NCBI GenBank assembly: GCA_002270565.1
Contig: NQMI01000004.1
Coordinates: forward strand, 124,001-188,000
From: Stenocarpella maydis
Taxonomy: Eukaryota; Ascomycota; Sordariomycetes; Diaporthales; Diaporthaceae
Length of the DNA: 64,000 nt
Reading direction: 5' to 3'
The position numbers were made by a program, and so were the translations under genes. The notes below the pieces were generated by a model, which did no database searches, was not told the origin of the DNA, and saw only the letters and a list, made by a program, of their open reading frames with translations. Shown here one piece after another: positions 1 through 64,000 of the stretch (its first letter is position 1; each line of letters starts with the position of its first letter).

Positions 1-206
1 GTCGTCGAAACTGAATCAAGACCCATTCACGTGAGCTTTTGTTTACTCTCCCGCAACCCATCCGCCCCACCACCACCACCACCACCACCACCACCACCTG
101 CTGCCTCACCCTTTCATCAGCAGACCCAGTCCACCAGGCAACCACTGAAGCTCCTCTCGACAGTAACTAACCGACCTAGTATCTCAGAACCTCAATTAAT
201 CCCACG
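1..206. other. 5' flank and leader of the coiled-coil protein gene
   Basis: This is upstream sequence of the gene that starts at 207. It contains a CAC/ACC trinucleotide run (about 68-98) and CT-rich, C-rich leader-like sequence. A short overlapping ORF here is only the translation of the CAC run (poly-Pro) and is not supported as a gene. Confidence 0.5.
68..98. repeat. (CAC)n trinucleotide microsatellite
   Basis: About ten CAC units in the leader region, roughly 110 bp before the start codon at 207. Confidence 0.9.
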
Positions 207-3200
207 ATGGACGGCCACCAGGCTCCCCTGGGTGACGGTGATCCGTTGTTTGTTGTGCTCGGCCCTGATGGGTCTGGTAAGTGTGACGATCATGATCAAC
301 CTCCCAAATCTGAACAATATCCTGACCTTGAGCCATTCCTAGATCTCGAGCAGCCCCACGATGCTGAAACCTCTGCCAACAGCGGAGATATCGAGGCCAC
401 CGACGCTCACAGCAGCTCCTCCATCAAGGAGGTCGCTCAGCCAAGGTCTCGTGCTCGCTATTGGCTGAACATGGTCATTCTGATTCCTCTCTTGGCCTAC
501 GCGGGCACCCTTCTAGCCAATGTCGCTGTACAACTCTTGGCCAACTCCATTCAAGTTGGGGCTGCCCCGATCGTCATTGATAACCACTCTCGAATTCTGG
601 TCTCTCATGTCAGGGTCGCAACAAATATGACGGAGGCCTTGCCCCAGTTCTCGATTCCGATATCTACTCCTGACTTCATCACCACCCTTGCGAGCCCTTG
701 CCAGGTTGTACCGACGCCTGTGCCAGTCGCCAAGTCGGTCCGGATCGCCGTGGGACCGTCAACGCCGATGCCTACGCCAGAGCCCACCCCAAGCGCCATG
801 CCTGAAGTGAACCCGGAGCCAGAGCTAGAGCCAGAGCCAGAGACCAAAGCACTTGTCCCTCCTGGCGAGGCCTTCCGAGCCTTCCAGCTCGTCTTTGAGA
901 TGGACATGGCCTCAGCAATATCTCTCTTGAAGTGGTGGTTTGAGCTTCAGACCGAACTTCAGTGTGCTGCCGTCGCCGTCTCATTGGTGGTAGTTTGGGC
1001 ACTGTTCTCGTACTTCGCCTCCATGAGCATTGGTTCCCTCGGCCTTGCAATGACCTACTTCACCTCCGCCTTTCTGTTCCAGTTACTTCGAGGCCACGGA
1101 CTCACTCGCGATCAGTCTCTCATCATCTGCATGGCAGCAGGCCTGGCCTTCACCGCAAGCATCGAAACGGGCCTTTTCCTCCTGCTGCGGCTCCGCATAC
1201 AGTCATGGAACAACGCCACTGGCCTTTCCAAGCTTACGGATGACCTCGAGAATTTGATCAGGCGATTGGGTTCTGTGGAAAAGCTGGAGAAGCAGTTCCA
1301 GAACACCAAGCTTGACCCAGAAAGTCTCCACGAAGTACAGAAGACAGTGGAAGCTATCAGAGCCGAATTCGAGGAGCTGAAAATTACCGGAGCAGACGCC
1401 CAAGCCCTCGCAGGCCTCAAGGAGAGGCTGAACGCAACCTCTGGCAGTATCTCTGACATGCAGACGCAGCTCAAGGCATTCGACGATAGCAAGGCATCAA
1501 GAGAGGAGCTGGACGCAATCTCTGGCAGTATCTCTAACATGCAGCAGCAGCTTGACACACTCGATGATAGAAAGACGTCTGAGGAGGATCTGAACCGGCT
1601 CCTGAGCGAAGTAAGCTCTATTACACAAGACGTCTCTGGACTCCAAAGCACCTTAACGGATCGAGTTGATCAGAACGACGAGAGGTTGGAGACAACGAAT
1701 TCGGATGTTAGCGGCTTGAAAGACAGGGTAGAGAAAGCCGAGAGAGACGCTGAGAGCATGCAAAAACAGATCCAAGGTCTTCAGGGCGCCAAAGCCACCA
1801 AAGAGGATCTCAAGCAGCTCCAGGACTTCGGAGATTCCAACACCGGCGCTGTCAAGAAGCTCAGATCCGACGCCGACAAGCAGCACAAAGAAGCTATGGG
1901 TGCCACCAAGAAGCTGGATACCAGGGTTGAGGCGGTTGAAACGAAGCTCAGAAATCAGGGCATCGAGCTGGAGTCCAAGATCAACGGGCAGGTGAACGGC
2001 ATCGCGGAAAAGCTCAACAGTCAAGCGGCCAGCACGGAGGCGCGCTTCAATAAGACCGAAGAGGATGTGAGAATGGCCCGTGGTGACGCCAAGGGCGAGA
2101 TCACCAAGCTCAGAACCCAACAGTCTGCGATGGTGTCCAAGTTGAGCGGGCGCATCCAATCCACTGACGATCGGCTTACTCGCATCGAGGAACACCGTAT
2201 TCAGCAGAAGGGCCAGGAGAACGAGCTTCTGGGTGCTAGGCTCGAGGAGCAAGTCACCAGCCTCCTGAAGGGTCCTCAGATCCTGCAGATGTTGATCAAC
2301 CTATTGCTGCCCGCCATTCAGGAAGCACTGATGAAGCAGATACAGACTGCCGCTCGGGACACGCTCACTGGGAATGAGTTTGCTCGATTCCTTCATGGCG
2401 ATGAGTTTTCTCGATACCTTCAGGCTCACATCGCCACCGTCTTCAAGGAGCAACAAGCCCACAACACACCCCCTCGCGAAACTCCTCATGCTCCTCATGA
2501 GTTGAGTTCCGGAGGACGGGCAACCTCTCCTGATGCGGGTCACCCGAGCCCTGGTGACAGCCACAACGGCGACCCGTCGGGTACTGCCCAGTGTGGGTCT
2601 AGTACCGAGGGTGGCCTTAAACCTCCTGGCATTCCCACCCCTTCGGATACTCCCTACGGGTTGAGTCCCGAGGGCAGCCAAATCCCTCCTGACACCTCCA
2701 CCCCTGACACCGTTAAGGTCGATCCCAATACGCCAAGCGACCCTCCCATTGCCTCCTCTGGGCTGAGCTCGGGACAGCGCTCACCGGACCCTGAAGTTAC
2801 CGCGCCGGAAGGCCCCTCTGGCGGTACTGGATCTACGCCTCTCCCTTCGGGCGAGGATGAGATCCCACAAGCTGGCGCGTCAGACCCCACCAACGACGAC
2901 ATGGAGGATGACAACAGCGGGGATGGCGACCAACATGCTCCTGACACTTCCTCCGTAGGCGACAACACCGATGATAACGGCGCCACTAAGAAAAACAAGA
3001 GCAGACGCTCGACTTCTCATCATTCGAGGAAATCGAAGGCGCAAAAGGCCGCCCGCGTGGCCATCCTTTGCGGCAAGAAAGTCAACAAGGATGGCAAGCT
3101 TGTGGACTCTGCTGGCGCCATCTTTGGCCGTGTCGTCGAGGGCGATGCCTCCAAGATGATTGGTCTCGGGTGCAACGACAAGCGCCAGATCCTGAGCAAT

Positions 3201-3641
3201 AACCGCACCATTGTTGGATATGCGGCGCTTGACCCCGCCATCCTCGAGGGCATGAAGGTCACCCGGACAGGTCATGTTGTGGACTCCAACTTCTGCAAGT
3301 GGGGCACGGTCATTGGTACAGCCGGTAGAATGAGGGATCTGGAGGGCCGCACCTGCAATGACAAAGGCCAGGTTGTGACGGAGTCTGGCGAAATCTTTCA
3401 AGTTGTACTGGTGGAGGACGACGAGCACTACAAGGCCATCAAGAGCGCCGGCGGCTCGGAGTCAGGCCCAACCCAGGGCAGCAGCAGCGGCAAGCCCTCC
3501 GGCCCTGGCGGCTCCCAGTCTGGCCCGTCCTTGAGGAACAGCGGAAGCAAGCCTTCGGGCCTGGGCGGTTCGAAGTGGGCCGAGTCTCCGGGCAGCGGCA
3601 ACGGCAAGACTTCCGGCCTCGGCGGCTCAAGGTGGTCCTAA
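207..3641 (+). CDS. Large membrane-anchored coiled-coil protein with C-terminal DUF3659-like repeats
   Basis: An open frame of 1144 codons. Predicted hydrophobic segments lie near residues 88-112, 250-275, 277-300 and 308-330. A Pro/Glu-rich linker follows the first. Residues about 340-720 form a long heptad-rich coiled coil with an internal duplication (two SGSISxMQxQL units). A Pro/Ser/Gly-rich disordered stretch follows, then near residue 950 a Lys-rich patch and three related units (CGKKVNKDGKLVDSAGAIFG; the others start YAALDPAILEG and WGTVIGTAGRM) that resemble the fungal DUF3659 repeat. It ends in Gly/Ser-rich repeats. A likely 66-nt intron at 277-342 (GTAAGT, CTGAC, CTAG) is in frame and stop-free, so the true protein is probably 22 residues shorter. 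Function is unknown; an organelle- or wall-linked scaffold is only a guess. Confidence 0.75.
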   Translation: MDGHQAPLGDGDPLFVVLGPDGSGKCDDHDQPPKSEQYPDLEPFLDLEQPHDAETSANSGDIEATDAHSSSSIKEVAQPRSRARYWLNMVILIPLLAYAGTLLANVAVQLLANSIQVGAAPIVIDNHSRILVSHVRVATNMTEALPQFSIPISTPDFITTLASPCQVVPTPVPVAKSVRIAVGPSTPMPTPEPTPSAMPEVNPEPELEPEPETKALVPPGEAFRAFQLVFEMDMASAISLLKWWFELQTELQCAAVAVSLVVVWALFSYFASMSIGSLGLAMTYFTSAFLFQLLRGHGLTRDQSLIICMAAGLAFTASIETGLFLLLRLRIQSWNNATGLSKLTDDLENLIRRLGSVEKLEKQFQNTKLDPESLHEVQKTVEAIRAEFEELKITGADAQALAGLKERLNATSGSISDMQTQLKAFDDSKASREELDAISGSISNMQQQLDTLDDRKTSEEDLNRLLSEVSSITQDVSGLQSTLTDRVDQNDERLETTNSDVSGLKDRVEKAERDAESMQKQIQGLQGAKATKEDLKQLQDFGDSNTGAVKKLRSDADKQHKEAMGATKKLDTRVEAVETKLRNQGIELESKINGQVNGIAEKLNSQAASTEARFNKTEEDVRMARGDAKGEITKLRTQQSAMVSKLSGRIQSTDDRLTRIEEHRIQQKGQENELLGARLEEQVTSLLKGPQILQMLINLLLPAIQEALMKQIQTAARDTLTGNEFARFLHGDEFSRYLQAHIATVFKEQQAHNTPPRETPHAPHELSSGGRATSPDAGHPSPGDSHNGDPSGTAQCGSSTEGGLKPPGIPTPSDTPYGLSPEGSQIPPDTSTPDTVKVDPNTPSDPPIASSGLSSGQRSPDPEVTAPEGPSGGTGSTPLPSGEDEIPQAGASDPTNDDMEDDNSGDGDQHAPDTSSVGDNTDDNGATKKNKSRRSTSHHSRKSKAQKAARVAILCGKKVNKDGKLVDSAGAIFGRVVEGDASKMIGLGCNDKRQILSNNRTIVGYAALDPAILEGMKVTRTGHVVDSNFCKWGTVIGTAGRMRDLEGRTCNDKGQVVTESGEIFQVVLVEDDEHYKAIKSAGGSESGPTQGSSSGKPSGPGGSQSGPSLRNSGSKPSGLGGSKWAESPGSGNGKTSGLGGSRWS
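277..342 (+). other. Probable in-frame 66-nt intron in the coiled-coil protein gene
   Basis: Starts GTAAGT at 277, has a CTGAC branch-like element about 20 nt from the end and closes with CTAG at 342. Length is a multiple of three and there is no stop inside, so the ORF reads straight through. Removal would delete a spurious P-loop-like GPDGSGK. Confidence 0.6.
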
Positions 3642-4190
3642 GCTCCGGGCCCCAGCGGCGGCAACTCCAAGGGCCGCAATGCGAAATGAAGGGTCTGGGG
3701 GAGAGGTGGACTTGTGAGCGCTGACATTATGGAAGGCTGAGGTCCAAACTGCGCCGGCGGTGGACATGTCACCTCGGAGAGAAGAAGGATCCGAAAAAAA
3801 AAAGATTGGAAAAAGGACAAGTCCGGGCCAGGCTGTATGAGGCAGGCGCAAGGAGTCGGGGAATTGTTCATGAGGCTCCAGAGCTTCGGAAGACGTGAAG
3901 ACAAGTTGGCCTTTTGGCGTACGGAATGATGGAAAATGGTGCTGCGGCGGTGGGATTAGACGTGTAATGCAAGCAAACCTCTTAGCAACCAGTATGGGGA
4001 GCTTCTCCCGGACAACATCAGTCCATCCAGTTGGGGCTGGGCCCGCCACCACTTGTTAATACTTATCTTCACAGCCCACGCCACCGCTGGGCTTCCTTCT
4101 GCAACGCCGCCGAGTGCAATTACACCACACCCCGAGTTGCGTACCACACCCCGTCCCTACGCAGTAACATGAGCGGCCATGCACAACAAG
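3642..4190. other. Spacer with remnant of the previous gene's repeat tail
   Basis: The first 48 nt stay open in the frame of the upstream gene after its TAA and keep its Gly/Ser/Asn composition, ending at TGA 3687-3689. The rest holds A-rich and purine-rich 3' flanking sequence; I see no gene in it. Confidence 0.5.
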
Positions 4191-4571
4191 ATGGAGCCCA
4201 TCTTCCTGGCTGCTAACCAAGTCATACGCCTAAGCACCCCCTTCTCGAATCGGCCGTCGCGCCCCCGATCAATCAGCATTACTATTCCGGCACAGACGAT
4301 GTCTTCTACCTAGCCGCGGTGCTAGCGCAGAAGATCATGCTCAATCATCCATTCTAGGACGGTAACAGGCGCTTAAGTGTCGCCGCAGCGGGCATGTTCC
4401 TCAGGCTAAACGGCTACTACTTGACATCGGGTGGCGGGCAGGGAAAGCAGCAACAGCGGCATTGCGCCTCCATCGTCACTGGCTGATGCGCATGTAGCTG
4501 TGGCGAGCGGGCGGTGGGAGGAGGGGGAGCTCGCAAGGCTTTTCAACGAGGTTGCACAGCAGCGAGAATGA
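4191..4571 (+). pseudogene. Relic of a Fic/Doc (death-on-curing) family gene
   Basis: Three consecutive pieces match the Doc family layout in order: an ATG-led N-terminus (4191-4232), a central piece (4235-4426) with the family's LLESA segment and the Fic core HPF-stop-DGNRR followed by the FLRLNGY helix, and a C-terminal piece (4476-4571) with an ADAHVAVASG-type helix. Three lesions separate or break them: a frame change at about 4232-4235, an in-frame TAG at 4355-4357 exactly at the variable residue inside the Fic motif, and another frame change between about 4430 and 4476. Intact Fic enzymes transfer AMP or phosphate to proteins, and Doc is the toxin of phage P1 phd-doc. This copy cannot encode an intact enzyme. 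Presumably of bacterial origin by ancient transfer, as in other fungal Doc-like genes (inference). Confidence 0.8.
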
Positions 4572-4879
4572 AGGGGGGTGGCTCTGAGGGCCCTGGCAGG
4601 GGCTTTCAACCTGGTTTAGAAGAGGGTATTGTGGATTATCGACGTTGGCCCAGAGATTCGCCAAAGCAACAACAGGAAAAGAATATGGTTGGGGTTAATA
4701 AGCTACAGAGCCCGGTGGTGCTAAAGATCTAAAATAGCGGCACCCCACCAAACCACAAGACGTCCTGTTAAACTACATTATTCCTTTCTTGCCATATCTC
4801 TCTTGATCTCAGGTTGCAGGCGCCTTATTCTCCTCAGTTATTCCGTCTCGGTAATCTTCACCTTTAGAGAAGGATGTGA
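4572..4879. other. Spacer, no gene seen
   Basis: Sequence between the Fic/Doc relic and the next coding segment. It may hold an unrecognised first exon of the gene at 4880-5532; nothing else is supported. Confidence 0.4.
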
Positions 4880-5532
4880 CCAACGTCTCTGGCCAGGCCC
4901 GCAAGGCACGCTTTCCGAGGCGTCGCGTTAAACCTGCTCGGTGGAGTCAGACAACAACCGCCCTGGCGTCGAAATCTGGTGACATTTCACGATGCTAAGG
5001 GCAAGTTCGTCACAATTGATCATTTTGGAGCGCTAGTCAGCACGGATATCACTATCTCTCGGGGTGGCGAGGATAAGTCTTTCGTAATGATGGACCGGGA
5101 AGTTGGGTTAGCAATGAGATCGGCCATTGTGCGGCAGGTTGGTGTCTCATTGATCAGCGATCCTGAGGCAATTCCGTTGAGATTCTACCACACGTCCCTT
5201 CATTTCGCTCATGGTATGTCACTAGCCGGTGAAACTTGTCTCTAGACGGCCGATTTCGCTAACATAGATAGAGCTGCTACCATATCCACGCCTTGTCATC
5301 GACAAGGGACTTGCTGGGCCGGAGCCAAGCCATGTTAGCGCAGCTAGGTTATGGCTCTTTGGGCTCGCTGCAAGCGAATTCACATTGGACGGTACTCCGG
5401 ACCGTAAGTAACTGCATGTGAGGTATCTATGGAAAGTGTTACAAAGCTGAGATTTATTTAGATGATTTCACCTTGTCCTCCCGGGAGAGCCAAGAACGGC
5501 TGAAGGGGGGTGCTAGAAGAGCTGAAGGATAG
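4880..5532 (+). CDS. Hypothetical protein, three exons, 5' end unresolved
   Basis: Three segments join in frame through good introns. Exon A runs to 5213, intron 5214-5271 (GTATGT...ATAG, 58 nt), exon B 5272-5403, intron 5404-5461 (GTAAGT...TTTAG, 58 nt), exon C 5462-5532 ending in TAG. The joined frame is about 178 codons from the upstream stop at 4877-4879, contains TFHDAKGKFVTIDHFGAL and LLPYPRLVIDKGLAGPEP, and ends in a charged tail. There is no ATG in frame until the MMDRE segment, so either an upstream exon is missing or the gene is a truncated relic, which the neighbouring broken Fic/Doc copy makes plausible. I do not recognise the family. Confidence 0.4.
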
Positions 5533-6365
5533 GTAGCTTCTCAGTAGATATCCCAAAAAGGGACAGGAAAGCGGTCTCCACATGAGGTGCTTGGATGTCG
5601 GCTCTCATGACGGACACACGACTCCTTCCCTTTCGTCGAAACCAATCCGAGATTCCCTCAAGTTGTGGATTTCCCCAACTGCCCTCGTCCGGCCGAAGCG
5701 ACCATAGCGACTTGGTCGCTGACAAAGTGCCTCTACACATGTGTGCTCCTTGGGTTTATTCGATTGTTTTGAAGCAGGCATGCCTTTGGGGACGCGTTGC
5801 CACCAACTGACATGTGCGTCTCAGAATGAGGGCATGGATCTAGTCATGCACAAAGATATTACCGCCAACAGCAACAAAAGGTGGCAAATACCAACACCAA
5901 CATGGCTGCGTGTATACCATGGACTCGATATCGTGGTCCTCCCTACACGTCTCGGTGCATGAAGGTTAGCTACCAGTATATCGTCCCTGCCCCGGCCCCT
6001 GCAGGCTTGGCTCGATGGCCTCACCTGCCACATTGGGACCGGTGCTGGACAGCGTGGGCGCGTGATTGGCCCGGCACTCGGGTTCAAATGCTTGTTTCTG
6101 CGCAGCGCAAGCTCATTGATCCGCCTCAGATTCCTCCTGCAGCTTCCGGTTCGCCAGTCGTGACAAGCGCGAGACTTGCATCGGCCAAGCCAAACCAGGG
6201 ACGGAAGGACGTCAGAATAGTCAAACCGCTGCCGCGATGTCACGGGTCAGACGCCGGGGCTTGAGCAGATGGATCATGTATATGTACTGAGATCACCCGG
6301 ATGCCTCTCTTCTTCCGAGGACTGACCTTGAAAACTCTTCAGGTTCAGGAGTCGCCGCCAGCCCA
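5533..6365. other. Spacer, promoter side of the S1/P1 nuclease gene
   Basis: Several overlapping short ORFs on both strands look like chance frames. No conserved motif, RNA gene or repeat recognised. Confidence 0.5.
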
Positions 6366-7588
6366 ATGATTTCCAACACCAACATATTCGTCCTGGCCCT
6401 TGGCATAGTCGGCTCCCTGCCGGCTGGCGCACAGGCATGGGGTGCCTTTGGTCATGAGACGGTCGCCTATGTCGCCACCAACTTCGTCTCGGCCTCCACC
6501 AAGACCTACTTCCAGTCACTCCTGGGCGATACATCTGCGGACTACCTCGCGACCGTATCCACCTGGGCCGACTCGTATCGGACCACGACAGCGGGCAAGT
6601 TCTCAGCGCCGTTCCACTATATTGACGCGCAGGATAACCCACCCAGCTCCTGCGGTGTGGACTATGACCGTGACTGTGGGAGTGGTGGGTGCGTTGTTAG
6701 TGCCATCAACAACTACGTGCGTACATGGGAGTCTCGATGGAAAGGTGGGGGGGTTTTTTTTTTGTACTCCCGGCTTAACTGACCCGCGGCAGACTAGCAT
6801 CCTGCTCAATACAGGTCTGGGCAAGGCCGAGAGACAAGTTGCGGCAAAGGTGCGTACACCCCCCGCCGGCTCTAACTAGCGACCTGAACGTGCTTAAACT
6901 CGCTGACACTCGATGCCAGATGGTTATTCACGTGAGCTACCTAACCTGGGCAGGTGGTTTGGGCAGGCGAGACTAACATCGGCTACCCCCAAGTTTATTG
7001 GTGACATTGGACAGCCACTCCACTGCGAGAACCTCGACGTCGGGGGTAATGATATCGATGTCACCTATGGCGGAGACAGCACGAATCTCCACGCAATCTG
7101 GGACACGCAGATCCCCGAGGCCATCGCCGGCAGCTCATCCCTGAGCGGGGCCAAGACGTGGGCCAGCACGCTCACAACAGGTAAAGACTTGCGCGAGCCG
7201 CACACCACATCCGCAGGGGGCTGTGAGCTGACCGCGTGGCTCAAAACACGGTAGCTATCCAGAGCGGCACGTACAAGTCCAGCGCGGCGGGCTGGGTGAG
7301 CGGCCTTGACATCAAGGACGCGGCCAGCAGCTCCCTGAAGTGGGCGACCGAGAGCAACGCGGCCGTGTGCAGCACGGTGCTGGCAAAGGGCATCTCGTAC
7401 GTTGAGAGCAACGACCTGAGTGGTGCCTACACGACGACGGCGAGCCCGGTGGTGAAGCTTCAGATCGCCAAGCAGGGCTATCGGTATGTGTCCAGATGGC
7501 CCCCCCCCCCGGCGACCACACTGGCCATGAGCTAATCGTCCTCTTCAGGCTTGCGAAATGGCTGGACGCAATCGTCGCGGCTGTCTAA
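6366..7588 (+). CDS. Secreted S1/P1 zinc-dependent single-strand nuclease
   Basis: Extracellular nuclease/3'-nucleotidase family (EC 3.1.30.1) that cuts single-stranded DNA and RNA. Best model has six exons: 6366-6716, 6793-6849, 6920-6931, 6994-7180, 7228-7483, 7549-7588, giving 300 residues, the usual size. A signal peptide of about 23 residues ends before Trp of AWGAFGHETVAYVA, so the mature protein starts with the zinc-ligand Trp and includes His6. Other zinc ligands are visible: Asp in STWADSYR, His in PFHYID, His/Asp in VIHFIGDIGQPLH, His and Asp in NLHAIWD. The donor at 6717 rather than the later GT at 6745 restores the family's NYTSxLLNT segment. Exon 3 is only 12 nt (MVIH) and supplies one of the zinc-ligand His residues. 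Intron acceptors include AAG and GAG. Confidence 0.9.
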
Positions 7589-7880
7589 GAACATAGTAAA
7601 TACTCGAGCAGCCTGGGACATTGCTGGGTGCCAAGTCCAGAAACAACTCCTTAAGCAGCCCCCATAACTAGATTTTAGGCTACGGATGTGACTGTCACAT
7701 GGCGATATAATGGAGATGGTTCGGTTGACAAAAGACATTAATAGATAACTATATATACATGTACAAATGGAAGGCCAGCAGCGCGTCGCCAAACCGCTTC
7801 ATGTGGTATCCACACCATCACGACGACCCCTCAATGCCGGTGGGTATCTCCGCTACAGCTCTACCTCCCTGTTCCGGCTC

Positions 7881-10225
7881 TTAGATAAGAGCGGCGAACA
7901 GAGGGACAATGGCCGCCAGCACACCAAAGGTGACCTTGCCCGCGCCGGAAGCCTGGACAGCGGTGACAGAGGGCTTGCTGGGGGAGGAAGAGGGAGTGGC
8001 GCCGCTGCCTCCGGTAACCGCAGGAGTGGGCGTGGAGCCCGCGGGTCCGGAGGGACGGGGGACGGTGCCGTTGGAGGGGCGGCTCCAGCCAGAGGGGGCG
8101 GCGACACCAGAGGGCCACACGGGGGAGGAAGACTGGGCACCGGTGGCGGTTATAGCACCGGTTGCGGAGGGCTTGCTGCCGTGGCCGGTACGGGTAGCAG
8201 TCACGGGGCAGATGGTGGTCGACTCAGTGATGATGACAGTAGGCTGCGGGGTTGCGACGTTGGTGGGGATGGTCTCGGTGGACGTGGACGGCGTGGCGTA
8301 AGGGGTCAGGCTGACGGGGCTTGAGGGCGTGGGGATGCTGACGCTGCCAGACCCAGAGGGCTGGCCAGCCGGACCAGAGGGCTGGCCAGCCGGGCCAGAG
8401 GGCGAGGATCCACCAGTGACAGCAGCAACGCTCGAGGTCGGGACTGCGCCAGAGGGCACAACACCAGTAGCAGCGGGGCCGGTCTGGGTAGCGGTGACGG
8501 GGCAGATGGTGGTGTAGGACACAACCACAGACGTAACAATCTGCTGAGTGTAAGAGTTGGGGCAGTTGGTGACCGAGGCCGCACACGATGTAATGGTATA
8601 AGTGTTGGTGGTGACCAGGGTGCTGGTGGTCATGCCCGCGGGCAGGCTAGAAGCGCCGTGGGCCATGGCATCAGCGCTCGAAGTCGGGCGGCTGGCACCA
8701 GATCCGACGAGAGAAACGGTGGTGGTAGGAGAGCCGCTGCTGGCGCCCTCCCCAGAGCTGCCTGCCTTGGGGGAGGAGTTGTCTCCAGAAGATCCAGACG
8801 CGGGGGAGGAGCCAGAGCCAGTAGATCCAGACGCAGGGGAAGAGCCGGAACCATTAGATCCAGACGCAGGGGAAGAGCCGGAGCCGGAGCCGGAGCCAGT
8901 GGATCCGGACACTGAGCCAGAGCCGGAGCTAGAGCCGGTGGATCCAGACACTGAGCCGGAGCCGATCTGGTTGCCGTTTCCAGAAGATCCGTTGGCAGAC
9001 TGCCTCCAGCCCCACTGCCACTGAGAACCCTCCCCGATAGAAACGGTAGTCGTCGTGGTGGTGGAAGACGCAAGAGTGATAATAACGGAGGGAGCAAGGC
9101 CGAGGTCGAGCTCGCCAACCTCGACATCAACCTCGACAGCCACACCGGCGGTCAGGAAAAAGACCTCGGCAGCGGAGCACTCGCTGCTGGAAGAGCCCTC
9201 GGAGTAGGTGGTGGTGTACTTGAAGATGTCGATCCAAATGGCAACCTCAGCACCGGCGCCCAGCTCGAGGCCGACGATGTCGACCCCGGAGGAGATGGCG
9301 AGGCCGGCACGCAGGCGGAGGGTAACGTCAAGCTGGATGTCCTCCTCGAGGTCGATCTCGGCGCCGATGCTCAGGGGGACGGACTCAACAACGAGGCCGG
9401 TAATGTCCTGGCTGACGATCTCCTTGGAGAGGATGTTAACCTCAATAAAGGACCCCTCAGGGAAGAAGACGTTGAAGGACGACTCGATATCGATGGCGGC
9501 AGAGGCAGAGAAGACCAGGTCCAGGGCGAAGCCGGCGTGGACGCCAATGTCAGCCAGGCCAGGGACCGCAAGCTCGAGGGAGAGGTCGGACATGAGCTCG
9601 ACCGACTCGGAGACACCAGCGGTGGCGTCAAGGGCGATCTTGAGGTAGGTGTGGACGCCACCGAGGTCAACCCTGACGGTGGGGTGCAGGAGGAAGCCAT
9701 CCACGAGGCCGAGGTCGATGGAACCAACGAAGGCTCCCTCGGTCAGGGCAATACCGAGCTGGATAGCATCAGACTCCGCGGTCTTGGCAGCGGCAACACT
9801 AAAGGATGTCTTGTCAGTACGGTACAGCTGCGCCTGCTAAGGAATGGTGCATTGACGTACCCAGCGTAGAGGACGGTGTCCTCCCAGGTCCTGGAGATGT
9901 CGTAGCTGCAAGAGCTCGAGGAGGAGGAGGAGGAGGAGGAGGAGGAGGAGGAGGATGAGGATGTCACAGAGGACAGGAGACCCCCGGAGGAAGTGGACGA
10001 GGACGAGGACGAGGACGAGGAGTGAGACTCGGAGTAGGAGGACTCGGAGGAGTAGGAAGACTCGGAGGAGACCTCTGCAGAGGACTGCCCGCCGAGAAGA
10101 GACGATAGCAGCCCCCTAGGCTCGTTCTCGGGCGACCTGACGACGACGCTGCCGGGCCTGACTGGGTTGGCCTGGACGGCGCAACCCATGAGCCCCAGGA
10201 GGGCTCCGTACTGGGCGAGATGCAT
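7881..10225 (-). CDS. Ser-rich GPI-anchored cell-wall protein
   Basis: Two exons: 10225-9861 and 9798-7881, with a 62-nt intron (GTACGT...TTTAG), giving 760 residues. ATG at 10225 begins a clear signal peptide (MHLAQYGALLGLMGCAVQA). A Ser-run region (residues about 40-110, encoded by GAG/GGA repeats on the + strand) precedes a roughly 230-residue acidic, beta-rich domain with no family I recognise. Then come Ser/Gly/Pro repeats (SSPASGS units, PSGPAGQ units), two TTICPVTATxTG modules typical of fungal wall proteins, and a C-terminal hydrophobic tail (VTFGVLAAIVPLFAALI) after a small-residue omega site, i.e. a GPI signal. Likely a surface or adhesin-like protein. Its 3' end faces the nuclease gene. 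Confidence 0.8.
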
Positions 10226-12655
10226 GGTATTGCTTGTGCCTTGTGGGTTAAGGAGTGACTGCTGCAGAAATGCAGTGGATATAAACACGAGAGAGCGGTA
10301 CTGAACGAAGGAATACCACCCGGAACAAGATTCAACACAAACAACTCAGAGCACAGAAAAGAGGGACTGTTATTTGGAGGTGAGAGCCTGCAGGAAAAGG
10401 AGGGAAACATGTCGGCATGGCGGTGCGAAGAAGGCCGAGTATTTGAATCCGGTCAACAGCCAGCAGGCTCGCTGGCCTCGTATGGAGAGATGACGGATTT
10501 GGATGGGCGGCTGCGGCAGTGCTCCCGGCCGGGGGCCATGGCGATCCACCAGCCCAGGAGAGGAGATCCAAATCTTGGGCGTGGAGGCCGTCAACGGCCG
10601 TGCAGGCTGCGGCGCTGGGGAGCCGGGTGATCAAGCATAATAGGAGGATGGGCAGCGAGGCTGCCGATCTGAATCTCAGGGGCGAGGTCGCGAGGGCGGC
10701 TCAGGTCGTCGAGATGCCTGTGCGGGACAGGCAGAGGCAGAGCCATGCCTGCTTCCCCACAGCTGGACGCACCAATACGAACCCGGGCAGAGGGTCGCGT
10801 CTCCATTCTGGCCCTTCTGGGCTGCCCTTCATCTCTCTTGATCGGCCAGGGAGATGGCACGGCGGGGGGCTCATGACTAAAGCGGCAATGGCATGCCTGC
10901 TGAAAGAAGTGCGCGAGTGCGCCCGCCCCTTGCTGGCCCCTGGGCTGGATCAGCCGGGCAGATCATGTCTGTTGCGATGGGGCGGGCGCCCACTGATGGA
11001 CCGAGGAGGACTGCTTTCCCACGCGTCACTGCTTGGCCAGTTCACGGCATGAAGCCCTTGTGCACAAGAAACCGGAGAGTCGCACGCACCAGCCAACCGC
11101 CATAATTCCTGTTGTTATCCTCAAGTTTGTGAGGACCGACCCGAAATTACTGCGGGGCTGCGGCTGTGTAATGGTCCCAGCCCATGCTTGCTCTTGTCAG
11201 GATAGTTATAGACACAAGTGAGTTGGTATTTAAAAATATCAAAGTACCCAAACAAACCCGTGCCGGAAGCGGGTGACCAAGCTCGGTGTCAAGGCACTAA
11301 CGCCGCCACGGGTAACTGACAGGCATTTTCTGCTAGTCCTCTAAGCCACCCCCTGCTAATCGTCACAAGAGCGCGATTGCAGCTGACAATAAATACAATA
11401 GTAGCGAATTTAGGCCGTCATTCTCATCGTCTACGTCCTGTGCTCGGAAAGTTAAATCACGCATGAGGCTTCTTGGCGCCTGGTCTGGCTCTCATCGCTG
11501 CTTGTCCCTGTCCGTGTCTGCTCGTATATCGTGACCGCCCTTTCCCCTCCTCACCCACTACCCATCCCCACACATTGCTCCTTTTCCTCCCCCCCCCCCC
11601 CGGCAGCTGAGGTGGCTCGGAGGGGAGGAGACAACGGTTAACCGAACGACGATGTGGCCACGACGTTCCTTTTCCGATAACTACCAAGAACCCCGAGTCG
11701 GACTGGTCGAGTCTAACAAGCCGCCGATACTCTCCCAGGGTTAAGCACGACGGAGTCCACAGCGAGCTGGCAGCTCCAGGAGGGCACCGAGCTTCTCGAT
11801 CCAAAGCCGTTGATGTTCCTGATGGTTTCACGAGCCAGCTGTCCAACATATCATGCCACGGGATTCTGGGCAGCGCCATGTTGTTGCTATAATTGTCCCT
11901 TTGCACAATCGCTCGCGGGGTTGCCCCAAAGGATCAAGTGGAAGCGTTCGGCTGAGCCTTATAAGCCAGCCCTGTTCAGAATACATACGGCTTGCTTGAC
12001 ATTAAGCAGTCCCCTTCGTCCAAACATTTTAAAGAATTGATCTGTCTAATTGGGAAAGAGCGGAATAGGTGAGGTCTTGAGAAGTGTGGTGTTGTGTGGA
12101 AGGAGCGGTAATATCGTGACGAAGGACTTCAGCCGAAAGCATTGCGATCACACCACGTTTTTAAACCGCTTACCTAAGTATGCTACATATGTACCCAGCT
12201 ATGACCCAATAGGCCTGACACGGGTTCTCACGGCAGCTTGGGACGGAGGATAAAACGAAGAAGCAAAGGGTGCCACAGAAGCTGCCAAATGTATTCTTTA
12301 CCTTCGTACAAGGCTGTTGGCGCAGTACCTAGGTACCCAACAATACTTTTTCGCCAAACAACACTAACACGCTCGCATCAGTCCATATTAATCATAGGTA
12401 CTACTAAATGTTGTAGCTGATGCTCCTCCTACTTTCTAGAGAGGTATGGGATTGCCGTCTCATCATGTAATTGCTTAAAGCACGGTTGGGTCAGGCTAAC
12501 ATTCAATATATATATACTAGTAGGGGTGTGTCAGATCTGCCGGAGGTGGGAGTTGGGGGAAATTTCTAACGACGAACTAGTTGGCCCCTTTGCGCCTCGA
12601 AAACCTGTCCGACTACAATCACCTGTATGTCTCCTCCTCTCAAGTGCTGTCATCT
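10226..12655. other. 2.4-kb spacer, no gene seen
   Basis: Leader and promoter of the GPI protein (a TTTATAT element near 10278-10285 lies about 55 bp before the ATG), then scattered short ORFs without codon or motif support. It holds a C-run at about 11590-11600 and one exact TACCTAGGTA palindrome at 12326-12335. Nothing else recognised. Confidence 0.5.
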
Positions 12656-14863
12656 TCAGGATTTATACTCCTCAGGCTCAGCCATGCCAAGTGAGCCTTG
12701 TCTAATCAGACCACCAACACTATTTCCCAGCCCTGTCGACCTCGAAGTTAGTATCTTTTTAGACACTCTCTGCACGCTCCTGTCAAACTCCCGCCTCACT
12801 TGCATGACACTCTCAATGTGCTCCAACCCCAGCTTTTCCTGCTTGAACCTTGCCAAAGTCCGTGCTGTATTCAGCGTATTCGAAATTTCTCTCCCATTGA
12901 GCTTTTCCATCAGAATGCTCTCCACCGCGTCGTCGATATCATCTATGCCCATGTCATCCCTGGGGACTTTGTTGAGAAGCTTCATCCAAACCTGCCTACG
13001 AATCTCGATATCTGGGGGTGAGTATTCTAGGGCAAGGTGAACCCGCGACTTCATTGCTGGGTCGAACGTCTCGATACGATTGGTGGTAAGGAACACGATC
13101 CCTGAGAAATATTCCAGCTCTCTCAGGAACACTGCTACCAGGGCGTTGCGCTTTCTATCTCCGAGGGATTCTTGGCGAGCTTCGAGGAATACGTCTGCTT
13201 CGTCCAACAAAACGACGGCTTTCCACATTGTTGCATACCTTAGTATCTGCTTAAGCCGCAGCTCAAATGACCAGGGTCGGTCATAACGATTCAGATCTCC
13301 CAGCGACGCGGAGATCAAGGCCTTCTGCGCTCCTTCGGCAGCTGTCTCGGCTGTCAGTGTCTTTCCCGAGCCAGGTGTTCCATGCAGAAGGATAACCAGC
13401 CCTCTGCCTTTCTGCTCAGGCTCATTCCTCGCATTGTCAGGAAATTCGTGCGAGGTGACCAGTGCTTGCAGCACTAGCTTCTGCTCGGCAGCAAGGATCA
13501 ATGACTCCCACACCCCTTGCTTCCACTTCACGTCATCCATCAGGTCGATGAAGAAGCGACACCAGTCTTTGCGGCTCAGTGAATATCCATAAGCGTAGGG
13601 AGGGCAAAGGAGTGGATCTGGTTCCATGACCTTGATACCGACCTGATTCCCATATTGGTCGTCATGGAACATCTTTCGGTCCAAAACCACCCTCCCAGTT
13701 TCCTTGTCCGATATTAACTCAGAGAAAACATGGGGCAGGTATAACGTGGTGATCAGATAGACTCACAGTGAAGGGAAGCCACACACCCTCGAAATCCGCC
13801 ATTTCAGGATGGAAAAAGGTATCCGGAGGCTCCATCAAGAATTGAGCAATCCCATCGTACGCCTGGGTACACACACACCTTCTGGCAAGAAATCTCCGGC
13901 CTCTGTCTCCCAGCCGGGCTTCCAAACCTTTGTCGTTTCCGGCAAAGCGTCGGGGATATACAGGAAGGTCCGTAATGAATGCAGGGTTCTCGGACCCAAA
14001 CGAGCGTTTTTGGTAGATGAAGAATTTGTGGTCTGCTGATCCTTCCAACGTGCCGTCGTGGTCTGTATATGTACAAGTCACCACTATATACGGCCCTGCG
14101 GTGCTGCTCTCCTCGTAGGCAGTCTTCTGACACCGTAGAAGCCACGGGTGCCCCATTAGGGAAGTGTAGACCAGGTCTCCCGGTCTAAACAGGACCCACG
14201 CTTGGAGGTAGGAGATTTGTCGTTTGTCTATCATTTTAGTGGTTGTCTCCCGGTCAGGACCCAGCTCGTGATCCATGAAGTCGAACAGTAGCCTCACTAG
14301 CGGTTTCAAATGTTGTCAGCGATGGTGTTCCACCTCATTCAAATCTACAGTAGATGTACATGATGTCCGTCATTGAAGCTGATCATTGTGAAAAATTTAG
14401 CCTTTCTTGAAATACTCACAGTGCTGACGAACGTGTTTGTCATCTGTCGTCTTGCAGACGTGCCATAGCTCATCCCACTACCCCAAGTCAGCGCCTTTCC
14501 CTTGGACCGAGACCGCTTCTCATGCCTTACGTAGTGCATGAGCATCTGAAATGGACTAGTAATCTCGAATGGTGACTTGAAGTCCGAGGCGACTGTAGTG
14601 TACGATGATCCCACCACGTCTCTGAAGACATGGAGCAGGTGTGGGGAGTTGATCTTGAGTGTTGTTGATTCCAACACCTGCCTGTCGGTGAACGTTCTTC
14701 GAATGACAAGTGCGTAATGACTATCCCCATCACCCTCTGACTTGCCAAAAGGCTCAAGCTTTGCTTCAGTGACAAGCTCTCCGCCTTTCTTCGGACTCGT
14801 GTGATAGGTTTTGAACTCGCATTTCGATCCAACCCTGGCAATCATACTCGAGTTGCTTGACAT
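12656..14863 (-). CDS. AAA+ ATPase of the fungal DUF7025-AAA type
   Basis: Four exons: 14863-14531, 14477-14420, 14296-13767, 13717-12656, about 660 residues, all junctions phase-consistent. The N-terminal half resembles the DUF7025 domain that sits before AAA modules in many fungal proteins. The C-terminal AAA module shows Walker A (HGTPGSGKT), Walker B (AVVLLDEADVFLEAR), sensor 1 (FLTTNRIETFDPA) and an arginine-finger region (SRVHLALEYSPP). Such proteins probably use ATP to remodel substrates; the specific substrate is unknown. ATG at 14863 (MSSNSSMIARVG) was chosen; upstream exons cannot be excluded. It lies divergently to the NACHT gene. Confidence 0.82.
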
Positions 14864-15571
14864 GTTGCAGAATCTCAATCTAGGCGTCCAATATCATGTT
14901 TCAAGAGATTTTCTGTCTTGACAGGATGGGTCGTGGTGATACGAAGCAAGAATTGTTGGGCGCTGGCAGGTTGAATGAAAAAAGAAAGAAGGCAAGCTGA
15001 ATTACACCAGTACGACTGAAGCCTCACCTGCACTCCGGGAAAGCCGGCGCCATCCTGCAACAGAGGAATGATGAACATGGTTTATCAAGACGGCAATTGG
15101 TCCACCCTCAATCAATTATGCGTTGTAATCTCACGTCAGCTGAATATTAATACTAGGTGCAGGCACTATGTTGGTATCATTTGCTGGATGTATTGTAAAC
15201 CTGCGACCTCCTGCAGGCTGCAGCTGGGGCTACACCGGCTGACCAGCATGCCAGCATGCCGGCTGCAAGGCCTTTTCCCTCTCCAGAATAGATCTACAAT
15301 GCATGCAGGCTATCGGTTTCGGGCTGCATTATAACGCTGCGACCTCATGTAGGCTGCAGCCGGGGCTACGCCCCCTTGCAAGACCTTTTCTTCCCTCTCC
15401 ATAACAGATCTACGATGCACGTGGGCAACAAAATACAAAGTCTTGAGGCACAGTACGCTAACATAGTGTAGCCATTGAGATCCTCGTGGTTCTTCCCGAC
15501 ATTCACTCTCCTGTCTGCTCTTCAAAGTGGCCGAGCAGTTGAGATCCACGCCATCAGGCGCGAAAGGCACA
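14864..15571. other. Divergent promoter region between AAA ATPase and NACHT genes
   Basis: Contains an imperfect direct duplication (15190-15309 and 15329-15429). No gene supported. Confidence 0.6.
15190..15429. repeat. Imperfect direct repeat, two copies of about 100-120 bp
   Basis: Copy 1 (15190-15309) and copy 2 (15329-15429) share CTGCGACCTC, AGGCTGCAGC, GGGGCTAC, CCTTTTC, CCCTCTCCA and AGATCTAC in the same order. Copy 1 carries about 17 extra bases (a CCAGCATG doublet). Many differences are C/T or A/G transitions. Confidence 0.8.
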
Positions 15572-18500
15572 ATGGCACCTTATGTCACAGACTCAGCCCC
15601 AACCTCGTGGCTAGGGTCTTCAAAAGACTCAATACATCTTCAGACACCTTTCTCTCGAGCCATCGATGACTTTCTTGTCGAGTTAAATTCCGAGGACGAC
15701 CCGAAAAACCCATTCTTGAGAGAGCTAAAGACCAGCCGGCAACAGCTGGCCAACACTCCAGGCTCCAAAACACAGGCCCGGGCTTCAGCGGCCAGCCTTA
15801 GAGACTTTATGGACGTTCTTCAAAAGGAGAAGAGCTCTGGGCGTGGGCTGAGGATCCTTGGCCGTCTGGAGCCATTCATTGACAGCCTCACCAAGGTCAT
15901 GGGGCTGTGCGAAAACCTGTTGAGCGCGGCCCCGTTCGGAGTCAGCATCGCGTTTTCGGGGGCTCGGATCGTCCTCGGGCTAGCCCTGAAAATGCAGACT
16001 TGTCTTGACAGCATAGTTGACGCTATGGAGCAAATTGGGATCAGCCTCAAATGTTACGACAAGTTCGCGCACGCCTTCCAGGACTCGGATGAGGTGCAGG
16101 ACCTGCTCGCCAGTTCTTACAAGAATATTGTTCGTTTCTGGTTCAAGGCTTCTCGAATATTGTCCCGAAACAGCTTTAGGACGGTTATCAGGGGGGCGGC
16201 AAGGTCAATCGAGAAAGAGATCAAGACAGCGCTCGAAGGTTTGAGTCGTGACAGCTCGAACGTCATGGCACTCGCTCAAGCCACAACAGCCGAGCAAGCG
16301 ATCCACAACAAAGAGGCCACGCTGAGGCAGGGTGTCATTGATTGGATCAAGAGCGGCTCATATATCGATGTCAGGGCGATCCTCCAAGATCAGCTTGACC
16401 TCCGGCTCGAGGGAACATGCAACTGGTTGTTTGAGGACGAACGTTTCTTGAACTGGTGTGACGCTACTGAGAATAGTGCCCTCTGGTACAACGCCAAACC
16501 TGGGTCTGGAAAAAGTGTGTATGCAGCGGCAATCATTGATCATCTGAAAAAACGAGACAAGAGAGTGGCCTACTTCTTCTACTCCTTCAACAGTCCTCAA
16601 AGGAAATTCGGCATAAGTGGCATGCGGTCTCTGGCTCTACAATTGCTACCTAAGTCCGTAGCCGGTCTTCCGGACAGAGTGGTTCAACGCTACAAGGACG
16701 AAATTGAGAACTGCGCTACCGGACTCGACAACATCCACACTGCGTCCCACATTGTTCACGAGTTGCTCACACAGTACGAAGAGACATATGTCGTGGTAGA
16801 CGGGGTTGATGAGTGTCTCGATGGTGATATGACGCGTATTACGCTTCATTATCTGATGAAGATGCCTACGTACGGACAGGTGAAGTGGCTTTTTACTAGT
16901 CGGGATGATCCCAAGATCAGATCCATCATGGAAGGAGTGCAAGCTGTCGAGGTCAAAGCCCCAACAGAGTCCATTTCTCAAGACATCCGCTTCTACTTCA
17001 GCAAGTATATCACCTGCAACCATTGTGTCGACAAATGGACAGAAGACGAGGACAACTTTCTATACTCGAAATTGATCTGCGAAACCCTGCGCGGGGAAGG
17101 CCTCACTTCAGACGCAGAGATCGAAGAAGCTCTGAATCGGTACCCGAAGGACCTGAACAGCTGCTATATTCGGGCGTTGGAAAAGCTTTCCGAAACGACT
17201 GAGCAGCAACAGGAGCTGGCCAGGTGAATCTACCCCACGATTACCCTTCCGAGACCCCGTTATTTCTCGAGAAGCTAATACCCATGAACAGACGCACTTT
17301 TGTGGTTCTCATAGCTGCAGCTCAGTCCATCTCTCTCAATGAGATGCGCAACATTCTCGCTATTACTCCCCACGCCAGAGACCACGATCCTAGACGGGTC
17401 CCTTTCACCCAAGATATAGAGAAACTGTGCAGCCCTCTTGTCGTTTTCGGAAAGCCCAGGGAGGGTGATGATGATGACAATCCTCTACTGAGGCTTTGTC
17501 ACAAAACTGTCGAGGATTTCTTCTTGCAGAGCCCGGATGACCTAGGCATGGATCCCATCTCGAAGTTACGGAGGTATTTCGTGACCTGTGAGCAAGCAAA
17601 CGAGGCAATCGCCATGGACTGATTGACTTACCTCCAGTACAAGCGGTACGAAAGCCCAGCTCACAAAATGGGTGCTGTCCTCACGAAGCCAATTGCTAAG
17701 GAGCACGCATTTCTTCCCTACGCAGCTACGTTCTGGGCCCAGCACTGTGATATGACTGGACAGCGTCCATCAAATGAGATATGCCAGGCTGCTCTGGACT
17801 TCCTCCAGGGCTCTACCTTTCGAACCTGCCTGGAGGTACAAGCATATATTGGACCGTATCTGTTCGGCCGATATGTCGGCAGAAAAGATCGAGCGTCGTA
17901 CAAAATGCGCGTCAAGGGCTCTAGAGCAAGTGACAATGACTCGTTTGGGGTTCCATTGCCGCAATGGCTGGACACCCTCTCTTCGCAGGCATGGACGCTG
18001 GACAGATCGATCTGCCACTTCATCGGAGACTGGCGCGAGGTTCTGACAACACACCCAGATAGCCTTGGATCATGTCTTCCGTTGAGGAACTTCGAGCCTA
18101 CATGCCGTCTCACCACAAAAGGGGAACACAAGAGCATAAGTGTGGCTTACATTGAAGAGCACTACAGGAAGCTCAACTCATTCAAGTACGAAGGCCCAGA
18201 GTACACGCAGCTCGTAGGCGTTGCCTTCCGGGGCAAAACGCTATGGGTCGACGTGTTGTTCTATCTGTCACAGGGGAGACTCAGGCGCCTCCAAATTCCT
18301 CTTTTTGCTAAGAAGAAGAGCACCGTGCAAAATGACCACCTTCTCTTGCTCCCAGACGGAGACTTTAGCGACTGGGAAATGGTTATTGCAAGGCGTACGG
18401 GTAGGCAAGAGGCCATCGAAGCCTGGAGGCTGGACCCTCAGGACTTGAGCATAAGATGCATCTCGGATGACACCAGCAAGCAACGAAAGGTCCCACTCTC

Positions 18501-20012
18501 ATTTTCGGCGCCGAGCGTCGGCAGGAGGAAAGGCTCATGGGAAATCCAGTCTACTCATTACTTCGAGCCCGATACTGTGAGAAGTGGGTCGATGCAGGTC
18601 CTGCATGTGGCGTGGAAGTCAGGCAAATATGCATCCCATACTGACTTGAGGCTTGTCTTGGAGAAAGGAGACGACAGTGATTCCTCGTCTAGTGATTCGG
18701 AGGGAGAAGAGGTGGACAGGCCGGCCCAAATTAGTCCCGGATTCGCGTCAGGCTCATCATCGGACGACGACTCAGACGATGATTCGGACACAGAGTCAAC
18801 AACCTCAAAAACTCACGGAGCAGGAACTGCGGAGCAGACTGCAGATACAGAGAGCGAATCCGAGGCGGATGGTGGCCATATCACAGACTGTCTGATCTTG
18901 ACAGCATGCGATGGTGATGCATCATGGCACCCGTGGTCTGGTCCAAAACAAATCTGGTCACGTATAACCTGTGCAGCACATCCTTCACTGCCCCTTCTAG
19001 CAGTTACACACACTGCACGTCAACTAGAAATCATCGATACTGCCATGAGAACCCAGAAGACGAAGCACCTCCCGGACATTGCTGATCTTCAAGACGCCCC
19101 CATGGCAGGTCTTCGAGGTATGAGAAACCCACGGATCTCAGGACCAGCACGCAGCTACTGACGTAGATGTATCAAGAACTCCGTTTCTCGCCCTGCGGAA
19201 ACTATATCCACTTCCTATCTATAGCTTTTGTCCCCCAGAACGACAAAATTAGCACTGAGGCACGAGTATCCTTGTCAACCTTCAACTTCAACTACGAGGG
19301 TGACAGCGAAGACACCCTGTCAAGAGAAGGCCGGCCTCAGAGGTGCACGTACACATTTGGGGAGACTCTCGCAGACGCACCCCTGCCACTAGCTCTGACT
19401 CACTGGTCAGAGACAGAAGTTATCATCGCACTGCCGCCGCTCACGTGTGACCCAAAGATACTGAAGATTATGCTTCCAGCTTTCCCATCTGTGGCTGGGA
19501 CAGCCGTGGGGGAGAGCGGCTGTGACGAGAATACGCTATTGACCCTGCAACATGGGATATACTTCCCAACATCGACGCCGGGTCGCCAAGCGCACATGAT
19601 GTATCGAAATGACGGGGAGAGTGGCACGGCTGCTGGCGGCCGCCTGTATCTCGTGCTTGACAAATTGGTCCACGCCGACGTCGGCGAAGCCAACGGTGTA
19701 ACCATGACAACCGAGAACGCTACAAGGGAACCCACTTCCGTTGAGGATAACCAGCATGGGGAAATTTGCGGACCGTACCCGGGCCAGGAGAGCCCCCCCG
19801 TTGTTCTGCGGTGGAAAATTGCCGAGGGTGATGGATGGCGGCCGTGGGACCCTGACATGGACGGCACGGCGTCAGATCTAAAGAGAGACGTGCCTGTCTG
19901 GAAGATGCTGAGAGGCCAGTTTGTGGACAGCGACAAGCTATTCAGCGTACCGATCCGTAGCGGACTGGACTGGAAGAGAAAGGGGTACTTGAGCTGTAAT
20001 GCTATGGGGTGA
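15572..20012 (+). pseudogene. NACHT/NLR-like STAND gene interrupted by a UGA and a splice-phase break
   Basis: Fungal NLR-like protein (signal-transducing NTPase, candidate nonself or immune sensor). From ATG 15572 a helical N-terminal domain of the kind that precedes fungal NACHT modules is followed by Walker A NAKPGSGKS (about 16489-16515) and Walker B YVVVDGVDECLD. Intron 17224-17291 (GTGAAT...ACAG) joins ELAR to RTFVVLIAAAQSISL. The frame then meets TGA at 17620-17622, but stays open for 1539 nt beyond it with family-like sequence (LTYLQYKRYE directly after), so the stop replaces a residue that is usually Cys in relatives. A 49-nt intron (19118-19166) leads to a last segment (19167-20012, LRFSPCGNYIHFL, beta-propeller-like), but the phases do not match (donor phase 1, needed phase 0). 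An acidic Ser/Asp tract lies around 18670-18790. Either a young pseudogene or sequence errors. Confidence 0.8.
17620..17622 (+). other. In-frame TGA inside the NACHT gene
   Basis: Frame reads EAIAMD-stop-LTYLQYKRYE. Both sides belong to the same conserved frame, so one base change from a Cys codon (TGC or TGT) explains it. Confidence 0.8.
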
Positions 20013-20737
20013 TAAAAGAAGGCTTGATAGGCTGGGGTATTTTCGTTGCAAGCAGCGCTCGCAACGGGTTGTTCTAATAATATAGAAATTTTCCACCAGA
20101 TGTGTAACTATTTACGTATGTACCCACTTAAGTACCTAGGTAGGTATCGTTGCAAATGGCCTTGACCCTTCAAATCAACCCACTTGCCCCGGAATTCACG
20201 CTGATAACCCATTAAATTCCAGCATGCTGTTTGAATTCCCAGGGTCTCCTGAGAAATGCTGCTGCGGCATGTACAGATCCTCTCCGACTTCTGTCTACCC
20301 ACTTGCAGGTAAGGGGGTCTGCGTCAGTAGGATACCGACCCTTGCTGATTCTGATTCTTGCGTTCTAATCATTGTGGCATCTTCAGAAAATTGCATCCTC
20401 CAGCCATTGAACCGTATGAATTTCTTTACTCTCCTCAAAGGCCTCTTTGCTTCCAATCGCAAGTGTTGGAACGGCCGCGTCTGAGAACTAATCTCCGTGC
20501 GTCGACCCGACTCAAGCCTGCCACAGCAGCTCGCTTCTCGGAGTTAATAGTTGCCAGTGTGAAGTGGCTAAACAGCTTCGGTAGCCCGGGTTTAAATACT
20601 TAAGGAACCGGAAGCGTCATCGATACGGAGCGATATAATTTGGCTTACACCGCTCCTCTGCCTCGAGGGCATTTCCAAATCACAAACACCTAGCATCCTG
20701 TCTGCCTCTGCTACGTTTGACCCAAGACCAAAGCAGC
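20013..20737. other. Spacer between the NACHT gene and the SDR gene
   Basis: AT-richer sequence with one exact TACCTAGGTA palindrome (20133-20142) inside a CCTA/TAGG-rich stretch. A TATA-like GATATAAT at about 20631-20639 lies roughly 100 bp before the SDR start. No gene seen. Confidence 0.5.
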
Positions 20738-21740
20738 ATGACATCCGATAAGAAGGTCATCCTCGTTACTGGGGGTATTTCCCCGCCATCTATCATGCTT
20801 ACACTTGAGCAGACAGTCAAGTGACTAACAAAACTGCAGGTAATACCGGCCTGGGTTACGAGGTCGTCAAGGCTCTGTACGCCACGGATATTCCCTACGA
20901 TCTCGTTGTCGGCACACGCAGCGTGGCCAAGGGCAACGAAGCCATCGTAACTCTGAAGACGGAGGTCCCCAACTCCCCGTCAACTCTGAGCACCCTGCAG
21001 GTAGACCTGGCATCGGACGAATCCCTCGAGGCAGCCGTCAAGACCCTCGCCGAGGAATACGGCCGGATCGACGTGCTCGTCAACAACGCCGGCGCCAGCT
21101 TCGGTGGCGCCCTGCGCGACGGCAAGATGTCGGTCCGCGAGGCATTCAACGCCAGCTGGGACACCAACGTGAGCGGGACCCAGGTGCTGACCACCCTCGC
21201 CGTGCCGCTCCTGCTCAAGTCATCCGACCCACGCCTGATGTTCGTCACGTCGGGCACTTCGTCCATGACCGAGACCGAACTGGAGAACTGGGGGAGCCTC
21301 GCGCATCTACTGGGCCGCATCAACGCCTCGCCCGGGAAGGGGTGGCCAAAGGACAAGGAGATCAACCCCATCACGAGCTATCGGTCCGCAAAGGCCGGGC
21401 TTAACATGCTCATGCGCGAGTGTAAGTACCACTCCTGTCTTGCTACAGCTCCCCGATATCTGTGCCTCCGGATGTTCTAGAATACGTCACTTTGGGACAT
21501 GTAGCAGATGATTAACGTGTACCAGGGGTCCGCATCCTCAAAAACGACGGTGTCAAGGTCTGGGCCATCAGCCCTGGATTCTTAGCGACGGGGCTGGGAG
21601 GTGTCGGCAGAGAGCAGCTTCTCAAAATGGGGGCTTTGGAGCCATCTATCGGTGGGCAGTTTATTCGTGATGTCGTCCAGGGGAAGAGAGATCAGGACGT
21701 TGGAAAAATCGTCAGGAGCAACATGATCCAATCCTGGTAA
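20738..21740 (+). CDS. Short-chain dehydrogenase/reductase (classical SDR)
   Basis: NAD(P)-dependent oxidoreductase, cytosolic by appearance. Exons 20738-20774, 20840-21421 and 21526-21740 give 277 residues, the usual SDR size. The first intron splits the cofactor motif, and splicing restores VTGGNTGLG (TGxxxGxG). Also visible: NNAG in DVLVNNAGASFGG, catalytic Ser in MFVTSGTSS, and YxxxK in SYRSAKAGLN. The C-terminal exon carries the PG motif (WAISPGFLATGLGG). Acceptor at 21525 makes REWVRILKNDGVKV, the family-typical sequence. The substrate cannot be told from sequence. It faces the GH76 gene tail to tail. Confidence 0.92.
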
Positions 21741-22054
21741 TTCCCATTAGCGGATATCAGCTGTAACTTAGGGCTCTGAAAAATTCCCTAGGAGGACAGC
21801 AAGTGAATGGAAAGCTTGGGCGTGGCCCCAGGCACGCCCCCTTCGGCAAGATTCGTCGCTTGATTGAAGTTATCAAATTCATCCTCGGTTACCGTTGTCC
21901 GTCTTGCTCGTGGTGGCCCGGCGGATCCCTCCTGTCACATGGAAGCACCAGGCGTGGCTTTGCGTGGTGAGATTGATCTCGTCTCTTTCCTCGGGATGAG
22001 GACTGATCTCGCGTCCGGAGAAGTCGGCCCTGCCTCACTACCTGCGCATCTTAA
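21741..22054. other. Convergent 3' spacer with a small hairpin
   Basis: Between the 3' ends of the SDR and GH76 genes. GGGCGTG (21818-21824) and CACGCCC (21833-21839) can form a 7-bp stem with an 8-nt loop. No gene. Confidence 0.5.
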
Positions 22055-23675
22055 TCATCCCTCAAATCGGCTCGAGTTCATCCAGCCCAAAACGCCCAAC
22101 ATCGCCACCAGCATCAATACCGTGATAATGGCCGCACCCGCCTTGTCACCCGCCTCCGCCGGTGGATGAGGCTTCATGTAGTCCGGCTCCTCCCCGGCGT
22201 TTGGGTTGCCCACGCTCGTGCCGCCTGTCGAGTTTGTGACGGGACCGCGGAGGTCGTTCCGCTGCAGGTCGTAGAGCAGGCTCGATAGCGCGCCGAGAAC
22301 GTTCATCTGCTGCCCAACGCCGGTGTCGCCATCAAACTCGCCCGTGGTCCACCGGAAGCCGCACGTCGCCGTGGTGACCCCGTTTCCGTTGTCGGAGTTG
22401 GTGCATGAGTTGACAGCTGCCGCGGTGGAATTTCGGAGGGCGTCCATGATCTGATCGTGCACGAAGGGCGCCAGCTGGGCGGTGCTGGTCATCCATCGGT
22501 GCAGGTATCCCTTGAAGCTTTTCATGTCGGTTGTGCACCCTACCCTCTCAGGAGTCTCGCACGACCTCTCGATGGCGGGGCCGTCAGAGAAGTAGATTTC
22601 TATTGTACGGTCCGCCAGGCCTTGGACGCGGGAGCGCCAGAGCTCAGAGCCGCCGGTCTGCGAGGGCTCATCAGCTGTAGGTTTATCAATATATGCAGCG
22701 GGAGTGGGGGAACTCACGTGGTCGTACATGAAGGCGGCACCCTGCAGGAAGACAGCAGCATTGTAGGAGAACTGGGCCCTGTCGATGTTTGTGCAGTTGT
22801 ATTGCACGTGTCCTCCGTCGTAGATGTTGTAATTCTCGTCCATGAAACGCACGCCAACCTCCCAGTCCCACGTCCTTGTTGCCCAGTCCGAATATGTGGT
22901 GTTTCCTGTGTACCTCGCGAGCCTCGCGCCTGGTACACGTTAATCACCTGCTAACTACGGGTCCCAAAGTGGTGTGTCCTGGAACATGCCGAGGAGCAAA
23001 GATCGGAAGACTGTAGCAGGGTAAGAATTGTACTGACCGAGATTGAAGAAGATGCCATTGGCGATGCTGTTTTTGTAGTCGAAGCCCCGGTTGGTCGCGG
23101 GGATCTGCCAACGTAGGCCTCCACCACATGCATCGTCATGTCGGTCGGGTGCGGCCTGCGTGTTGAAGACGGCCTGGGCGAGCGCAAGCCATTGCGGCTC
23201 ATCAGGCGGCGGGTTCTGAAAATTCAGCTCTGCAGCAAGCATGGCGCTCATGCCCCAGAAGCCCTGGTCGTCGTTGCCCAGCGAGATTGACCAGTTCTTG
23301 GGCATGTAGCTGTACTCAGACTGGAAGACAAGGCCCTGCTGCGCGGCGTCGTTCCACGTAGTGTCTCCAGTCACGTACCAGTAGTCTATCATTGCACCCC
23401 ATAGCGCACCACCCTGCCACCAGTAGTAGTCGCCGCCTGGAGGTGGGCCTGGGAGGATGCCAGGGGTCTGGCCAGGCTGGTCACCTCTGTAATATGACAT
23501 TAAGTTCGTGGCGACTTCTTTGGCCGCTGATCTGATGGAATCTGTAGAGGACGGTCAGCGAATAAATATGCCATCGCATACGTATGAGCATACCTGCAGA
23601 GGTGAGGTCGACGTTGAGGGCTGCGGAAGTGAGACTGGCCGATGCCAACATGAACAATACTAGTAATGACATCAT
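22055..23675 (-). CDS. GH76 endo-alpha-1,6-mannosidase / DFG5-DCW1-type wall enzyme
   Basis: Cell-surface enzyme of the family (EC 3.2.1.101 and related transglycosidases) thought to transfer GPI-linked mannoproteins into the wall. Exons 23675-23594, 23541-23038, 22929-22718 and 22657-22055 give 466 residues. Signal peptide [19 protein letters not shown]; mature start [16 protein letters not shown] is family-typical. The catalytic Asp pair lies in [35 protein letters not shown] and GHVQYNC are further family segments. A Pro/Gly linker and a hydrophobic C-terminal segment ([20 protein letters not shown]) suggest a GPI or tail anchor. Intron 3 (22658-22717) is 60 nt and stop-free, so retention would insert 20 residues. 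Confidence 0.9.
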
Positions 23676-25926
23676 GGCGGGCGAGGCTTCATTCTGGTAT
23701 CCTGTTTGCTGGCGATACGGAAGACGGGAATGAGGCAAGTTGTTGGGGCCCAAAGCTAAGAAGTCGTGCTGGGCACGATGTGGTGCTCATTCCAGCGTCT
23801 GGGTGACTCTGCTGCTGGCATGAATTGGTTGTACGATGGAAGGAGGACGAGACTGTTTGTCGGGTGGCACGGCTGGAGTGGACCACCAAGAAAGTCCAAG
23901 GCGGATCCATGTGTCCACATTTACCGATCTTGGCCCTTCTCCGAGTTCTCAAATTTTATTCCTTTTTCCTCGAGTGTGCTGAGTGAGGGCTTGCTCGTGT
24001 TGGCTTTTTCGCTTGTTGGCTCGTTGGCTTACCGGTGAGCCATCATCAGCAGGTCTGCTGACGGCCAAGTCGGCATTGTGCTTGCATCCATTGCACTGCC
24101 ACCTTCACATACGCAGCAGGATCCAATCGCCCCCATATGTCCCTTTGCATTGCCAGCGGGAATGACTCGGCTTGAGTCCGTCAAGCTCAGGATCTCCTGT
24201 CGGCCCATGGGCTGGATTGTGATACGAGACAGCAGTCGACGCCATGCCTCTCCGCATGACAGTCCACTGCTGTGCATTCTTGCTGGTCCTCTCAGCTTGC
24301 AACTCCTGCGGTGCCAGAAGCGTCTGTCCTTTTCCTCGAGGCATAAGTTAAGTTGTTGCCAAGCATGCAAAGGTTGTCCATGCCATCCTGATTCTCCACA
24401 CTTTTGGCCTTGGCTCTGTTCGGACTTTTGTCATGGGACCCCCCCCACCCACTATCAATTATGACGAACATGCCAAGGCGTGCTTATGGTCTTGCCCTCA
24501 TAATAGCCGGAGTTTAGCAATAAGAGTGTGCAACACCACATTGGTGGGCTATCGCAACAGCCACCATACTGAGCCAGAGGTGTAGTTGCTTACAAAGCAA
24601 CTACCACCCACTAAGGCCCGAGATGCGGCGCTACGCCCACGCACCCACACTCCAAGAGATAAGAGAATTAAACAACAAACCCACTCGTATTGCAATACGT
24701 GACCCATCCAACACTGAGGGAAAAAAAAAAAAAAAAGAGGGGAGACAAAATGTCGGGTGTTGTACCTCACTGTTGTTTGCTGAAAGCCAGTATAACAAGC
24801 CCGCCCACACAAGGATCATATCCAGACACAGCCAGGTGGGTTTGCGCTTTTTCAAACAGAAATTCTTTGAACTTGTCTATTGATGTTCCTCGGGAGCCCC
24901 ATCAGAAAGCATGTGGCCAATGAACCTCGGGAAGACTGGAGTCTGGTTACCTAGGTAGTCTATTGAGGGATAGTGACGAGGACAGGTGGGAAGCTTTCAG
25001 CTACCGTCTCAACAGACTGTGGGATGTCTTTTGACGCTGCTGCAGCTGTGGAATGCTTCCGAACAGGAGGAGAAAACATTCTCTCAGCAGTTGCTTCACA
25101 GAGAAGAACGAAACTTGAGAATAGATTTAGAGCACTATGACCCTGGAGGGGCCACAAGGAGAATACTGTTGAATCTCGCAGGCCTCTGTTCCATTTGTAC
25201 GCGTCTTTTCGCAATAGCTGCTGACTAAAGCACATAATAGACCCTGATTGCTGAGCTGGACTTATCATCCGTGGGGGCCGTAATTTGAACTTGTGGACTT
25301 ATCTCATGGCATTAGCCCCATAATTATCATAACATGTAAAATGAAATTCTACGCCAATGTAGCTACCAACGAAACAAAGGTATTCAGCGTCAGTCATCGG
25401 GGCCCAAACAAATTGAGGTTGAGGGGCCGAGCACGGTTGCAATATCTTTCTCCCTTCCCATGCTATTGCGGATCAGGTAGGTCCAAGGCCACACCTAGGT
25501 ATAGTACCGCATTAGTTTCCCTAATGAGGGGTTTATGTCCTCAGGAACGGGTCTCTGGTGTTTTCGGCATAAATTTTCGCTTTCAGGTGTATGGAGCTCC
25601 GAATTTACCCAGGCATTAAATAGGGCGAGGGTACGAAATTTTCTTCAGGAACTCACAGCAGTGGTCTTGATTGTGATGGTAGTATGGAATGCGAGAAGCA
25701 TTCTGATATGAACTGTGAGATAGAAGCCTCAAAGTACCGTTCGGAGGCTACTGCAGGTTTAGTGTTGCCACTTGTATATAATATAACAGTTAATTTAGAT
25801 ACATCTGCCCTGGGGAACTCTTTGACCAGAAGACATAAAGCAATAGTATTATTGTTCATCTGAAGGAAGCATGGGTCACGCTTTCCGTTGAATCGCCAGC
25901 ATGAGTGTATGACCGGCTGCTAGATG
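23676..25926. other. 2.2-kb spacer, no gene seen
   Basis: Promoter of the GH76 gene and 3' flank of the membrane-protein gene. Contains an A-run at about 24721-24736, an exact TACCTAGGTA (24948-24957) and a 9/10 match (25493-25501). Short ORFs lack support. Confidence 0.5.
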
Positions 25927-26988
25927 CTAATGCCGGCCCTCCCTTTCCCAATCCGGTAGCTCATGTACTGACTGGATCATCGCGGTGGGATCTAGCTCCG
26001 AAGTCTGGTAGGTACGCGAGGCTGAGTGAAGCTCTGAAGCCCCGTGACTCGGCAGATCCTTTGCCTGCAAAGGGTCCCAGTAGCCTTGTAAAGGGAATTC
26101 AGCCGAATTCAAGTCATTGCCTTGGCCATTTCCAGGATGCTGGTTGCTTATTGCCTGCTTTCGTCTCTTCCGTGCTCGGAGGAAGACCAGCAAGCCGGCA
26201 GCGCCAGCCGCAAGGCCGGCTATGGAAGCTCCAACGGCAGCGCCAACTATCGTGCCTTTACTTGGTTGACTTGGCTGATTTGCATCCCCTGAATTACTGG
26301 GATCTGTGGGAGCAATGCCCGTTGAGAAACTTGTGGGGTTACTCGTGACTGGTGATAGCGTGGGCGATACGGATGACTGGGTGGTAGAAGCAAGTGGCGT
26401 GGTGCTTGAGCTCGCGGCTGTTGTTGGAGTAGAAGGTGCAACTCCGACCGTGGTCAGAATGATGGGCATGTCTGGTATGAACACAGTCAGCCGCTGCAAG
26501 CAAGTCTGCCGGATGCCATACCTAGGCACTGGCGGAGCAGCGATGGCACCTGCTAACTCACCCACAAAAAGGAGGACGTTCTCTTCGGAGGTGCAGTTGA
26601 CCGACAGCAAGTCAATGCAGTAGAACAGGGTACGGGATGTGTCCTCGCACAGGCCCATTCCATTTCCACCAGCCACATTATCGTGTTGTGGGTTGACACA
26701 GAAACTGGGGCAGTATGAGCTCCGCCAGTTCGGGTCCGTACAAGAGCCTCGGACGTATGTTGACGCTCCCGGCTTCTGCAATTCGTCTCCGGTGGCCTGG
26801 CACACCCCGTTGGACAGACAGGCGTAGCCTTGGCCACAGCATGCTGACTGGGCTGTGTCGTCGTTGCACGGGGTGTCTTGGGAAGCAGCGGAGCCGTCTG
26901 GGTAGTAGCATATTGCGAGGCACTCGGGCAACAGAAATAAGAACAAGATCAGAAATGCGATCAGAAATGCTCGCATATCCACTGCCAT
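25927..26988 (-). CDS. Fungal single-pass membrane protein with Cys-rich ectodomain
   Basis: ATG 26988 starts a signal peptide (MAVDMRAFLIAFLIL and following). A Cys-rich ectodomain carries the widespread fungal segment CYYPDGS followed by CCGQGYACLSNGVC and several more Cys. A Ser/Thr-rich stalk, one transmembrane helix (GAAVGASIAGLAAGAAGLLVFL) with a basic stop-transfer RARKRRKQ, and a cytoplasmic tail follow. A likely 90-nt intron (26472-26561, GTGAGT...CTGAC...CCAG) is in frame and stop-free; spliced, the product is 323 residues. The layout matches mucin-like sensors such as WSC/Mid2-type proteins, but no named domain is certain. Confidence 0.75.
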   Translation of the reverse strand: MAVDMRAFLIAFLILFLFLLPECLAICYYPDGSAASQDTPCNDDTAQSACCGQGYACLSNGVCQATGDELQKPGASTYVRGSCTDPNWRSSYCPSFCVNPQHDNVAGGNGMGLCEDTSRTLFYCIDLLSVNCTSEENVLLFVGELAGAIAAPPVPRYGIRQTCLQRLTVFIPDMPIILTTVGVAPSTPTTAASSSTTPLASTTQSSVSPTLSPVTSNPTSFSTGIAPTDPSNSGDANQPSQPSKGTIVGAAVGASIAGLAAGAAGLLVFLRARKRRKQAISNQHPGNGQGNDLNSAEFPLQGYWDPLQAKDLPSHGASELHSASRTYQTSELDPTAMIQSVHELPDWEREGRH

Positions 26989-27746
26989 GGTGTCCCTGGA
27001 GAGCGACCAAGGACAGAATGGCCACAATCAATGTGGCGGGGGTCAAGAAGAGGAAGTGTTGAGGAGGTGTTGGAGGGGGTATTCGGGTGCCGGACCATGG
27101 GGGATAGCCTGGTGGTTATTGCGGCCTCGTCTGAAGCCGGGCTGCTTGGGAAGAGACACATCGGCTGCGACATGTGGCTGCCACAGGGGGGTTGACATGT
27201 CGTTTCGGCGGGCATCGTTGGTGCCCATGCCATCACCTTGCACCATCTATCTACACCGTGCCTGGGCACGTCAAGGCGTTCCGAGCTGTTGGTATGCCAA
27301 GCAGCATGTTGGTCCTGCGCAGGCCAATAAGAAAGTGCCGCAGCCGCAGCCGAGTGGCGCAGCGGGGACCGTCCTACCCTATCTTAATTGCTGCTGTTAA
27401 AGTGGCCTGCAAAGCGCCTCCTCCACGTTTCTTTGTTGTGAACCGACACTGCCTGTTTGATGAAGCGAGCGAGCGCCCGAGTTCAGTCTCTCCCGTCTTT
27501 TCTTTTCTTCTTGTCCACTTGCCATCGAGCACCACCCCCGAGAGGTGCCTCCCTCTCGACGCTCTGCAGGCCTTGCGCATCCCCTCAACGCCCACCTCTG
27601 GTTTTGACTAGATAACGTACTGCCTCGCCGCGGCTGGGCCACGACCTCGCTCCTCGCCAGCCCTTCTGACCCTGGGTCGCCAATTTCGCAGAGCATGTGC
27701 GGAATAGTGCGCCACCACACCCTACCATAATCATATCATCTCCATC
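26989..27746. other. Divergent promoter region
   Basis: Separates the Cys-rich membrane-protein gene (-) from the GH47 gene (+). CT-rich leader tracts (about 27480-27560) precede the GH47 start. No gene. Confidence 0.5.
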
Positions 27747-29561
27747 ATGCCCTCTGCTAGGAGGAGCCCCAGGTGGCTGGTTGCTGCTGTTGTCGTCTCC
27801 CTGGTCACAGCTTTCTACGTCCTCCACGACCACGCCCCGCGTGCGTGGCTTGGACCCGCGTCTTTCTCAAACTTGGACAGTCCACAATGGAAGGTCCCGG
27901 ATGACTACTTCTGGAAACAAGTCCCCATTCACTACCCTCCCACTTCGATTCGCCCGCTTCCCACCGGCAGAGCCACGCCCTTTCCAAAGGTCCAAGCGGC
28001 CAAGTTTCCATCTGAGACAGTAGAACAGCGCGACATGCGCAGGTTCCATCGAGATGCCATCAAGCACGTCTTCAAGAAGTGCTGGCAGTCGTACAGGGAG
28101 AAGGCCTGGCTTTCTGACGAGCTCACGCCCATCAGCGGCCAGTCGCGCAACACGTTTGGCGGCTGGGGCGCCACCCTGGTTGACTCCCTCGACACTCTGT
28201 GGATTATGGGCATGACAGCTGAGTTCGAGGAAGCAGTTGAGGCTGCCACCACAATCGACTTCACCAAGAGCCAGCACGAGGAAATCAACGTCTTCGAGAC
28301 CACCATTCGGTATCTGGGCGGGTTTCTAGCAGCCTACGATCTGAGCGGCGACCCGCGGCTGCTCAGAAAAGCCAATGAGGTTGGCGAGATGCTCTGGAAA
28401 GCATTCGACACTGAAAACAGGATGCCTGTACTCCGCTGGCACATCAACTCCGCTGCAGAGGGCCAGCGACAAGAGGCGCCTGACAGCGTGCTCGTGGCCG
28501 AGATTGGCAGCTTGACAATGGAGTTCACGAGACTATCCATCCTGACCGGAGATCCAAAATGGTTTGACGCCGTGCAGCGCATCACCGACGTTTTCCATGA
28601 GCAACAGATGTCGACTTCGCTGGCGGGCATGTGGCCTTTGGTCGTGAACGCAAAGGAGAAGGTGTTCAACCAGGGCTCACACTTCACACTGGGCGCTATG
28701 GCGGACTCGGTCTTTGAGTACCTGCCAAAAATGTCGGCCCTTCTCGGGGGCAAGCTTCCAGAATACCAGGCAATGTACGAGAGGGCTATGGATGCTGCGA
28801 GCCAGTGGCTCCTGTTTCGCCCAATGACACCCACGAATGAAGACATTCTCATCTCTGGACACGTCGAGACTCGCCGGGAAGGAGGCACCAACCACATTAC
28901 TCCCCAGCGACAAGGCCAGCATCTTGTCTGCTTTGTCGGTGGCATGTATGCCCTGGGCGGCAAGCTCTACGGGAGGCAAGACCATCTCGATATTGCGAAG
29001 AAGCTTACCGAGGGATGCATCTGGACCTACAAGGCGTCCCCGCATGGCATAATGCCAGAGACGCTTCACATGGCATCATGCAGCTCCAAGGAAGATTGCA
29101 GATGGGACGAGTCCGAGTGGAAAAAGCAAGTCATGACTGCCGCTGGTGAACAAGCCACTGGCGACTTGAACGCTGATGTCGGGCGCGCGGATACGATAAT
29201 CGCCGAGAGTAGACTGCCAGAAGGTTTCACGAAAGTCCCAGATGGCCGGTATATCTTGAGGCCCGAGGCGATAGAGAGTGTGCTTATCCTGTATCGCACG
29301 ACTGGTCGCGCAGATTTGCTGGACTCGGCATGGCAGATGTTCACCGCTATTGATAAGGTGACATCGACACAATTTGGGAACTCAGCCGTTGCAGATGTCA
29401 TGATTCCAGAGAAACCATCAGCCACAGACTCCATGGAAAGCTTTTGGCTCGGGGAGACCCTCAAATATTTTTACCTCATCTTTAGCGATCCGGAGTTGGT
29501 AAGCCTCGATGAATTCGTATTCAATACCGAGGCGCATCCGTTCAGGCGCTTAAAGAAATGA
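27747..29561 (+). CDS. GH47 class I alpha-1,2-mannosidase
   Basis: Calcium-dependent glycosidase (EC 3.2.1.113 family) trimming high-mannose N-glycans in the ER or Golgi. One uninterrupted ORF of 604 codons, the usual size. A short basic N-terminus and a transmembrane helix at residues about 10-28 make it a type II membrane protein. Family blocks seen in order: NTFGGWGATLVDSLDTLWIM, FETTIRYLGGFLAAYDLSGD, HLVCFVGGMYALG, RPEAIESVLILYRTTG, MESFWLGETLKYFYLIFS, and the calcium-binding Thr in VFNTEAHPF. The Cys pair CSSKEDC is also present. The gene appears intact. It lies divergently to the membrane-protein gene. Confidence 0.95.
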   Translation: MPSARRSPRWLVAAVVVSLVTAFYVLHDHAPRAWLGPASFSNLDSPQWKVPDDYFWKQVPIHYPPTSIRPLPTGRATPFPKVQAAKFPSETVEQRDMRRFHRDAIKHVFKKCWQSYREKAWLSDELTPISGQSRNTFGGWGATLVDSLDTLWIMGMTAEFEEAVEAATTIDFTKSQHEEINVFETTIRYLGGFLAAYDLSGDPRLLRKANEVGEMLWKAFDTENRMPVLRWHINSAAEGQRQEAPDSVLVAEIGSLTMEFTRLSILTGDPKWFDAVQRITDVFHEQQMSTSLAGMWPLVVNAKEKVFNQGSHFTLGAMADSVFEYLPKMSALLGGKLPEYQAMYERAMDAASQWLLFRPMTPTNEDILISGHVETRREGGTNHITPQRQGQHLVCFVGGMYALGGKLYGRQDHLDIAKKLTEGCIWTYKASPHGIMPETLHMASCSSKEDCRWDESEWKKQVMTAAGEQATGDLNADVGRADTIIAESRLPEGFTKVPDGRYILRPEAIESVLILYRTTGRADLLDSAWQMFTAIDKVTSTQFGNSAVADVMIPEKPSATDSMESFWLGETLKYFYLIFSDPELVSLDEFVFNTEAHPFRRLKK

Positions 29562-30472
29562 GGACGGGAACTTTAGAAGCCCAAGCCTTGGGTCATCTCA
29601 CCGGGATGTATGAGCATGAGAAAGGCATTAATTCCAGCAAACTGTGCACAAGTACACAACTCATATGAAGGGGGTGGGGTTCCCTCGATTTTTTTGATTT
29701 TTTTTTTTTTTGGTGCAGAATCTAAGGCGTTATTCAAATTTCGCGACTCGCGATAGTTTAACAGCAAATCTTAGGAATACGCAATGTGTTGCCGAAGCAT
29801 TATGAGCGCCGGTGTGCATCTCCTAAGGCAACACGTTGATGGGCAGCACACCCTCTTGCATATGGACACTCAGCCAAACAAGCAATGCGTCTGGAGCTTA
29901 ATGTTATCCCGCTGGACCCTGAAATGAAAGTTCTTCCCGGCTGGCACAGGCATTATCGCATACAGCTTTTCTCGGAAAGCACCGTTTACGAACCCGAGAT
30001 TCTGTGCCCAAAGGTCCGGGGCCGAATGGAGATCTCTGGACCAGCGGGGCCGGAGCATCAAGTTGAACCGAGTTTCCTGCTCGCTGTTGGGTGGCTCATA
30101 ATGCCGCGCAAACACCTGCCTGAGTCAACAAACCAACCCCCCTTATAAACATGCGTGTCTCAGCTGACTTCATGCTGTGGTGTATTTTTACGGGGTTGAG
30201 AGTGGAGTATGGCGTGGGGCTGGCCGGCTATCCAAGCCGGACGAGTTCTTGGCCTTTTTACTTTTTACTTGGTCTCGTTGATATCACCATCGGAAGGAGT
30301 ATTTAGACCTTCCCGTTGGTGGCTGACTGATGAACCTTGATCCCTATCTAGTGCCAAGCAGATCCTCAACCATTCAATAACCCAACGCCACTTATAAATA
30401 GGTTTCTTCGAGCTAAACCCGTGCTGTTCAGTTGTTTCTGTTCTACACTCTGACGGACGAGACAACGCCAAC
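29562..30472. other. Spacer and P450 promoter
   Basis: Holds a T-rich tract at about 29689-29712 and a TATA box (30393-30400) before the P450 start. No gene recognised; small overlapping ORFs at 29870-30148 are unsupported. Confidence 0.5.
30393..30400 (+). promoter_or_regulatory. TATA box of the P450 gene
   Basis: TATAAATA sits 73 bp before the ATG at 30473, at a sensible distance for a short leader. Confidence 0.55.
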
Positions 30473-32284
30473 ATGGCGGCTAGCGCAATCATCGTTGGGC
30501 TACTGGCGGCGTTCCTGTACGGCCTTTATCAGTGGCTGCTCCCAAAACCGATTCCCGGCATACCTTATGACAAGGCTTCTGCAAAGAATCTTTTTGGCGA
30601 TATTCCCGCGCTGATCAAGCAAGTCGGCAAGACAGGGGACTTTGCGGGTTACATCCGCGACCAGAGCGCAAAGCACAACTCGCCAATCGCCCAGGTGTTT
30701 TTGAAACCGTTCGGCAAGCCCTCCCTCCTGGTGTGCGACTTCAAGGAGGCCCAAGATGTCCTCCTGCACCGCGCCAGAGAGTTCGACCGCTCCGTCCTCG
30801 TCAGCGAGCTGTTCCAAGGGGCCGGCAAGGACCACCATATCGTAAAAAAGACCGGGCCTGAGTGGAAGGCCCGCAGGAAGCTCCTCCAGGACCCAATGTC
30901 GCCATCCTTCTTGCACAACATCGCGGCGCCAGCCATCTACGCCAGCAGCCTCAACATCCTGAAGCTCTGGGAGCTAAAGGCCGATCTGGCTGAGGGCCGG
31001 CCTTTCTTGGCCTCGAAGGACATATTCCATTCCGCCCTAGACGCCGTCATCGCCTTCGCGTTTGGGGAGGGATACAAGGAGAATGCGACAATGAGCCAGA
31101 TCGAGCTGGTGGAGAACCCTGGCCGTGACGAGATTGCTCTCGGCGGTAAGGACGACCCTGTCGAGTTCCCTACGGCAAAGCTTGGCCAGGTGATCTCAAG
31201 TATTCTTCACCTCACATCGACCATAGAGCGTATCAGGGGCACGGCTAGCATGAACCTCACCTGGTGGTTTATCGAGAAGGAACCTTCGTACAAGAAAGCC
31301 GCAAAGGACAAGGATGACGCTATCCACGAGGAGATTGAAAAGGCAGTCCAGGCCCACAGGCAGAACGGTCAGGGTGACGGCGACACGTGGGTTCGATCGG
31401 CAGTTGATCACATGATCAACCGTGAGGCTCTTTTAGCCAAGAAGGAAGGACGCCAATCGGAGCCTCACTCGTCCGGTATGTGTAACCCCTACATGAGATG
31501 TGCTTGGTTGAGTGTTCCTCAACTCAAGCAGGCTGCCTGGTCTACACTTTTGCTAACAATATCATGCCTACGTGCAGCTATGGTGATCGAGATTTTTGGG
31601 TTCATCGTCGCTGGCCACGACACAACGAGTACCAGCCTCTGCTGGGGAGTCAAGCTCCTCGCAGACCACCCAAGGGTCCAACAGCGTGTCCGCGACGAGC
31701 TGCAGGCCGCCTTCCCCGAGGCCAAGGCCGAGCGCCGCATGCCGTCCGCCGCCGAGATCACAAAGGCATTTCTCCCGTACCTCGAGGCCACCATCGAGGA
31801 GGTCCTGCGCTGCGGCAACACGGTTCCGATCGTGGACCGCGATGCCGTCCAGGACACCACCCTCCTCGGCCACTTCGTCCCAAGGGGAACCCACGTCATG
31901 TTCCTCTCCAGCGGGGCTTCGTTCCTGCAGCCGGGCTTCGAGGTCGACGAGTCCCTCAGGAGCCCGCAGGCTCGGGACAGCAAGGTCGGCACCTGGGCGC
32001 CCGACGACATCGGCGCTTTCAAGCCCGAGCGGTGGCTCGTTCAGGAGAACGGCAAAGAGGTGTTTGACAGCCAGGCCGGGCCGATCCTGTCCTTTGGCCT
32101 CGGCCTCCGCGGTTGCTACGGGCGTCGGCTGGCGTACCTCGAACTGAGGCTGCTGTTGGCGATGTTTCTGTGGAAGTTTGAGTTTGGAAAATGCCCGCCT
32201 GAGCTCTCTGGATACGAAGCTGTAGATGGGGTTGTCCACGGGCCAAAGAGCTGTTATGTCAGGCTCAGGAAGGTCGCCTACTGA
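30473..32284 (+). CDS. Cytochrome P450 monooxygenase
   Basis: Membrane-anchored haem-thiolate oxygenase (microsomal type). Exons 30473-31475 and 31578-32284 give about 569 residues. An N-terminal anchor (SAIIVGLLAAFLYGLYQWLL) precedes a Pro-rich hinge. Helix I motif AGHDTTS, helix K ExxR (EEVLR), PERW and haem loop FGLGLRGCYG (Cys ligand near residue 514) are all present, so it should be active. The 102-nt intron (GTATGT...TGCAG) is a multiple of three without stops, so retention would insert 34 residues just before helix I. No biosynthetic neighbours are seen, so the substrate is unknown. Confidence 0.93.
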   Translation: MAASAIIVGLLAAFLYGLYQWLLPKPIPGIPYDKASAKNLFGDIPALIKQVGKTGDFAGYIRDQSAKHNSPIAQVFLKPFGKPSLLVCDFKEAQDVLLHRAREFDRSVLVSELFQGAGKDHHIVKKTGPEWKARRKLLQDPMSPSFLHNIAAPAIYASSLNILKLWELKADLAEGRPFLASKDIFHSALDAVIAFAFGEGYKENATMSQIELVENPGRDEIALGGKDDPVEFPTAKLGQVISSILHLTSTIERIRGTASMNLTWWFIEKEPSYKKAAKDKDDAIHEEIEKAVQAHRQNGQGDGDTWVRSAVDHMINREALLAKKEGRQSEPHSSGMCNPYMRCAWLSVPQLKQAAWSTLLLTISCLRAAMVIEIFGFIVAGHDTTSTSLCWGVKLLADHPRVQQRVRDELQAAFPEAKAERRMPSAAEITKAFLPYLEATIEEVLRCGNTVPIVDRDAVQDTTLLGHFVPRGTHVMFLSSGASFLQPGFEVDESLRSPQARDSKVGTWAPDDIGAFKPERWLVQENGKEVFDSQAGPILSFGLGLRGCYGRRLAYLELRLLLAMFLWKFEFGKCPPELSGYEAVDGVVHGPKSCYVRLRKVAY

Positions 32285-32715
32285 ATCTGGTCTAGATTTA
32301 TGTCGTACGCGGCACTTCTTCTAAATAATTAGAGACGCATGTCATAGACCTGAACCTGACTGCTTGGAATCCACGCGACTCAAACGAGAAAGCACACAGG
32401 CCAGGCAAGCAAGGCTTAGATCAGCTGCAAGCCTTGGGGGACGCGGAGTACAGCCTGGCATGTTTCCCAAGGAACGGGATTGTATTTCTTTGTATATTCT
32501 TCACTGCGGCAAACGCGAATTGTAGCAACTTGAGTGATGCATAACGAAGGCAGGCCTCGCAAGGGGCCCAAGGATCCGCACGACAGCAGCAAACCAGTCA
32601 TGATCCAAGATCAGACGTAGCGCAGACTGTCCTCCCTTCCGCCATCTGGTTCTGGGAGCAACAAAAATCACTGGCGCATGTTGAATGCGTCAGCTAACCT
32701 CCATGTGTCGGCAAC
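32285..32715. other. Convergent 3' spacer
   Basis: Between the 3' ends of the P450 and P1B ATPase genes. Nothing recognised. Confidence 0.5.
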
Positions 32716-35700
32716 CTACATGTCGTCGCACCTCAACAGCACCGCAGCCACGATGACAGGCAGCACGCTAACCAGCTCGCCGAGCCCAGCAAACTGGGGC
32801 GGAATCCTGGCGTTGTGGAGGCTGGAGAAAGCGCCGCCGCCAAGCAGGATTGCAAAGATGTTGTAGACGAAGCTCCAGCCAAAATTGAACGCAATCCTGC
32901 CCATTGACTTCTTGCTGACGTTGATGAGGGTCAGGATTCCGGCCAGGCTGGGCCGCATGAGGACGACGTCCGCGGCGGACTTCGCCACGTCGGTGCCGCT
33001 GGAGTCGTTCATGTGCACACCGATTGTGGCCTGGGCAAGGGCTACGGCGTCATTGGTTCCGTCGCCGCAAAATATTACGGTAGGTGCTTTTCCCGGCGGC
33101 GCCGCCATGAGTTCCTGGACATACGCCTGTTTGTTTGCCGGAGTGCAACGAGAGCGAACGCGGTCGTCTGGTATGCCTAGCCGAGCTGTCACCGCACGCA
33201 CGGCACAGTCGTCATCGCCAGAGATGACGTGGACCGCGACGCCCCGTCTGCGCAGCTGCTCAACAGTGTCGAGGGAGTCCGGACGGAGTGAGTCCTGCAG
33301 GCCGAATATCGCCACCAGCTTGCCATCTACCGTGAAACAGAATGTTGTGTAACCCTCAGTGAGGACAGACTGGACCTGGGAGTCCTGACCGAGTCCAAGC
33401 CAACGGGAGTTTCCGGCACGAAGTACTGAACCCGAGGATGTGGTTGCTTCGACTCCCTTAGCGGTCAACACGCTGGCGTCGAGGGTCTCTGCAGACGGAG
33501 TGATTCCTGCGGAGTGGAGCTGTGTAGCCACTGCCGCAGATACGGGATGCTTGTTGCTGGCGAGTAGGGATAGCAACATCGACTTCGAGTCAGCTAAGCT
33601 CCTCTGAGCTCCCAACCATATCTCGCGGGCGACCGTGAGTCGCCCTTCTGTGAGAGTCCCGGTCTTGTCCAAAACAACATGAGAAGCTTTGTAAGCTAGC
33701 TCTAAGGGTTCGGCAGATTTGATAATCACACCTTTCTCCGCAGACACGCCACTTCCAATGACAATGACCATGGGTACCGCCAGACCAATAGCACATGGGC
33801 AAGAGACGATGAGGACCGTTATTGCGTATGTGATGGCCTGGATGGCAGCATCGGATCTGGTCCGGCCTTGGACAGAAATACCTACAGCAATCCAGACGCA
33901 AAAGACTATGGCTGTGAGCGTGATGATGACAGGGACGAAGTAAGACGCGACGCGGTCGGCGATCTCCTGAATCTTGGGCTTTGACAGCTTGGCCTCGTCA
34001 ACCATGTTGGCGATGGCACTAATTGTGTTCTCAGCCGGAAGCCGGTTGAGCCGTACGACCAATGTGCCGGGCCCGTTTATCGACCCAGCGATTACAGCGG
34101 ACTTGAAGTACTTCTCGACAGGCCTTGACTCGCCGGTGACCATCGATTCATTGACCTCGGAGGATCCGGAGACAACCGTGCCGTCTGTGGGTATCTTGGA
34201 ATCTGGCAGGACTTTGAAGGTGTCTCCGTATTGAAGAAGCCTGACATCCACCTCACGTTCCTCATCTCCGACCAGAATAGCAGTAGGCGCCTGTAAAGAC
34301 CGGATCGAGATGGACTCGACAGCCTTCTGACGGCCAAGCGCCGCCACGTACCTCCCAACCATGATAAGAGTCACCAATAGTGTGCTTGTCTCAAAAAACT
34401 CGGCGGTAGACAGTGGCTGGCCAGCGACGAGGTAGCCGAACGAGACGACTGAGAAGACGTAGGCAGCAGTCGTGCTAAGGACGATGAGCAGGTCCATCTC
34501 GATGACCCTCGAGAATACGAGGGCCTTCAGGGCCTTGGGATAGAATGGCCCGGCGATCAGGACCTGGACCAGTGTTGCGAGCGCGAGGGACGCAGATCCG
34601 TAAGCGATTTCTCGCTCCGGCAGGGGCGCCCATACGAGCACCAGCACTGGGATGGTAAGAATGGCAGAGAGGATCGTGCTCAGCCCCACGTTCCGAACAT
34701 GCTTGCTGCCAGCCGCAAGACTCTGATCGCCCCTAGGAGGGGCGAGTGCCATGCGGCTGTCCCAGCCTTTCTCCAGCAGGTCCCGCGCTCCTACAACCTC
34801 GGAGTCGAAGACAACGTTCATGATATTCTTGCTGATGACATTGGCATCAGTGACACCCAATGGCCAGGTGTCATTGACAAATCCAATCGCGTCGCCCGGG
34901 GTGACAAGGTCGATGTTAGATCCCTGGTTGTTGACCTTCTCGCACTTGAACTCGGTAGTTCTCTCGAGATGTTTCATGACCTCTTGGACGGATCCAGAGC
35001 CCAGGTCCAAATCAAATTCGGCTCGCGAGAGGACAAGACTGGTCTTGAGGTTCTTGACCGATGTGAGACTTGCGAGAGTGCGCTGTAGCTTCGTCTCGCA
35101 CCCGGTACATGTCATTCCAGAGATGCTCAGGATCACATGGTCTCTGCCCGAAATCCCAGCCTCGAGGTCGACAGGTTGGTCCTTTCCATGCCTGAGCCCC
35201 TTGGTCCTTCTGGTGTCGGCCGAATCACGAATGGCAGTGGAGGCTGGAGCACAGCAGCCCTTGTCCGCACATCCATCCTCCCGAGACTCCTTTTTCGAAG
35301 GCTCGGCGCAGTCTTTGCCCTTTGCCCTGGCCCGCATGGTCAGGGAGCACTTGGTTGCTGCTCCGGTAGCAGAGCATGAGTCAACAGACCTGCGGGTGGT
35401 CGACGATGACTGCTTAGGGCAGCGCTTCCGCTCAAGGGAGGACCGGCTGGGCGGCGGGCAGCACGACTCCTGTCCCATCGCCAGGAGCGCCCGGCAGAGG
35501 CATCCGAGAGCCTCTAGTTTGGCCGCATATTTCCGGCGAGTCGATTGGCTGTGCTGGGGGCATGGCTTGCCGTCCCGTCCACTGTCGCAGGCACCCTTGG
35601 ACGATGAGCCTGCGCTCTTTCCCACGCACTCACGAGCAGCGAGGCGGTCCAGGCATGACACGTCGCAGCAAGGGCTTGGTTTTCCCTTGCAGCAGCTCGG

Positions 35701-36192
35701 GTCCTTCGGGTCGGCGGACTCGAGCTTCGCGTCGTCGCAGCAGTCGTCCCTGCACGAACCACCGGGGCCAGTGCCGGCCACCTTGACCGCCGGTTCGCCG
35801 TCGCAGCAAACATGTGCACATGTGGCACCAATCTCGGGCCCAGTGACGTTCGAGGGTTCACCCGCGGCACAACATCCACCACCGCAGGTGTCGCTGCGTC
35901 CGGCCTCCGTGGGGGCCTTAGGCTGCCTGTCGTCGGCACAGCAAGCATCCGCGCAGGTGGCCGCAGCCGTTGCTGGGGCCAGTTCAGGTGAATCGGACCT
36001 CCCACCTCCACAGCGCCGCCTGCCACAAGACTCGTCGGAGACATTACTGCTATCATTGTCACAGCAATTGCCCCCGTTGGCGGAGGGCTCTCCGCCCGAG
36101 GTGCTGCGGCCCACATTTCCGGGTTGTTGCTGCTGCGGGGTTTGTGTAGCCGTGGCCTCTGGAGACGCACAGCATCCAGATCCACAAGCCAT
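32716..36192 (-). CDS. P1B-type heavy-metal ATPase (Cu/Cd exporter class) with Cys-rich N-terminus
   Basis: ATP-driven metal exporter in one 1158-codon ORF. Residues 1-330 are a hydrophilic Cys-rich region with about ten CC pairs and a recurring CxxxCC unit (CGSGCC, CADACC, CGGGCC, CAHVCC, CRDDCC). One HMA domain follows (GMTCTGC near residue 360). The membrane core carries TGES (near 685), the ion-binding CPC in SCPCAIGLA (near 797), phosphorylation site DKTGTLT (near 842), the SEHP-like HP in SNKHPVSAAVA, and GDGTNDAVALAQA (near 1042). CPC plus HP define the P1B class; CPC favours Cu+/Ag+ or Cd2+. The Cys-rich head recalls yeast Pca1, which exports Cd. The C-terminus keeps FNFGWSFVYNIFAILL. 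No introns. The gene appears intact. Confidence 0.93.
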   Translation of the reverse strand: MACGSGCCASPEATATQTPQQQQPGNVGRSTSGGEPSANGGNCCDNDSSNVSDESCGRRRCGGGRSDSPELAPATAAATCADACCADDRQPKAPTEAGRSDTCGGGCCAAGEPSNVTGPEIGATCAHVCCDGEPAVKVAGTGPGGSCRDDCCDDAKLESADPKDPSCCKGKPSPCCDVSCLDRLAARECVGKSAGSSSKGACDSGRDGKPCPQHSQSTRRKYAAKLEALGCLCRALLAMGQESCCPPPSRSSLERKRCPKQSSSTTRRSVDSCSATGAATKCSLTMRARAKGKDCAEPSKKESREDGCADKGCCAPASTAIRDSADTRRTKGLRHGKDQPVDLEAGISGRDHVILSISGMTCTGCETKLQRTLASLTSVKNLKTSLVLSRAEFDLDLGSGSVQEVMKHLERTTEFKCEKVNNQGSNIDLVTPGDAIGFVNDTWPLGVTDANVISKNIMNVVFDSEVVGARDLLEKGWDSRMALAPPRGDQSLAAGSKHVRNVGLSTILSAILTIPVLVLVWAPLPEREIAYGSASLALATLVQVLIAGPFYPKALKALVFSRVIEMDLLIVLSTTAAYVFSVVSFGYLVAGQPLSTAEFFETSTLLVTLIMVGRYVAALGRQKAVESISIRSLQAPTAILVGDEEREVDVRLLQYGDTFKVLPDSKIPTDGTVVSGSSEVNESMVTGESRPVEKYFKSAVIAGSINGPGTLVVRLNRLPAENTISAIANMVDEAKLSKPKIQEIADRVASYFVPVIITLTAIVFCVWIAVGISVQGRTRSDAAIQAITYAITVLIVSCPCAIGLAVPMVIVIGSGVSAEKGVIIKSAEPLELAYKASHVVLDKTGTLTEGRLTVAREIWLGAQRSLADSKSMLLSLLASNKHPVSAAVATQLHSAGITPSAETLDASVLTAKGVEATTSSGSVLRAGNSRWLGLGQDSQVQSVLTEGYTTFCFTVDGKLVAIFGLQDSLRPDSLDTVEQLRRRGVAVHVISGDDDCAVRAVTARLGIPDDRVRSRCTPANKQAYVQELMAAPPGKAPTVIFCGDGTNDAVALAQATIGVHMNDSSGTDVAKSAADVVLMRPSLAGILTLINVSKKSMGRIAFNFGWSFVYNIFAILLGGGAFSSLHNARIPPQFAGLGELVSVLPVIVAAVLLRCDDM

Positions 36193-36572
36193 CGCACAGG
36201 AGTCGTTTTCAGCTGGTTTTTTTTGGGGGGGGGGTGGCCTGGTATGTATCGGTATGGACTCAAGTCTGGTGCTGTCGGTTGGCCGGGGTCGGTGAGGACA
36301 TGTTAAGTAAGCAGCAGGTCTGCAGTGGAAACTTTAGCCGCGGGTAACTGCTGTGTTTAGTTATTTAGATGCTCCACTCAGCCCCGAAACACTCAGATCA
36401 TGTTTAGTGGTTTCACACGACTCGACCAGGATATTAGTACCCACTGCTTCGTGCCACCAACTGCTGCGTAAAGGAGGAATGCACGGCTTGAATTTGCCAA
36501 CTATCAGCCCAAGTTGGCCAAGGTCCCGTCCCCGGCACTACCTCATTTTTGCCGATTGATAGTTCTGCCCTA
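36193..36572. other. Promoter of the P1B ATPase / 3' flank of the subtilase
   Basis: Contains a G-run (about 36225-36235). On the + strand TTTCAGCTGG fits the loose yeast Ace1 copper consensus HTHNNGCTGD by eye; the consensus is degenerate and this is not strong. No gene. Confidence 0.35.
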
Positions 36573-38342
36573 CTACTCCTCGATCCAGGTGTCAGTTGTA
36601 TCCTCAGTCCTACATTGCTCCCGTGTATCCTCCGACCAACAAGGAGAAGGACCTTCGGGCGGATCCTCACCCCCTTCCTCCTCTGTGCCTACTCTGTAAC
36701 CATTGGACACAACGGGGATGCTGGGCGGAATGGGGTATTTGTACTCTGATGGATCCTTCGAAAGCAGGTGATCAGAATCAACCCGCTGGAATGCAGTCCT
36801 CCTCAGGTATTTCTTCATGCACATTCCCACCGAGTCCCCTCCGATTGCGGGCGTGGGGTTGTACGGGCATGGGTTGGAAGGCCCGCTGAGGATGGAGGCA
36901 GCCAGCCCAGCCTGAAAATATTAGCATCACGGACTGTGGATCACTGGGTGGATGTATTGTTGGGGCCCAGAGAACATACCACAAGCGGCGTCGAATAACT
37001 GGTACTGGATTTCACCCTTCGCCCGCCCACTAGAAGGTCGTAGGCGAGGATGGCCTCGCCCTGCGCGTAGAGAGAAACAGCAGTAGTCCCTCGGCCTGGG
37101 GTGGTGAACGGTGACAATTGCCCCTTGTTGTTTGTGGCACCGACCACAATCATTGGGCTATCTGTCGTCGCCAACAAGTGCGGGAAATACTGGTCGAGAT
37201 AACGAGGGGCGAAGCTGGGGTCTTGTGGTTGATCTGGAGATGCGCCAGAGTTACCCGCCGACATGACCATAGTGACACCGAGTCCGTCCAATCGTCCCAG
37301 TGCAGCCTTCATATTTGCCTTGGCCGTATTCCAATCTGCACCGTGCTGCTTCTGCATGTCGTCGTCGCTCCAGTTTCCGATGCACATCACAAGCACGGCC
37401 TTGCCTCGGGGGACAGAAACGCTGGGCACAGAGCCTTCGACCGCATCGCCAACAATCTGTATCGCAGAAAGCTGCGCGGCTGGCGAGATAACCTCTCCCT
37501 GGACGAGCCCTGCCTTCATCTTTGCGTCAATCATCTTGATGAGGAACAAATCGGCATTACGTGCAACGCCGGTCTTGCAGCCGGCCGCCAGCATCGCCAC
37601 CGCAGTGCCGTGGCCAACGATCCTGCCGTCCTTGGGCACCGGCGCGTAAACGTCGTCCACTGCAGTCGCGAGTGTCAGTGGGGTCTGGTGCGCGGGATTG
37701 GTATCAGGAGCCCCAATACGGTCTGAGGAAACTGGGGGACATCGGCGGATGGGGATTCTACTGACTGTTGTTGGGTGGATAATAAAAGCCCTCCTGCTTT
37801 TCGGCCTCTGTCAGAGGCACAGCACGGTGGACACGTGGGACGAGATAATTTTGTATCTTGCGCTGGTCTAGGCACTCCTCTTCTGGAAATCGCTCGAGGT
37901 TAAAGCCAGAATCCACGACAAAGATTGTTGTTCCTTGGCCTGGGAGATTGTTAGATAAGAGCCTTTACCTCTGCTATCAGCTGAGGTGCAGGTGGCACAG
38001 CTGCACTGTGTTCCGATCTCTTGAAGTCTCACACAAAACCATCACCAACTTGGAAGTCCAAGGAATGCCTTCTCTGGGTGGGCACTAACCACTGGAGGTA
38101 TCATCGTATTCGAAGCCCCTGTCAGCGGGGTTGGGGTTGTTGACATCAAAGCCCGCAGACAGCAGCGTGAGGTAGTCATCTGCGGTGAGGTCGACGATGA
38201 TGGTGCGGCGACTCAAGGTGTTGCTTGCATTGAACGAGCCATTCAGGCCATGAGGAAATTCGGAACGGAGTGAGTCGAGACGAAAGGCTGCGGTGAGAAA
38301 AGAGTAGACCGCGAGGCTTAGAAGGATGGGAGCAGCGAACAT
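36573..38342 (-). CDS. Secreted subtilisin-like serine protease (S8)
   Basis: Exons 38342-38090, 37939-37766, 37659-36980 and 36911-36573 give 481 residues with consistent phases. Signal peptide MFAAPILLSLAVYSFLTAA. Catalytic Asp in TTIFVVDSGFN (near residue 92), His in VGHGTAVAMLAAG, oxyanion Asn in SAGNSGASP and Ser in STSYSTPLV. The usual GTSxSTP starts with Ser here, the nucleophile itself is kept. Only about 70 residues lie between the signal peptide and the Asp motif, so a standard I9 propeptide seems absent or very short. The C-terminus is an acidic, Glu/Thr-rich tail. Similar fungal proteins are sometimes linked to self/nonself loci, but no such context is seen here. Confidence 0.85.
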
Positions 38343-39651
38343 CTTGGCTTCCAGGGTTTAGAGGATTGCTCCTCCAGGCTTGTTGTATTGATATGTGAGA
38401 CGCAACGTCGAAAGCTGCTGACGATAACAAAGCGTCAGCGGTGTTGGGCTGCGTTGTAAGGTGTCTGTGGGAAAGAACAGCAAAAGTTCTTGGCGGTCTA
38501 GCGTATTGACCAAATTGTGGGATGGAATACAAGTGGCAGTGTTGAGCTCCCATAGGAGACGGAAAATAAGTCGTAGCCAACTCAGGAAAGCGGCTGCTTT
38601 GCTGCTGGGAGATGGCGTTTTGAGTAACCAGCGACGGCGGTTGAGGGGATTTTCTGGGATGAAAGACTGTTGGGTGAGCCATCTTGGCATTGTGATAACT
38701 AGAAATTCGTAGCTATCGTTGGGGACTGGTCAAGTGTGGCCTTGATGTCGGACCAGCAATTCGAAGTCATACTTCCCCGATGCCAGTGTCCCCGCTCCCA
38801 ACAACATTGAACGTTCATAACCCAGAGGTCATTTGTTACAGAAGATTCACAAAACATGTCCCGAGGACTTGACCATATTTACCTTACAGTTTGAGCTAAC
38901 TGGCAGGAAGTGGGCAAAGCTTCAGACAAGGCTCCGCAATGCCAGACTTCCTGACACCACTGTGGCCAATCTAGACCCAAACATTGCTACCTGACGACTG
39001 TGGATTACGTATAATATCCAGCGATTCCTGTAGCCACTTTGTATTGACACTGCACTGATATTTATGGACTCCTAGTAGTATGTCATCTTTCAAGCGGCCT
39101 CAATGGCAACTCCTGAGCCTTGGGCTAGCCGCAAAAGACCCAGTAGCATTGCCTGTTCCCAGGAGATCTGTGGATAACATTCTCACTGGAATCGTAACTA
39201 CAGGTCCATCAACCTAAAGCCTAGCACGGATCTACTTCAACGCGTGTGCTGGCAGTCTAGCCTGGTGATATCCACTTGTGCATTAGTGTAACTTTAGAAC
39301 GCTCCTGAGCTGGTCCTTCGCTTCTTGTCCCCATCGTCAACACCATCGCCAGGAAAAGAGAAGTCCCGTGGCCATCCGTCAGCGCCCAAGATGGTGTCTT
39401 ACTCATCCAAACCCAGCTGCTGGGTCGCCGGTGCCTAGCTTCCCTCGCAACCAGCTTCAAGCGGGTTGGTTGGTGCTTAGTAATGGAGCACAGCGATGCT
39501 ACCCAAGCAGCATGGTATAAAGACGCATCCTTCCGTGGCATACCCGGTGACTGGAGACCTCGGGATCAGTGTCATCTTAGCACCGTCTAATAACCGCCTC
39601 CGATCACTCGACCTCTGTCCAGAACCTTTGGCGTCGGCGGGCAAACCAACA
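38343..39651. other. 1.3-kb divergent spacer
   Basis: Between the subtilase (-) and alpha/beta hydrolase (+) starts. Short ORFs on both strands only; no motif, RNA or repeat recognised. Confidence 0.5.
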
Positions 39652-40657
39652 ATGAGCACACCCGCTACCGGACATATCACTACCAGTGATGGTGTTCGTC
39701 TCGCTTACACGCAGACTGGCCCGGCATCAGCTGACAACATTCTGTTCATCCCAGGTTGGCGACAAACGGCTGCCCAATGGCACAAGCAGGTCTCCCACTT
39801 CGAGGCCTCGTACAGGGTCACGACATTTGACCACCGCGGACACGGAGACTCGGACAAGCCAGCCTCGGGCCACCGCGTCTACCGCTACGCAGCGGACCTG
39901 CTGGACCTCCTGACGCAGCTCGAGCTGCGCCGGGTGCACATAGTAGCACACTCGATGGGCTGCTCCGTCACCTGGGCCTTTTTCGACATCTTCCCGGCCC
40001 AGGCCCGGGATCTGGTCGCCGGCATCGTGCTCGTGGATCAGTCGCCGTGCATGGTAGCCGACCCGGCCTGGACGCCCGAGCAGGCCAAGCAGCTGGCGGC
40101 CATCTTCTCGCCCAGCACGGCATTTGAGCTCGGCAAGGACATCGCGCCGGCCACTGCGGGGCTGGTCAAGGGCATGTTCACGGCGGCGCGGACCCGAAGG
40201 ACATCGAGTTCGCGCTGGAGAGGGGCGGCCTGATGAGCGACGAGGCGGCGGCGGCGCTGCTGCGTGACCACGCGTCCAAGGACTGGCGGGACATACTGCC
40301 GCGCCTGGATATCCCCGCCCTGGTTGTTGCAGCCGAGGGGAGCGTGTTCCCCGCCGAAGGGGTGAGGTGGATTAGCGAGCAGATCCCAGGGGCTAAGTTG
40401 GTTACCTTTGGCAAAGACGAAGGCGGCAGCCGTAAGCAGCTTCTGGACTCATTTTTAACCCGCTTTGGAATAAGACATTGCCGCCCGGAGCCTATGTCTT
40501 AAATGCCATGGCCACACTATGGCCCGATCCACGCTGTTTAAACGAAACTTGTTCCATGGTTCTTTAAAAGCTGACTCTCAATGCTGCAGATTTCATGTTC
40601 TATGAGAACCCCGATAAGTTCAACAGCGTTGTCGAAGAATTTTTGAAGCGGCCGTGA
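39652..40657 (+). pseudogene. Alpha/beta hydrolase with a single-base frameshift
   Basis: AB-hydrolase-1 family (esterase or non-haem haloperoxidase-like). From ATG 39652: oxyanion segment FIPGWRQTAAQW, DHRGHGDSDKP, nucleophile elbow HSMGCS, then LVDQSP. In the GC-rich stretch at about 40183-40193 the frame is lost: the original frame ends at 40231-40233, while the -1 frame continues with DPKDIEFALERGGL and MSDEAAAALLRDHASKDW. An intron 40432-40589 (GTAAGC...CTGCAG) joins GGS to HFMFYENPDKFN, supplying the catalytic His just after the splice, and the protein ends at TGA 40655-40657. Exons total 848 nt, one short of a multiple of three. So all catalytic elements survive and one missing base is the only fault; it may be a real null allele or a sequence error. 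Confidence 0.8.
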
Positions 40658-42794
40658 GTGGGCGGGCGAGCCTGCAGACCTATGCGCCTGGGCATGTTAC
40701 ACAGCGCCGCCGGTCTTGTATGAGCTGTTCGGTTGTTCGTCACGACATTACCTACTCAGGCCTTTGCCTGTTATCTCGTGTTACGCAATCCAAAAGACGT
40801 CCTACTGGGTTGCAACATAAGTGCTAAGGAATGGAAAGCAGATTTTGTTTCACTGGCGCGGTGTAGGTCTGGTTAGCAAACTAAGAGCTCAACATGTGGT
40901 TATTGGTGGCCCTCGGTCGGTTGGTTTTGTGTTATGTCATCAGTCCAGATGCAGGTTGAGGTGGTCGCGTTTGCAGCGTGAGACTTGGGACCTAGTATGA
41001 GGTAACAGGACAGAGTCCACGTAAATTAAGTCATCTTAAAGCTCATGACGGACGTCCTGGCTTCTGAAGCTACAGGGAACATGGATGCCTGTAGGAGGAT
41101 AGACTTGGGATGACAACGGAGGAGTATCTACTGACTCGGGCCCCGTGGTCGATTCACTGCTTTGACGACTTGGTGTGATTGAGGGTGTGCTGTTAGCAGT
41201 GCCGGGCACGATGAGGAATGTGGTGGGCGTGTGTGAAGGAACGCAATTGTGTACATAGTGGCGACGCCGTTAGGTTGGATGAGACGGGGCATTTGCAGCT
41301 ACAGTTTGAGTCAGAGTCAGGGCCCAAGCAGCTTGTCGGAGATAACCGCACCAGATGCACGTTGCTCAAGTTGAGCAGTGATGATCGGCAAAGGTTGTCT
41401 TGTGGATGCAAGAACAAGCAGTTCTAGACAATTTGCAGATTGTCCCTGATGAGCGGTGACGAGTTTGCGTCATGTACGTCCATACAGTTGCATTCCCGTT
41501 ATCACAGTCGAAGCACGGCCACGGCGTGTCGGATCCGGTGTTTTCCGAATGTGGGCTGACTCGGCATCTGTCGACATGAAGAAAGCAGCGAGAAAGAAGA
41601 CGAGACGCGATACGGAGCGAATTGTGGCCCCTTCTTGTTTTGCACATGTGAAAAATAAGAAAAAAAGGCTCTGCAGTGCGGCGGTCAATGCATGCTCGAG
41701 CGCGATGACGGTGGTTGCTGTCGTGTTGTACGCTACATACAGCACATGCATGCAGCGACAGCCTGCCAGCGCAGCTTGGCTGTGCCTCGTGCTAACGTCT
41801 GTACCTGGGTAGATACGCATGTGGATAGGAAACTGACGGATGTAGCATCCGGGCCTCTGATCAATCTTGTCAGCAAGCTCCACGCCCATGAGGTCTGGTG
41901 GTGGTGGTGAGTGGGCCCACGTCAGCCCCTCGTTGGAGGCCAGAGTGCAACAAAGGTTTGCTGCCATCCTCAGGCAATGCCCAGGCGAGCAGGCGAGCGA
42001 GGAAAAGCAGATTTGGTGGTGCCATGTCAGCCGTTTGCCCGGACAGCCAGGCGTCTTTGTCGAGAATAGCCGAGCGAGGCCCACTCGTAGGGCTGAAGGC
42101 GACCTGTTTCAATATCGGGAGCTTGCGGGAAGGCGCCCAGGGGAGCCGCGCGACCTCGCGCCGCGAGATCCACAGCCCTCGTCCGTTTGTCGAGTCTCGG
42201 CCCTGACCCATGCACGTTTCCCGCCCACCGCTTCTGCTCTCGAGGTTCCTTCCTAACAGGATGCAGCCCCATCCGGTGTGATGTAGGATATCAGACTACC
42301 TGCGCTACCCGAGGACCTTGCCACGGCAGTTATCAGCACAGCCTACGATCCATACGATACGACAATTGTCTGCCCACTATCAATCGCACCACCACATCCG
42401 TATCCATTTTTGTACAACCACCCCCTTGCCAGCGCTCTCGATACCTTCAACCCAGCGCTCTCAACGCCCAGGTGCACCGAACCCAGAGCCCAAACCAATC
42501 TGCCCTTTCCAGCCTGACCGGGGCCGCCCAGGGTGACCTTGAGCTCGGGAAGGCCCCGTCCAGCCGTTGAGCCATCGAGCCATCCACCAGCGGCCGAGCC
42601 CAGTCCCTGCTTGCGCCTCACCTATCCATTCAAATATCAGCAGAGCCGCCATCTTCAAATCTTGCCCCCGGAGAGTCTGCTTGCCATTCCACACTCAGGC
42701 TCTTCGTCAACAATAACACCAAGCTCTGTCCGCCAACCCGGCCTTATCGCCTCTTTACAACACACACAACTCCACTCCACCCCACCCCACTATA
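40658..42794. other. 2.1-kb spacer with F-box gene leader
   Basis: Several short ORFs on both strands (the longest at 41470-42084, minus) have no codon-usage or motif support. The last 400 bp are C-rich and look like promoter and leader for the F-box gene. No RNA gene seen. Confidence 0.5.
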
Positions 42795-44151
42795 ATGGAC
42801 ATGCCCAATATGGCTTCCATGCCCATCAACATCGATGACCTCCCCGCCGAGGTGAGCTTGCGTATATCCCCTTCCCCGGGCCCCTGCTTGCAGCGCAGCT
42901 AACAGGCCAATCCCAGATCCTCATGCAAATCCTCAGTCCCATGACGACCGTCGAGCTCCTTCCGCTCGCCCGTGTGAACCGTCGCTTCCACGACCTGGCA
43001 ATCCGCGTGCTCCACACCCGCCTGATGAATGCTGCCTTCCTGCCCGAGCATGAACTCATCCTCGAGTGCTACCACCCTTCCGCCAAGATCTCCACACCCT
43101 ACCTGCAGTGCAACTACCTCGGCACAGACGGCCTCAGCGGCTACGATGAGGAGCACCAGATGAGCTTCGGCCAGTTTGGTCAACTCTATTCGCGCTTCAG
43201 GCCCGTCTTGCAAGACGAGAACCGCAGGTCAAGGTCGAGGCATGCCAGCGTGGGTGGCAGTAAGGTCGAGGGTGACGATACTGCGACGGTGACGGTCAGC
43301 CTGGACGACTGTGAGATGTTCAGCCAGCTGTGCACAGTCACGAACATGGTCAAGACATCGTCCAGGAAAGGCCTGTTCCTTTCTCACGTCAATATCAATG
43401 ACGGCGTGGTGCGCGTTTTCAGGCGCTGGTTGCGGCAGTGCCACAATGGCGAGCTGAAGGACCAGGACCAGATCCTGTGGACCGATCGCAAGAGGGACGT
43501 CGGCCTGCGCTTCCAGGTTCGCGAGAAAGTTGGCGCGAGGACCGGCCCGGCAATCTGGACCCAGGAAGAAGAGGATGAGGATCTCCCCGTGACATATGAG
43601 CTGGAATATCAGGAGGTATTGGTCCGCACGGGCCAGTTGCTTCTCAAGGTGGAGAAAGCAGAGGACCAGGAAGTCCACAATACAGGTAAAGCAATCGTCA
43701 TTGCATCCATCTGAAGGAATCCAACCTCGGAGAGAGTTCCATGGCTGTGTCGTTTTGGCAGGATGGTCAGGTAGGGCCGCAGACAGAAACGCATCGAGTT
43801 CGGGGCAAGTCTCCTTGCGCAATGTCCACGGCACCTCGCCTCCGTCAATACGCACAGACCTGTGCTGCAGTCCAGCTCAAGGTGACCACCCTCGACGACA
43901 CCACAAGGATGGATGCCGCATTCGGGCCTATGGACCTTGTCCAGAGTGGCAAGCAAGAGGTGGACATGATATTGAACTTTTTTGATCATGGCTACTCACA
44001 CCTTCTTCCAGATCTCGGTTTTGTCCGCGAAAACGGCTCCACAGTACCATGCAAGGGCCAACAGATGTACTTCTGGATGCCACCCGCGAACATGTACGAC
44101 CGTCAACTCTGGGGCGCCTCGGCACCATCTGTGTGGGTAGGTGGTGCCTGA
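42795..44151 (+). CDS. F-box domain protein
   Basis: Probable substrate adaptor of an SCF ubiquitin ligase. Exons 42795-42851, 42917-43685 and 43787-44151 give about 396 residues. The N-terminal F-box reads INIDDLPAEILMQILSPMT and then LLPLARVNRRFHDLA, split by a 65-nt intron inside LPAE/IL. The rest, an acidic C-terminal domain ending in FWMPPANMYDRQLWG, is a fungal-specific region I do not recognise. The acceptor at 43786 was chosen because it is the only nearby AG that matches the donor phase and joins the frame encoding CAAVQLKVTTLDDTTRMDAAFG. Confidence 0.82.
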
Positions 44152-47100
44152 ATGACGCGTTCTAAATGTTTTTACCACCATGACACTGTCTTACGAGCGA
44201 GCGAATCGCAACGGATTACAACGTTCCCTCCCGTCGTCGAGCGGACCCTCCGCTCTACGACACCAATTGGAGAACGACGACGGTCCATCCTCAGCCGTCC
44301 AAAGGCCTCGCCGAGCCAAGAGCACGAAACCAGACATTCTCAATTTCGCCCGAAAAGGTGAAACAAAGACATGTCAAAGTCCTCAGACGAGGGCGGGAAA
44401 TTTTTACACTGCGCCTAGGGAGCAGGGCCGAGATCAGATTGAGTTCGCTGGGGTTCGACGTGGAATATGCCGAGTCCATCAAGCAAACCTTAATTCGGCA
44501 CGGCCGCCTCAGTTGCAACGTCGCGGCTGCTCTCACAACAACCCAAACTATCATGCACTGGGGCACGAAACACCAGAAAAGATGGGCTTCGGTTCGTCGT
44601 ACACGTGTAGAGCTAGACTCTATCTACGTCACCCCAGGAGCACATTGCCGTCCTTGGCAACCCCCTATTCAGTACGAAAAAAGCCGACGGACTCGGAAGT
44701 GATTCAGACCCGAACCCTTTTTAGGATAATTATCGGTGGAGTCTGGGAAGAGCAGTGGATTCTGATAGACTTTATTGCAAGGCATGCATAGACGTGGGCA
44801 GGTTCTAGACACAAACTTCTTAGAGTACTACCCCGATAGCTTTTCGGAGACACGCTTGAAAAATGACATTAAATAGACTAGATACCTAGATCTGATTTTC
44901 AAATAAGACAAGAGATTTCCGTCTCCACATTGTTCACTGCGCGTCCGAAAAAGGTGGCCTCGGCCCCTCGCGACACTGCTTACCCAGGCACAGTCAACCT
45001 TTCTGGCAGGTGGCTTGTCGCTTGCCTCACCGGACTAAGGCTCGGGTGCATTATCAACTTGAACTGGCTGGAGAAGGCTAGCTCAGAAGTATTCAAGTTA
45101 GGACCTCAGGGCTTGCATCAAATCCACATGCTTTGTTTTCACGTAGGCGAAGTTTCTTGCAGTTACATACTCGGAGCACAAATCAGTCTCTGGCTGAGGT
45201 CCCGACGCACAATTCAATATGAATGTCTTCAATCTCGCTCCAACGAGATCTCTCGGAGCGGTGGAGCGCGGATATACAAGAGGCAGGTGAAGCTTGGCGT
45301 TGACCAAATGTACAACAAAGCCGAACCCCCCCGGGGGGGTGCCTAAACTACATACCTAGGTAACAGAGAGTGGCACACTTCTTGGCTGTAACGAGCAACT
45401 TTCCCTTCTTTGGAATTCGAATAACTTGAACTGGATCATGTGTCTATTTTGGTTCATAAGTCGTCCCTTCCTAGGTAGTTAATGAAGCATGTTACCTTAC
45501 CTAGGTACAGACAGATCAGGAACATCTGGCAATAGGGCAAGCAATAAGTTTTGGACAAACGTTGCACCGTCGAGTGTATGACCGCTTCGCATACAAAATC
45601 CACTCTTCTTTTTCCATGATCATCAAACGGCAGGGGACCAAGCGATCGCATTCAATCTTGTCTCAGCCGGTAGTGGCTTATCCTTGGCGACATCATTCAT
45701 AGCCCAGAGAACGTGGTCTCGCAACCCAGTCAGCCAAAGATGTACCACTGATACTTCGTCGTGTATTTTAATGTACAATTTCTCAGATGCCTTGACGTGT
45801 AACGACGGGGTCTCACAAGCTCGGTCCTGTTATGAATATAGTTACTACGCGTATCATGCCGAGTGTGGCATCACATTTTTTACTGAGAGGACAGGTCCGT
45901 TCCACAACGCCCCAGTCAACTCCCTACGGACGTCACCCTCACTGCCATCACCAACCCGCGACTCACCCCCTTCCATCCTTCCAAACACAGGTCAGGATTA
46001 CCAGGCCACTGGATCGGATATTGTTCCAAGCCGTAAGCGACCACAAAGACTGACAAGAACCTTGGCTGGGTAAGGGGTTGCTCGGATATGTGATGCCAGA
46101 GAATTCCACCGGAACTTGTCTCCTGGGATTGTGGCTCACGAGGACCGTCTGGGTTCTGTTTGGGCTCCATCACAGAGGTTTGGCCGACAGGGGATCTTGA
46201 AGGGTCCAGTAAAGGCGGGAGGCATCTGGTCTACAACAACTATGAATGCTTCATGTGCTATGGATAATTACCTAGGTACTTACAACTGTGGTCGAATGGA
46301 TGATAAAAGGGCGACCCTATAACGAACAATTGTCTCTACCGGAGCGTGGGTACTGATTTTAGCTAGTGTGTATTGTTTTTGGGGTGCCAGAACAGCTAGG
46401 TAACGACCATCTGTGGGCTACATACTTTATGAAATGCCAGTGAGTGAAGATTTCATGGCCGCGTCGAGCTAGGCGGGATTGTCTATCTGCGGCAAATCTC
46501 CCATCATCCTTTTACTGGGCCAGGAACTTCAAAGTTTCTCGATCCTTTCATTGTGTGATGACTTCCGAGGTTGAACTCTAGCCGCACTGCCGTGTGTCCG
46601 AGCGACGGCTTCTCGCCGCGCACACATGCCCCGATGTTTCCGAGAACACTACTCAGTCGAACACGAACCGCATCTGACAGCTCGGCGGTTCGTCTGCGCC
46701 CTTCTCCCCCGGATGGATGCGCACGTTCCTGGGGAATATTGGGTTGGGCGCACATGCAGGCCGGAGTTATTGAATGCAGCACTGCGGGACGCGTGTCACC
46801 CTGCGACGAGCTTCCAGATCGCCTTGCATGCTTGGCTGTCCTTGGTGAGCCGTCGGAAAACCCGGTTACGGGATTTGAGGCGGGCCCTTGTTTGTGCAGG
46901 AAGGGGAGTTGGGCCTTGATGCCTACCGGCCCCAGCATATGCATTATTATCCCGATGCTATATAGTCTTCTAAATAGTCGGCAGCCGTCACACCGCCCCC
47001 GTACTAGTAAGTGCCAACAACTTTGGTTGACTTGTTTGGTTGATGCATATGTGCCCGGTATATTGCCGGGATTTGTGGCGAACCTATCTAGCCCAGATGT

Positions 47101-47946
47101 CGTCAAGCCGCCCGGACGTTTTGACGTTTTTATTCTCTTGACTGCATTAGTGCCGGCGATCTCCAGGGCTCTTGCACTTTACGGCCAATGGAGACCATTA
47201 CACACCAAAACCCCATTGGCCACGAGGTATCTGGGCGTTTTGTGTAGGTGCACCCTTTTTTTAGTGTAGTGTGGACCATGTATAATGGGCGTGTGATAGT
47301 ATGATCGCCGTTACAAAGGCCAAGCTAGAGCCTGTTCTGTGCGGTAGGGCATGCAGAGCAAACCTTCTTTACCTGTGACGGGCCCTGCCGCAACAAACAC
47401 TTTGTCTGAGTTTGTTTATTTCGAGCAAAAGGAAGTGCGTCTGTCAGGAGTTCCTGGTGGTTTTTTTTTTCTTTTTTTTTTTCCAACGCCCGAGCTATGA
47501 TGGCCAGATATAGATTTAAAAACGGCGCCAGAGAAGCACGCGTGTCGATCAAAACTGGTACTAGCTAGAAGTATCGCGGTCAAAGCCGAAAGCCACTTGG
47601 ACACATGTGCAGCGAGTAACTGCCTAGGTATCGTACGAGCAAGACTAGTTCTCCTTGGCCCGCAGAGATCGAAAAGGGGGGACACTTGTGTGGCGAGTTC
47701 CCTCCCGAGAGAGGGCTTTAAGCGGATTATAAAGAGCCCGCCGAGGTAGAAGTGGTGACTTGGTGCTCTATCGATGCATCCCATAACTGCGTCCTAGTCT
47801 TGGCCCGAAGCCTGTCCCATGGATGGCTACGTTTGCCGGCTGATAATCTATCTAATAACGACTATCTATCTGGACAGAGGAGACCATCGATGGGAGACCC
47901 AAGCCGGAATGTCTGTGATCCAGATGCATTGGCCGGCACAGGGGCA

Positions 47947-47994
47947 GATACGGATGCGGATGCGGATGCAGATGCAGATGCAGATGGAGATGCA
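47947..47994. repeat. GATGCR hexamer tandem array
   Basis: Eight 6-bp units (GATACG, GATGCG x2, GATGCA x3, GATGGA, GATGCA). Confidence 0.9.
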
Positions 47995-49448
47995 TATGGG
48001 GATGAGAAACGGCTGATGAGCCAATCGCGACCGAGGACACAGCGACTGGACGGAAACGGGCTTGTTTGCAGTGGCACCAGCCGTTGTGCATCGCATGATA
48101 GCTCAGAGTCTGAGGGCATGCAAAATGCTGGGACGGCGTGGTGCTAAACGGTCTGGGTGTCGCAGGTGCTGTCGTGGGCAGCAGAGGGTTCGGACGACGA
48201 GAATAACTGACGGCTTGGCCTGGACGCCACTCATGCCACTCGGAGTCCCGGAGGGACATGGCGAGGTGAAGGGTGGGCTTCCTGCAGGCCGTGGGTGATG
48301 GGGATTCCGGGGGGCGGATCGCAAAAAGAGGAACGGGCAGGACTGGGCCGAGGAAGCGTGGCTGGAGATGTGCGACCGGCATCCCTCTGGCTGCCAAGCG
48401 GATACGGCCATATGATGATGGCAGTACCAGGTAGGAGGAGCAGGTGGATCCGGGTTTGCTGGGAGGGCCTGGCCCATGAGGACGGGAGTTTCGGCGTTCC
48501 CAAGCCGTGCTGTGCCGATGCAAGCTAGGTAGTGGCGTGGCGTGTTGGTGGGCAGCCAAAAGGTCCACAGGTACTATAGTGCAAGTAGGGCACAGATTAG
48601 ATGACTGCAGTCGGGACACGCCCGCCCATGATGGATGTGTTTCTGTCGAAGCTCTGGGCGGTTGTCTGCATGTCTGCTGTGGGTGGCAGCCTGGCCCTTT
48701 GGGCAAGAGTGGAGAGCAAGAGGAAGGACGATAGTCGGGAGGCATCTACAAGTAGGTATCATAGTAGTGTGCGTACTCGCTCGGTACACCCGTTGAGAAA
48801 CCCCAACCCCGGAGGTCGGCCTCGGAGGCGTTGCCGAAAGAGCTTTGATCCCCGGCATGCCAGCCCCACCCTGAAGCTCTAGGCCCTGTGTCAGGAGCAA
48901 CGGGCGCTGTCACAGGAAAGCCTGCTCATCTTGTTCATCTCGATGTTGTTCACCTTGTTGGGTTCCTCTGCTTCCTCCTGCTCACTGACAAGGCGGCCGT
49001 GCAACAGATGACGGAGCATCGAAAACATGGGATTCTCTCGTCATCGGCTGCACGTCTTGGCTGATGGTTTGTTTGATCACTGTCACTCTGTCACTCGTCA
49101 CTCGTCACCACCAGGACGAGGCCCATCATCCGTCCACCCATCCATCCCATCTCTCCTGTCATTGGTGTACACAGTAGCCTTTCATCATTCTTGGTCTTCA
49201 ATTCTCCAATCTGAGTATTACACTCACTTACACTTGTACTTGACCTCACTCTTGGTCTGTCTGGTGGCCGTTGATCACACCCCCAGGACCCCTCAGGGCG
49301 GCGAAGGTCCCACATCAAGCTTGTTTCAGCCGCATGCGAGGCCCGAGCTCGGTCACCTGCAAGACACGCCCGCTCGTATGTACGGAGTACGGGGTAGCAC
49401 ATCAGGCACAACTGCCAAGTCCTAGTCATGATGGGTGATCTGGGGGTA

Positions 49449-49480
49449 GGCTGGCAGGCTGGCAGGCTGGCAGGCTGGCA
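49449..49480. repeat. GGCTGGCA 8-bp tandem repeat, four copies
   Basis: Four exact units; a degenerate relative (GGCTGGCAGGCTGACAG) lies near 49864. Confidence 0.95.
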
Positions 49481-49558
49481 CGGCTCGCTCGACCTGGGTG
49501 ATCAAGGTGATGGTGATGTGCATGCCAGTTGTGGTGTAGTGCATCGCACTATTTGCAC

Positions 49559-49574
49559 GTATGTATGTATGTAT
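49559..49574. repeat. (GTAT)4 microsatellite
   Basis: Four exact units. Confidence 0.9.
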
Positions 49575-49808
49575 GCGTGCCGAGTACTGCAGTGTGATGA
49601 GTAAGTCGAGCCTGTGTGTGCAGGTGTGCAGGTGTGCTGCAACCCTCACAACCCCCCTCCCCCCCCCCAATCATGAGGCGGGAACGAGGGGTCCACGATG
49701 CAGGGGGAACATGCGAGGGTCAGGCACACACACCTTCAATGTCACCAAGGCCAGGGGGGGTCCCCACATCAAGTTGACCCCTTCCCACCTCTCAACCTCA
49801 CCCACGAG

Positions 49809-49832
49809 CACACACACACACACACACACACA
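49809..49832. repeat. (CA)12 microsatellite
   Basis: Twelve exact CA units; a CACAAC-type repeat follows at about 49947-49969. Confidence 0.95.
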
Positions 49833-50674
49833 AGTGACAGGCAGCTTGTCTCACTCACCGCGAGGCTGGCAGGCTGACAGACGAACAGACGCTGAGGGCC
49901 CCACTCTTGTTTCCGAGGACGTCACTCTGCCCGTTCCGCAGCCGCACAACCACACAACCACACAACCACCCTGCCCTGAGCTCCACCACCACGCTCCACC
50001 TGCTCACCTGGCCACGTTCCGTGTGTGACAAGGTTGCGATTCACCATCGCCCCCGTTCCTCGCCCCGCTCTCGCTTCTCCTGTCCTGCCCTACACTAGTT
50101 GTAGAGGGCGTGAGTGCATGTGGTGGCAGGTCTCATCTCGTCCCATCTCCCTCAGCCTGTCTGTCCCGCTGCCTCGAGGGCACGGCCTTAGGCCCACATG
50201 AACTATTCAAACCAAACCGACCGAGAACAAGAAGCAGACCGGGGTGCGGTCGGACGACGTCTTTCCTGCACCCTCCGGCCCTGATGTCTCCTCCTCCGCC
50301 CGACCCGCAATAATTCTATAACACCAGCGCCCTGACCACCACCATGACCATCCCTCGCTTCCATCCGCACCCGTTGCGTCAATGCCCGTTTCACTCTAGG
50401 TCGCCCGTGTGCCTACACGAGATACTTGCCCTGCTGCCTTCTGGTGTTAACCGTCCAGACCCACTCCTGCTTCGTCTAGTATCCTATCTACTACCCTTTT
50501 ACTTTTCCTTCACCCAATGCCTACTTCCTTGGCTGTCACTCCCTTCTCCTTGATCCGTTGACCGGGTTGCCGACGCCATTGCTGCTGGCGGCACTTCCTT
50601 TTTTTTTTTTTTTTAACTTAATATTGTAATCTCGAGATACCCGACGACGCTTGCCCGTCTCGTCATCAACCACC

Positions 50675-53109
50675 ATGGCTCATGAGGGCGGGGACGACCT
50701 GCGGGACCTGTCGTACCTGGCCAACGCCGACGTGAAGCTGGGCCTGACCGAGCGGGACAGCGCACCAGCAAAGCTGAAACCAGACACGAGGAAATCGTCA
50801 GCAGAATCATTCGCCGAGTCTGCAGTACTGCCCAGGGAGTCAGCCTATGGACCTCCACCACCAGTGCCGGCAAAGGACAGCATCTATGTCAAGAGGAAGG
50901 TCGAGAGCAAGGCTGAGAGCGGGAGCACAGAGGACGAGACAGTCGGCCCTGGGACAAGCCAGGCAAATTCCGACGTCAAGAAGGAAGGCGACTCCCAAAA
51001 GGAGAATGATGAAAGTAATGATTTGGCAAGATGGACTTCAGCAACATCTGCGGCCATAACAATCGGCATTACCGCCTCAACACTGAATATATCACCCCTA
51101 ACGGCCAAGACAAAAGAGGCAGCTCCAAAGGACACACTGCCCGTTCCTCACCCCCTGGGTATGTCACCGCCGGACCTGGCCTCACCCATCCCAGAACAGG
51201 TTACAGTCCCAGCGCCAACGAGGCCGTCCAGGCCGTCCTCACTGCGTCTGTCCTCTTTGACCCGCGACAGCCCTCTGACGACCGACAAGGTGGTTATTGT
51301 CGACTCAAGGCCGTCTACCTCGAGGTCAATGCGTTCACAGCTCAAGACTCCATATACCACTTACAGCACTTCGACCACGGGAAAGGGCGGTCGTATAAAG
51401 TATGGCCGGGGCAAGTATGCGACTACAGAGTTGATCCCACAGCCCAGTGATGACCCTGAGGACCCACTGGTAAGAGAGCCCTCCCGATTTGTGCAGTGCT
51501 CAGCCCGTACTAACGCAATACAGAATTGGCCGAGCCTCAAGAAAGAGCTCAATTTGTATGCCCTGTTGACAACTGTGGCGATTTGCAATGTCATGAAGAC
51601 TGCACTCATCAGCGTGAATGAGAACTTGGCACAGCAGTATTCGGTGTCGTATACAGCTGTGGCAGCCCTCACAGGTGTGCCGCTCATGCTCTCGGCCGTC
51701 ACGGGACTGGCAAGCTCCGTCGCTGCAAGGATCTGGGGCAGGAGGCCTGTGTTCCTGGCTTCTATGACCTTGGTTTTCATTGGGTTGGTGTGGAACACCG
51801 GGGTGAGGACCAGCTACGGACAATTCATGGCAGCTAGGGTTTTTCAGGGCTTCGGTTGGGGTGCCTTTGATACTCTGGTCGTTGGCTCCATCATCGACAC
51901 CTTCTTTGTAAGAACATCCGAGACTCGGCCTTTTCTCTCACCTTTACTAACCAATTTGCACAGGAACACGAACGCTCCACCAAGCTAGCTACTTATCGTA
52001 TTGTCTCTGTCGCAACGCTCTGGGGCCCGCCTCTTATTGGAGGAGTAGCTTCCCAGAACCAGGCCGGCTTCAGCCTGCAGTTCTCGATCCTCTCGGTATT
52101 CCAGATCATCTCTGTCCCCTTGCTCGTTCTCGCTGCCCCGGAGACAATGTTCGACCGCACCAGCTCCATGCTTAAAACTCCCACGACGGGATTGTCCACC
52201 GGCCCGGCGAGCAAATTCCCTCCATGGGCTCAAACGATATTCACCAAGGCGACTGTCATCGCTTACATCAGGCACGTCGCCCGACCAGTTTCCTACCGGG
52301 GACCCGCGGAGGGCATCATCAGCGCCGATGTTCTCCTTCAGGCGCCCCGTGCAATGGTCGCTCCGACGACCGTCCTCGCCTTCCTGGCCTCTTTCCTTCC
52401 CTACTCCCTCCTCTGGGGCTTCTCCGCCTCTCTCTCGGGCCTCTTCGCGCCCGCGCCCGCGTCGCTCTCCCCGGCGTCCATCGGGCCCCTCCTCGCATTC
52501 CCCCTTGTCCTCTCCACCACCGCCGTCGCGGTCTTTGCCCGGTGGCCCTCGTGGTCCCAGACGATGACGGCCTTCAAGACCCGGTCGACCCACGTCTATG
52601 TGCTCGGTGGTGGGACTCTGCTGTCCTTCATCGGGATCCTGGGCTTCGGCCTGTACATTTCTAATACTAATGCCTCTTTGCTGCGCTTTCCGGCCGTGAG
52701 TTTCCTCCTGGGCCTCCTCGCTGCGGGGGCCTACATCCTCGACGCGCCGGCCATGCCGCTCCTCAAGCGCTCCACGCAGTTCACCTCGCCCAACCTGGCC
52801 ATCTTGCTGCGCAGCGTCTCCGACATGGGCGTCGGCCTCGCCGTCTGGCGGGCCTTGTTCGCCGGCATCTTCGCTATGGGCATCCCCTCCGCTGTCGTGG
52901 GGCCGTCCTCCGCCGCCGGGCTCATGGGAACCGGCATCGGGGTCTCTGTGGTTCAGATCCTCGTCGCCGCTGGCTTGGGAGCGGTGTGGTGGGTGTGGGA
53001 GGAGACCATCCGCAAGCTGGATGGGAGGACGATGGGCTTCAGGGTAGATCTGACCTTCCTGAACACCAGGGCGAGCCTTCCGGGCAGCTTTTTTGAGACG
53101 GGAGACTGA
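50675..53109 (+). CDS. MFS transporter with long N-terminal extension
   Basis: Exons 50675-51469, 51524-51907 and 51964-53109 give about 774 residues. The first about 265 residues are hydrophilic, Ser/Pro/Lys-rich and disordered. The transporter core starts at NWPSLKKELNLYALLTTVAICNV after intron 1 and shows an ENLAQQYSVS segment, the MFS loop-type motif ARIWGRRPVFL between helices 2 and 3, and RVFQGFGWGAFDTL. Further hydrophobic helices run to ILVAAGLGAVWWVWEE near the C-terminus, about 12 in total. Relatives are drug/H+ antiporter-like fungal MFS carriers; the substrate is unknown. Introns 51470-51523 and 51908-51963 are both phase 0 and about 55 nt. Confidence 0.88.
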
Positions 53110-55358
53110 GCTTCAGCCTCTTCGCTTTTCACTTCATTCGCTCATTTATTATGATGATGCATTTGGTGGGCTTCTTGCCATTTTATGATACCAGGTGCCA
53201 CGAGACAATGTGTCTGTGGGCTCTAGGATAGCCCTCTCTGAATACACGATACTAAATAGTATAACACGATACTAAATAGTATATAATGACCCTTTCAATC
53301 TCTTCATGGGCACTAGCAATGTGATTGAACATGTTTGGCTGAGCGCCTGCATCATGAAATCGTATTCATGACACAAGGGCTTTTTACCCATTTTCTTCAG
53401 TTGGTATTTCACCTAAACCTGCAGTTTGGGGCACTGAGCTGGCTTCTACCATGTATAGCCTTTTTTCGTGCCTGGTGCTGACTCCTTTGAGTCTGTTGAT
53501 ACTCATTCTCAGCTGACAGGTTGTTACCCAAAATAGGAACAGAATTTGCCTGAACGGTTGGAACTTCAACGAACATGAATAAATCCGTTCAGTAAGAACC
53601 AAATGCCTGCCGCTCTCCTCAAACTGATGGGTCTCACTCCCCAAATCATCCGCCCAGATTGTCGAGAGCTGAAGAATATGATCAGAAATGTGGTTAACAA
53701 GGTGTAGGACGCGGTTGAGGATATTCAGGTGACCAGTGAACCTTGTAGTAAGTAGGAAATAGTTTTCAGTCACTTCCTCAGACAGCCTTATTTGGCCATT
53801 GCCCTCTCCGATGCTCAACAATGAGCCCTCCTAAAACCTGTGTAACCCGCACTATAGATGATCATCAGGAAGCGGTGATAAGGTCCAAGTTTGCATCCGT
53901 CTCCAGACCAAGCCGCCAACCAGTTGCTGTGCGGTGATGAGGCTCGACTAAGCTTCAGGCCCACCCCTGGCCACCGTCCTGCGCCCCTGCCAAGCGGCTC
54001 GGCAAAGCTTACCAGGATGCTATTATGGTGAGATACGCTTCCGGGTCCACGATGCCGTGATGGACAAGGAATGGGTAAAACAGCCTGGTTCAGCAACTGC
54101 CTCTTCGTTTCCGCGGTGAGGATTCTGGATCACGTGGGACGAGCCTCGGTATTTGGCTAACGCTCTGCAGGACCGCCAGCTATGGCTTATGTGCCTCTAT
54201 GGCGGGCGTTTTTCCTTGTACAAAAGTGATGATTGTAGCATCAAGTTATGGGGTTCATTTTACGGATGCCAAATGATATTTGCTCTGGACTGGTCGCATC
54301 GGATTGCATTCGTTTACACGGAACGGGGCTCGCGAGTGCGAGTTGCGAGTATTGATTACCGACGAAATATCAATGTTGCACTACACGTTTCATGGAGTCA
54401 TAATTTCCTCGCATGTCATTGATTTAGAACTGTTTCTCTGTGCGCCACCTCATTTCCTGCAGGATATGGGGAATCTAGATCATGCTATCCTATAAGCCCT
54501 GGGCACTTTGGAAAGAAGCAGGCAGAAGTAAGTCGCTGCCGGCTGGACAGCCTACCTCAGGCCAACTTTGCCGCACGACCATAGCCTGGACCTCAGAAAT
54601 TGACCGCACATGGCTGCCGCCAGGGTAGCTCTTAGCAGAGGGGTCTTGGCTCCCTGTCTCCTCCTTCTCCTTCTCCTCCTTCTCCTCCTCCTCCTCCACC
54701 TCTCCGCATCTCCCCCCAGGTTGGAGCATTGCGGGGAAGGCTCGATAGCGGGGATCTGGGGCAGTCAGCCATGGGTCAGCGCCACTTGGAGGGACCCCGG
54801 GGCGTGGCACGATGTGATAGAATCCGGAGAAACCCTTCTGCACAATTTCCATCAATGGCGACAAAGAATTGGGCTGGTTTCCTGCAGCCACGGCGCCGAG
54901 GCGTGGTGCCAAGACGGCTAATGGACATGATCCAGGCCATGATGATCACTCTTGGATGGAAACTGCTCCAAACGACGAGCCTACTTTGGAAACTGCTCCA
55001 AACGAGGGTTGATGAATGTCCGCTTGAGTATGCGACAGAAAGAGGGGCGACACGACCTCTGGACGTCTTGATAGGCGGCATCTCGTCTGGTCAAATTCCC
55101 GTTGCGAAAGATGCAGTGGCTGGCTTCTGCAAGGTTCCTGCAGAGTAACCCTGGCGATCTATGAGAGAAACGACCACACTGAGTGTGCTTAGAATTAGGT
55201 GTGATACTGGTAACAAGAGTCTGCCCCACGATGTGGCCATGTGCCTGGCACTACAAAAAGATGACTTCGACCCCACAATATGCTTCGCCCTCGCACGCTG
55301 CATACCGCCCTTGTCCAGGTGACAATCTGCTTCCGTGGCCCCAGACGACACTGCCAAA
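53110..55358. other. 2.2-kb spacer
   Basis: Holds a 20-bp exact duplication (53244-53283), a CTC/CTT pyrimidine tract (about 54656-54712) and a short local duplication (GGAAACTGCTCCAAACGA, near 54957 and 54988). No gene recognised. Confidence 0.5.
53244..53283. repeat. 20-bp tandem duplication
   Basis: Two exact copies of the unit ACACGATACTAAATAGTATA, just after the MFS gene. Confidence 0.95.
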
Positions 55359-57021
55359 ATGAAACTCACCACCGTGACCGCCGTCTTCACTGCGGCCGTC
55401 CTCGCTGCAGCCAAGAACCACCACCTGCCCCCCGGCGTCCCTCGATCCATTCAAGAGTTTCGGGAGAAGCACCCTTACAAGCCATCCGATCCCTCGTCTC
55501 ACCATGGCAAGAGACGCGTCGTGACGATCCGGGCCAGCCGCAACGACACGGACGACATCTCATCGGACTTCAGGCGCGGCCTCCAGCGTGCAAATCACGG
55601 CGGGACACTGTACCTGCCGGCCAATGAGACCTTTATCATCGGCCAGCCGCTGGACCTCACCTTCCTCGACGATGTTCACGTTCGTCTCGACGGTCAGATC
55701 AGGTTCACAGACGACACTCCTTACTGGCAGAGCGTTGCCTATACGCACCCGTTCCAGAAGACGATTATGTTTTGGAAATGGGGAGGCAACAAAATAAAGA
55801 TTTACGGGGAGGGTGTTCTGAACGGAAACGGACAGAGATGGTGGGATGAGTTTGCCGGACTCGAAATATTGGATCCGGATAACAATTATCTTCGCCCGGT
55901 CTTGTTCTATGCTCAGAACGCCACCGATCTCTCGATTGAGGGCATCCATATGAAAGATTCACCCTGCTGGACGAACTTCGTGGTGACTTCATCCGGAGTA
56001 TCGTACCGCGATGTGATCATCACCGCCGAGTCCAACAACGCCAGCTCCCTCCCGAAGAATACAGACTTCTTTGACTCGCTCAACGTCAAGCATCTATCGG
56101 TCGAGCGGACGTGGGTTAACATTGGGGATGATTGCTTCAGTCCCAAATCCAATGCTACAGATGTACACGTCGACACGATGTACTGCAACGGCACTCATGG
56201 CCAGTCCATGGGTTCCATTGGGCAGTACGCTGGCGAAAAGTCCATCATTGAGGATGTGGTGATTGAGAACATCTGGATGCTTAACGGGCAGCACGGGGCG
56301 CGCCTGAAGTCGTGGGCTGGGCCTGACGTTGGTTATGGCTATATCAACAATGTCACGTTCCGCAACATCTGGAACGCCAACAACGAATACTCGGCGTTTC
56401 TGGACTCGTGCTACTTCAACGTGAGCATTTTTCCTCCCCACCAGCATCCCTCCTCCTCCCCCCCGCCCCATTTCTTTACACATCGGATCCCGGATTCTCA
56501 TGGGCCAGGTTGCTAAGGGCTAACTCGCAACCGCAGATCAACGCAACGACCTGTGCGGCGTACCCATCGCAGGTCAACGTGACCAACGTTCACTTTGAGA
56601 ACTTGTCCGGCTACACCTCCGGCAAGTACGGGCGCGTGGTCGCCTCCCTGACCTGCAGCTCCAATCCGAGTGCCATCTGCGAGAACATCACCTTCAAGAA
56701 CTTCAGTCAGTAAAAGCGTGTTTCTGCTACGGTCCCCTCTCCCACCGCCTAGTGTTTGTGCTTGAGGACGTTGCAGCATGTGTTGCCCTACGAGCCGCAG
56801 AAAATTACTAATACACCGCAGCGGTCACGTCGCCCTGCGGCAACGGGACGGCCACCAACTCTGCTGTTGTCATCTGTGACAATATCAAGGGTGACATTGG
56901 CGTGGGCTGCGTCAGCTCCAACAGCACGGAAGCGATCGCGGCCAAGAAGGATAAATGCAGTGCTCCACTGGCAACATTGCCGCAGGCAACCCCGTGGGTG
57001 AGACATGGGCCGTCGAGCTGA
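55359..57021 (+). CDS. Secreted exopolygalacturonase (GH28)
   Basis: Plant pectin-degrading enzyme, exo-type (EC 3.2.1.67 class). ATG 55359 (MKLTTVTAVFTAAVLAAA) gives a signal peptide; the earlier in-frame GTG is not used. Exons 55359-56420, 56537-56705 and 56822-57021 give about 476 residues. Catalytic motifs in order: NTD (KNTDFFDS), GDD (NIGDDCFSPKSN), HG (NGTHGQSMGSIG) and RLK (GARLKSWAG), all intact. FWKWGG and the Cys-rich C-terminal exon (TSPCGNGTATNSAVVICDN) match exo-PG relatives. Many N-glycosylation sequons. The gene suggests a plant-associated lifestyle. Confidence 0.93.
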
Positions 57022-57561
57022 GCGACACCCTGCTGGAGGTGTTACCGCCCGCAGCGGTACCTGTGACGCTCAGCATGTAAGCCCGAGGGCAGGCTGCATG
57101 CAGGAGCCGAGAAGGATTCCTTGGCTTCGTTGTCCGAGCCTTGACGGGCTGTGTCACCGGCCACAACGGGTTACCGGGGAGCCAGCCCAAGCCGGAATTA
57201 GCACCAAGAATATTAAGGTTATATATGCTCGTGGCTTGGCTTTCCCCAGGACGATATAAGCAGGAACATGCACATTGCATGCACTGCATCATGCAGAGAC
57301 AGTCTCAACGCCACAATCCGGAGCTCGCGAAGCTGGGTGCCAGTCATCAGTTGATTGATATCAATAATCGCGCGCTGAGAAATGCTGCTGGTGTTTGCTT
57401 CGAAGACCTGGAACGTTGTGATTTAATTGAATATCTGGTATCTATGGTAACAACGCCTCCCAGGTTTCCCCTTGACGGGATCACTAGTCATTAAACGCAA
57501 TAGCCAAGCCATTTCCACTACTGAAACAAGCCCTCCAAGTGTCCCACGGCAGTGGGCTGAA
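57022..57561. other. Convergent 3' spacer
   Basis: Between the GH28 gene and the small secreted protein gene. Nothing recognised. Confidence 0.5.
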
Positions 57562-58291
57562 TCAAAGGGCCACAGCAACGCCGAGAACACCGGCAAGGAC
57601 GGCACCGACAATCCCGGCCTCGCGGAGAGGTGCGCCGGCCGTCGCAACCGACGGGGAGGCAGAGCCGGTGCCGGTAGAGCTAGACGAGCCGGACTCGGTG
57701 GCGGTGCCGGTTGATGAGCCCGTCGCAGAGGCCGCGCTGCCGCTGTGGGTGGTGGTGGCGTCGGCGGTGGCGGCAGTTGTTGTAGCTTCGGCCCCGAGGT
57801 CCGAGCTGCAGACGGTGATCTCGGAGACTGCAGCGCTGGGGGGTTAGCCTACATCAAAGAACCAAGGAACAAGTGCCAGATGCGTCTGGGGGCTGCTTAC
57901 CGGCGTCGGCGTACTGCGGGCATTGGCTGATGGCACTCATGAGCTCGGCGCTGGACGCCGAGTACCACGAGAGCACGGCGCTTGTGTAGCTGGCGTAGTC
58001 GCTGCTGAGCGAGGCGGGGACCGAGGTCGCGCCGCAGAGGTTGGACTCGATGTTCCCCTGCTCCCACTGCATAAGGTCACCACTGGGTATTGGGATGTCG
58101 GTGGCAATGCTCATGATGGCGTCCTGGCACTCATCCTCGGGGAGTTCGCCCGATGTGGCGGTGGGTGCTGCGGCGGAGTCGGTCTGGCGAGCGACCAGGA
58201 GATCACGCCTGATGGCCATGTGCCCCGGGAACAGGTTGGCGGAAGCAGAGACGGAGGCGGCAAGGGCCGCGATGACGAGTTGGGAGTGCAT
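57562..58291 (-). CDS. Small secreted GPI-type protein, infection-structure-specific-protein-like
   Basis: Exons 58291-57901 and 57827-57562 give 218 residues. Signal peptide MHSQLVIAALAASVSASA. The middle domain has four Cys in the pattern CQDAIMSI, LCGATSVPASLSSDYASYTSAVLSWY, CPQYA and VC, like fungal secreted proteins annotated as infection-structure-specific (DUF7735-like; recalled from family resemblance, not searched). A Ser/Thr-rich stalk and hydrophobic tail (GIVGAVLAGVLGVAVAL) suggest GPI anchoring. The acceptor at 57828 was preferred to 57836 because only it keeps the phase and the C-terminal Cys and GPI-like tail. Confidence 0.75.
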
Positions 58292-59282
58292 CTTTGCTGC
58301 TTGGGATGGCGGAGCGACGCTGGGCAATGGGGAAATACTAGCAGGGCGAACCGGTCACTCGAGATCGCAAGGGGGATAACTATCGAAGGTATTTATTTGC
58401 TCGTCAAGGCCGAGTCTGGTTCACGCTACAGGTCGTGCCTGCAGTGCAGAAATTGGCAGGAATGGAATCCCAGCACGCCGCGACCACAATAGGACCTCGT
58501 CTGTCCTAGGCCGTCCGGCGTCTCGGCTCATTTCATCCTGTCCAGATCGAGACTCGCGTTAGCACGTTGGCAAGGCAGCAGGGCAGGGCGTCTGGACGCC
58601 AGGAAAAGGGGCGATGACCGGTAGGATTCGAGAGCGCCACATCACCATTGTGTAGAAGAGGCTGCCCCCCTTGTTAGTTATGTATCGCCTACTGACTAGA
58701 GGTCGAGCTGGCCCAACAGGAGTGGGATGCGGCTCGTCTCCGCTTGGCTGCCTCGGCCGTGGAGACCGCAACAATTCTTCTGCCTGGACGAGGTGAACCG
58801 CCGTGTCGATCCGGCAGTCGGCCTGCAGGCTGGGAAAACCCCAGCACGGCCTGTTATTGCCACTCATGCGAGGGGCGCATGGTGGACCCGTCGAATCCTC
58901 CGGCATAACCAGAGACAGCCCAAAGACACTTGTACTATTAGCATGTGCGGAACTAGTCGGCAGGCGCCACGGCTGGGCGCCACATTCCGTCCTTCCAACA
59001 ACATACCTGGAATTCATATCTGGTTCAGGAATGGTGCACAGAGCCCAATGGCCTTGTCCACTTATCTCAGGAGCCTCCCAGCCGAGCTCAAGCTGACAAC
59101 ACCATCATTGGTGGCAATAATGCCAGGAATCAAACTGCACACAAAACACGTACAAATGCACACTCTTTTCAACTAGGACACGGATACATTGAGGCAACAC
59201 GAGTTCCATATGACGGCTGCGACGAGTAAAACTAAAGAGATGGAGAGCGAAACACGTTCCCCCCTGGAAGATGACGCCAAAA
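58292..59282. other. Spacer, no gene seen
   Basis: Promoter of the secreted-protein gene and 3' flank of the tRNA gene. Overlapping ORFs at 58559-59176 have no support. Confidence 0.5.
59279..59282 (-). terminator. Pol III terminator of the tRNA gene
   Basis: TTTT on the minus strand starts directly after the tRNA discriminator base (59283). Confidence 0.75.
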
Positions 59283-59293
59283 TGAATTCGCCC

Positions 59294-59304
59294 GGGATCG
59301 AACC
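59294..59304 (-). promoter_or_regulatory. Pol III B box of the tRNA gene
   Basis: GGTTCGATCCC in the T arm fits the GWTCRANNC core. The two inserts put it about 130 bp from the A box, longer than usual but within what Pol III can use. Confidence 0.8.
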
Positions 59305-59318
59305 GGGGACCTTGACGG

Positions 59319-59356
59319 ACTGCTGCGAACAAGCCACAGAGTTCATATTCACATAT
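59319..59356 (-). other. Canonical 38-nt tRNA intron after position 37
   Basis: Lies one base 3' of anticodon CAC, the standard eukaryotic site cut by the tRNA splicing endonuclease. It contains two GTG trinucleotides that could pair with the anticodon in the pre-tRNA. Confidence 0.75.
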
Positions 59357-59375
59357 TGTGAACGTCACGTGATAA

Positions 59376-59430
59376 CTTTAATGAGTTAGCATGGAGAGAC
59401 TTGACCGGGCGGTTGTGAGACAGAACATAC
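59376..59430 (-). other. 55-nt spliceosomal-type intron candidate in the tRNA D-loop
   Basis: Starts GTATGT (59430-59425), contains GCTAAC (59390-59385) as a branch-site match 9 nt before the end, and closes with TTAAAG (59376). Size and signals match the mRNA introns in this window. The AAG end is weaker than CAG/TAG, but the S1 nuclease gene here also uses an AAG acceptor. Exact GT-AG removal restores AGTGG-TTATCAC. Eukaryotic tRNA introns normally sit only after position 37. Confidence 0.7.
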
Positions 59431-59441
59431 CCACTACACCA
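59431..59441 (-). promoter_or_regulatory. Pol III A box of the tRNA gene
   Basis: TGGTGTAGTGG matches TRGYNNANNNG and ends exactly at the border of the D-loop insert. Confidence 0.75.
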
Positions 59442-59448
59442 CGAATCC

Positions 59449-60378
59449 TTGTCGCCGAGGTTAGTTTCACATACATGACTCAAACTTGAATGTGGCATCT
59501 TGCTCCCCAGGGGACGCTGAGGGTCAAGTAGGCTGTATATAATAACACAATATATCATCCCTCGGTAATCTCTTCCACGGCTCTAGGAATATGACTTGCT
59601 GCAAGGCAGGCAATACACCAATTTGAATATCCATGGCAGATGCGCCCTTAGTAGAACATCCAACACGCTGAGGACCCCAAGCCGCCTACTCAAGCAGTTT
59701 CCACATGATGGTGGTGCTGCAACCTCTCTCGTGGGCGTTTTCCTTGTGTAGCCATCGTTTTTGAGATTGTAAGACTCGGAGACGAGGCCCCAGGGTGGCT
59801 GGGAATTCAAGGGAAGGTTTCTCACGCTCTCCGCATGCAGGCGGTTGCCCACGACAACAGTATCTGACCTGCCGCTGGAGCGAGACCGGCCATGCGAAGC
59901 CCCAAGCCTGGGGCGCACCGCTTCTCTGCCGTCGATGGCACAAGTTGATGATTCCATACATCGCGTTTATTAGTGACTGTGCAGCGGTGCCAGATCCGGT
60001 AAATTCCTCTTACCCCCCCCCCCCCAAGTAAAAGCAGTACCTAACTGAGGAACATGCGTCCAAGCCCATGTTCCCCATTAGGTCGGTAACTTGACAAATG
60101 CAATCAACGGACTTCATCAAAAACAACGCTTGGGTATGTTACAACCAAGAAGAGAGTAGAGAATCTCTAGTACTAGCCTGCGGCCCAGTGATTACTCCCG
60201 AGCGAATCACTTGAGCGTACTATTGAGCTCCCTCAACCACAGCCACGTCCAGGAATTGTCTCTTTTAACTCTTCCCATCGTCCAATAATTATTCCCAGAA
60301 TTGTAGTTGGTGAAAGGAGAAAATATGCCATCAACCTCCAAAACTCCCGTTTCTCAAACAACCATGGGCCTTCTTGTT
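59449..60378. other. Spacer between tRNA and CDP-DAG synthase genes
   Basis: Contains a C-run (about 60015-60025). Short ORFs on both strands (59583-59961) look like chance frames. No other RNA gene seen. Confidence 0.5.
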
Positions 60379-62072
60379 TCACCTTTTGGCTGGGAGAGCC
60401 TGGTCCAGACATGACAGGACCTAAGGCGTGTGTTAGTGGGAGGCTATGCTAGACGGCTGCAAGGGGTCCTATGCTCACCTCATCTCCCAAGGCGCCTTGG
60501 TTGCCAAGGTACCTCGCCATGTTACGAACGAGCTCAATCTGCTCGTCCACGGTCAAGCCGGTGATGGCAGTCTCCAACACACCACCGAGCCCAACCTTGT
60601 GGGTGGCGATGAAGGAGTGGTAGTACATGAAGGTGAAGAATCCCATGATGAACTGACAGTCCATGCGATCGGTCATGCCGCCGTGCCCAGGAATCGAGTG
60701 GCCAAAGTCCTTGATCTTGAACGTGCGCTTGAGTCCCGAGGCGAAGAAGCCCCCGAACGGTGCGATCAGAGAAGCAAAGGTGGCAAAGACCATGGTGTGG
60801 ATCTGCATGGGCTCCATGGTGATGCTGAACTGGGTGCCATCCGGGAGGAAGAACAGGTGAGGGAGCTCGTACTTGTAGGGGAGGAACACGGGGTTGGGCT
60901 CGCACTGCAGACCGGTAAAGACGTTTGCGCCAAAGTCCTGGATACAATTAGCGTGAGCCACTACTAGGAAGGGATAGAACAACGTCAGTAGACGGGGGCT
61001 GCTTACATTGACAGGACATGTGAAATAGCCGCTGCGCATCATCAAATTGGTCAGTGCATAGCCGAAGATGACGGTAAAGACCCAGGCGCCGACAAAACCC
61101 TCGACGGTCTTCTTGGGGGACAGCTTGATGAGCTGGGTGCGGCCAAAGGTGATACCGCAGATGTAGGCGAAGATATCGTTTGTGATGACAAGGGCGGCGG
61201 GCAGGAAAAACCAAACCAGGCCCTCCAGAACATTGTTCATGATGAAGTGGGCCTGGACCACAATGATCAGAAGCGCCATGTGAGTCCATGCAAACTGGGT
61301 GAATTGGAACTTCAGATGGCCGCCCTTGAGGGAGCCGACAAAAAAGACGAAGCCTGTGGGTGAGCGTCAGCACCGGGTTCCCCCTGAGAGGATACGGGTT
61401 CACGCAGGACTCCGGCCTACCGATGATATAGAGCATGAAGCTGATGAAGCGGTGGTGCGTGGCCAGTGGCAGGAGCACCTTGTCCACAAGCACAACATGC
61501 TTGAAGTAGTAGATGACGCTTTCTCCGTACAGAAAGTACATGGTGGTGGCGAGCCAGTACCAGTTCAAACTCTTGGTGGACCGCAGCTGGCGGGCTCGGG
61601 AGGGGACGCTCGCAATGGCGATGACCTCCTTGAAGGAGATGATCTGGATGACGGTGATGATGAGGATAACGTATATGTGGCCCATGAAGAGGGCGGCGAA
61701 GAAGCCGCCGATCATGAGCAGCGTCCATATTGTCCTTGTTATGAAGTTTTGCTTCTTCTTTTCGTACTCGTTCTGGGGTGGCTGAGCGGCTTCTTTCTGC
61801 ATATGAGCAAAGATGGTCAGCGGGCCGGACAGAGCAGAGGGGTGCCAGGCAGGGAGAGAGGGGGACAGGCCGACGCGACTGTGCGCAACCACCAGGCATG
61901 GGTGCAGAGAGTGGCATACCTCAGCTATCTGGTCCATGTGCGGCGGCGACTTTGCCTTTGGGGAGCCCTCCTGGCTGGCCTCGCTGTGCTCGCTGAAGCT
62001 GGCGCGACGGCCGTCGACGCTGCCGTTGCCTTTCCGATGGGCAAACTTGACGCCCCTACGTCCGTTCCCCAT
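60379..62072 (-). CDS. CDS1: Phosphatidate cytidylyltransferase (CDP-diacylglycerol synthase)
   Basis: Makes CDP-diacylglycerol from phosphatidic acid and CTP (EC 2.7.7.41) in the ER membrane, feeding synthesis of PI, PS, PG and cardiolipin. Exons 62072-61920, 61796-61421, 61353-61007, 60937-60479 and 60420-60379 give 458 residues, close to the yeast enzyme. The N-terminal 50 residues are basic and disordered, then multiple membrane helices follow (TRTIWTLLMIGGFFAALFMG onward). Key blocks: NDIFAYICGITFGRTQLIKLSPKKTVEGF and the CDS signature KRTFKIKDFGHSIPGHGGMTDRMDC. The last small exon (VLSCLDQALPAKR) was chosen over reading through to TAG at 60449-60451 because donor GTGAGC follows GDE and the tail matches relatives. 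Likely essential and intact. Confidence 0.93.
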
Positions 62073-63449
62073 TGTGAACTAGGGAAGGGCAAGAGAGGCG
62101 GAGGTCTGTCTGGTCCCTGCGGCGGCCTGGTGAGGTTCTCGCGGGAGCAGAGGGCGCAGAGGGCGTTGCGCTCGAAGGCGGCGCTGCCCCGAGGGTGCGT
62201 GGCAGAGATGGACAAGGCGTTCGACAACTGCTTAGCAAGCTACCATGTCTGTCTGGTGGGGGTGGCGCAGGAGCTGGTAGGGCAGGGCTGGCGTGTTATC
62301 AGCGCGCGGGTGAGGCTGTCGTTGGTGACAGTGTAGCGGGAGGGGAGTGTCGGGCGCAACGCTGGAATCAGAGTGAGAGAGTAGACACGGTGATGCAGTG
62401 CGGCTGGAGTGACCGCTCGGATGGAGTGGAGTGGAGTTTTACATGAATGCAGTGGGATTCTTGGCGGGCGCTGCAGTTTGCACATTGGCCCGTCAGCTAC
62501 GTCAGTACTTAGTACGTCAGCTCACAGAGTGCCCGGTCCTGCCGTGGGGCTCGGGCTTAGGCCACCCAGCAACCCCGACCCGAGGCCTCTTTGTGCTGAG
62601 CAAGAGACCTCACCCACACACGTGCGAGGCCTGGGTGTGGCTGGGAACGGGGCTTGAAGGCTGGCTAATACTAATAAGCACCTGCATGGGCACCAGGCTG
62701 CTTCCGGTAGCTGAATCGCCTTGATCACGACCTATCTGTCTACCTAGGGACCTATCTGTCTACCTAGGGACCTATCTGTCTACCTAGGTGCCTACCCGGG
62801 TATAATAAGTACCTGGGTATACCATCACCGGCACATTGGAAGCTGTCTCGCAAAGGGACTCTCGCCCTTGGAGGTTCAAGGCGACGATCCGACCGTGCTG
62901 CCGAGTATATCACCTCTACAGCAGTGCTGCAGTGCTGTTGTTTGGCGCTGGCGGGCATGGACCCTGGATCTTCTGTACACTGCACATGTACACTATATAG
63001 TGTACTAGTTGACGCTTGCTCCACCTGCAGAGCTATCGTCATGAGTGATGCAATTCCAGATCACAAAGTCTGGGACCTGCTTCCTCGCATGTGAAGTGTG
63101 GCGCTAGCCTATCATCGCCCGGCCACCCGACACCTGCGATAAGCTGATAAAGACCACCAGACCAAGACCCTTCCTTGCGCGCCCTGCTCTTCAAAGTAAA
63201 TCCCCCAGACGGAAAAGAACCCCCACCACAAACTCCATCATCACGACCATTGTCTCTTGACAGCCCCGCCTCTGCCCTAGAGGTCCTTCGGAACCCCCAC
63301 TAGGCTACGAACCTGCATATTGCCGATCAGACCCACGTCTCTCGAGTCTGTGCCGGCAGCCTTCTTCTGCGGCCGTCTTCGGAGTTGGAAACTCTGATAT
63401 GAATCCCATGCCGCGACCATAGCCGTACTGGTAGCCTGCGCTTGTCAAG
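62073..63449. other. Divergent promoter region between CDS1 and cyclin genes
   Basis: Contains the 20-bp tandem array at 62731-62790 and CCTAGG-rich flanks, then AT-rich and GC-rich leader sequence. ORFs here are unsupported. Confidence 0.6.
62731..62790. repeat. Three tandem 20-bp units, each with a CCTAGG palindrome
   Basis: Unit CCTATCTGTCTACCTAGGGA at 62731, 62751 and 62771; the third ends TACCTAGGTG. Each unit carries the core of the palindrome found in other spacers of the window. Confidence 0.95.
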
Positions 63450-64000
63450 ATGGCGCCAACGGGCCCCAGGTCGTCGGCCACACAACGAAGACCTAGCCCC
63501 CCGCCCGCTCCCGAAGAGCCGCTTCCGCCGAGGGGACCCAACCCGGGCAATCTGAACGTCTCGAACCAGTACACATTCGAACAGGAAATACGGCGATTGC
63601 AGAAGGAGTACGGATGTGACCCTGCCAGGGAGGACAGTTATAGGATACAGGGTGTTCAGCTGATAGAGTCCGTCCGTCAGGCCTTGCGTCTGTAGGTTCC
63701 GCCCTCGACACCGCCATGCACTCCTCCGCCTTTCTGCGGCCAGCTCTGACCGGCAACACAGGCCCGTCAAGACATTTACTACTGCTTGCACTTACTACCA
63801 CCTCTTCCGCCTCTGTCACCGGGACGCCGAGTACAACTACCAGGATGCGTCCCTAGCCTCGCTATTCATGGCATGCAAGGTCGAAGACACCATCAAGAAG
63901 TCCCGCGAGATATTGTGCGCCGCATACAACATAAAAAACCCCACGCAGCCTACAACACAGGACGACAAGGTAGGCCATTAGTGGGCCCGGTCGGTCGTGT
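63450..64000 (+). CDS. Cyclin-box protein, 3' end outside the window (CTD-kinase beta/Ctk2-like)
   Basis: Start ATG 63450. Exons 63450-63691 and 63762-63969, with intron 63692-63761 (GTAGGT...ACACAG) that splits a Leu codon; another intron starts at 63970 (GTAGGC) and runs to the window end. The visible protein has a Pro-rich N-terminus, then the cyclin fold: RIQGVQLIESVRQALRLPVK, TACTYYHLFRLCHR, DASLASLFMACKVEDTIKK and ILCAAYNIKNPT. The ACKVEDT block is diagnostic of transcription-type cyclins (C, K, L, T). Best guess is the cyclin subunit of the RNA polymerase II CTD kinase; the subtype is not certain from this fragment. Confidence 0.82.

Follow-up and report, generated by a model that had tools for sequence, protein, structure and literature searches.

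A tRNA-Val(CAC) gene of Stenocarpella maydis, found in the 64,000-nucleotide stretch of contig NQMI01000004.1 that was analysed here (‘the window’), is interrupted twice: by an ordinary tRNA intron after position 37, and by 55 nucleotides in the D-loop whose resemblance to a fungal spliceosomal intron is beyond chance. This D-loop insert is probably a U2-type spliceosomal intron residing in a functional gene, and the same two-step scheme of maturation probably holds for four tRNA-Lys(CTT) genes elsewhere in the genome; the sequences suggest that certain tRNAs become usable only after passing through two different splicing machines. Introns of the mRNA type are already known in a Pol III RNA (U6), while in a nuclear tRNA they are apparently new within the open-licence literature: no report of such a case was found there, in agreement with the preliminary description of this locus, which knew of none. 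Nuclear tRNA splicing is described, in the accessible text of PMC13149111, as independent of the spliceosome.

The preliminary description, made from the letters alone, had placed the gene at 59283-59448, which is correct (it lies on the minus strand), and had proposed that removal of both insertions would leave a 73-nt tRNA. The excised product bears this out, with seven of seven acceptor pairs (one of them G-T), five pairs in each of the anticodon and T stems, and a D stem of three pairs plus a T13.T22 apposition; because the uninterrupted paralogue described below has the same D stem, this apposition does not point to decay. Boxes A and B and the TTTT terminator, likewise part of the earlier account, are all present, the terminator following the gene directly; the two stretches labelled as boxes in Table 1 are so named on the basis of what is generally known about such promoters of Pol III. 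The start of box A lies 137 nt from the start of box B, versus 82 nt in the paralogue. A run of four T is the commonest first T-run (at least four T, up to 60 nt 3' of the gene), being found in 32 of 70 gene records, a set that includes duplicate entries, some loci with less than 60 nt of sequence 3' of the gene and nine records with no T-run of that length. Freed of the D-loop insert, the gene is called by ARAGORN as tRNA-Val(cac) with a 38-nt intron; with the insert present, a default ARAGORN run on the whole window found no tRNA, and the Rfam library gave no match at the locus even with E up to 1. Upstream of the tRNA gene lies CDS1 (phosphatidate cytidylyltransferase; 60381-62072, minus strand), with four introns of 58-123 nt.

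Table 1. Features of the tRNA-Val(CAC) gene of the window, with the basis for each assignment
Feature	Positions	Strand	Length	Basis or remark
Whole tRNA-Val(CAC) gene with two introns	59283..59448	minus	166 nt	sequence and C12 paralogue
Exon 1a: acceptor 5' strand and box A, last base G19	59431..59448	minus	18 nt	equals paralogue, no mismatch
Putative mRNA-type (spliceosomal) intron, D-loop G19/U20	59376..59430	minus	55 nt	missing from paralogue; GT-AG and branch motif; chance test
5' splice site GTATGT (putative)	59425..59430	minus		sequence
Branch-site motif GCTAAC, presumed branch A 59386	59385..59390	minus		sequence; 10 nt to intron end
3' splice site AAAG (putative), RAG (minority) type	59376..59379	minus		sequence; Fusarium frequency from available text of PMC5677156
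Exon 1b: remaining D-loop, D stem 3' strand, anticodon CAC, A37	59357..59375	minus	19 nt	
Canonical tRNA intron, 37/38	59319..59356	minus	38 nt	paralogue's has equal length and position
Exon 2: anticodon stem 3' strand, variable loop, T arm, acceptor 3' strand	59283..59318	minus	36 nt	
Box A TGGTGTAGTGG, not broken by insert	59431..59441	minus		sequence
Box B GGTTCGATCC	59295..59304	minus		sequence
Pol III terminator TTTT, directly 3' of gene	59279..59282	minus		sequence

The signals within the insert follow one another in the order expected of an mRNA intron: GTATGT, then TGCTAAC (whose branch A precedes the last intron base by 10 nt), then AAAG. Each stands where the preliminary description had put it, and the branch distance falls inside the range of 6-36 nt given for fungal introns between branch and 3' splice site (PMC5832005, available text). 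A rule for chance tests was built from that range and from a consensus drawn from Fusarium (PMC5677156, likewise), namely GTRNGT...CTRAY (6-36 nt)...AG. Only three of the 127,892 55-mers of the window (both strands) fit it, one of them the insert itself; the strict form GTATGT + GCTAAC + AG has a single occurrence among the window 55-mers, which is again the insert; and when the insert was shuffled, one of 400,000 versions fitted the rule. Two features were counted against a spliceosomal reading. The acceptor AAG is of a minority type (RAG makes up 5.69% of 2022 Fusarium introns in the accessible part of PMC5677156); it is the first AG past the branch motif; the four mRNA introns placed in the neighbouring CDS1 all finish CAG or TAG, unlike the AAG seen here. 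In addition, the exon ahead of the insert comprises just 18 nt plus leader. A genome search with the insert (E up to 10, one candidate scored) returned only itself, and the many near-identical copies that mark an introner-like element were not found. Its position, 19/20, is not the canonical 37/38, at which a separate intron exists.

The genome searched comprises 53.5 Mb in 312 contigs. For an alpha-mannosidase encoded in the window the top match stands at 84%, and the nearest named ones are from Diaporthe ilicicola (83%) and D. australafricana (81%). A copy search with the first 18 exon nucleotides (up to three mismatches) gave 40 places, of which two were exact, the window gene and C12:818109; a search with the T arm (again up to three mismatches) gave 16, among which the only Val(CAC) genes were these same two, the others being Val(AAC) (by our reading), Gly, Tyr and Gln, and one place without a tRNA. 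The C12 gene shares the first 37 exon nucleotides of the window gene, is without exactly the 55 nt, carries a 38-nt intron at 37/38 and is scored by the Rfam tRNA model at 49.8 bits. Relative to it, the window gene has 55 extra nucleotides between G19 and U20; a G on either side means that the ends can be shifted by one base, and of the two possible registers only one begins GT and finishes AG. The exons of the two genes differ at two of 73 positions, both in one T-stem pair and compensatory (C49-G65 in the window gene versus G-C), while their 37/38 introns differ at ten of 38 (Fisher p=3.4e-4). Since the genes read as Val(AAC) have this pair in the form seen in the window gene, the change probably took place on the C12 side. 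The C12 gene (L010, C12:818109-818219) lies about 4.4 kb from a contig end, and its own 37/38 intron begins GTGAGT and finishes GCAGCAGT.

The existence of this paralogue gives substance to the alternative that has to be weighed most carefully, in which an intron-like insertion has recently disrupted the window gene, which makes no tRNA and leaves this task to the C12 gene; we regard it as unlikely. The uninterrupted C12 gene could alone carry the function, a point that was counted against the two-step reading; the genome search (one candidate scored) revealed the insert nowhere else; the acceptor is of the rare RAG type; and an insertion in the D-arm of one of several synonymous eukaryotic genes is, according to the available text of PMC4090602, usually taken to mark a pseudogene. 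Against these points stand 73 exon positions without decay and splice signals that are complete and in register. Of the signs that the preliminary description had named together as speaking against its reading (no spliced RNA, an uninterrupted Val(CAC) gene elsewhere and random decay here in orthologues), the uninterrupted gene does exist, but the exons of the window gene are free of decay. The further evidence that bears on a disrupted copy, and makes it less likely, comes from the four tRNA-Lys(CTT) genes, which have the same architecture and have kept identical exons despite inserts that have diverged.

Among the RF00005 matches outside contig C312 (presumed mitochondrial), 41 of 42 were examined, and two tRNA genes in that set had a Lys body with an odd anticodon. 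A search with the Lys 3' half (up to three mismatches) found five genes, all exact. Four of these five tRNA-Lys(CTT) genes (L097, L098, L099 and L100) contain mRNA-type inserts of 55-57 nt, located just upstream of the 37/38 intron, with the donors GTAAGT, GTTAGT (in L098), GTACGT and GTATGT, with GCTAAC in every case and with CAG at all four ends; the fifth, L101, is interrupted by an ordinary 37/38 intron, 66 nt long. The point at which the anticodon region is split varies, falling after C34 in L098 (CTC/TTA), after T35 in L097 and L100 (CTCT/TA) and after T36 in L099 (CTCTT/A), and each of the three split points gives CTT plus A37 once the insert is excised. With the insert taken out exactly, all four genes have one and the same 5' exon of 37 nt, with CTTA at its end, and one and the same 3' exon of 36 nt, separated by a 20- or 22-nt intron at 37/38. 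Were the only cut an endonuclease-type one behind position 37, three of the four would have a wrong anticodon and the other G37. ARAGORN labels the four genes Gln(CTG) (twice), His(ATG) and Lys(CTT).

Taken together, the Val and Lys inserts all contain GCTAAC, measure 55-57 nt and have the branch A 9-12 nt from the end, and exact excision restores a mature tRNA in five genes out of five. Counted against a spliceosomal reading is the presence, in L098 and L099, of an earlier AG between the branch motif and the one that restores the tRNA. When the chance-test rule was applied to seven inserts (including two from the U6-like loci described below), four passed (Val, L097, L099 and L100), and L098 failed on its donor GTTAGT.

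The exons of the four Lys genes are identical, while their inserts agree at 41/59 to 46/57 columns and their 300-nt flanks at 0.48-0.56 of columns, as compared with 0.50 on average and 0.54 at most for random pairs (a maximum that a few of the flank pairs slightly exceed). Identical exons, drifted inserts and near-unrelated flanks would together make these genes old paralogues in which the spliced product has been kept; a gene conversion confined to exons would also explain the identity of the exons, and is less likely. A trailer, CAATTCCCG, follows directly after the gene in all five Lys(CTT) genes (L097-L101), with outer flanks that are nearly unrelated. Two histories, intron sliding under selection for the spliced product and separate precise insertions, would each account for the compensated slide of the split point, and in either case the GT-AG unit is what is removed. 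Alignment of insert interiors distinguishes two groups: for Val against Lys, 278-412 of 1000 shuffles were as good, whereas for the Lys inserts against each other none or one of 1000 was. The Val interior being unlike those of Lys, and the Lys inserts being alike, at least two gains are indicated. The Lys exon, scanned against viral and prokaryote collections, gave no match. The preliminary description had left a choice between two splicing machineries acting in series and a disrupted copy; the four Lys genes with their common architecture, identical exons and diverged inserts, together with GT-AG inserts at two of three U6-like loci, favour the former on sequence grounds.

The remaining alternatives fare worse. 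One of them would make the insert a non-canonical tRNA intron like those of Cyanidioschyzon or nucleomorphs, with the tRNA endonuclease as the cutting enzyme, and non-canonical D-arm introns are indeed known in some eukaryotes (PMC4090602, available text); however, the four-pair central helix of a bulge-helix-bulge (BHB), in its strict form, is formed by none of the five tRNA inserts. The core pairs number 2/4 for Val (1/4 in its shifted register) and 2/4, 1/4, 2/4 and 2/4 for Lys, so that the endonuclease is an unlikely agent for the inserts; moreover, GT, GCTAAC and AG are not needed by that enzyme, and this explanation is accordingly very improbable. To much the same degree improbable is the idea that Pol II reads the locus as downstream sequence of CDS1, with the intron spliced in that transcript and the tRNA released or not: CDS1 is on the same strand and about 930 nt from the tRNA, but boxes A and B and the TTTT are intact, and four Lys genes elsewhere share the feature. 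A parse with one ordinary 86-nt intron, in which the CAC inside the insert serves as anticodon, is forced from the raw gene by ARAGORN when introns up to 200 nt are allowed, and can be dismissed: three of its four D-stem pairs would be G-T and its variable loop oversized (by our reading of the parse), and the insert-free paralogue gives a normal cloverleaf with the other CAC. An assembly error or chimaera is just as hard to credit, with five separate loci on different contigs all containing exactly bounded inserts of one kind.

If the insert is a spliceosomal intron, as we favour, Pol III would transcribe the Val precursor from the intact boxes A and B to the TTTT; the spliceosome would then take out the 55-nt D-loop intron, so that the D-arm can form; and the tRNA splicing endonuclease and ligase would next remove the 38-nt intron at 37/38. 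The proposed order draws on the contact that the Sen54 subunit of the tRNA endonuclease makes with the D-arm (PMC4090602, available text), by reason of which the D-loop intron should go first. The same two steps would apply to Lys(CTT), where the mRNA-type intron splits the anticodon, which would have to be rebuilt before the 37/38 intron is recognised. The spliced Val and Lys products would presumably be functional. It seems to us, by a modest balance of the evidence, that the tRNA reading AAG (Lys) largely, and that reading GTG (Val) partly, must pass the spliceosome before the endonuclease, and that at least two independent intron gains, one of them inside an anticodon, tie decoding to splicing capacity. 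Should the scheme be true, it would show the spliceosome able to act on a Pol III RNA that is very short and tightly folded and whose first exon measures 18 nt, and a natural test would be provided of reverse splicing as a source of introns. Genes of this kind would also be liable to be mislabelled or overlooked by tRNA finders, as has happened here with three of the four Lys genes (labelled Gln or His by ARAGORN) and with Val (missed by default ARAGORN and Rfam).

Several known systems resemble the proposed one in part. The mRNA-type introns of fungal U6 snRNA (S. pombe and others) are alike in that a short GT...AG intron with a branch motif interrupts a short Pol III RNA; they differ in that U6 is not a tRNA and there is no endonuclease step. 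Canzler et al. 2016 is said to be a survey of U6 introns. The fission-yeast U6 intron, of the mRNA type, lies near catalytic nucleotides and is for that reason thought to have arisen by reverse splicing (PMC10484740, available text). Fungal U3 snoRNA likewise contains normal spliceosomal introns in a small structured RNA, with intron-bearing and intronless copies together in eight genomes (PMC5832005, available text); it differs in not being a tRNA and in having its introns almost all in the 5' stem-loop. Spliceosomal introns reported from ascomycete rDNA are also of the mRNA type and in a structural RNA that is not made by Pol II, but the transcript is a Pol I rRNA. Canonical nuclear 37/38 introns occur in the same Val and Lys genes and in many other tRNA genes here, and differ from the inserts in position, signals and enzymes. 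The non-canonical tRNA introns of archaea, nucleomorphs and Cyanidioschyzon are similar in lying in the D arm or anticodon stem-loop, sometimes in addition to a 37/38 intron (PMC4090602, available text); those of archaea and Cyanidioschyzon are cut at BHB motifs, of which the strict form was not found in the present inserts, and those of nucleomorphs are 3-24 nt long and spliced in a way that is not understood.

Among the U6-like loci of the genome studied, inserts of this kind occur beside an intronless locus. The U6 model matched six places, two of them above its cut-off (44 bits), and three loci were read. L133 (C1; 54.2 bits) has no insert, and its AGCAUGG region has diverged. L132 (C167:53920-54130, minus; 53.9 bits) has a 56-nt insert of the form GTAGTA...CTGAC...TAG, and L134 (C301:645405-645610), which at 39.4 bits is under the cut-off of 44, has one of 48 nt, GTAAGT...CTAAG...TAG. 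In these two of the three U6-like loci read, the insert is in the catalytic region and at the same place, just before UAGCAUGG. Both inserts fail the chance-test rule (L132 by its donor GTAGTA, L134 by its branch CTAAG) and thus conform less well to the consensus than the tRNA inserts do.

The spread of such inserts among other tRNAs was surveyed in several ways. In the RF00005 search 63 of 1343 candidates were scored, and whole genes were missed (for example, five Gly(GCC)), so that the tRNA inventory is incomplete. The exact B-box motif GGTTCGANYCC occurs at 213 places, versus 303 in a reversed control, which means that most of the matches are due to chance; among the 85 places read (of 100 listed among the 213), no further isoacceptor with a convincing insert was found, and inserts are therefore not a general feature of the tRNAs here. 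An excision script was run with one set of rules (131 loci, 94 test excisions) and with looser ones (183 loci, 517 test excisions at 181 B-box-like sites). Within the scripted loci, excision yielded a proper tRNA that was absent from the raw sequence only for the Val gene and the four Lys genes; L098 became Lys only under the looser rules, and when those Lys genes were excised in other ways the parses came out as Asp, Arg, Val and His. The script's outputs at L044, L045, L062, L066, L078 and L095 were rejected as spurious parses, the adjoining genes being whole without excision.

Seventeen places matched a pattern of box A plus a following donor, versus 17 in the reversed control, and five of the former were the window gene and a four-place repeat. 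Box-A-like stretches followed by a donor were seen at C249:28564 (GTACGT), C287:160630 (GTGAGT) and C104:37143 (minus; GTAAGT). A repeat containing GTCTTCTTGGTGTAGTGG is present at C145:141077, C149:21637, C247:176088, C253:284531 and C290:56471, with GTAAGT following it at four of the five places; no B box was found in the 400 nt viewed of one copy. An inventory of ‘24-end’ matches comprised 41, from which three His matches (L135-L137) were then dropped as repeats rather than genes; at these loci (L135, L136 and L137, on C279, C254 and C56) the 3' half of a tRNA-His ends repeats of a GTTGGCCGAAGAAACC-like unit. Finally, L154 (C37:67969-68179, minus) is tRNA-like: its acceptor and T stems pair, and TTTTT lies downstream; its anticodon loop holds a 65-nt insert with GTGGCTAACAGAG (which contains GCTAAC), a poor donor, GTGGGC, and an AG about 5 nt from the branch A, and removal of the insert leaves a loop of 6 nt.
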